From a bacterium (GTDB lineage Bacteria > Cyanobacteriota > Vampirovibrionia > Gastranaerophilales > Gastranaerophilaceae), in contig JAFQTK010000006.1 of NCBI GenBank assembly GCA_017409065.1, forward strand, positions 1 to 33,274: a stretch of DNA of 33,274 bases, read 5' to 3'. Of this stretch, positions 1 to 33,274 are shown piece after piece; position 1 is the first letter of the stretch; every line of letters starts with the position of its first letter. Below the pieces are notes generated by a model, which made no database searches, was not told where the DNA came from, and was given only the letters and a program-made list of their open reading frames with translations. Position numbers and translations under genes: made by a program.

Positions 1-89
1 CGTCATCCTGAGGCAAAGCCGAAGGATCTCCCCGAGTGGAGTCTATATTCCATGAGATTCTTCACCCCACAAGGGGGTTCAGAATGACG
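1..89. repeat. Palindromic intergenic repeat element, copy 1
   Basis: The left end CGTCATCCTGAG and right end TTCAGAATGACG form near-perfect terminal inverted repeats. Inside them GAAGGATCTC and GAGATTCTTC form a second inner stem, and ACCCC/GGGGT (64-68 and 74-78) a small side hairpin. The first 62 bases match copy 2 at all but one position. It has no coding capacity, and it may continue past the left window edge. It resembles the short GTCATTCTGAG-type interspersed repeats known from several bacterial genomes; mobility by a transposase elsewhere is only inferred. Confidence 0.8.
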
Positions 90-112
90 TGTTTTTTATT
101 AAAAATATTTTC

Positions 113-198
113 CGTCATCCTGAGCCAAAGCCGAAGGATCTCCCCGAGTGGAGTCTATATTCCATGAGATTCTTCGGGCTAAAGCCCTCAGAATGACG
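113..198. repeat. Palindromic intergenic repeat element, copy 2
   Basis: Same architecture as copy 1: left end CGTCATCCTGAG, right end CTCAGAATGACG, and an almost identical core between them. The small side hairpin is GGGCT/AGCCC (176-180 and 183-187), different in sequence from copy 1 but still paired. This compensatory change suggests that the structure matters. Confidence 0.8.
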
Positions 199-224
199 GA
201 TGCAGTAACAGGTTTACACTCCAA

Positions 225-369
225 CGTCATTCTGAGGCGACAAATGAATCCTAATTAGGCGGACTTTAATTCTTAAGTTTATCTGGTTTAAAAGCAGCGG
301 TGCTGCCGAAGAATCTTATGGAGCAAAGACTTCGTGCGTCGAGATTCTTCGCTAACGCTCAGAATGACG
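225..369. repeat. Palindromic intergenic repeat element, copy 3 (longer variant)
   Basis: The ends CGTCATTCTGAG and CTCAGAATGACG match the other two copies, and an inner GAAGAATCT/AGATTCTTC stem is present. The interior is about 55 bases longer and unrelated to copies 1 and 2 between about 240 and 300. A further right-end fragment, TTTCAGAATGACG, lies at 388-400 and may be the remnant of a fourth copy. The 1-420 stretch contains nothing else that I can support. Confidence 0.7.
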
Positions 370-420
370 TGAAAAGCTAAACTGCCGTTTCAGAATGACG
401 AGTTGATTTTTCTTCAAGAA

Positions 421-990
421 TCAAAGATTTTCGTGCCGTTTTGGGGTAATCGTTTTCAAGTATGATTTTACCCCTTCTGCTAAAATCAAATTTGATTGGG
501 TTATGCAAAATTCATCAAGCTTTATAATTCCTGCAGATGTATCGCCTTTTTCAATATACAAAAGTCCTACCATTACGCTGTCCAGAGGATTTTTACTTTT
601 TAAGTATTCTTCCAGTTTGCCGTTTAGTACTGCTTTTCCCATTCGACGGTAGGTGTCTGCTAAGTGCTGACGGTAGCTTAAATTCATTGGATTTAGTTTT
701 ATTGCGTTTATAAAACAATCTTCCGCTAAAACGGGATAACCAATTGTAAGATAGGTTCTTCCTAAATTATCAAAGTATCCTGCACTGGCTTGAGTATTTG
801 GATTTAAAGATATTGCTATTTTAAATTCTTGAATAGCACCGTAATAATAACCTTCATTGAAATAATTCATTCCCAAGTTATTGTGCATAACAGAATTTTT
901 GGCAGCATCAATAACATAAATCTCTGCGTTACAAGGTTTATGCAATAGTAAAACACAAGCTAATAAAAATGCAAATTTAAATAATTTCAA
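421..990 (-). CDS. Secreted TPR-repeat protein
   Basis: A protein of about 189 residues with an N-terminal signal peptide (MKLFKFAFLLACVLLL core, ending near KPCNA) and two to three tetratricopeptide repeats in the first two thirds. Visible repeats include one around NNLGMNYFNEGYYYGAIQEF and the next around LGRTYLTIGYPVLAEDCF. TPRs bind other proteins, so a periplasmic or lipoprotein-like scaffold role is likely, but the cysteine near the cleavage site lacks a clear lipobox. I choose the TTG at 990: an AGAGGGG ribosome site lies 7 bases upstream, whereas the TTG at 996 is almost on top of it. The start overlaps the end of the MBL gene by 14 bases, implying translational coupling. The stop is TGA. 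The specific function is unknown. Confidence 0.75.
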   Translation of the reverse strand: MKLFKFAFLLACVLLLHKPCNAEIYVIDAAKNSVMHNNLGMNYFNEGYYYGAIQEFKIAISLNPNTQASAGYFDNLGRTYLTIGYPVLAEDCFINAIKLNPMNLSYRQHLADTYRRMGKAVLNGKLEEYLKSKNPLDSVMVGLLYIEKGDTSAGIIKLDEFCITQSNLILAEGVKSYLKTITPKRHENL

Positions 991-1927
991 TTTCAAGCCC
1001 CTCTTTTGCTACAAAGCAATTAGGCTCTTTATTTTTATATTCGGTTTCAATTGCTGAAATTTTTTCATCAGAATATGATGGTTCAAGATGGAAAAATGCC
1101 AATTGTTTAGCGTGAGATTGGTTTTGTATATCTAATGCCATATCAAATGTTGAATGTCCAAAACCTTGTTTTGGAGCCATTGTTGAAGAATAATCTTCTT
1201 CTGTATATTGTGCATCGTGGATTAGAAGATTGCAGTTGCGTGCGAATCTTGCAAGTTTTTTATCTCCGCCAATGTAGCCTTCTCTGTCAGTTGCATAGAC
1301 AACAGACTTATCTTTATATGCAATTTTATAAGACATAACTCCATTTTGAGGGTGAGCGTACGATTTATAGCAGCTTATGATTACTTCTTCACCTTGTGGT
1401 ATAAAGTCATCTTTGCAGGTGACGGTTTTTATTATTGGCTGTTTGTTGTCAGGGGAAAGAATAATTATTTCGTCATTTCCTGAAATGTTTGTTATGTTTA
1501 GGTTTGCTGCTATATCACCTAAATCAAGCGGGAAAGACTTACTGAACAATAAGTCGGATAATATTTCATCCAGTCCTTCATCAAAATCAGAATAGCCAAA
1601 AACTTGAAGATTAGTAGATGTTAGGTGTGCAGGTTTAAAAAATGGAAAGCCTTGAATATGGTCTTGGTGAATATGGCTTAAAAGAAGGGTTGCATTGATT
1701 GGAGTTCTATCAAATGAAGTTGTAGCAGAAGCAATATGGTCTATAACTAAATCTTCACCCAAACCGATTATGCCTGTTCCTGCATCCAAAATAATTAAGT
1801 TATTATTGACATTTACTTCAACGCAAGCTGTGTTTCCGCCATACTCTAATTGTGATTTTGAAGGGGTTGGAAAGCTTCCTCTTGTTCCTCTAAATTTAAC
1901 AAAAAATTTTCCATTTGAATTTTTCAT
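977..1927 (-). CDS. MBL-fold metallo-hydrolase
   Basis: A 316-residue cytoplasmic protein of the metallo-beta-lactamase fold. The metal-binding HxHxDH motif is HIHQDH at residues 85-90, preceded by the LDAGTG strand-turn at 48-52. Later ligands are visible as TDREG, LIHDAQY, FGHST and FFHLEP. The arrangement is that of the RNase Z-like / class II cyclic-nucleotide phosphodiesterase-like group (COG1235 type), which includes tRNA 3' processing enzymes and phosphodiesterases; the substrate cannot be read from the sequence. It is the middle gene of a three-gene minus-strand set, 50 bases after the metallophosphoesterase and overlapping the TPR gene. The start is an ATG with a modest AGG-type site. 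Confidence 0.85.
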   Translation of the reverse strand: MKNSNGKFFVKFRGTRGSFPTPSKSQLEYGGNTACVEVNVNNNLIILDAGTGIIGLGEDLVIDHIASATTSFDRTPINATLLLSHIHQDHIQGFPFFKPAHLTSTNLQVFGYSDFDEGLDEILSDLLFSKSFPLDLGDIAANLNITNISGNDEIIILSPDNKQPIIKTVTCKDDFIPQGEEVIISCYKSYAHPQNGVMSYKIAYKDKSVVYATDREGYIGGDKKLARFARNCNLLIHDAQYTEEDYSSTMAPKQGFGHSTFDMALDIQNQSHAKQLAFFHLEPSYSDEKISAIETEYKNKEPNCFVAKEGLEIEII

Positions 1928-1977
1928 ACTTTTAAACCTGTTATTCTTATCCTTTCAATATGGTACTGTATTTTTGA

Positions 1978-2919
1978 CTATTTGTCTATAATTATAGTTG
2001 TTGTTTGGTCTGATTCTTTGCCTGCACAAACAGCAGAAAGAATAGATTTGATTTTTGCTTGGTGTTGTACTTCTTTTAAATTAGTGTTTTTAAAATAAAA
2101 GTCAAAAATTGTTTTATCTTTGTAGTTGGTTACAGCGACAACTCGAAACGCATTTGGATAAGTTACAAGTGCCGGAGTTGATACATGAACAATATTTCTT
2201 TCTTTTGTAATTTTTGTTGCGTGATAATGTCCTGAAAAAATTCCTATTGGGTTCTTATATTTATCAATAATTTGGTAAAATTCATCTGTATTTAAAATTT
2301 TGTGGTGCGAGCTTGGGTAAGGCTCTATTATCGGGTGATGTAAGAATATTAAAACAGTATCTTTGTTGGCAGAATCAAGTTCTTTGTCTAACCATTCAAG
2401 TTGTTCTTTTGGAAATATTCCGTTTCCTGTAATTTTCGAATTATCAACTGCATCTAACACTATAACTTTATATCCTTTTTTAGGTTTAAATGAGTAATAT
2501 GTCTTATTAAAATTAAAATTACGATTGTGTGAAGTTAATAATTGAAGATATCTTTCTCTGGTTATGTCGCCGCCGACAGAAAAATCGTGATTCCCGAAAG
2601 CTACGAACCAAGGATATCTTAAATAATTCATCATGCTCATATATAGCATTATGTCTTTTTCGTTAGGGACATCTATTGTATCGCCTGTTTGAATAACAAA
2701 ATCAAGTCCATTTTCTTTATTTATTTGGTCAATAGTATCTGCAAGCAGTGCTTTTGATTGGCTTAGAGCTTTGAAAGATGTGTCAGCTTTTGTCAAAGTT
2801 ATATGCGAGTCTGAAATGTGTGCGAATTTTAAAGTGTGATTAAGACCAAAAGCATTTGTATTTAGTGCTAATGCAATCATCAATAACGGTGCAATCATAA
2901 ATTTGAATAAATTTTTCAT
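1978..2919 (-). CDS. Secreted calcineurin-like metallophosphoesterase
   Basis: A 313-residue protein with a signal peptide (MKNLFKFMIAPLLMIALAL, cleavage near NTNA) and the full metallophosphoesterase motif series: ISDSH (DxH), TGDT (GD), GNHD, LHHP and GHYH (GHxH). These bind the two-metal centre that hydrolyses phosphomono- or phosphodiesters. Export to the periplasm suggests scavenging of phosphate or nucleotides, or processing of envelope phosphodiesters. It is the first gene of the minus-strand trio, with a GAAGGG ribosome site before the ATG. The upstream region to 3104 is shared with the divergent minC. Confidence 0.85.
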   Translation of the reverse strand: MKNLFKFMIAPLLMIALALNTNAFGLNHTLKFAHISDSHITLTKADTSFKALSQSKALLADTIDQINKENGLDFVIQTGDTIDVPNEKDIMLYMSMMNYLRYPWFVAFGNHDFSVGGDITRERYLQLLTSHNRNFNFNKTYYSFKPKKGYKVIVLDAVDNSKITGNGIFPKEQLEWLDKELDSANKDTVLIFLHHPIIEPYPSSHHKILNTDEFYQIIDKYKNPIGIFSGHYHATKITKERNIVHVSTPALVTYPNAFRVVAVTNYKDKTIFDFYFKNTNLKEVQHQAKIKSILSAVCAGKESDQTTTIIIDK

Positions 2920-3104
2920 GAGTAACCCTTCTTTATATTTTAATTACTATTTTAATACGGAAACAACTAAATTTCACGCTCATGTGGTCTAATTTTTATA
3001 AAATAAATCCTTACAATTTGATACAATTCAGCTAAATTATTTGTAATTGTTTGCTCTTTAAAATACAATTTATATTGTTGAAGCAAAAGTGGGATGTGTT
3101 TAAT

Positions 3105-4181
3105 ATGAATCAAAATTTTTCGGAAGATGCTTATATAATTGATTTAAGCTATGCAACATCGGCTAGTGATATCGTATTTGAGCTTAGCTCTGTTATAGAT
3201 AACGAAAGAGCAAAAAATCAGAATATTGCTTTAAAATTGGGTAAGGTTGATTTGAACCAGTCACAATTATTGAGTATTCGTTCTTTGATTAACAGTATAA
3301 ATTCAACTGTTACATTTTTGGAAACAAATTCAGCTCAGACTGAACTTGCGGCTATTAACTTGGGGATTGTTGTTTCATCAGTAAAAACAACAGAAAAAAC
3401 GGAGGATACTACAAATTTGGCGGAGCCTACTTTGGTTCCGTCATATGAGTATGTAAAATTAGAAGACCACATTGACGAGAATGAAGATTCCAAGGATGAT
3501 GAGTCTGATGTAGTTGAAGATACTGATGAATCTCAAGAAGATGCGGCTGAATCAGAAGATACTCAATCTGAGGTTAGCGATGAAGAATCAGCATTAAAAG
3601 AAGAGAAAAATAATTCTCCAATAATTTCAAACGATGAAGCTGATGAAATCATTGTCGCTAAGTCAGAAGATATTCAAAATGCTTTAGATAATATTTATTC
3701 AACTGAGGTCAAACTGGAGTCAATATTGGATGGTGAAGTTTCAAATGAAGATGGGGTTATTTCAGCAGCTGTTGTTAAAAAAGCAGTTATGAATGAAGCT
3801 AAATACACAGAAGAAGATTTTGAAATAGACCATTTTTCAACATCATATGTAAAACAAACTTTGCGTTCCGGACAAATTGTTAATTATGATGGAAACGTTG
3901 TAATTATAGGTGATTGTCACCCAGGAAGTGAGGTAATTGCCTCTGGTGATATTACTGTTTGGGGTATTCTTAGCGGAATAGCTCATGCGGGTGTAAAAGG
4001 AAATGAAAGAGCAAAGGTTAGAGCATTAAAAATGAATGCTATTCAACTTCGTATAGCTAAGCATTATGCTCGTAAGCCTGATGGAATGAATACAATTTTC
4101 CCTGAAAGAACATCAACTTTCACTCCGGAAGAAGCTCGTGTAGTAGACAATGAAATTGTAATATTTAAAATAAATGACTAA
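3105..4181 (+). CDS. minC: Septum-site-determining protein MinC with long acidic linker
   Basis: Inhibitor of FtsZ assembly that acts with MinD. The C-terminal beta-helical domain (about residues 246-325) is clear: VKQTLRSGQIVNYDGNVVII, then GDCHPGSEVIASGDITVWG and GIAHAGVKGN. Residues 1-95 match a MinC N-domain in size and pattern. Between them lies an unusually long linker of about 150 residues, strongly acidic between about 119 and 167. The protein is about 358 residues, whereas the family is usually 220-270. I choose the ATG at 3105 because residues from here look like the domain start; a TTG at 3051 would add 18 residues. The ribosome site is weak (GTGGGA). It is followed 17 bases later by minD. 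Confidence 0.88.
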   Translation: MNQNFSEDAYIIDLSYATSASDIVFELSSVIDNERAKNQNIALKLGKVDLNQSQLLSIRSLINSINSTVTFLETNSAQTELAAINLGIVVSSVKTTEKTEDTTNLAEPTLVPSYEYVKLEDHIDENEDSKDDESDVVEDTDESQEDAAESEDTQSEVSDEESALKEEKNNSPIISNDEADEIIVAKSEDIQNALDNIYSTEVKLESILDGEVSNEDGVISAAVVKKAVMNEAKYTEEDFEIDHFSTSYVKQTLRSGQIVNYDGNVVIIGDCHPGSEVIASGDITVWGILSGIAHAGVKGNERAKVRALKMNAIQLRIAKHYARKPDGMNTIFPERTSTFTPEEARVVDNEIVIFKIND

Positions 4182-4198
4182 CATATAAGGAGATAATA

Positions 4199-5011
4199 AT
4201 GTCAGGTCGAGTAATCGTAATTACGTCAGGAAAAGGTGGTGTTGGTAAGACAACTACCAGTGCAAATATCGGAACTGCTCTTGCAAAAAGTGGTGCAAGT
4301 GTCGTTCTTATTGATACAGATATAGGGCTTAGAAACCTTGATTTGCTTCTAGGCTTAGAAAATAGAATTGTTTATACTCTAGTCGATGTTATAGAAGAAC
4401 GCTGCAAGCTAAAACAGGCATTAGTTAAAGATAAACGCAACCCGAATTTATGCTTACTTGCAGCTGCACAAACTCGTGATAAGTCTGCTGTTTCACAGGA
4501 TCAACTAAAAGAGATTTGTGAAGAACTAAAAGAAGATTTTGATTTTGTTCTTTTGGATTGTCCGGCAGGGATTGAACAAGGATTTCAAAATGCTGTTGCA
4601 GGTGCGACTGAAGCAATTGTTGTTACAACACCTGAAGTTTCTGCAATCCGTGACGCAGATAGGATTATCGGACTTCTACAAGCCAGAGAAGAAATTGAAG
4701 ATTATAAATTGGTTATAAACAGAGTTCGTCCACAAATGGTTCAAACTAATGATATGTTGAGTGTTGATGATGTTATTAATACTTTGCATTGTGATTTATT
4801 GGGTGTTGTTCCTGATGATACTTACATTATTACATCAACAAATAAAGGTGTTCCTGCTGTTAATGAAGAAAAATCATTGGCTGGTAAAGCTTACTTGAAT
4901 ATTGCAAAACGTATTCAAGGTGAAGATGTTCCTTTTATAGACCTTGATGAGCCTAAAGATATTTTGGGCAAAATTAAAAAATTCTTTAAATCTTTGGGCA
5001 AAGGAGAATAA
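4199..5011 (+). CDS. minD: Septum-site-determining ATPase MinD
   Basis: A 270-residue ATPase that binds the membrane in its ATP form and recruits MinC, and is released by MinE. The deviant Walker A motif KGGVGKTT is at residues 12-19, followed by the VVLIDTDIGLRNLDLLLGLE segment, LLDCPAGIEQG (Walker B region) and TTPEVSAIRDADR. The C-terminal KIKKFFKSLGKGE is a short amphipathic helix of the membrane-targeting type. A strong AAGGAGAT ribosome site precedes the ATG. It sits between minC and minE, with 3 bases separating it from minE. Confidence 0.97.
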   Translation: MSGRVIVITSGKGGVGKTTTSANIGTALAKSGASVVLIDTDIGLRNLDLLLGLENRIVYTLVDVIEERCKLKQALVKDKRNPNLCLLAAAQTRDKSAVSQDQLKEICEELKEDFDFVLLDCPAGIEQGFQNAVAGATEAIVVTTPEVSAIRDADRIIGLLQAREEIEDYKLVINRVRPQMVQTNDMLSVDDVINTLHCDLLGVVPDDTYIITSTNKGVPAVNEEKSLAGKAYLNIAKRIQGEDVPFIDLDEPKDILGKIKKFFKSLGKGE

Positions 5012-5014
5012 TCA

Positions 5015-5608
5015 ATGAAAGACTTTTTAACAGATTTTTATAACAAGGTAGTTAATTTTTTCCAGACTGAAAAGGTTGAAGGTGAAAATACTAAAGAAAC
5101 AGCAAAAAACCGCTTGAAATTGGTATTGATGCAAGATAGATCTAATCTTGAACCGGAAACAATGGCACAACTCAGAGAAGAACTTATTGAAGTTATATCT
5201 AAGTATATCGTTATTGATAAAGAATCTTTGGGGTTAAATCTTGATGGTGATGGAGAATCAATGGCTTTGATGCTAAATATTCCTGTTATTAGAGCTAAAA
5301 AACCTGAGGAAATTAGAGAAGCATTAGAAGCGGCAAAAGCAAAACAAGTCGAAGTGGATTCTGAAGAAGCAGAAGCAACAGATAATGAGAATGAAACAGT
5401 TGTAGAATTTTCAGAAGGTTCACCTGATGAATTGTGTAATTGTGATGAATGTGATTGTGGATGCCAAGAAGGTGAAGAATGTGCTTGTGAGAAAGTGGCA
5501 GAAGAAGCAGATTCTGAGGATGTGGAAGTTGTGAGTGTAGAAACTGCAGAGGAGTCAGCTGAAGCGGAAACAGAACAAAAAATTGAAACAAAATCTAAAA
5601 AACACTAG
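5015..5608 (+). CDS. minE: Cell division topological specificity factor MinE with acidic, cysteine-rich tail
   Basis: Residues 1-95 are a standard MinE: an N-terminal amphipathic membrane segment (MKDFLTDFYNKVVNFF), the MinD-binding helix region AKNRLKLVLMQDRSNLEPET, and the dimerisation part ending near IPVIRAK. MinE normally ends there, at about 80-110 residues. This protein continues to 197 residues with a highly acidic tail containing seven cysteines in 18 residues (C141, 143, 146, 148, 150, 156, 158; nt 5435-5488). The spacing looks like a metal-binding or redox cluster but fits no family that I recognise. It has an AAAGGAG ribosome site 8 bases before the start. Confidence 0.93.
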   Translation: MKDFLTDFYNKVVNFFQTEKVEGENTKETAKNRLKLVLMQDRSNLEPETMAQLREELIEVISKYIVIDKESLGLNLDGDGESMALMLNIPVIRAKKPEEIREALEAAKAKQVEVDSEEAEATDNENETVVEFSEGSPDELCNCDECDCGCQEGEECACEKVAEEADSEDVEVVSVETAEESAEAETEQKIETKSKKH

Positions 5609-5613
5609 TATTA

Positions 5614-6519
5614 ATGGAAGTATTTTACGAATTAAATAAACAAACTGATTTGTCCCTGTGCCTTGGATTCTTTGATGGAGTTCACCAGGGACATCAGGTT
5701 GTTATAAAAAATACTGTAAATTATGCAAAAATTAATGGTGTGAAATCTGCTCTAATTACGTTTATAGAACATCCTCTTTGTTTGTTGCATGGTTTTGATG
5801 TTCATTATATTTCAACTTTACCTCAAAAATTGAAACTAATTGAGGAGTTGGGTGTTGATTATGTTTATATCCTTGATTTTAATAGAGAATTGGCACAAAA
5901 ATCAGCGTATGGTTATCTTAAAGATGTATTAATAGAAAATTTTCAGCCTAAAGCTATTACAACAGGTTTTAATCATTATTTTGGATTGAATAAACAAGGT
6001 AATAGCGAATTTTTATACAATCATCAAAAAGAGTTCGGATACAAATATTTTGAAATTCCTCCAATTACCTACAACAATATAGTTGTAAGTTCGTCGGTTA
6101 TAAAAAATTATTTAATGAATGGTGATGTTTATACTGCAAATAAGCTATTAGACCATAAGTTTTCGTTTAAGTCTGTTGTTCAAGAAGGACAAAAAATAGG
6201 ACGAACTATAAACTTTCCGACAATAAATTTAGAGTATCCATTGAATATGGTTAAAATTCCTTATGGAGTTTATTCAGTTAATGTTGAATTAAAAGGACAA
6301 AAGTACAAAGCAATTGCGAATTGGGGATTAAAGCCTACTGTGAATAATACTTTAAATCCGACATTTGAAGCTCATTTGCTTGATTTTTCACAAGATGTTT
6401 ACGGGCAGCCTGTGTCAGTAGAAGTTAATGAGTTTATTCGTAATGAAATAAAATTTTTGTCTGTAAAAGAATTGCAAAAACAGATAGCTAAAGATATTTT
6501 GGCTATAAAAGAAGGGTAG
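5614..6519 (+). CDS. ribF: Bifunctional riboflavin kinase / FAD synthetase
   Basis: A 301-residue enzyme that phosphorylates riboflavin to FMN and adenylylates FMN to FAD. The N-terminal nucleotidyltransferase carries GFFDGVHQGHQ (residues 18-28, HxGH at 24-27), TGFNHYFGLNKQGN, and the SSSVIKNYLMNGDV segment. The C-terminal kinase domain shows GQKIGRTINFPTINL, PYGVYSVNV, and NPTFEAHLLDF followed by YGQPVSVE. It begins 5 bases after minE ends, without a convincing ribosome site of its own, so translation may be coupled to minE. Grouping with min genes is probably just shared transcription. Confidence 0.93.
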   Translation: MEVFYELNKQTDLSLCLGFFDGVHQGHQVVIKNTVNYAKINGVKSALITFIEHPLCLLHGFDVHYISTLPQKLKLIEELGVDYVYILDFNRELAQKSAYGYLKDVLIENFQPKAITTGFNHYFGLNKQGNSEFLYNHQKEFGYKYFEIPPITYNNIVVSSSVIKNYLMNGDVYTANKLLDHKFSFKSVVQEGQKIGRTINFPTINLEYPLNMVKIPYGVYSVNVELKGQKYKAIANWGLKPTVNNTLNPTFEAHLLDFSQDVYGQPVSVEVNEFIRNEIKFLSVKELQKQIAKDILAIKEG

Positions 6520-6610
6520 TTTTGTAACTAATTTATTAAGTTTTACAAAAAAGCGTTATTTTGCTAATAAAACGGGTATTATATAAATAAATAGAATTAA
6601 CGAGGTAACA

Positions 6611-9166
6611 ATGAAAAAGATTACATATAAAGCATTTACGTTAGCAGAATTGCTTGCAAGTTTGGCAATAATGATGGTTGTGGCTTTATTGGTAATGAAT
6701 GTTTTAAACAATACAAACTCAAAACAAAGAGAATTGATAGCAAGATTGGATAATTCATATCAAAAGTTGAACAGCATGATAGGAGTGGCTGTTTCAACTT
6801 CTGTATCGGAAAACGACAGAAATTGGGCAACATCTAAAGTCGGAACTATAAAAGGGCTGACCTGTACTGATGCTGCTGGAACTGATGTTGCAAATAAATC
6901 AGAATGCTTAAAAGAAGTGTTGACTTCGGTAAGTGGAAATGCCGTAAGTTGTGAAGGTAATGTAGGTGATTGTTTCAAGTCATTTGCTACAACAAATGCA
7001 CGATTAGAAGAAATATTTAGTAACGTAGGATATAGTGCTGATGATATGACAGCGATAAAACTTCCCGGTGATGTGCGAGTTGGGTTGTCATATATAGACG
7101 GAGAGTGTAATACAAATATTCCAATCGGAACAGATAGAGCGGGAACAATGCATTATCGCAAAGGTTGTGGATTTATGCTTGTTGATGTAAATGGAAATCA
7201 ACCACCTAATGCATTTGCAAACAATGGCGGAAATTCATTAGTAGACAGATTTATTTTGGTATTATCTAAAAATGATGTATTAAAAAGCAACCCTGTGATA
7301 GACGCAGTTGCAGGCTGTGCAGACGGAACTGTATATAATTCAACGACAAAAAGATGCGAAGAGCCAATTCCTTGTCCGGCTGATGAAGAAAGAAATGCAG
7401 CGATAACAGCGGCAAATGATGCCGATGTTTTATCAAAGGATTATCCTCTAGGAATGGACCGTACAGATTGTGTTATTTATAAATGCATAGACAATTCTGA
7501 CTTTGATCCCCAACTAAAGTGTCCTGAAGCATGCCCAGCAGCAGGTCAATTCAAACGAGGTGGTTTGTGGAAAAGTGAAGGCGGGGATTTAGAAAATAAT
7601 TGGTCAACAAAACAATGTTGTATCCCAATAGAAGACCAACAAGGATTGGCAAATATGGCAAATGACTTGAGTGCAAGTTATTGTTTAATAGATGATATAG
7701 AATTTGACAGAAACGGCCCTGGCACAGATGGGGATAAAGGTTGGACTCCGATAGGAACATCTTCAACTCCATTTACTGGTAATTTTTACGGTAATGGGCA
7801 TAAAATTAGCGGTTTGTATATAAACCGAGATGATTTAGCTGATATAGGATTGTTTGGAGCTATTAGTGGTACAGTACAAGATTTAGAGTTGGCAAATGCT
7901 GATATAAAATCTTCTTGTAGTGATGGTTCTTGTCATTTCTCAATATTTTCAGGTTTTGCCAATGATGCTGCTATAATTAAAAGAGTGAACACAGGTGGAC
8001 GTTTAGAACATTCAGGGGCAATCGGAGATAGTTATATTGGTGGTATTTCCGCTCGAATAAATACAGCAGATGCGAATGCAGAAATAATTGATTCTTATAA
8101 TACTGCAGACATTAATTTTAACCCCGCTACTCAAGTAGGTGGACGTTTGTTTATGGGTGGGGTAGTTGCTGATGCACAAAATTCACTTTCAATAAATTCT
8201 ATTATCAATAGTGGAAATATTACTATTGCGGCAAGTGTATTGTCTGCGGCACAGAATGAAATTGGCGGTGTTGTGGGACAAAACTTTGCAAATGATTTAA
8301 GCTCAATAATGAATTTGGGGAATATAACCATAAACGGTAATTCAAATGTCGGACGTATTGATATGGGCGGTGTCGTTGGGTTTACTCGACAGCTTAGTAA
8401 TGCAATAAATCTAGGCTCGATTAATAATGGTGGTGTATCCGGCTTTGTAAATTTAGGTGGAATTTCAGGTTTTATTTATGATGGGGATGACGATAGCTTT
8501 TTAGCAAATTATGGAGAAGTTGATTCCTCAACTACTGCAGATAGTATTAGTGTAGGTGGAATTGTTGGTACATCACAAACGGACAAAATAGCTAATGCGA
8601 TAAATGCTAGCACAAGAGCTTGGCTAGTGGGTTCTTCATCTGTCCCAATCACACTTTATAGAGTTATTCAGATCTTTAATAATTCTATTCCTTTTTCTTT
8701 GACGGATTTAACCCTTGAGCAATCATATCTTGTGACTTCGACTTTAAGCGTATCAGGTAGTAATACTATTAGTGGTGGACTAGTATATGGTGGAACTCAA
8801 GATCAGTTGAGACAAGCTTCTACTTTTTCAGCATTGAGTGCTGACACAACAAACTGGAATATTCAAGATGGATTTTATCCGTCTTTTCAAGCTGCAATAA
8901 TGCCGCCACAACCATTTAAGGATTGTAGAAATACGCCACCGGAAGAGGTTGGACAGTGTTATGATGTATTAAACACCCCTAATGCTTGGGATTTTAATTA
9001 CATATGGGCGTGGAGAATTCCGGCTGCCGGTGGTATTGTAGAACCGCCTGTTCTCAGATATCAGTGTAGTGATTATAAAGCAGTTGGAGGTTTTAATTGT
9101 TGTAAACCTTCTTATACCGCCACATCAGCACCAGACAACACTTTGCCTGTATGTCCTGTCCCATAA
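6611..9166 (+). CDS. Large type IV prepilin with GLUG-repeat region (putative pilus adhesin)
   Basis: An 851-residue prepilin. The leader MKKITYKA is cleaved before F9, giving a mature FTLAELLASLAIMMVVALLV N-terminus with the invariant Glu at +5. A pilin-like segment extends to about residue 245, followed by a cysteine-rich stretch (about 246-345). From about residue 385 there is a long beta-rich region of GLUG-type repeats, seen as FTGNFYGNGHKISGLYI, DIGLFGAISG, and repeated GGVVG / GGISG turns to about 670. A cysteine-containing tail ends the protein. GLUG repeats occur in surface proteins, so a tip adhesin or minor pilin role is inferred. The ribosome site is CGAGGTAAC. A second pilin gene follows after 34 bases. 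It is far longer than usual pilins (about 150-250). Confidence 0.85.
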   Translation: MKKITYKAFTLAELLASLAIMMVVALLVMNVLNNTNSKQRELIARLDNSYQKLNSMIGVAVSTSVSENDRNWATSKVGTIKGLTCTDAAGTDVANKSECLKEVLTSVSGNAVSCEGNVGDCFKSFATTNARLEEIFSNVGYSADDMTAIKLPGDVRVGLSYIDGECNTNIPIGTDRAGTMHYRKGCGFMLVDVNGNQPPNAFANNGGNSLVDRFILVLSKNDVLKSNPVIDAVAGCADGTVYNSTTKRCEEPIPCPADEERNAAITAANDADVLSKDYPLGMDRTDCVIYKCIDNSDFDPQLKCPEACPAAGQFKRGGLWKSEGGDLENNWSTKQCCIPIEDQQGLANMANDLSASYCLIDDIEFDRNGPGTDGDKGWTPIGTSSTPFTGNFYGNGHKISGLYINRDDLADIGLFGAISGTVQDLELANADIKSSCSDGSCHFSIFSGFANDAAIIKRVNTGGRLEHSGAIGDSYIGGISARINTADANAEIIDSYNTADINFNPATQVGGRLFMGGVVADAQNSLSINSIINSGNITIAASVLSAAQNEIGGVVGQNFANDLSSIMNLGNITINGNSNVGRIDMGGVVGFTRQLSNAINLGSINNGGVSGFVNLGGISGFIYDGDDDSFLANYGEVDSSTTADSISVGGIVGTSQTDKIANAINASTRAWLVGSSSVPITLYRVIQIFNNSIPFSLTDLTLEQSYLVTSTLSVSGSNTISGGLVYGGTQDQLRQASTFSALSADTTNWNIQDGFYPSFQAAIMPPQPFKDCRNTPPEEVGQCYDVLNTPNAWDFNYIWAWRIPAAGGIVEPPVLRYQCSDYKAVGGFNCCKPSYTATSAPDNTLPVCPVP

Positions 9167-9200
9167 ATTAATGTAGTATTTTATAGAAAGGAAATTTCTT

Positions 9201-9983
9201 ATGCAATTTAACTCATACATTGTTTCGGAAACTAAAACAGCTTTTTCGATTCCTGTTTCCAATCAAATATCTAATGCATTTACTTTGGCTGAAACTTTGA
9301 TTACTTTGTCAATTATTGGTGTTGTTGCTGCGATGACAGTGCCAACATTGATGAGCAACGTAAGTAAACAACAGAATTATGTCGGGCTGAAAAAAGCTTA
9401 CAATCAACTTCAAAATGCAATAAAAATGGTTCCTATCGCAGCAGGCTGTTCATCCGGTGATTATAGTTGTGTTCCTTGTTTGTATTATGATTCCTCATTA
9501 GGAGTTACAACTAATTGTAGTATGGATGTATTTACCGATCCTGATACCGGTGGGTTTAAGGATATTTCGCCATTAGCTGAACAATTTAAAACTACAAAAG
9601 TTTTTCATCGCGGCAACAAAGATGAAGGTTGTAAATTGGTATCTAAAATAGCGGGGCATGGTGATTCCGTGCCTTGTTTTCATACTATTGACGGTATGAT
9701 TTATGGCTCATCTCATGGCTTATTTGTGGATGTCAACGGTTTAAAAGGACCTAATAAAATAGGTCAAGATGAGTTTAGGTTTTTTGTCGCTTCAGAAACT
9801 AAAAATGGGGTGCAAGCCGGAACAGTTATGCCTTATGGGTCAAGACAACACTCTACTTATATGAATGATGATTCATTATATTGGAGAAATTCTAATTCTC
9901 TAAAACAGCCGGACAAAGTAACTGATTCTTGGGAATTATCAAAATTGACCGGAAAAGCTTTGGAACTTGGCAAAATTGAATAG
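9201..9983 (+). CDS. Type IV prepilin with a long leader
   Basis: A 260-residue prepilin. The cleavage site is A26/F27, giving a mature FTLAETLITLSIIGVVAAMT hydrophobic helix with Glu at +5, followed by KKAYNQLQNAIK. The body contains several cysteines (CSSGDYSCVPC and others), likely disulphide-bonded. The 26-residue leader is long for a type IVa-like pilin, and its NSYIVSETKTAFS segment reappears in the pseudogene at 18218. The ATG has a strong AAGGAAA site. It is probably cotranscribed with the GLUG pilin upstream and would be assembled by machinery such as that at 23073-29149. Confidence 0.88.
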   Translation: MQFNSYIVSETKTAFSIPVSNQISNAFTLAETLITLSIIGVVAAMTVPTLMSNVSKQQNYVGLKKAYNQLQNAIKMVPIAAGCSSGDYSCVPCLYYDSSLGVTTNCSMDVFTDPDTGGFKDISPLAEQFKTTKVFHRGNKDEGCKLVSKIAGHGDSVPCFHTIDGMIYGSSHGLFVDVNGLKGPNKIGQDEFRFFVASETKNGVQAGTVMPYGSRQHSTYMNDDSLYWRNSNSLKQPDKVTDSWELSKLTGKALELGKIE

Positions 9984-10002
9984 CAAATTAATTAGCAAAA
10001 AA

Positions 10003-10022
10003 AAAGGCTGATTTCAGCCTTT
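10003..10022 (-). terminator. Rho-independent terminator between convergent genes
   Basis: A perfect 8-bp stem AAAGGCTG/CAGCCTTT with a 4-base loop. Read on the minus strand it is followed by about nine T residues, so it ends the AMIN-like gene. Read on the plus strand the T run is short, so it may only weakly terminate the pilin transcript. Confidence 0.85.
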
Positions 10023-10054
10023 AGTAATTTGTTGAGTATCGTTTTTATGTGTGT

Positions 10055-11167
10055 TTAAAAATTTACTTTATTAATGTTATTTTTCAATCCTTGTGCCAAG
10101 TCTTTTCTACCATTTTTTTCGTAGATTCTTGTCATTGATTCAAGAAATTTCATGCTGTCAATATTTGATGATGTACTTCTGCTGTGGAGCGGAGTAACGT
10201 TTGAGTTTGGTGCAGAATTTCTTGTTTTTGTTGCAATATTAGACACTTGTGAATTTTGTTGCAATTGAGGTTTTGTGAAAGTTGCTGTTGATTGAGATTT
10301 ACGAATAGGACGAATAGGTGTTGTCACTGTATCGTAAGGATTTTTTTGAGAATTTTGGTATGAACGCAATCCGTAATTGATAGACGGAGCAGATGCATTT
10401 TGTGCAATTTTGCTGCGAAGTGAAAGCGTTTCTTTTACTCCTTTATTAAGCTTTTGAGCAATTTCTTTCTCTCTGGATACCAGACTTTGTGATAATCCTA
10501 TTGCTGTATCTTTATTTGATTTAAAAATATTTTTAGCAGCAGTTAGCATTATAATACCTAAGCCCAAATAAGTTAGCCAACCAAAGTTTTGATTTTGACT
10601 TGGTAAGGTGTTTTCTGCAATTTTGCCCAAATTTTGAACTAATGGAGCAGCTCCTAATTTTGCCAATGGTGTGATAGTTGCAGATTCTTCATCTTCTTCT
10701 TCCAAAAGATTATCACTATAAACAGGTTTATAGTTTTCAATCGGCATGCTTAAATCTATTTGATTTGGTTCAAAATTTTGAGCTGCAATTGGAGAATCCA
10801 TGCTTGAGTCCACAATTATGTGACTTTTACTTATATTAGAACCTTGAATCTGAATTTTTAAATCATCTCTACCAATTGGTGTAACTGTTATGTTATTGAT
10901 GTCAGATACATCATTGTATATTGTTGAAAAATCCTCGGTTGTTGTTGTATTTTTAAGTTCTATTGTTATTTTTTCATCGCTTTGTATATTTTTTTTGAAG
11001 GAAGTATTTTTATCAGTTTTCAAAACTACATTATAACCGTTGTTTGCGGTGGAAAATTCAATCTCAGAAAGATTAATGTCAGCAGCGTAGCAGCTCAATG
11101 TACTTAGTAGTACTGTTGTTGCCAAAACTGTTGTCTTGCTTATTATCTTTCCTAAAACTATACTCAT
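10055..11167 (-). CDS. AMIN-domain-like secreted or membrane-anchored protein
   Basis: A 370-residue protein with a signal peptide (cleavage near SCYAA). The next roughly 100 residues are beta-strand-like (INLSEIEFSTANNGYNVVL, KITIELKN, LKIQIQGSNI), resembling the AMIN domain that targets proteins to the envelope or peptidoglycan. A hydrophobic segment, FGWLTYLGLGIIMLTAA, lies near residue 200. It is followed by a low-complexity Ser/Asn/Gln-rich region and a short C-terminal helix (MKFLESMTRIYEKNGRKDLA). No amidase or secretin domain follows, unlike most AMIN proteins. It is transcribed alone, towards the pilin genes. An envelope role is inferred; the AMIN assignment is moderate. Confidence 0.65.
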   Translation of the reverse strand: MSIVLGKIISKTTVLATTVLLSTLSCYAADINLSEIEFSTANNGYNVVLKTDKNTSFKKNIQSDEKITIELKNTTTTEDFSTIYNDVSDINNITVTPIGRDDLKIQIQGSNISKSHIIVDSSMDSPIAAQNFEPNQIDLSMPIENYKPVYSDNLLEEEDEESATITPLAKLGAAPLVQNLGKIAENTLPSQNQNFGWLTYLGLGIIMLTAAKNIFKSNKDTAIGLSQSLVSREKEIAQKLNKGVKETLSLRSKIAQNASAPSINYGLRSYQNSQKNPYDTVTTPIRPIRKSQSTATFTKPQLQQNSQVSNIATKTRNSAPNSNVTPLHSRSTSSNIDSMKFLESMTRIYEKNGRKDLAQGLKNNINKVNF

Positions 11168-11305
11168 TTCCCTTTTTTACTCCCCTGTGGAATGTTTGAC
11201 TCAACACTGTGTCTTTATCATATTCGTTTTAGGACAATAGAACATCAACCAAAGGGTCAAAGTTTTATCTAAACCTTTTGGTCTATACGCATTTAAAAAT
11301 AAATT

Positions 11306-11860
11306 TTAGAGTTCGAAAGTCATTGACTTATTTAGGATTCTATCAAGACGGTAATAATTTTGATAAACTCTTGCTTTATTTATTCGCTCTACCCATTCTT
11401 GTTTAACTATGCCGAAATGTTTTATATTTCTGTTTATGTAGTGCATAGACAAAGCACCTTCAAATGATTGGGTGGTTCTAAGTACTTCACAATGTGCCGG
11501 AACATTATTCATAGTTTCCACGCACCAACTAACTAACGAATCTTCTGGGGTTACTTTAATGTATTCGACTTTTAGTGTTGGATTTTTCCTGTTTACATCG
11601 TTTAATAGTGAATGCATTAAACTTTGTGCTGATGTTTTCTTCTCTTTTGTCCATTTAAAAGCGTGGAAAACTACGCTTTCTTCCCAAGTTGTTTTATTGT
11701 AGCCGTTGCGAACAAATTGCACAATAGCGTCACGTTCGTTATTTATATAGTTTATTTTATGCCAATTACCAGGGAAATCCATATAAACAGTTTGGTATGC
11801 AAGTGCCGGTAATGTTATGCATAAAGCAAGAATAATGGCTATAACTTTAAACAATTTCAA
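11306..11860 (-). CDS. Secreted protein of unknown function
   Basis: A protein of about 184 residues with a clear signal peptide (MKLFKVIAIILALCITLPALA). The mature part is rich in aromatic and charged residues (MDFPGNWHKI, ESVVFHAFKWT, SWCVETMNNVPAHCEV) with two cysteines, compatible with one periplasmic disulphide. I recognise no family. I choose the TTG at 11860: an AGAGGA site lies 8 bases upstream and the signal peptide then begins cleanly. An ATG at 11899 would add 13 residues and overlap the Nif3 gene by 53 bases rather than 14. It is the last gene of the eight-gene minus-strand run. Confidence 0.7.
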   Translation of the reverse strand: MKLFKVIAIILALCITLPALAYQTVYMDFPGNWHKINYINNERDAIVQFVRNGYNKTTWEESVVFHAFKWTKEKKTSAQSLMHSLLNDVNRKNPTLKVEYIKVTPEDSLVSWCVETMNNVPAHCEVLRTTQSFEGALSMHYINRNIKHFGIVKQEWVERINKARVYQNYYRLDRILNKSMTFEL

Positions 11861-12587
11861 AAACAGGTTCCTCTTTTGCAATAATAATATTGACATCACA
11901 TGATTTTAAAAGTTTTTCAATAGATTTTAGAGAAATTACTTCACTTTCGAAATGCCCTATATCAACCAGCATTATACCACTATCAAGTGCTTGATGGTAT
12001 TTGATATCGGAAGTTATGAAACAATCAATTTGGTGTTGTTTTACTTCTTGGACAAAATCAGCACCCGCTCCTGCACAAAAAGCGACTGATTTTATTTCCT
12101 GACGTGGATTAGCAATTTTTAGATTTTTCAAGTTTAGTTCATTTTTTATTGCCAAAATGAAATCTTCTGATTTAATAGGTTCCTTTAATGTTGCAATCTT
12201 TACAAAATCGTTCAAATCTTTTAGCGTTTTTAAATTTAAAGATTTTTTAAATAAATCTGCTAAGGTTTGAGTTGTTCCTATTTGAGATTTATCGAAGTTT
12301 GTATGTAAGCTATAAATTTGAATTTTGTTTTGTATAGCACTAATAATAACTTTGTTTTTGATTGATTTTAGTGGCTTAAAAATAAGCGGATGGTGGCTAA
12401 TTATCAATTCGCAATTTTGCTTTATTGCCTGATGAATTGTATCTGTTGTTACATTTAACGAAAGAAGAACATTTTTGATTGTTTTTATTCCTAAATCAAT
12501 TTGCCATCCGGAATTGTCCCAATCTTCTTGGGTTTCAAGTGGGGCAATTTTTTCAAGTTTTTCAATTATGTCTTTAGTTTTCGCCAT
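11847..12587 (-). CDS. Nif3-family dinuclear metal-centre protein
   Basis: A 246-residue protein of the Nif3/DUF34 (YbgI/YqfO) family, which binds two metals and has been linked to GTP cyclohydrolase I type 2-like activity and metal homeostasis without a settled reaction. Motifs seen are EDWDNSGWQI, ELIISHHPLIFKP with the two histidine ligands, SLHTNFDKS, FCAGAGADF, TSDIKYHQAL and the ligand-bearing DIGHFESE. The length is that of the short form without the inserted PII-like domain. The start overlaps coaBC by 14 bases. Confidence 0.9.
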   Translation of the reverse strand: MAKTKDIIEKLEKIAPLETQEDWDNSGWQIDLGIKTIKNVLLSLNVTTDTIHQAIKQNCELIISHHPLIFKPLKSIKNKVIISAIQNKIQIYSLHTNFDKSQIGTTQTLADLFKKSLNLKTLKDLNDFVKIATLKEPIKSEDFILAIKNELNLKNLKIANPRQEIKSVAFCAGAGADFVQEVKQHQIDCFITSDIKYHQALDSGIMLVDIGHFESEVISLKSIEKLLKSCDVNIIIAKEEPVFEIV

Positions 12588-13764
12588 AGATGTACTCCAG
12601 AATTTTTTCAGCTATAACTGATTTTTGTGCCTTATCTATTTTTTTGATATTCAATTTTTTGTCTAAAATATAAACTTCATTTTCATCACTTGAAAACCCG
12701 ATGTCTTTTCTGGATATATCATTCGCAATGAGATAATCGCACTGTTTTTTATTAATTTTAGTCTTTGCATTTTCTATTAGGTTTTCGCTTTCAGCACAAA
12801 ATCCGACAATAATCTGATTTTCATTTTTAGACTGTGAAATTTCGTACAATATGTCGGGATTTTTGATTAGTTCTATTGTTAAAGTTTCGTCATTGTCATC
12901 TTTTTTTATTTTCTGTTCATTTTGGTTTTTAATTCTGAAATCCGCAACAGCCGCTGCCATAATTATACAATCAGCATCTTGTTTTTCAGCTTCAACTGCT
13001 GATTTCATTTCTAAGGCACTGGATACATCAATAGTTTTGTATTCGGCTTTATGGTTAAATGTGTTAATCAAAATTACATCGGCACCGAGATTGTATGCTT
13101 CATTCGCAAGTGCAACCCCCATTTTTCCTGATGAATGATTTCCTAAATATCTTACGGGGTCTAAGTTTTCTCTTGTTCCACCTGCGGTTATTACAATTTT
13201 TTTATTTTTAAGCTTTTGATTTTTGTATTTTAAATGTTCATATGTCGCAGCACAAATTTTTTCAATTGCACATAATCTTCCGACACCCGAAGTTCCGCAA
13301 GCCAAAAATCCTGCTTCCGGAGAAAGTATTTCATAACCTGCTTTTTGTAATTTATTTATATTATCTTGTACAAATTGGTTGTTCCACATTTCACAATTCA
13401 TTGCCGGTGCAACGATAATTTGTTTTGAAAAAGCACAGGCAATCGAGGTTAAAAGGTTGTCGCAGATGCCATTCGCTATTTTCCCAATTGTATTTGCACT
13501 GGCCGGAGCTATTACAAATATATCTGCCCAAGAACCGAGTGAAATATGTTCAGGGAATAAATTATCGACTTCAAATTGTTTTGTATAAACAGGATTGTTT
13601 GAAAGTGTTCTAATCGTTAGCGGAGTAACAAAATTAGTAGCATTTTCTGTCATTATAACTTTTACATTCGCATTATTTTTTTTATAAAGTCTGATAAGTT
13701 CAAGGATTTTGTAAGCCGCAATTCCGCCTGTAATTCCGATTAAAATATTTTTATTTCTAAACAT
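12574..13764 (-). CDS. coaBC: Phosphopantothenoylcysteine decarboxylase / phosphopantothenate-cysteine ligase
   Basis: A 396-residue bifunctional enzyme performing two consecutive steps of coenzyme A synthesis. The N-terminal flavoprotein decarboxylase (CoaC) shows GITGGIAAYK, the catalytic His in PEHISLGSWAD (H73), PAMNCEMW (from residue 120) and the active-site cysteine in FLACGTSG (C156). The C-terminal ligase (CoaB) begins near residue 185 with VITAGGTRENLDPVRYLGN, HSSGKMG, and KKDDNDETL. It follows gmk by 5 bases. In this operon it lies downstream of a CoA-using ketoacid oxidoreductase. Confidence 0.95.
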   Translation of the reverse strand: MFRNKNILIGITGGIAAYKILELIRLYKKNNANVKVIMTENATNFVTPLTIRTLSNNPVYTKQFEVDNLFPEHISLGSWADIFVIAPASANTIGKIANGICDNLLTSIACAFSKQIIVAPAMNCEMWNNQFVQDNINKLQKAGYEILSPEAGFLACGTSGVGRLCAIEKICAATYEHLKYKNQKLKNKKIVITAGGTRENLDPVRYLGNHSSGKMGVALANEAYNLGADVILINTFNHKAEYKTIDVSSALEMKSAVEAEKQDADCIIMAAAVADFRIKNQNEQKIKKDDNDETLTIELIKNPDILYEISQSKNENQIIVGFCAESENLIENAKTKINKKQCDYLIANDISRKDIGFSSDENEVYILDKKLNIKKIDKAQKSVIAEKILEYIYGEN

Positions 13765-13769
13765 TTTAC

Positions 13770-14327
13770 TTATTCCTTGTCAAAAATCTTTTGCAATTCG
13801 TCCACTGCAATTTCAATATTATCATTTATAATTCGGTGTGTAAATTTTTTGGAAACTTCAAGCTCAGATTTAACAGCAGAAAGTCTTTTTTGAATTGCAT
13901 CTTCAGTTTCCGTGCCTCGTCCTCTCAAACGTGCTTCCAAATCTTGTAAAGATGGGGGTAAAATAAATATAAACTCAGCATTTGGAAATTTTTCCATAAC
14001 TTGCAACGCACCTTGTGTTTCAATTTCCAATATCAAATGGTGTCCTTCTGCAAGTGTTTTTTCTACATATGAAGCTTTTGTTCCGTAATAATTCCCTGAA
14101 AATTCAGCCCATTCTAAAAATTCATTATTTTTAACTGCTAATTGAAAATCTTCTTTTGATGTGAAAAAATAATTAATCCCATCGATTTCACCCGGACGAG
14201 GGCTTCTTGTTGTGTATGAAATTGATAATTTTATTTGAGGATTTTTTTGAAGGAAAAGTTTTAGTAGTGTTCCTTTTCCAACACCAGAAGAGCCTGCAAT
14301 TACAAATAATTTTCCGTTTTTCTTCAT
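13770..14327 (-). CDS. gmk: Guanylate kinase
   Basis: A 185-residue enzyme converting GMP and ATP to GDP and ADP. The P-loop GSSGVGKGT is at residues 12-20, the GMP-binding segment is SYTTRSPRPGEIDGINYFF, and ILEIETQGALQ and RLRGRGTETEDAI follow in family order. Length is typical. It lies 13 bases after the oxidoreductase gamma gene and 5 bases before coaBC. The frequent partner rpoZ is not seen next to it. Confidence 0.95.
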   Translation of the reverse strand: MKKNGKLFVIAGSSGVGKGTLLKLFLQKNPQIKLSISYTTRSPRPGEIDGINYFFTSKEDFQLAVKNNEFLEWAEFSGNYYGTKASYVEKTLAEGHHLILEIETQGALQVMEKFPNAEFIFILPPSLQDLEARLRGRGTETEDAIQKRLSAVKSELEVSKKFTHRIINDNIEIAVDELQKIFDKE

Positions 14328-14340
14328 ATAAATCCGTTTC

Positions 14341-14901
14341 TTAATTACAAACAGGTAATTTCACATATTCGGCACCTTTTTGAATTGCCAATTCGTTTAT
14401 TTCCAATAATTTTGCTTTAGATGCTGAAATTACGTTTCTTATAACTTTTTTAAGACTTTCAATTTTTACAATTTTTGTTTTTTCAATAAAGGCACTAAGC
14501 ATTACAACATTAGCACATTTAATTTCTCCGATTTTAGCAGCAATTTCATTTGCAGGAACATAAACATAGTTGATATCAGTTCGGCGTTCTTTTTCGTGAT
14601 ACAAAGATGAATTTACTATTAAAGAACCGCCGGGTTTTACCTTCATTTCGAATTTCTCGACTGATTGAGCATTTAATGCTATTACATAATCAGGAGTTTG
14701 TTCATATGGAGAAGCCACCTCTTCATTTGCAATGATAACTGTGCAATTTGCCGTGCCACCTCTCATTTCAGCCCCATATGAAGGTAACCAAGTTACATAT
14801 TTGTCTTCGTTCATTGCACAATTTGACATTGCCATTCCAATGAACAAGACTCCTTGTCCGCCAAATCCTGAAAATATTATACTTGCATCTTTTGTTGCCA
14901 T
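14341..14901 (-). CDS. 2-oxoacid:ferredoxin oxidoreductase, gamma subunit
   Basis: A 186-residue gamma (catalytic accessory) subunit. The signature FSGFGGQGVLFIG lies at residues 10-22, followed by YGAEMRGGTANC and VIANEEVASPYEQTPDYVIALN, all typical of the KorC/VorA/PorC gamma family. It works with the alpha, beta and ferredoxin-like subunits encoded just upstream, oxidatively decarboxylating a 2-oxoacid to an acyl-CoA while reducing ferredoxin. It is 6 bases after the beta gene. Confidence 0.92.
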   Translation of the reverse strand: MATKDASIIFSGFGGQGVLFIGMAMSNCAMNEDKYVTWLPSYGAEMRGGTANCTVIIANEEVASPYEQTPDYVIALNAQSVEKFEMKVKPGGSLIVNSSLYHEKERRTDINYVYVPANEIAAKIGEIKCANVVMLSAFIEKTKIVKIESLKKVIRNVISASKAKLLEINELAIQKGAEYVKLPVCN

Positions 14902-14907
14902 AATTAC

Positions 14908-15657
14908 CTACTTATTTGCTTTATCTTTGTATATGCCCAACGGATAAACAGGGTAAAGTTCTCTGCGAACTCTTTCGTGAGATTCTTGTGGGGATAATCT
15001 CCAATTTGTAGGACAAATTGAAAGAATTTCTACGACTGAAGCTCCTAACCCATTTATTTGTGACTCAAAAGCCCTCTTTATCATTTTTTTTGTATTTTCG
15101 ATTTCTTTAGAACTATCAAGCGAACATCTCGCCACAAAGGCAGCACCATCACATACAGCTGCCATTTCACAAATTTTTATAGGATATCCTTGGACTTCTG
15201 CATCTCTACCATTTATTGTTGTAGTTGTTTTTTGCCCTAATATCGTCGTCGGTGCCATTTGTCCGCCGGTCATTCCGTAATTAGTATTGTTAATACATAT
15301 TGCAGTAACTTTTTCTCCTCTTGAAAGGGCGTGCATGCTTTCTCCCAGTCCGATTGATGCAAAATCGCCATCCCCTTGATAAGTGAATACAAACTTGTCA
15401 GGTTTAGCTCTTTTGACTCCGGTTGCAACGGCTAAGGCTCTTCCGTGAGGAGCTTCAACTATGTCTAAGTCATAATAATCATTTAGAAATACAGAGCATC
15501 CGATAGAACTTACAACAATAGTTTTATCAGCAATACCAAGCTCGTCCAACAGTTCCGCAATGATTCTTATTGCAACTCCATGGTCACATCCGGGACAAAA
15601 GGTTACTTTGCAATCCTTTTTTATTCTGCTGGGTTTTTGAAATACTAGAGTTTCCAT
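14908..15657 (-). CDS. 2-oxoacid:ferredoxin oxidoreductase, TPP-binding beta subunit
   Basis: A 249-residue subunit carrying thiamine pyrophosphate. Visible are the CPGCDHG motif (C21, C24), SSIGCSVF, the TPP motif beginning GDGDFASIGLGE (from residue 95) and the NNTNYGMTGGQMAPTT segment (from 123). The asparagines there belong to the TPP/Mg site. It pairs with the alpha subunit 3 bases upstream. Conserved motifs of this type are shared by pyruvate, 2-oxoglutarate and branched-chain enzymes, so substrate is decided better from the alpha subunit. Confidence 0.93.
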   Translation of the reverse strand: METLVFQKPSRIKKDCKVTFCPGCDHGVAIRIIAELLDELGIADKTIVVSSIGCSVFLNDYYDLDIVEAPHGRALAVATGVKRAKPDKFVFTYQGDGDFASIGLGESMHALSRGEKVTAICINNTNYGMTGGQMAPTTILGQKTTTTINGRDAEVQGYPIKICEMAAVCDGAAFVARCSLDSSKEIENTKKMIKRAFESQINGLGASVVEILSICPTNWRLSPQESHERVRRELYPVYPLGIYKDKANK

Positions 15658-15660
15658 TGT

Positions 15661-16731
15661 TTACTTTAAACCTTCCATAGTTTTTTCAATTTGGGTGTAA
15701 ATTTCTTCAGGTGTAAAATAGTATCCTGCTGGACGTCCAAAAAATTCAACTTTTGACTCGCCATTAACCGCTATTTTTACGTCTTCAACCATTTGTCCCA
15801 TATTCATTTCTATATCAAGAACAACTTTTTTGCCTTTAGCACACTCGTTTAATTCTTGTGTTGGAAATGGCCATAGGCTGATAGGTCTGAATAATCCAAC
15901 CTTCATTCCTGCTTCTCTTGCTCTTTTAACTGCTGCTTTTGCAATTCTAGCAACGCTTCCAAAAGCGGTAATTAAAAGCTCAGCATCATCTGCAAACATT
16001 GTTTCATATTCTATTTCATTTTGTTTAATTTTGTCATATTTTTCAAATAATGCTAATGTTTTCTGTTCTAACGCAGTTTCTGTTCTGTGAATTGACCCAA
16101 TCCAACGACCGGGACGACCTTTTGCCCCGTCTAAAGCCCAATCACTATTGTCTATATCTTCGTAAGGGTAATCATATAAAACAGCAGGTTCCATCATTTG
16201 TCCCAACATACCATCAGCTAGCAAAAATACAATCGTACGGTATTTATGAGCCAAATGAAATGCTTTATAGGTATAATCAATCATTTCTTGAACAGTTGAA
16301 GGGGCAAGTGTTAATGTTTTATAATCACCATTCCCGCCACCTTTTACGGTTTGGAAATAATCACCTTGAGAGGGAAATATGTATCCCAATGCAGGGCCAG
16401 CTCTCATTACTGATATTACAACAGCCGGAATATTATCCGCTGCTATATAAGATATGCCTTCTTGCATCAGTGCGATTGCTAATGAAGACGAAGATGTCAT
16501 TGCTCTTGTTCCTGTTGCAGCCGCACCGAGTAGCATATTTATTGCTGCAACTTCGCTTTCAGCCTGCAAAAACGAACGTCCCATCTTGGGCATTTCCACA
16601 CTCAAATATTCTCCAATTTCATTTTGTGGAGTAATAGGGTAGCCAAAATAACACTTACAACCTGCATTTAATGCGGCTTTAGCTAACGCATGATTACCTT
16701 TTAATAAAACTTTTTCTCCGGTTTTAATCAT
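15661..16731 (-). CDS. vorB: 2-oxoacid:ferredoxin oxidoreductase, alpha subunit (VorB type)
   Basis: A 356-residue alpha subunit. The N-terminal motif LLKGNHALAKAALNAGCKCY, then FGYPITPQNEIGEYLS, QAESEVAAINMLLGAAATG, TSSSSLAIALMQEGISY, KGGGNGDY and DGMLGQMMEP match VorB (3-methyl-2-oxobutanoate:ferredoxin oxidoreductase) proteins of anaerobes better than KorA or PorA as I know them. Branched-chain 2-oxoacids are therefore the likeliest substrates, though annotations in this family are not reliable and 2-oxoglutarate remains possible. The start shares one base with the stop of the ferredoxin-like subunit. Confidence 0.88.
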   Translation of the reverse strand: MIKTGEKVLLKGNHALAKAALNAGCKCYFGYPITPQNEIGEYLSVEMPKMGRSFLQAESEVAAINMLLGAAATGTRAMTSSSSLAIALMQEGISYIAADNIPAVVISVMRAGPALGYIFPSQGDYFQTVKGGGNGDYKTLTLAPSTVQEMIDYTYKAFHLAHKYRTIVFLLADGMLGQMMEPAVLYDYPYEDIDNSDWALDGAKGRPGRWIGSIHRTETALEQKTLALFEKYDKIKQNEIEYETMFADDAELLITAFGSVARIAKAAVKRAREAGMKVGLFRPISLWPFPTQELNECAKGKKVVLDIEMNMGQMVEDVKIAVNGESKVEFFGRPAGYYFTPEEIYTQIEKTMEGLK

Positions 16732-16937
16732 TATCTGTAAACCTCTGTAATTGCCATATCAGGACATCTTTTTGCACATAAAGCACATCCTATACAGTTG
16801 TTTTTATTTTCTGCGTAAACGGGATAAATACCTTTAGAATTGTATGTTTCACTTTTTTTAAGTACATTCCTAGGACAAACTTCTACACACAACAAGCACC
16901 CTTTACACTTTTCTGAATCTATAACGACTCTTCCCAT
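16731..16937 (-). CDS. 2-oxoacid:ferredoxin oxidoreductase, 2x[4Fe-4S] ferredoxin-like subunit
   Basis: A 68-residue delta subunit with two complete CxxCxxCxxxCP motifs (C11, C14, C17, C21 and C48, C51, C54, C58), which bind two [4Fe-4S] clusters and pass electrons from the TPP site to external ferredoxin. It is the first gene of the four-subunit set, which reads delta-alpha-beta-gamma. An AAAGGG site precedes the ATG. Confidence 0.93.
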   Translation of the reverse strand: MGRVVIDSEKCKGCLLCVEVCPRNVLKKSETYNSKGIYPVYAENKNNCIGCALCAKRCPDMAITEVYR

Positions 16938-16952
16938 AATTTTTCCCTTTAA

Positions 16953-16981
16953 AATAAAGCTATTGCTTTATTGATATTATA
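16953..16981 (-). promoter_or_regulatory. Candidate promoter -10 and inverted-repeat operator for the oxidoreductase operon
   Basis: On the minus strand a perfect TATAAT lies at 16981-16976, about 40 bases before the ferredoxin-subunit ATG, without a clear -35. Just downstream is a perfect 8-4-8 inverted repeat, AATAAAGC-TATT-GCTTTATT (16953-16972), falling near the predicted transcription start. It could be a repressor operator or an RNA hairpin; the 8-4-8 spacing is like that of Rex-type sites but the bases differ. Confidence 0.4.
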
Positions 16982-16994
16982 ACTCAAACAAAAA

Positions 16995-17019
16995 AAACAG
17001 GCTCAAAATGAACCTGTTT
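16995..17019 (-). terminator. Rho-independent terminator of rpsF-ssb-rpsR
   Basis: The stem AAACAGG/CCTGTTT, extended by two more pairs across one mismatch, is followed on the minus strand by a run of T. It lies 26 bases after the rpsR stop and just before the candidate promoter of the oxidoreductase genes, separating the two operons. Confidence 0.85.
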
Positions 17020-17044
17020 TTTTATCTAAAGTTAATATAACTTA

Positions 17045-17275
17045 TTAGTCAAAAACGTAGCTGATTAAAGAAGCTTCTCTTGATTTTTTAACAGCAGCAG
17101 CAAGCATTCTTTGGTGTTTTGCACAAGTGCCGGTAATTCTTCTTGGAAGAATTTTGCCAGCTTCTGTTAAATATCTTCTGATTTTTTGAGCATCTTTGTA
17201 GTCGATAACTTCAACGTGGTCAGCACAGAAGTTACAATTCTTACGTTTTTTTGAGTCTTTTGGTTCTCTTGCCAT
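17045..17275 (-). CDS. rpsR: 30S ribosomal protein S18
   Basis: A 76-residue protein of the 30S platform. Family features are [15 protein letters not shown] near the N-terminus, then [19 protein letters not shown] and the C-terminal [17 protein letters not shown]18 binds 16S rRNA together with S6, encoded in the same operon. The CNFC pair may bind zinc as in other C+ forms of S18. It lies 35 bases after ssb and is followed by a strong terminator. Confidence 0.97.
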
Positions 17276-17310
17276 TTTTTATTTCCTTAATTATGTATCA
17301 ATTTTAGTGT

Positions 17311-17724
17311 TTAGAACGGAATTTCGTCTTCGCCAATCAAGCTTTCTGAAAATTCATCCGCACCAAACTTAACAATTTGTTCAGATTCATTCATTGAAGA
17401 TGAAACTGATTTTGTAGTTGAACTTGAGCTTCCGCCAATTTTTTCAAAAGAAGAAGCATCTATTTCAACTATTCGTTTTTCGCTACCGTCTTCAGCTTTG
17501 ACTGTGTTGTTTTGGAGCCTTCCTTCGACAACAATAGTGTCACCTTTGTTTATTGAGTTAACCATTGTGTCGGCAAGATTACCTTTTGCAATTACTCTAA
17601 TCAAAGTTTCATCATCGGGATTGATATTGATAGTGAAACCGGTGATAGGTACATTGTTTGAGGTAAATCTTTTTTCAGGTGCTCTGTAAACTGTCCCTGA
17701 AATGGTTGCTCTAGCTAAACTCAT
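17311..17724 (-). CDS. ssb: Single-stranded DNA-binding protein
   Basis: A 137-residue SSB with an N-terminal OB fold (LARATISGTVYRAPEKRFT, VIAKGNLADTMVNSINKGD, VEGRLQNN), a short Ser/Thr-rich linker, and the acidic tip ending DEIPF. That tip recruits replication and repair enzymes. The position between rpsF and rpsR is the common bacterial arrangement. It begins 19 bases after rpsF with a GGAAACG-type site. Confidence 0.93.
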   Translation of the reverse strand: MSLARATISGTVYRAPEKRFTSNNVPITGFTININPDDETLIRVIAKGNLADTMVNSINKGDTIVVEGRLQNNTVKAEDGSEKRIVEIDASSFEKIGGSSSSTTKSVSSSMNESEQIVKFGADEFSESLIGEDEIPF

Positions 17725-17743
17725 CTGTCGTTTCCTTAATTAA

Positions 17744-18040
17744 CTATGCGCTAACTTTTGATGCTTCAACGAACATTGTTCTGATAACATTGTCGTTAAG
17801 TTTAAGCATTCTTTTGAAGTCAACAACTTTGTCAGCAGGAATTTGAACTTTTTGTGCTACAAAGAAGCCATCTCTAAAGCTAGCTACTTCAAAAGCAAGT
17901 CTTTTTCTTCCCATTCTGTCTGTTGAAACAACATTTCCGTTGTAGCTTTTTACTGTTTCTTCAATTTTTTCAATAACTTTGTCTACTTCTTCTTGATCCA
18001 TAGTAGGTTTAATTATTGCTAATAATTCGTAAGTTTTCAA
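17744..18040 (-). CDS. rpsF: 30S ribosomal protein S6
   Basis: A 98-residue protein with the S6 pattern: MKTYELLAIIKPTMDQEEVD, VVSTDRMGRKRLAFEV and FDGF-like RDGFFVAQKV, ending in the short FKRMLKLNDNVIRTMFVE helix-strand. It binds the central domain of 16S rRNA as a dimer with S18. The start is TTG at 18040, supported by an AAAGGAAA site at good spacing; no earlier ATG in frame fits the family start. Confidence 0.96.
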   Translation of the reverse strand: MKTYELLAIIKPTMDQEEVDKVIEKIEETVKSYNGNVVSTDRMGRKRLAFEVASFRDGFFVAQKVQIPADKVVDFKRMLKLNDNVIRTMFVEASKVSA

Positions 18041-18073
18041 TTTTCTGTTTCCTTTCTAGCCTAGGATTATTTT

Positions 18074-18102
18074 GTATACTATTTTACATATTATTTAGCA
18101 AC
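18074..18102 (-). promoter_or_regulatory. Sigma-70-type promoter for rpsF-ssb-rpsR
   Basis: On the minus strand TTGCTA (18102-18097) and TATACA (18079-18074) are separated by exactly 17 bases, about 35 bases upstream of the rpsF start. The same TTGCTA box is used by the pilus-operon promoter at 22958. Confidence 0.5.
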
Positions 18103-18217
18103 GTAACACAAACATAAAAATTTTTCAAAATTCCTTGGAAAAAATGTAAATTTTTGATAATAAAAACTATTTTGAATTACTTCTTGGATTTAGTGTTACA
18201 TTAATCAATGTGGGGAA

Positions 18218-18466
18218 ATGGGATGCAATAATTTTCTTGGTTTTAATTCTTATATAGTTTCTGAAACTAAAACTGCGTTTTCAGTGCCTATGCCGGTACA
18301 ATTGTTCCTGAGGGTTCAAAGTTATCTGTTGATAAATTTTCGAATAAAAGCTTTTATTGGAAGGATGATAGCCTTTGTACTACAGAAAATGTAAAAAAAA
18401 CAACTGGAACCTGCTGTACATGCTTGTACAGGACGAGTTCTTGAAGAAAATGCAATGAATTATTAG
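18218..18466 (+). pseudogene. Internally deleted, frameshifted type IV prepilin gene
   Basis: From the ATG at 18218 the frame gives MGCNNFLGFNSYIVSETKTA and FSVP, matching the leader of the pilin at 9201. Coding similarity then jumps, with a shift of frame near 18290, to a pilin C-terminal segment: AGTIVPEGSKLSVDKFSNKS, then FYWKDDSLC. This matches the other gene's AGTVMPYGS and DDSLYW. A second shift near 18412 restores an ending ACTGRVLEENAMNY and TAG at 18466. About 190 codons, including the processing site and pilin helix, are missing, so it cannot make a pilin. A 58-residue frame, 18218-18394, remains open. Confidence 0.8.
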
Positions 18467-18470
18467 TTAA

Positions 18471-18498
18471 AACTCCCGCTTATATAGCGGGAGTTTTT
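18471..18498. terminator. Bidirectional rho-independent terminator
   Basis: A perfect 10-bp stem AACTCCCGCT/AGCGGGAGTT with a 5-base loop, with T runs on both strands. It lies 4 bases after the pilin pseudogene stop and 5 bases beyond the end of the Rel gene, so it serves both convergent units. Its survival next to the pseudogene indicates that this was once an expressed unit. Confidence 0.9.
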
Positions 18499-18503
18499 AA
18501 ATC

Positions 18504-20735
18504 TTATTTTGTTTTCTTTTGTGTGTTTGTTTTCTTCTCTGTTTTTTGTTGTTTAGATTTAGTTTGCGGTGGCATGTTGTAGGCATGTTTGTTGGAATTT
18601 ACACCTTGAATACGTTTAACAGAGTAGACATCGGGTAATGCTTGCAGAGCTGCAATAACTTTTTGCAAGCGACTAATATTGTCTACTTCAATCCCCATTT
18701 CTACAACACCCAAATTTTTTGTCGGGTGAGCTTTTACATTTGCATAAACAATATTTGTATTACAATCAGCCAAAGCAATAAGAATTTCTTTGAGCATTCC
18801 AACTTTATTTGCGGTATCAATTCTTATTGGGGTAACATAAGTTTTATTTAAATTATTGTCCGCCCACTTAATATCCATAAGCCTTTCTGGCGGAACATTA
18901 TCCAATGATTGGCAGTCAATTCTGTGAACAGAAACACCTTTGCTGCGTGTTATAACCCCAACAATCGGCTCCGGTGGAACAGGCATGCAGCATTTTGCAA
19001 AATTATACAACATCCCCTCAAGACCGATGATATCGTCTTTTGCTCTTTTTCTGATTTTTGTTGTATGAATTTGAAAATCATCTTCTTCAGGCTTGTTGAG
19101 TTTATTAACAACTTTTTGAGATGTGGTTTCGCCGTATCCAATAGCTGAAAATAAATCATCCAAGGTTACATAGTTCATTTCTTGGGCTACTTTTAGTAGT
19201 TCCCCTGATTTTATATGAGAATCAAAAACGGCCTTAGTTAGTTCAACTTCAAGGTTTGAACGTCCCATTTGGATATGTGTTTCTTTTTGGTTCTTCTTTA
19301 TCCATTGTTTGATTTTGGATTGTGCTTGTTTTGTAACAACAAAGTTCAGCCAGTCTAAACGGGGAGTTCCGTTTTTTGATGTCATAATTTCAACAATATC
19401 ACCGTTTGTAAGCTTTGTGTCAAGTTGGACAATTCGTCCGTTAATTAAAGCCCCGACAGTTTTAAAACCTACGTCAGTATGGATTCTGAACGCAAAGTCG
19501 ACAGGAGTTGCCCCTTTAGGTAAATCAAAAACATCTCCCATTGGAGTAAATGCAAAAACTTGGTCTGAAAAGATATCGAGTTTAACACTTTCAACAAATT
19601 CTTGTGCGTTTGTAACATCTTTACCCATTTCCGCAACTTTTCTCATCCAAGAGAATTTAATATCGGCTGGATTTTCGGCTTTTTGCGAGCCTGATTCTTT
19701 GTATCTCCAGTGTGCTGCAATCCCGTATTCTGCGATTTCATGCATTTCGTGTGTTCTGATTTGAACTTCTAATGGTTTTGCCTTAGGTCCAATGACGGAA
19801 GTGTGTAAAGAACGATAACCGTTGCCTTTTGGCATTGCTATATAGTCTTTAAATCTGCCTGGAATTGGTTTGAATTGGGAATGAATAAGACCTAAAACTT
19901 CATAACAAGCTCGAATATCATTTGTTATGACACGGACTGCGGTTATGTCATACAAGTCATGGAAAGCAATATTTAAACGTTTCATTTTTGCGTAAATGCT
20001 GTAATAGTGTTTAAATCTACCTTGTATGTCAGCTTCTATTCCATTAGCTTTAAGTGATTCGCCAATTTTATTCATCAAAAGTTCGACAGTTTCTTGTCTT
20101 TCAGTTTTCTTTTGAGCTACCAGTTGAGCGATTTCAAAATATTTTTCAGGGTATAAATATCTGAGAGATAAATCTTCAAGCTCTGCTTTAATTTTACCGA
20201 TACCTAGTCGGTTTGCAAGTGGTGCGAAGATATCCAATGTTTCTTGGGCAATTTTTTGTTGTTTGTTTTGTGCCATGTAATTGAGTGTTCGCATATTATG
20301 CAATCTATCAGCCAGTTTTAGGAAGATAATTCTTATGTCGTCGGCCATTGCGATAAACATGCGTCTAAAGTTTTCGGCTTGGCGTTCTTCTTTTGATTTA
20401 AATTGATATTTTCCGAGTTTGGTTACTCCTTGAACAATGCTTAAAACATCTTCGCCAAATTTTTCTTTAATTTCTTCAGGTTTGGTTTCAGTATCTTCTA
20501 ATATATCGTGCAACAGTGCTGCTATAACTGTATTTTTATCTACTCTTAATTCAGCTAAAATTATTGCAACTTGAATAGGATGGACGATATAAGGTTCTTC
20601 GCTGACTCTATATTGTCCTTCGTGAAGTTTGCGGGCAAATTCAAAAGCTTTGTCTATTTCTGCAATATCTTCTTGTGAGCGATTCTGCTCAATGAGAATT
20701 TGTTTGAGATTTTCGTATAAATCTGTGTATGCCAT
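18504..20735 (-). CDS. Bifunctional (p)ppGpp synthetase/hydrolase (Rel/SpoT)
   Basis: A 743-residue RSH enzyme making and degrading the stringent-response alarmone. Domains in order: an HD hydrolase with H52 and the LLHDILEDT motif (HD at 76-77), plus FLKLADRLHNMRTL; a synthetase with YDITAVRVI, the RFKDYIAMPKGNGYRSLHT motif and EVQIRTHEMHEIAEYGIAAHW; a TGS domain (VFAFTPMGDVFDLPKGATPV); and a C-terminal ACT domain (VGMLKEILIALADCNTNIV). The RFKD form is that of bifunctional enzymes rather than the EFDD form of monofunctional RelA, and the HD residues are intact. The ATG at 20735 has an AAGG site at 7 bases; an earlier TTG at 20750 is less likely. Confidence 0.95.
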   Translation of the reverse strand: MAYTDLYENLKQILIEQNRSQEDIAEIDKAFEFARKLHEGQYRVSEEPYIVHPIQVAIILAELRVDKNTVIAALLHDILEDTETKPEEIKEKFGEDVLSIVQGVTKLGKYQFKSKEERQAENFRRMFIAMADDIRIIFLKLADRLHNMRTLNYMAQNKQQKIAQETLDIFAPLANRLGIGKIKAELEDLSLRYLYPEKYFEIAQLVAQKKTERQETVELLMNKIGESLKANGIEADIQGRFKHYYSIYAKMKRLNIAFHDLYDITAVRVITNDIRACYEVLGLIHSQFKPIPGRFKDYIAMPKGNGYRSLHTSVIGPKAKPLEVQIRTHEMHEIAEYGIAAHWRYKESGSQKAENPADIKFSWMRKVAEMGKDVTNAQEFVESVKLDIFSDQVFAFTPMGDVFDLPKGATPVDFAFRIHTDVGFKTVGALINGRIVQLDTKLTNGDIVEIMTSKNGTPRLDWLNFVVTKQAQSKIKQWIKKNQKETHIQMGRSNLEVELTKAVFDSHIKSGELLKVAQEMNYVTLDDLFSAIGYGETTSQKVVNKLNKPEEDDFQIHTTKIRKRAKDDIIGLEGMLYNFAKCCMPVPPEPIVGVITRSKGVSVHRIDCQSLDNVPPERLMDIKWADNNLNKTYVTPIRIDTANKVGMLKEILIALADCNTNIVYANVKAHPTKNLGVVEMGIEVDNISRLQKVIAALQALPDVYSVKRIQGVNSNKHAYNMPPQTKSKQQKTEKKTNTQKKTK

Positions 20736-20786
20736 AATATTACCTTGCAAGTATATTTATTTTACAACTTATTCTATAATATAGCT

Positions 20787-21098
20787 ATGGAAAAATTTTA
20801 CAAACATACAGATAATGGAATTTTATTGAACATAAAAGTTGTGCCTAATTCCTCAAAGACAATGATAATGGGGGTTGAGCCAGCTGGCATTGTTGAAGAA
20901 CCTTTTTTGAAAATAAAAATTTCTTCACCGGCAAATGAAAATAAGGCGAATGAAGAACTTATAAAATTTTTATCTAAAGAACTTAAGATTCCAAAAACGT
21001 CAATTGAATTGGTAAAAGGGGCTAAAAATAAGGAAAAACGTCTTTTATTAAAAAATTTTGATATAAAAAATTCAAATTCAAAAATATTTGAAATGTAA
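20787..21098 (+). CDS. YggU/DUF167 family protein
   Basis: A 103-residue protein with the DUF167 pattern: LLNIKVVPNSSKTMIMGV, the ISSPANENKANEELIKFLSK core, and VKGAKNKEKRLLLKN. The family is small, widespread and of unsettled function. I choose the ATG at 20787 because family members begin close to this point. A perfect TATAAT (20775-20780) lies only 6 bases upstream and there is no ribosome site, so the mRNA may be leaderless, or start further upstream. It is divergent from the Rel gene. Confidence 0.85.
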   Translation: MEKFYKHTDNGILLNIKVVPNSSKTMIMGVEPAGIVEEPFLKIKISSPANENKANEELIKFLSKELKIPKTSIELVKGAKNKEKRLLLKNFDIKNSNSKIFEM

Positions 21099-21126
21099 TA
21101 TTACCCAGTCGGGTAATATTTTTTTT
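21097..21126 (+). terminator. Rho-independent terminator of the DUF167 gene
   Basis: A perfect 10-bp stem AATATTACCC/GGGTAATATT with a 4-base loop followed by six more T. It overlaps the last two bases of the stop codon. Confidence 0.9.
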
Positions 21127-21207
21127 GAGAGAGATGATGTATAACTGGCTTATTGGAATTTGAAAGATATTCAAAATCTTACCCAAATACAATAAATTAT
21201 TAGCACA

Positions 21208-21232
21208 CCTCGCAATTTGCGAGGATTTTTTT
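21208..21232 (+). terminator. Orphan plus-strand terminator hairpin
   Basis: A 7-bp stem CCTCGCA/TGCGAGG with a 3-base loop and a following A plus seven T on the plus strand. The DUF167 gene already has its own terminator 80 bases upstream, so this one has no obvious gene. It overlaps the end of the minus-strand U32-like gene. Confidence 0.65.
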
Positions 21233-22928
21233 AATAAATGCCGTATAATCCTAATGTTTCGTGTTCAACTTCTTTTACTTTTCCTGCGGCATTCAGGAAG
21301 TTTGTAAGCATTATTGGCAAAAGAGCAGGTTCTAAATTTGAAAGGTCTATTACAAATTCATTTATACCAAATTGCATAAATTTATCCATATAATTATATA
21401 GGTGAAGGATTTTATCGCTATACATATGCATTCGGCAAAAACCGTCGACAACAAACGGTAGTAGTTTATCCAATGCAGGGTCTTTAAGTGCGTAATGTCC
21501 GTTGTGGCAAGGTGCTTTGCAAGAAAGACGGGAAACTATTGCTGAATCATTGTTTAACGGGCAAAGACCTGAGCTTGGGACACGAACATTTCCTGCTATT
21601 GTTATTTTCCGTCTGGGGATAATATTTTTTATTTTATTTGCAGCCAGTTTTATATTTTCGTATCGTTGGAATGCTGAAAAATCAACAGCATCCAATGGGT
21701 GTAAATTGTTTAAGCACATAATTGACATGCTTGAAAGCAGGTTTATTCCGGTGCCGATTTCGATAGGAATTTTGTTTAAATCATCGTCATTGATTGCCGC
21801 CCAAAAATAGCCGATGTTATTTGCAATAAGTGAGGATGGCTGTGGGGATGTTAAACATAGGGTTTTAACGTAGTCGTAAACTCGGTCAAAATCACGTTCT
21901 ATCAATATACGAGGTGTGCTTATTTGCAACTTGATATCGTAATTATCACAAAACTTTTTAACTTTTGTTATTAATTCGCTAAAACTACTTTTGTATAGGT
22001 CAGAGGTGCTTAATATTTCTCCGTATTCGATTGAGTAAACGGGATTGAAACCTATTTTTTCAATGAATTTTTTAAGCCTTCTGACTTGTTCAATACCTGA
22101 TAATCTTAAATTAAGTTTTGGAATGTCCAATGCTGCATAGTCATAATCTTTAACCAGCCTGCTTCGTTTGTAATTCCACTCATATCTTTTGATATTTCTG
22201 CTGAACTTAAAATTGTCGCCTTCGGCAGAAATCATATCTCCTGAAAAATGGTTGGTTTGATACACACATTTTCTTATATGTTTAAATGGTAAAGTTTGGT
22301 TTTTGAATATTTTTGGTTTTGCTAAAATTTTTTCAATTAATTCAATTGCGTCTAAAATTTCTGATGATTCGTAAAATTTACCTTTTATTACAACGCTGTC
22401 GATTGCTTTGAGCTTGAGAATGTCTTCTGCACACCAAGGTAAGTTGTCACTGTCGATAGCTAAAGAAAGATTTGTGTATTGCTTAATTTTAGCAATATTT
22501 TTCATATAAATTTCTTCGGTAATAATTACTCTGTCAACTTTATGGAAGTTGTTAACAAAATCAATTCCCGAAAGATTATGAATTTCAAAATAAGAATCTA
22601 TAACAACTGAAAATGGTAATCTATAAGGTTTGATAGCTTCCAAGATTACAAAACTGTTAACAAAGATACCGTCAATTGCAATCATTTTTAAGTAGCCGAT
22701 AAATTGTTTTATTTCATACAAGTCAGCTTCTGTAATATTGTGTTTAAAATTTACATAAATTTTAGAGTTACATTTCTTAGCAGTGTCTACAAATTCGTGA
22801 ATATAGGAAAAATTTCCGTTCATAAATTTGTGGTGATATACATAAAAAGCACGACACGAAGACTTTTTGACGAAATCTTCAATATCTTTAGGTTTTTTTA
22901 CAGGTGAGATTATTTGTATATCACTCAT
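21231..22928 (-). CDS. Divergent peptidase U32-like protein
   Basis: A 565-residue protein whose N-terminal half follows the U32 family layout, a TIM-barrel-like series of strands: IAIDGIFVNSFVILEAIKPY, then PFSVVIDSYFEIHN, VDRVIITEEIYMKNIAKI and SVVIKGKFYESSEILDAI. A cysteine pair in SCKAPCHNGHY and CRMHMYS in the C-terminal half could form part of a metal or Fe-S site, as described for some U32 members. The usual U32 signature around the catalytic region is not clear, so peptidase activity should not be assumed. U32 members act in tRNA/rRNA hydroxylation, ubiquinone synthesis and collagen breakdown. There is no clear ribosome site before the ATG. It is divergent from the pilus operon. Confidence 0.5.
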   Translation of the reverse strand: MSDIQIISPVKKPKDIEDFVKKSSCRAFYVYHHKFMNGNFSYIHEFVDTAKKCNSKIYVNFKHNITEADLYEIKQFIGYLKMIAIDGIFVNSFVILEAIKPYRLPFSVVIDSYFEIHNLSGIDFVNNFHKVDRVIITEEIYMKNIAKIKQYTNLSLAIDSDNLPWCAEDILKLKAIDSVVIKGKFYESSEILDAIELIEKILAKPKIFKNQTLPFKHIRKCVYQTNHFSGDMISAEGDNFKFSRNIKRYEWNYKRSRLVKDYDYAALDIPKLNLRLSGIEQVRRLKKFIEKIGFNPVYSIEYGEILSTSDLYKSSFSELITKVKKFCDNYDIKLQISTPRILIERDFDRVYDYVKTLCLTSPQPSSLIANNIGYFWAAINDDDLNKIPIEIGTGINLLSSMSIMCLNNLHPLDAVDFSAFQRYENIKLAANKIKNIIPRRKITIAGNVRVPSSGLCPLNNDSAIVSRLSCKAPCHNGHYALKDPALDKLLPFVVDGFCRMHMYSDKILHLYNYMDKFMQFGINEFVIDLSNLEPALLPIMLTNFLNAAGKVKEVEHETLGLYGIY

Positions 22929-22957
22929 AGGATTATTGTATCAGTTTTATAATAAAT

Positions 22958-22986
22958 TTGCTATATTTTTATAATAATAGTAAAAT
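22958..22986 (+). promoter_or_regulatory. Sigma-70-type promoter of the pilus assembly operon
   Basis: TTGCTA (22958-22963) and TAAAAT (22981-22986) with exactly 17 bases between, about 87 bases upstream of the first gene. The leader contains two copies of GTAGAATGA (23035-23043 and 23054-23062), 19 bases apart. Confidence 0.5.
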
Positions 22987-23072
22987 AAGGAATAAAATAC
23001 TCCTAATATATGATAATCAATAAACCAAATCAGGGTAGAATGAAATCGTTAGAGTAGAATGATTGTGAAGTA

Positions 23073-23951
23073 ATGGAAAACAAGAACGAAAATAAACAAG
23101 GGATAACACAGGAAAAAGATAAGAGCAGAGTGATATTAGGCGGTTCTGTCGGTGTCCTTATTGTATTGGTAATGTTGTTACAAATAATAACAAAAATGAC
23201 AGAATTGAATGCTATTGCTCAGCCGGCACCGCAGCTTCCGTCTAGCATAAGTCAGTCTAATACGGTAAAGTCTAATCAGCAACAAATGGGTGATGACTTC
23301 TACAAGGCAGCATCCGGTGGTGCTGCGATTCCTCAACAGTCACGACCTGCGAGTTCACAACAAAAAACAGCGACTACACAGGCAAAGCCTGCTGCTGCGA
23401 CTGCACCTGCGGCTAAAAAGCCTTCGACTAACGCAAAAACGCCAGCAAAAGCTGCGGCAACAAAAGAAGCTAACAAAGGTGACGCTCTTGTTACCGTTAA
23501 TTTGAAACAAAACGTTGGTAGAGCTCATCCATTTGTGCCTTCTGTTTCTGTTAGCCATTATAGTACTTTGGGGAGTTCGTCGTTGCCTCAATTGCCAAAG
23601 GCATCTTATCCTGCACCACCTACTGAGTTGATTGAAAATCCAACTGCCGAAAACCTTATGCAAACTACAATTTCGGGCATAATGTATGAGGCTTTTTCTC
23701 CATCAGCTATTATCAATGTTGAAGGACAGGATCATTTGGTTAGAAAAGGTGATAGAATAAACGGTTATAAAGTTTTGGATATAACAAAAAATCGTGTAAT
23801 TGTTCAAAACGGTACAAATATTTATCGTGCAACAGTTGGTGAAGTATTGACTACACAAAATGATGTGCATTTTAACAATGTTTACAACCTTCAAAGCAAA
23901 TTCGCAGGTGCTAGTGCGGATGAAGGTACAAAAATGATAGAAATTAACTAA
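23073..23951 (+). CDS. PilP/GspC-like pilus assembly protein
   Basis: A 292-residue inner-membrane protein: a short charged cytoplasmic start, one transmembrane helix (about residues 22-40, VILGGSVGVLIVLVMLL), a long Ala/Pro/Gln/Lys-rich periplasmic linker (about 50-135), and a small beta domain near the C-terminus. The beta domain carries TTISGIMYEAFSPSAIINVE, LVRKGDRINGYKVLDITKNR and VIVQNGTNIYR. This SAIINxxG...VRKGDxIxGYKVxxI pattern is that of PilP and GspC homology regions, which contact the secretin. Position directly before the secretin supports this. PilM, PilN and PilO are not in the window. The ribosome site is weak (GTGAAG). Confidence 0.75.
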   Translation: MENKNENKQGITQEKDKSRVILGGSVGVLIVLVMLLQIITKMTELNAIAQPAPQLPSSISQSNTVKSNQQQMGDDFYKAASGGAAIPQQSRPASSQQKTATTQAKPAAATAPAAKKPSTNAKTPAKAAATKEANKGDALVTVNLKQNVGRAHPFVPSVSVSHYSTLGSSSLPQLPKASYPAPPTELIENPTAENLMQTTISGIMYEAFSPSAIINVEGQDHLVRKGDRINGYKVLDITKNRVIVQNGTNIYRATVGEVLTTQNDVHFNNVYNLQSKFAGASADEGTKMIEIN

Positions 23952-23980
23952 GCAAAAATTATAATCTGGAGTTATAAAAG

Positions 23981-25834
23981 ATGGTAAACTTACAAACAAC
24001 AAAAAGTATTGGAAAGAGGATAGCACTAAGCACTTGTTTAGTTGCATTCTTGTCAGGGAATGCTGTTCCGTTGGCATCAGCTAATTCTTATTATAGTGGG
24101 GTTGAAGAAAATTCAGCAGGCTATACTTATGAAGAACCGATAACGGTAGAAGCTGAGCCGTCAAGAAATGTTACTTTGAAAGGCGAAGTTTCGTTGGCTA
24201 AAGGTGATCAAAAAGTTGCTGTAAGTTTGCGTGATTCTGATGTTAAACAAGTTTTGAGGATGTTTGCTGATAAAGCAGGGTTGAACGTTGTTTTCCATGA
24301 ATCAGTTTCCGGAAAAATAACTCTTGACCTTGTAAATGTAACTCTTAATAATGCCTTCAATATGGTTATGCAGATGGCAGAGCTTACTTATTCAATCGAA
24401 GATGATACTTTGATGGTTGCCAGTGCTTCTGCTGCTGAGAAATTGAACTTTACAAGAGAAGCAATGTCACCTATTGAAGTAAATTATTTAGATGCTAATC
24501 TTGTTGCGACATTTTTGAACAAAAACATATTTACAAAATCTCGTCCGGGACTTTCAAATACTGAAGTTGCGGTTGCTAACCCAAGAGAAAATGAAGTGCT
24601 TATTTTTGGTTCAAAAAATGACTTGGAAGTGGCTAAAAAGGTTGTTTCAGAAATTGACAAACCGCTTCGTGTAACATCATACAAAGTTAACCACACAACT
24701 CCAAAAGAAATGGCAACATTGATTTGTGATACTTGGTTGAAAGAAAAAGGTACAGAAGGCGATGAGCTTGATGAAAATAGTGATAGCGAAATCATTGTTG
24801 GTGGTGGCGTAATTGCTTGTACCGTTGATGGTGATGCAGAAAGCCAAGGTGAATTGGAATCATTAGAAGGTCAAGGCTTGAAGGTCGCTTACTTCCCGAC
24901 TCAAGGTGTTGTTAAGCTTTATGGCGGTACGGTAAAGCAAGCTGAAGAAATGAAAAGATTAATTGCTGATGCTGACAAAAAACAACCACAAGCAATGTTA
25001 GAAATGTCTATTGTTGAACTTAACGAATCAGGTTCAAGAACAATTAATAATACTTGGACGATATATTCTAGATTCTTTACAGGTACACTTGGCGGAAGTA
25101 CTGGGGTCGGGACAACTGATGAGTTGCGTCCCTTCGTAGTTACTGGATTAAGAGATTTTCCAAACCATGAAGCTAAATTTTATGATTTCAAAGATACTAG
25201 CGAAAAACCTACACCAATAAAAATGATAACTCGTTGGAATCATCCACCGCTTATAGCTGCAAATATCAATTGGGTTATTCGTAACGGCAACGGTAGAGTA
25301 TTATCAACCCCAAAAGTTATGATTACAAGTGGACAAGAGTCTGAAATTAATTTGACTTCCGACTATGTATCATCTGTTAGTACTCAATACTTAGATAATG
25401 GGTCGATGACACCTCAAGTTCAAAGAACATACAATATTTCTAATGATAATGGTATGAAAATTACCCTCATTCCATTCATCAGTCCTGATGGTTATGTATC
25501 TTTGAATATTAAACCTGAATATGCAACTATTAAAGACACTGTTCAGAATGAATTTGGTGATACTGCTGCGACTTTGTTGCAAAGAAGAAATTTGGACCTT
25601 AAAAATATCAGAGTTAAAGACGGCGAAACTCTTATTCTTGGTGGATTAGTTCAGGAAACAGAAACAAAAACTATTGTTAAACCTCCTGTTTTAGGTGATA
25701 TTCCTGGGATTGGTTGGCTTTTCAGAAGTACAGGAAGCACCAAGGAAAAATCTGAACTTGTAATTATGCTAACACCACATATCATCAAAGATGTTGAAGA
25801 TTTAACTCAAGATACTAACATTGAAGCCCTTTAA
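23981..25834 (+). CDS. Type IV pilus / type II secretion secretin (PilQ/GspD family)
   Basis: A 617-residue outer-membrane channel protein with a signal peptide (cleavage near PLASA, residue 34). A secretin/TonB N-terminal short domain occupies about residues 78-148 (VSLRDSDVKQVLRMFADKAG to YSIEDDTLMV). N-domain repeats follow, including YKVNHTTPKEMATLI and VKLYGGTVKQAEEMKRLIAD. The secretin core from about 430 holds VLSTPKVMITSGQESEIN, the IRVKDGETLILGGLVQE motif and LGDIPGIGWLFRSTGSTKEK, ending with ELVIMLTPHII. It begins 29 bases after the PilP-like gene with a GGAG site. Confidence 0.94.
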   Translation: MVNLQTTKSIGKRIALSTCLVAFLSGNAVPLASANSYYSGVEENSAGYTYEEPITVEAEPSRNVTLKGEVSLAKGDQKVAVSLRDSDVKQVLRMFADKAGLNVVFHESVSGKITLDLVNVTLNNAFNMVMQMAELTYSIEDDTLMVASASAAEKLNFTREAMSPIEVNYLDANLVATFLNKNIFTKSRPGLSNTEVAVANPRENEVLIFGSKNDLEVAKKVVSEIDKPLRVTSYKVNHTTPKEMATLICDTWLKEKGTEGDELDENSDSEIIVGGGVIACTVDGDAESQGELESLEGQGLKVAYFPTQGVVKLYGGTVKQAEEMKRLIADADKKQPQAMLEMSIVELNESGSRTINNTWTIYSRFFTGTLGGSTGVGTTDELRPFVVTGLRDFPNHEAKFYDFKDTSEKPTPIKMITRWNHPPLIAANINWVIRNGNGRVLSTPKVMITSGQESEINLTSDYVSSVSTQYLDNGSMTPQVQRTYNISNDNGMKITLIPFISPDGYVSLNIKPEYATIKDTVQNEFGDTAATLLQRRNLDLKNIRVKDGETLILGGLVQETETKTIVKPPVLGDIPGIGWLFRSTGSTKEKSELVIMLTPHIIKDVEDLTQDTNIEAL

Positions 25835-25842
25835 TAAATAAA

Positions 25843-27921
25843 ATGACACAAGCTACAGTTGATAAAATTAAACCTATGATAAACAAAGTCTACGCTGCTC
25901 GATTCAGCGTAGATATTGTTAATCAGCTGAAATTTATTCCGATTTGTGAACAAAAAGGAATATTTTTTGTTGCAATTACGACTGATTCAAAAAAAGCGGA
26001 AATTGAATCAAAAATTTCATCGTCTACAAATTTGAAGTTGAAATTTATATCACTTTCCCCTGAGGCATATCAACAGTTGTTTGATTATTATTTGAAAGAG
26101 GTTAATGCTACTGAGTCTGCTAAACCCGCTGAAACAACTCAGACTGCTCCTCAAACCGCACCTCAGGCTAATTTTTCTCAAAACGGAGAACCAAAACCAA
26201 GAAAAAGAATCGGAGATATTCTTAAGGATGGCGGGTACATAAATGAATCACAGTTGGTTGAAGCTTTGGCATATAGCAAGGCTAACGGGGTTCCTTTGGG
26301 TTCAGCTTTGGTTGAGAAAGGTTATATCTCTACTGATGCATTAAAACATGCTTTACAGGAACAATTAGATAAAGAAGCTGTCGATTCTAGTGAATTACAG
26401 GTTCAACCCAGTGTTTTGGAACTTTTACCTGTTGATTTTATTAAGGCTAATAAAGTTATTCCGCTTGCTTCTGACGGGAAGTGTATAACTGTTGGGATGG
26501 TAAATCCTAATGATAAAAAGACTTTAAATGCTATTGTTTATAGAACAGGCGGCTTGAGAGTTCAAGCAAAAATCCTGACTCATATTGAGTTTATGACTTA
26601 TATTGAGGAACATTATGGGCAGGCTTATAGAGATAATAAGGAATTGATAAAGGGGATCGAACAAGATGCTCTTGAATTTGATATAGGCGACGACTTAAAT
26701 AAACAGGTAGAAAGAGAACTTCAAGAAAAAACAGGAAATGTTGCTAAATTTGCAAACAAAATCGTAACAGATGCTATCGATAAAAAGGCGAGTGATATTC
26801 ACATTGAGCCACGTCTGGACGGATATGTTGTTAGATACAGAATTGACGGCGTTTTGAAACAAGTACTTGCTATACCTGAAAAGATTAGTGCTGCGGTGCT
26901 TACTCGTTTCAAAGTTCTTTCCAGAATGGATATTGCAGAATCAAGAAGACCTCAGGACGGTACATTTACTATCGGTTACAAAACTATTTCATACGATTTT
27001 CGTATTAACACTTTGCCGGTAGGGAATAAAGAAAAAATGGTTATCCGTGTATTGGCACCTGCTCAAACTTTGAGTGCTGCGGATAGGGTTATTAAGTTGC
27101 AAGGTGCGACGGAAGAAGAACATGAAATAATTAAGAAAATGACAACTGCACCTAACGGAATTATTTTGGCATCAGGTCCGACAGGTTCAGGTAAAACAAC
27201 AACTCTTTATTCGATTTTGAAAAGTGTAAACGACCCGAGTGTAAATATTACTACAATCGAGGACCCTGTCGAAATCAAAATTGATGGTATCAATCAATCA
27301 CAAATTAACGCAAAGGCAGGTATTACTTTTGCAAGTTGTATGCGTGCTATTTTGCGTCAAGACCCTGATATTATCTTGGTCGGTGAGATTCGTGACCTTG
27401 AAACTTTGGAAGTTGCTATTTCGGCAGCTTTGACAGGTCACCTTGTGCTTAGTACAATTCACACAAACTCAGCTGCTACAACTGTTACTCGTTTGATTGA
27501 AATGGGTGCGAAAGATTATCTTGTTTCTTCAACGCTTACGGGTGTAATTGCACAAAGACTTGTCAGACATTTGTGTCCTCACTGTAAAGAAGCTTATAAT
27601 GCAAGTTTGGAAGAAACTAAAAAAGTTATTCTTAATCCTGAGGATTATGATGAGTTTATGCAAAGAACACTTTATAGACCAAAAGGCTGTAAAGAATGTA
27701 ACTTTGAAGGTTACAAAGGTCGACTTGGTGTTTATGAAATTCTTCCGATTAATAAAGAAATTAAGAAACTAATTGCTCAAGGGGCTCATGATATCGAAAT
27801 TGAAGAAGCTGCTATCGGTATCGGAATGAAAACCTTGCAAACATGTTGTATGGGACATATTCTAAGAGGTGAAACTACTATTGAAGAATATGTTCGTGTA
27901 TTAGGTATGGTTAATGAATAG
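25843..27921 (+). CDS. pilB: Type IV pilus assembly ATPase PilB (GspE family)
   Basis: A 692-residue hexameric ATPase that powers pilin extraction and polymerisation. An MshEN-type N-terminal domain begins at RIGDILKDGGYINESQLVEA. The motor has Walker A GPTGSGKTTT (about residue 445), the Asp box TIEDPVEI, Walker B DPDIILVGEIRD and the His box TGHLVLSTIHTNS. A zinc tetracysteine site follows (CPHC and CKEC). About 100 residues before the MshEN region form an extra N-terminal segment with a Pro/Thr/Gln-rich linker. No ribosome site is obvious, so coupling to the secretin gene 8 bases upstream is likely. No PilT is present in the window. Confidence 0.93.
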   Translation: MTQATVDKIKPMINKVYAARFSVDIVNQLKFIPICEQKGIFFVAITTDSKKAEIESKISSSTNLKLKFISLSPEAYQQLFDYYLKEVNATESAKPAETTQTAPQTAPQANFSQNGEPKPRKRIGDILKDGGYINESQLVEALAYSKANGVPLGSALVEKGYISTDALKHALQEQLDKEAVDSSELQVQPSVLELLPVDFIKANKVIPLASDGKCITVGMVNPNDKKTLNAIVYRTGGLRVQAKILTHIEFMTYIEEHYGQAYRDNKELIKGIEQDALEFDIGDDLNKQVERELQEKTGNVAKFANKIVTDAIDKKASDIHIEPRLDGYVVRYRIDGVLKQVLAIPEKISAAVLTRFKVLSRMDIAESRRPQDGTFTIGYKTISYDFRINTLPVGNKEKMVIRVLAPAQTLSAADRVIKLQGATEEEHEIIKKMTTAPNGIILASGPTGSGKTTTLYSILKSVNDPSVNITTIEDPVEIKIDGINQSQINAKAGITFASCMRAILRQDPDIILVGEIRDLETLEVAISAALTGHLVLSTIHTNSAATTVTRLIEMGAKDYLVSSTLTGVIAQRLVRHLCPHCKEAYNASLEETKKVILNPEDYDEFMQRTLYRPKGCKECNFEGYKGRLGVYEILPINKEIKKLIAQGAHDIEIEEAAIGIGMKTLQTCCMGHILRGETTIEEYVRVLGMVNE

Positions 27922-27931
27922 CAGGTAAGAA

Positions 27932-29149
27932 ATGACTATATATTCATATATTGCGATAAGAAACGGAAAAGAAGAAGTCAGGGGTAAGGTAGAAGCTGAT
28001 GATAAACGTAGTGCCAGAGCCCAGATTAAACAACTTAATCTTATAGTAAAAGATATTTGGGAAGATACCATTAATAATGAGCAGAAGCAAGAGGTTTTGC
28101 CAACGGTTAAACTGCGTCCGCTTTCTTTGAAAGATAAGATTGATTTCGCTTCAACTTATCAAACTCTTGCAGGTGCAGGTGTTCCTGTTGTTGAAAGTTT
28201 GTTATTTATGGAACAAGAATCCGGTTCCGACAAGTTGCGTGCGTTGGCAAAAGAGCTTCGCAGACATATTTTGGCGGGTTCAACTTTTGCCGATACTGTT
28301 AAGCGTTATACAAATATTTTCGGTCAAATTTTTGTCGGGTTGACAAAAGCCGGTGAAGATTCTGGGGAAATGGAGAATACGATGGGTCGTATTATCGAAT
28401 TGCTCAGAAAGCAAGAAGCAATTAAAGGTAAGGTTATCGGTGCGTTAACTTATCCTGCGTTTGTTGTTGTTTTGGCTATTATTGTTATTATTGTAATGTT
28501 GGTTTTTGTATTCCCTAAATTTGCGGAAAACTTTAAAGAACAAGGTAAAGAGTTGCCGTGGGTTACTAATGCTTGTATTGTTGCAGGTGACTTTTTGAAA
28601 GACTATTGGTATGCGGTTATCATATTGGCAGTTGCTTTGATTGTAGGTTCAATATATTTGATGAAGTGGGAACCTGCAAGAAAAAGAATTGATACCTTTG
28701 CTTTGAAAATTCCACTTATTGGAAACTTATTGAAGTATGGTGGCTTATCAAACTTTTTAGCCGTTTTGCAAGTGGCTTATGAGGCAGGTGTTCCTATTGT
28801 AAACTGTCTTTCTTTAGCTAGTTTGACTGTTGAAAATGGTGTTATAAAGAAAGGAATGGAAAGTGCTAAGGCTAAGGTTCAAGGTGGTTTGCACCTTTCA
28901 CAGGCACTTAGAAGTACAGGTATTATGCCTAAAATGCTTTTGTTTATGATTCAAACAGGTGAACAATCAGGTAAATTGGGTATAATGCTTGAACAAGCTG
29001 TAAAATTTATAGATAAAGAGCTGGACAAATTCGTAGATAAGATGACAAAAGCAATTGAGCCGATTATGCTCATTGTTCTTGGCGGAATTGTTATGTTCTT
29101 TGCTTTGGCATTATATTTACCGTTATTCGGTATGATGCAACCTACGTAG
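27932..29149 (+). CDS. pilC: Type IV pilus inner-membrane platform protein PilC (GspF family)
   Basis: A 405-residue polytopic protein with two GspF domains. The first contains FASTYQTLAGAGVPVVESLL and the second FLAVLQVAYEAGVPIVNCLS. Three transmembrane regions are visible: LTYPAFVVVLAIIVIIVMLV, YAVIILAVALIVGSIYLM and the C-terminal IVLGGIVMFFALALYLPLFG. It couples PilB to pilin assembly. It starts 10 bases after pilB with an AGGTAAG site. Confidence 0.94.
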   Translation: MTIYSYIAIRNGKEEVRGKVEADDKRSARAQIKQLNLIVKDIWEDTINNEQKQEVLPTVKLRPLSLKDKIDFASTYQTLAGAGVPVVESLLFMEQESGSDKLRALAKELRRHILAGSTFADTVKRYTNIFGQIFVGLTKAGEDSGEMENTMGRIIELLRKQEAIKGKVIGALTYPAFVVVLAIIVIIVMLVFVFPKFAENFKEQGKELPWVTNACIVAGDFLKDYWYAVIILAVALIVGSIYLMKWEPARKRIDTFALKIPLIGNLLKYGGLSNFLAVLQVAYEAGVPIVNCLSLASLTVENGVIKKGMESAKAKVQGGLHLSQALRSTGIMPKMLLFMIQTGEQSGKLGIMLEQAVKFIDKELDKFVDKMTKAIEPIMLIVLGGIVMFFALALYLPLFGMMQPT

Positions 29150-29162
29150 GAAGGAGATAATT

Positions 29163-29483
29163 GTGACTGAATCAACAAATAATGATACATATTTTTCCGG
29201 TGTATGGTCGGAAAGAGTTTTGGTAGTTACTCAGGATTATGAAATCAGAGGGTATGTTTTTATGCCTAAAACCGGGAAGAAAAACCGTGTTCTTTCTGAT
29301 ATTTTAAATGGGAATAAAAGATTTGTTGCAATAAAAGATTGTGAAATTGTGCATAGAAACAATGCATCAAGAAAAAGTGAAAAACAAAATTTTATTCAGC
29401 TAAATTTAAATTCAATTATTCTTCTTAGACCTGAAAAATTGCCTGAAAAAGCTCCTATTAAGAAAGCAAAAGCTTCTAAGTAA
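29163..29483 (+). CDS. Small conserved-looking protein at the end of the pilus operon, function unknown
   Basis: A 106-residue soluble protein. Residues 15-80 look like a compact beta domain (RVLVVTQDYEIRGYVFMP, RFVAIKDCEIVHR, FIQLNLNSIILLRPEKL) followed by a Lys/Ala/Pro-rich tail. I recognise no family with confidence. The pattern of strands ending in a membrane- or nucleotide-neutral tail gives no catalytic motif. It starts with GTG, has a strong AAGGAGAT site 6-7 bases upstream, and lies 13 bases after pilC, so it is part of the pilus operon and probably related to pilus function or its regulation. Confidence 0.75.
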   Translation: MTESTNNDTYFSGVWSERVLVVTQDYEIRGYVFMPKTGKKNRVLSDILNGNKRFVAIKDCEIVHRNNASRKSEKQNFIQLNLNSIILLRPEKLPEKAPIKKAKASK

Positions 29484-29491
29484 AAGTTGTT

Positions 29492-30727
29492 TTATAATGA
29501 ACACATTTTTCTCATAAGAGTTTTGGCTTTCTCAAGTTGAGGATCTTTTTTGGAAAAATAATCTTGTTCGGTATATTTGATAATATAATCAGGCATAATT
29601 CCTTTTTTATTTATGTCTGAACCGTTAGGAGTTAAATACTTCGCAATTGTGAGGTTCATGCCTGTTTGATTTGGCATTGGATAAATTTTTTGTACCATGC
29701 CTTTTCCATATGTTTTTTCTCCTACAAGAACAGCCACATTTGAATCTTTTAATGCTCCACTAACGATTTCGGATGCACTGGCAGTAGCTCCGTCTACAAG
29801 AACTATAACCGGCTTATTCATTGCTGTTGCTTTGCCTTGTGCATTTATATCACTTTTAATGCCGTTTCTATCAACAATAGACACGATATTTCCACCGTTT
29901 AGAAATACATCAGCGACTAATACTGCGTTTGGTAAAAGCCCGCCTGTATTTCCTCTGAGGTCTAATATCAATCCTCTCGTAGAGTTTAAACTTGCCATTG
30001 ATGCCAAAAAGTCTTCTGCAACGTTTGTACCTAAAAAACTTGTAATTTGTATGTAGCCAATGTTTTCAGGTAATATTTTATGGTTTACACTCTTTATTGT
30101 AATTTGGGTTCGAGTAAGAGTTTTTGTTAATTTTTTACCGTTTCTGATGATTTGAATGGTAACTGTTGTGCCTTCTTCTCCTCTAATTAATTGTGCTATT
30201 TCAGAAACGCTTTTGCCATTTACGTCGTTTTCATCTACTTTATATAAAATATCTCCTGCTTTTATTCCTGCTTTGTATGCAGGTGTGGACTCTACGGTAT
30301 TAACGATAACGATTTTGCCGGAGATAGACGTTATGTTGACACCAATTCCAACAATTTTTGAATCAATATTTGTAGTTTGTTCAGAATATTCTGAGGCATT
30401 TAAAAATCGGGAATATGGGTCATCAAGACTTGCCAGCATGGTGTTTATTGCAAGGTGTGCATCTTCTTCAGATTCAATTTTGTCTATATACCGAGTTTTC
30501 CATCTGTCCCAATCTTGATGATTTAAGGTCGCATCGTAATAACGTTTTTTGATAATTTTCCAAGAATTTAAAAATAATTTTTTTGGAGCAATATGTGATG
30601 TATTAGTTAATCTGTCTTGAGCAGAAAGAGGATTATCTAATGGGTAATTTATTGCACATAAGGTCAAAAATGCCAAAATAACGGATAGAATTGACATCAA
30701 AAATATTGCTAGTGAACGTTTTTTCAC
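29492..30727 (-). CDS. C-terminal processing peptidase (S41 family)
   Basis: A 411-residue periplasmic serine protease anchored by an N-terminal hydrophobic segment (residues 5-26). A PDZ domain (GIGVNITSISGKIVIVNTVE, AGIKAGDILYKVDENDV) lies at about 125-205. The S41 catalytic core has GLILDLRGNTGGLL, VDGATASASEIVSGAL with Ser317, and GEKTYGKGMVQ with Lys342, forming the Ser/Lys dyad 25 residues apart as in CtpA. It trims or degrades envelope proteins by their C-termini. The start is GTG at 30727 with an AGAGGAA site. It converges on the pilus operon with 8 bases between. Confidence 0.93.
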   Translation of the reverse strand: MKKRSLAIFLMSILSVILAFLTLCAINYPLDNPLSAQDRLTNTSHIAPKKLFLNSWKIIKKRYYDATLNHQDWDRWKTRYIDKIESEEDAHLAINTMLASLDDPYSRFLNASEYSEQTTNIDSKIVGIGVNITSISGKIVIVNTVESTPAYKAGIKAGDILYKVDENDVNGKSVSEIAQLIRGEEGTTVTIQIIRNGKKLTKTLTRTQITIKSVNHKILPENIGYIQITSFLGTNVAEDFLASMASLNSTRGLILDLRGNTGGLLPNAVLVADVFLNGGNIVSIVDRNGIKSDINAQGKATAMNKPVIVLVDGATASASEIVSGALKDSNVAVLVGEKTYGKGMVQKIYPMPNQTGMNLTIAKYLTPNGSDINKKGIMPDYIIKYTEQDYFSKKDPQLEKAKTLMRKMCSL

Positions 30728-30808
30728 CCTAAATTCCTCTATTTGTTTACAGATTTATTTTACATTGATTATAAAAAAAAATCATTATCAATTATACTTT
30801 TTATTGTA

Positions 30809-31702
30809 CTAAATTTTAAATTTAGTTCCTAGGTACATTCTTTGTTGTGTTGTTGAATTGCCGGGCTTTGCAAAATTTGTTAACGTAACTTCGAGTTCTA
30901 AGTTTCTGTCAGATTTAACAGGATGATACTTAAGCGTTAAATCGCTGCGTGAGTTTTTGTTGGTAACATCGTTTTGGATACCGGTGGATACTGATAAACT
31001 GTCAGTCAAATCAATTTCCGGTTGTAAAAATACAGTATTTGCTTCCAAATCTAAAGAACTATTAGGTTTATACTTTGAAAGTTGTGTATTGAATTTAAAC
31101 TTTTTGTATCTGAATTGGTTGAAGAAACCATAATGTGCCGTTTCTTTTACTCCAAGATTTGTCGAATAAACTGCACTTCCGACAATTAACTCACCGACAG
31201 GCAGTTTTACAGGGGCACTGGACACAACAACTCCACCGGAATTACCTACTGCAATTGAAGAGTTGTAAGCTGCTGCTGCCAGATTCACATATTTACTTTT
31301 GGTTATAAATGTATATCCATAATCTCCATAAGATGATTCTCTGCGAATAAAGTTTATACTTGGACCAATTGCTGAATACAAATTATGGCTGCCTAATATA
31401 ACGTTGGTATTTTCATCTAAAGCAATCGTTTTATCCGTTACGCCTCTATCATATTTTCTATAAGATTTTTGGTCGTAAATATTTATTCTGCCTAAGTCGT
31501 CTAAACCTCTTATTGCTTCTTTGCTATAACTTGGAGCATTTTTTTCGACTCTAATTTGGAATATTTCACCTGTTGGATTTATTAGGGATGTTTTTTCTTC
31601 ATCTCTTTGAAATTCAATAACATCAAAATTTGTCGAATCATCGGCAAGAACTTGTGTTGATGTCGTTAGTGCGATTATTAGTGTTATTAGAAATCGTTTC
31701 AT
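30809..31702 (-). CDS. Putative outer-membrane beta-barrel protein
   Basis: A 297-residue protein with a signal peptide (MKRFLITLIIALTTSTQVLA). The C-terminal 180 residues show alternating hydrophobic/polar strands with short turns (FNQFRYKKFKFNTQLSKY, LSVSTGIQNDV, DLTLKYHPV, NLELEVTLTNFAK), and the chain ends QQRMYLGTKFKI, compatible with a small barrel. I recognise no family. It sits between flagellin and the protease gene on the same strand. The outer-membrane location is inferred from strand pattern only. Confidence 0.6.
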   Translation of the reverse strand: MKRFLITLIIALTTSTQVLADDSTNFDVIEFQRDEEKTSLINPTGEIFQIRVEKNAPSYSKEAIRGLDDLGRINIYDQKSYRKYDRGVTDKTIALDENTNVILGSHNLYSAIGPSINFIRRESSYGDYGYTFITKSKYVNLAAAAYNSSIAVGNSGGVVVSSAPVKLPVGELIVGSAVYSTNLGVKETAHYGFFNQFRYKKFKFNTQLSKYKPNSSLDLEANTVFLQPEIDLTDSLSVSTGIQNDVTNKNSRSDLTLKYHPVKSDRNLELEVTLTNFAKPGNSTTQQRMYLGTKFKI

Positions 31703-31753
31703 ATTAATATTGTAAACCTATTATAAAAAATTTGTAGTTATTTTAAAAATAAA

Positions 31754-31772
31754 GGCAAGGTCATCCCTTGCC
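31754..31772 (-). terminator. Terminator of the flagellin gene
   Basis: The stem GGCAAGG/CCTTGCC (31754-31760 and 31766-31772) with a 5-base loop, followed on the minus strand by TTTATTTTT. It lies 33 bases after the flagellin stop. Confidence 0.75.
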
Positions 31773-31804
31773 AATTAAGAGAGAGATAGTCAAAGTTGTT
31801 TTAA

Positions 31805-32698
31805 TTAAGCTGAAAGCAAGCTTAATGCGATAGTTGGCATTTGGTTTGCTTGAGCTAGTACGCTTGTTGATGTTTGTTGCAAAATTTGATAACGAATCAT
31901 ATCAGAGCTAGCTTGTGCAATGTCAACATCTCTGATTTCTGAACGAGCAGATTCCAAACTCAAATTCATTGTTGTTAAATTGTCTGAAGATGATTCCATA
32001 GCGTTCATATAAGCACCCATAACAGACATGTCATTTGTGATTTTAGTAATAGCATCATCTAATTTATTTATGTAATTTCTAACATCTTGTGTTGACCAGT
32101 TGTTTGCATCAATAGCGTTTCCGCCTGCTTTTCCTAGTGCTGTAATTTTTAAATCAATACCTAATTTGTCAGTTCTTGCATCTGTTAAAGATGGAGCAAT
32201 ATCAAGTGAATTTAAAAGAGGATCTGCATTAGGTAAATCACCGTTTGGACCTACTTGAATAAACAATGTATTAATACTTCCGTCAATAAGACTTTTTCCA
32301 TTAAAGTTTGTTGTTGCTGAAATTTGGTTGATAGTTTTAAGACGTTGACCAATTTCGTTTAAAATTGCTTGTCTTGAGTTTTCGTCATAAACTTCGTTGG
32401 CAGCTTGAATTGAAAGTTCACGGATTCTTTGTACGTTTTCAAGGATAATGCTTAAACCGCCTTCTGCTGTTTGGATTAGGTTCATTCCGTCTTGGATGTT
32501 ACTTAACGCTTGTGCGTTACCTTTGATTTGTGCAGTCATTAACTCTGCAACACCTAAACCCGCAGCATCATCTTTTGCACTATTGATTTTTAAACCTGAT
32601 GATAATTGTTCTAATGTTCGACCCAAAGCCGTAGTGTTTCTATTTAAACTATTTTGTCCAATCAATGATTGAATATTTGTGTTAACTACTACTGACAT
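31805..32698 (-). CDS. fliC: Flagellin
   Basis: A 297-residue flagellin consisting mainly of the conserved D0/D1 helices with a short variable middle. The N-terminal part reads VVVNTNIQSLIGQNSLNRNT, LEQLSSGLKINSAKDDAAGL and IQDGMNLIQTAEGGLSIILE. The C-terminal part has RSEIRDVDIAQASSDMIRYQ and SVLAQANQMPTIALSLLSA, the usual C-terminal export/assembly helix. It lacks a large D2/D3 surface domain. It has a CAGGAGAGAG ribosome site and a sigma-28 promoter. No other flagellar gene is in the window. Confidence 0.96.
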   Translation of the reverse strand: MSVVVNTNIQSLIGQNSLNRNTTALGRTLEQLSSGLKINSAKDDAAGLGVAELMTAQIKGNAQALSNIQDGMNLIQTAEGGLSIILENVQRIRELSIQAANEVYDENSRQAILNEIGQRLKTINQISATTNFNGKSLIDGSINTLFIQVGPNGDLPNADPLLNSLDIAPSLTDARTDKLGIDLKITALGKAGGNAIDANNWSTQDVRNYINKLDDAITKITNDMSVMGAYMNAMESSSDNLTTMNLSLESARSEIRDVDIAQASSDMIRYQILQQTSTSVLAQANQMPTIALSLLSA

Positions 32699-32736
32699 TT
32701 TCTTCTCTCTCCTGTGTAATTTTAATTACAATTATT

Positions 32737-32763
32737 CTATCGGCATATTCATCTAATACTTTA
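32737..32763 (-). promoter_or_regulatory. Sigma-28 (FliA) promoter of flagellin
   Basis: On the minus strand TAAAGTAT, 11 bases, then GCCGATAG: an almost exact match to the flagellar sigma consensus TAAAGTTT-N11-GCCGATAA. It lies about 39 bases upstream of the ATG. This ties flagellin expression to a late-flagellar sigma factor encoded elsewhere. Confidence 0.88.
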
Positions 32764-32832
32764 GTTCAATATTTATACAACTTTTTATAAAAAATACAGT
32801 GAAAATACTTGCCATATTTGAATTTTGGCTGT

Positions 32833-32850
32833 ATTATACTAAAGTATAAT
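32833..32850. promoter_or_regulatory. Palindrome ATTATACT-AA-AGTATAAT upstream of rsmE
   Basis: A perfect 8-2-8 palindrome that carries a TATAAT box on each strand. The plus-strand box (32845-32850) lies 32 bases before the rsmE ATG. No -35 box at 16-18 bases is seen on either strand, so whether it is a promoter, operator or both is undecided. Confidence 0.35.
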
Positions 32851-32882
32851 ATTTCATCCGTTTGATGTAGAAAGTTGTTTAT

Positions 32883-33274
32883 ATGCCACATTTTTTTGTA
32901 GAAAAAATTGCAATACAAGGTGAATTTATAAAGATTTCGGATAAAGAAAATTATAATCATATTGCACGTTCTTTGCATATGAAAGTTGGTGAAAAACTTT
33001 TGATTGTAGATGATGAGCAAATTCAATACGAAACCGTTATAAAAGAAATTACTCCAAATACAATAATATCTTGTATAGAAAAGTCGTATCCGTCTGAGCG
33101 AGTTTTGCCGATAAATATTTATCTGGCTCAATCGGTTTTGAAAAAAGAAGCTCAAACAGATGTGATAAAAAAGGCTTGTGAATTGGGGGTAAAGGGTATT
33201 TATCCTATAATTACGGATAATAGTACTATTAAAAAAAGTCATGCTGTTGAAAAAATTGAAAAATATAATAAATA
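32883..33274 (+). CDS. rsmE: 16S rRNA (uracil-1498-N3)-methyltransferase RsmE (partial, 3' end beyond window)
   Basis: The first 130 residues are present, and the frame runs off the window end. The start MPHFFVEKIAIQGEFIKISD with NYNHIARSLHMKVGEKLLIV is the RsmE N-terminal PUA-like RNA-binding domain. Then INIYLAQSVLKKEAQTDVIK and KACELGVKGIYPIITDNSTI begin the SPOUT methyltransferase domain, including the conserved ELGV and the terminal loop. RsmE methylates U1498 in the decoding region. The SAM-binding trefoil knot would lie beyond the edge. The ATG at 32883 matches the family start; the ribosome site is weak (GAAAG). Confidence 0.92.
   Translation, partial: MPHFFVEKIAIQGEFIKISDKENYNHIARSLHMKVGEKLLIVDDEQIQYETVIKEITPNTIISCIEKSYPSERVLPINIYLAQSVLKKEAQTDVIKKACELGVKGIYPIITDNSTIKKSHAVEKIEKYNK

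Follow-up and report, generated by a model that had tools for sequence, protein, structure and literature searches.

A Conserved Leader Peptide on a Set of Gastranaerophilales Prepilins and Its Candidate Role before Cleavage

Why should a prepilin leader that is cut off by prepilin peptidase be conserved in its amino-acid sequence? The question is raised by two loci within a 33,274-nucleotide stretch of DNA (the window) belonging to a 2.18-Mb Gastranaerophilales MAG (G000), where a pilin gene and a dead pilin copy carry closely similar leaders. A sequence-only reading of the window had suggested that the leader itself has a function. We compared it with the rest of its genome and with 79 relatives, one assembly per species, including the two congeners G001 (CASDWY01) and G002 (CALVAP01). 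Judging from these sequences, the leader is probably a translated, genus-specific tag on about 17 paralogous type IV prepilins, which would function before cleavage and sit within a 5' module that in relatives would include a switch. The host interactions of gut cyanobacteria are almost unknown, and a search of the open-access literature returned nothing on Gastranaerophilales/Melainabacteria pilins or phase variation, nor on homopolymer tracts in pilin genes.

Results

A Translated Leader on a Live and a Dead Pilin Gene

Positions 9207–9254 of the live gene encode FNSYIVSETKTAFSIP and positions 18242–18289 of the dead copy encode FNSYIVSETKTAFSVP. As originally counted, 8 codon pairs differ silently, 1 replaces Ile with Val, and 7 are identical, and the similarity of the pair is well past chance, a profile of the leader only matching the dead copy at E=6e-13. 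The second copy (18218–18466) is indeed a pseudogene, consisting of the leader, a junction, and then a frame-shifted C-terminal tail, with the helix and the middle gone. The concern that a later start might leave the live leader untranslated was not borne out: downstream of 9201, the first in-frame ATG, GTG, or TTG is the TTG at 9285, already within FTL. Given this and the GAAAGGAA preceding the ATG, making the pilin requires translation of the leader. Cleavage after Ala26, as the motif suggests, would give a leader of 26 residues; the description of this length as unusual did not hold, as the other intact copies all have longer leaders, of 32 to 43 residues.

The window pilin scored 18.3 bits against TIGR02532 (cut-off 16.3), the curated prepilin cleavage/methylation motif. 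Against Pfam N_methyl it reached 19.3, with a gathering score of 21.2, and a G001 homologue 23.9. The predicted structure has a helix at residues 28–80, with a mean pLDDT of only 70, and a fold search with this model found no significant match, the best PDB entry being gonococcal pilin 2hi2 (E 1.2). Processing and assembly genes are present as well: one Peptidase_A24 gene scored above the cut-off, and the PilQ/PilB/PilC-like genes in the window matched their models with E values from 1e-50 to 1e-160, each under its equivalog cut-off. The 851-aa prepilin-like protein encoded in the same apparent operon as the live pilin is far bigger than a usual pilin and is possibly a pilus-tip adhesin. Coordinates are collected in Table 1.

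Table 1. Positions of the pilin-related features in the window
Feature	Position	Strand	Remarks
Promoter-like element, variant CGTTAT-N14-GGGTAT	6554–6579	+	31 nt 5' of the gene that opens the apparent operon
Prepilin-like protein, 851 aa, gene 1 of the apparent operon	6611–9166	+	Weak N_methyl; ComGE-like N-terminus
Ribosome-binding-site-like GAAAGGAA	9186–9193	+	About 7 nt 5' of the ATG at 9201
Prepilin gene, 260 aa	9201–9983	+	TIGR02532 above cut-off
Conserved leader, codons 1–18 (MQFNSYIVSETKTAFSIP)	9201–9254	+	
Variable linker VSNQISNA, to Ala26	9255–9278	+	Predicted peptidase cut 9278/9279, from the A/FTLAE motif
N-terminal helix FTLAETL..., codons 1–25 of the mature pilin	9279–9353	+	
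58-aa ORF of the dead copy	18218–18394	+	Intact leader at 18242–18289
Frame-shifted C-terminal remnant of the dead pilin (AGTIVPEGSK...CTGRVLEENAMNY)	18292–18466	+	blastx/tblastn against pilins of the same genome
Type IV pilus machinery: PilQ/GspD-like secretin, PilB-like ATPase, PilC/GspF-like platform protein	23981–29149	+	Family models

The Leader Family and Its Selection

The leader profile identified 18 copies in G000: 15 on intact prepilins, two in gutted genes (the dead copy of the window and a second one on contig C29), and one cut off by the end of contig C55. The consensus MxF[ND]SYI[VI]S[ED]TKTAFS[VI]P is followed by a variable linker of 8–25 residues and then by A/FTLAETL, giving whole leaders of 26–43 aa. 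Other prepilins of the genome lack the leader, which therefore marks a subset of pilins, as had been supposed. The leader pilins (L292–L318) also have a common C-terminus, CTGRVLEEDAMNY, flanking a variable middle; it is retained in the dead copy of the window and diverged in the live window pilin.

Among the 15 intact genes, leader codons 3–18 have a pS of 0.68, which is saturated, and a pN of 0.092, corresponding to a dN/dS of about 0.055 (dN/dS values here are computed on saturated synonymous sites). In strictness, the leader comes close to the first 25 codons of the mature helix, where dN/dS is 0.037, while pN/pS is 0.47 at mature codons 26–52 and 0.72 in the remainder of the mature protein, with pS near 0.7 (0.65–0.70) throughout. 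Leaving out one gene at a time kept the leader pN/pS between 0.12 and 0.14, and leader dN/dS was also low in the congeners (0.18 in G001 and 0.09 in G002). The purifying selection suspected from two copies was thus upheld for the family, at a dN/dS of 0.055–0.075, far from 1, and by these codon comparisons selection on the leader peptide at the amino-acid level is real.

A Shared Promoter Element

In addition to the leader, 14 of the 15 intact genes have a GGTTAT-like box and, after 13–17 nt, a GGGTATA-like box 32–35 nt 5' of the ATG. All seven exact matches to GGTTAT-N13-15-GGGTATA in G000 (listed form GGTTAT-N14-GGGTATA) lie upstream of leader pilins, and the reversed pattern, searched genome-wide as a control, had 0 matches; most of the leader pilins thus have in common a promoter of a non-housekeeping type. 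The window pilin has no such element directly upstream, its apparent operon starting after the variant given in Table 1. Only one Peptidase_A24 gene was found in the genome, and a gene for a SigF-like sigma factor overlaps it (contig C55, L339, 1327–3122), on the contig whose end also bears a leader start; the best model for the sigma factor is SigF NF005644, with 186.7 bits against a cut-off of 261. We infer that this sigma factor may read the GGTTAT-N14-GGGTATA promoter. The sequences upstream of the leader genes in G001 and G002 differ from the G000 element, and the promoter is therefore not the feature common to the genus.

Leader Homologues in Related Species

The G000 leader profile was clear in only one of the 79 relatives, G001, which has 25 copies of MxFDSYITSGTKTAFTV; two other genera gave just borderline matches of 10 residues. 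The G002 leader is a more distant homologue, MNFDSYIVKNVEIAQTVPL. M-x-F-[DN]-S-Y-I and Ala14 are kept in all three species, and the upstream DNA is different in each. The expectation that the leader should recur beyond the window was thereby confirmed, on 15 intact paralogues and in two congeneric species. A contig scan with the window pilin alone as the query found no relative, and with a G001 homologue as the query it found 47 loci.

These patterns bear on the explanation that the peptide is functionless and that its similarity reflects the recent ancestry of a DNA-level 5' cassette, comprising promoter and start, spread by duplication or gene conversion. The leader pilins form species-specific clades in our tree, with L115 and L118 outlying (given its long branches and unsettled bootstrap values, we use the tree for the species-level clades and the place of these two loci alone). 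Some G001 contigs end within the repeated leader region, and in G002 the leader and the C tract described below are also present on the divergent mature pilins L115 and L118, onto which they would have moved, all consistent with such a spread. In G000, however, synonymous sites are as saturated in the leader as in the mature part but nonsynonymous differences are few, the window copy has the leader without a promoter directly upstream, and the promoters vary among species with the leader core kept. Recent gene conversion as the source of leader identity in G000 was rejected on the saturation, as a pS that is equally high and saturated in the leader and the mature part argues against recent homogenization. 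A DNA cassette is already disfavoured on these grounds, and we regard it as unlikely.

Another explanation takes the leader for a relict prepilin start, with TKTA/F[ST]V as a cleavage site decayed after the fusion of two prepilin N-termini, and truncated ORFs in G001 do read MKFDNYITSSTKTAFTLAEILITL. Both of these ORFs may nevertheless be linker deletions between short repeats, and G002 has EIAQT at this place, with no A/F pair. The relict double cleavage site was rejected on its absence from G002, and we find a relict start scarcely credible.

Three further observations concern the relatives. In G001, a conserved, terminator-like hairpin (CAAGCC...GGCTTG and a T run) is found upstream of leader genes (L124, L128, L137), about 65–85 nt before the leader ATG. 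Pilin number varies extremely, with at least 150 prepilin-type genes in the 2.3-Mb genome of G042 (same family, genus g2) and 5 in G030. Prepilin leaders at L076, L084, L090, and L239 (G015, G042) hold repeat-like insertions, CHSELDSESI or CHPELVSGS, which look like a palindromic repeat element put in frame.

Homopolymeric Tracts and Reading Frame

A homopolymer of 7 C or G does not occur in the window, and its pilin gene thus carries no hypermutable tract. The leader in G002 continues into C9–C13, as read, like the other tract lengths given here, from single short-read assemblies, one per species. The tract lies between the start codon and the mature frame, and its length sets the frame: counted from the ATG with the ribosome site, each of the 10 genes whose tract is uninterrupted is out of frame, as is L109 with an interrupted one, and both tract-less genes are in frame. 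In the tract genes, the frame opened by the leader ATG stops soon 3' of the tract and the pilin follows in a different frame. We looked for alternative starts in the mature frame of the G002 genes and found none with a ribosome site, L104 having an unsupported ATG. Near-identical flanks carry C12 or C13, and tract length therefore differs among paralogues. Random lengths predict one-third of the genes to be in frame, and none was observed ((2/3)^10 = 0.017), for which selection for the OFF state, assembly bias, or productive slippage are possible reasons.

C/G tracts in prepilin leaders recur across other genera of the family. In G014, from another genus, leaders of the form MFN[IL]KNK.. have C7–C9 and 7 of 19 are in frame; in G023, a C9/G9 tract lies at most 260 bp upstream in 20 of the 24 pilins listed. 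The number of C9+ tracts per genome has a median of 12 in the family (maximum 111) versus 2 in the order's other families (maximum 6). In G000 itself, C8+ tracts number 19; about a dozen lie in the leaders of other prepilins, mainly of a second subfamily whose leaders read MKNLNLLGGGG or MKKVDLVGGGG. The second subfamily, in which MKNLNLL/MKKVDLV is followed by G9–G12, comprises at least 11 copies, both in-frame and out-of-frame ones (L275–L290, on contigs C12, C13, C18, C26, C27, C36, C37, C73, C131, and C150). The longest tract seen in G000 is an intergenic G15 between two long ORFs (L278, contig C19 near 12884).

In G002 and in other genera, the tract comes directly after the leader. The leader could therefore owe its conservation chiefly to a phase switch, as the stable half upstream of the tract, supplying a good start codon and an open frame that leads into the tract; it could have been retained in G000 after tract loss, and a G000 pilin with a degenerate leader (contig C6) does carry a C10 tract. 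An open frame would suffice for the switch, however, with no need for a fixed peptide, and the 15 tract-less copies are still under strong selection, making this account a rather unlikely one. Since the G000 leader copies are tract-less, the tract cannot explain their conservation, and two processes are involved.

Genes in the OFF frame would yield leader peptides of roughly 20–35 aa, and the two gutted copies in G000 have retained the leader frame. Both observations would fit a leader that acts as a signal peptide, either released by the peptidase cut or made on its own from OFF-frame genes and gutted copies. The gutted copies may just be recent, however, and we consider a signal peptide of this kind very unlikely.

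Discussion

We favor the explanation that the leader is a tag on one set of pilins. Its conservation at the amino-acid level suggests that it acts before its removal by prepilin peptidase, and its step would most likely be at the membrane or the assembly machinery, where it may serve as a targeting or sorting element; the signal peptide of Synechocystis PilA1 offers a parallel that makes membrane targeting or sorting the most likely function. The 5' module would consist of promoter, ribosome site, leader, and variable linker. In G000, most copies have a SigF-type-looking promoter, lack a tract, and are always in frame. In G002, the sequence shows that the length of the poly-C tract determines if translation begun at the leader ATG continues in the pilin frame, with switching probably arising by slipped-strand mispairing.

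A broader proposal, which we put forward tentatively and with some doubt, is that leaders in Gastranaerophilaceae are dual-purpose, giving a co-regulated pilin set its protein address before cleavage and, in several lineages, holding a slipped-strand switch, such that a cell with tens to more than 100 pilins would express a stochastic combination. If true, a cleaved prepilin leader would have a selected sequence of its own, and gut cyanobacteria would have a phase-variable pilin repertoire of a size undescribed for them in the open-access literature searched.

Type IVb prepilins have a leader of about 25–30 residues before the cleavage motif, and the long leader found here resembles theirs. 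Unlike in type IVb systems, the machinery genes of the window have a type IVa/T2SS-like appearance, and the sequence of the leader is specific to its lineage.

In Synechocystis PCC 6803, Ser3 in the PilD-removed signal peptide of PilA1 alters the association of the prepilin with SecY and, in simulation, also the contact with membrane lipids (PMC8546353), and the group 3 sigma factor SigF drives pilA1 transcription from TAGGC/GGTAA (PMC2758279). Like PilA1, the pilins described here have an N-terminal peptide that is predicted to be cut off by prepilin peptidase. The peptide here differs in being 26–43 aa long, common to about 17 paralogues, and restricted to the genus, and the promoter GGTTAT-N14-GGGTATA is unlike the TAGGC...GGTAA of pilA1.

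The tracts resemble the contingency loci of Neisseria and Campylobacter, known for homopolymeric-tract phase variation (PMC5084427, PMC8355987), in that C/G tracts lie in the reading frame near the 5' end of surface-protein genes and in-frame and out-of-frame paralogues coexist. In contrast to those loci, the window copy has no tract, and where the tract is present, it is part of the prepilin leaders encoded by tens of paralogous pilin genes, in a non-photosynthetic cyanobacterial family.
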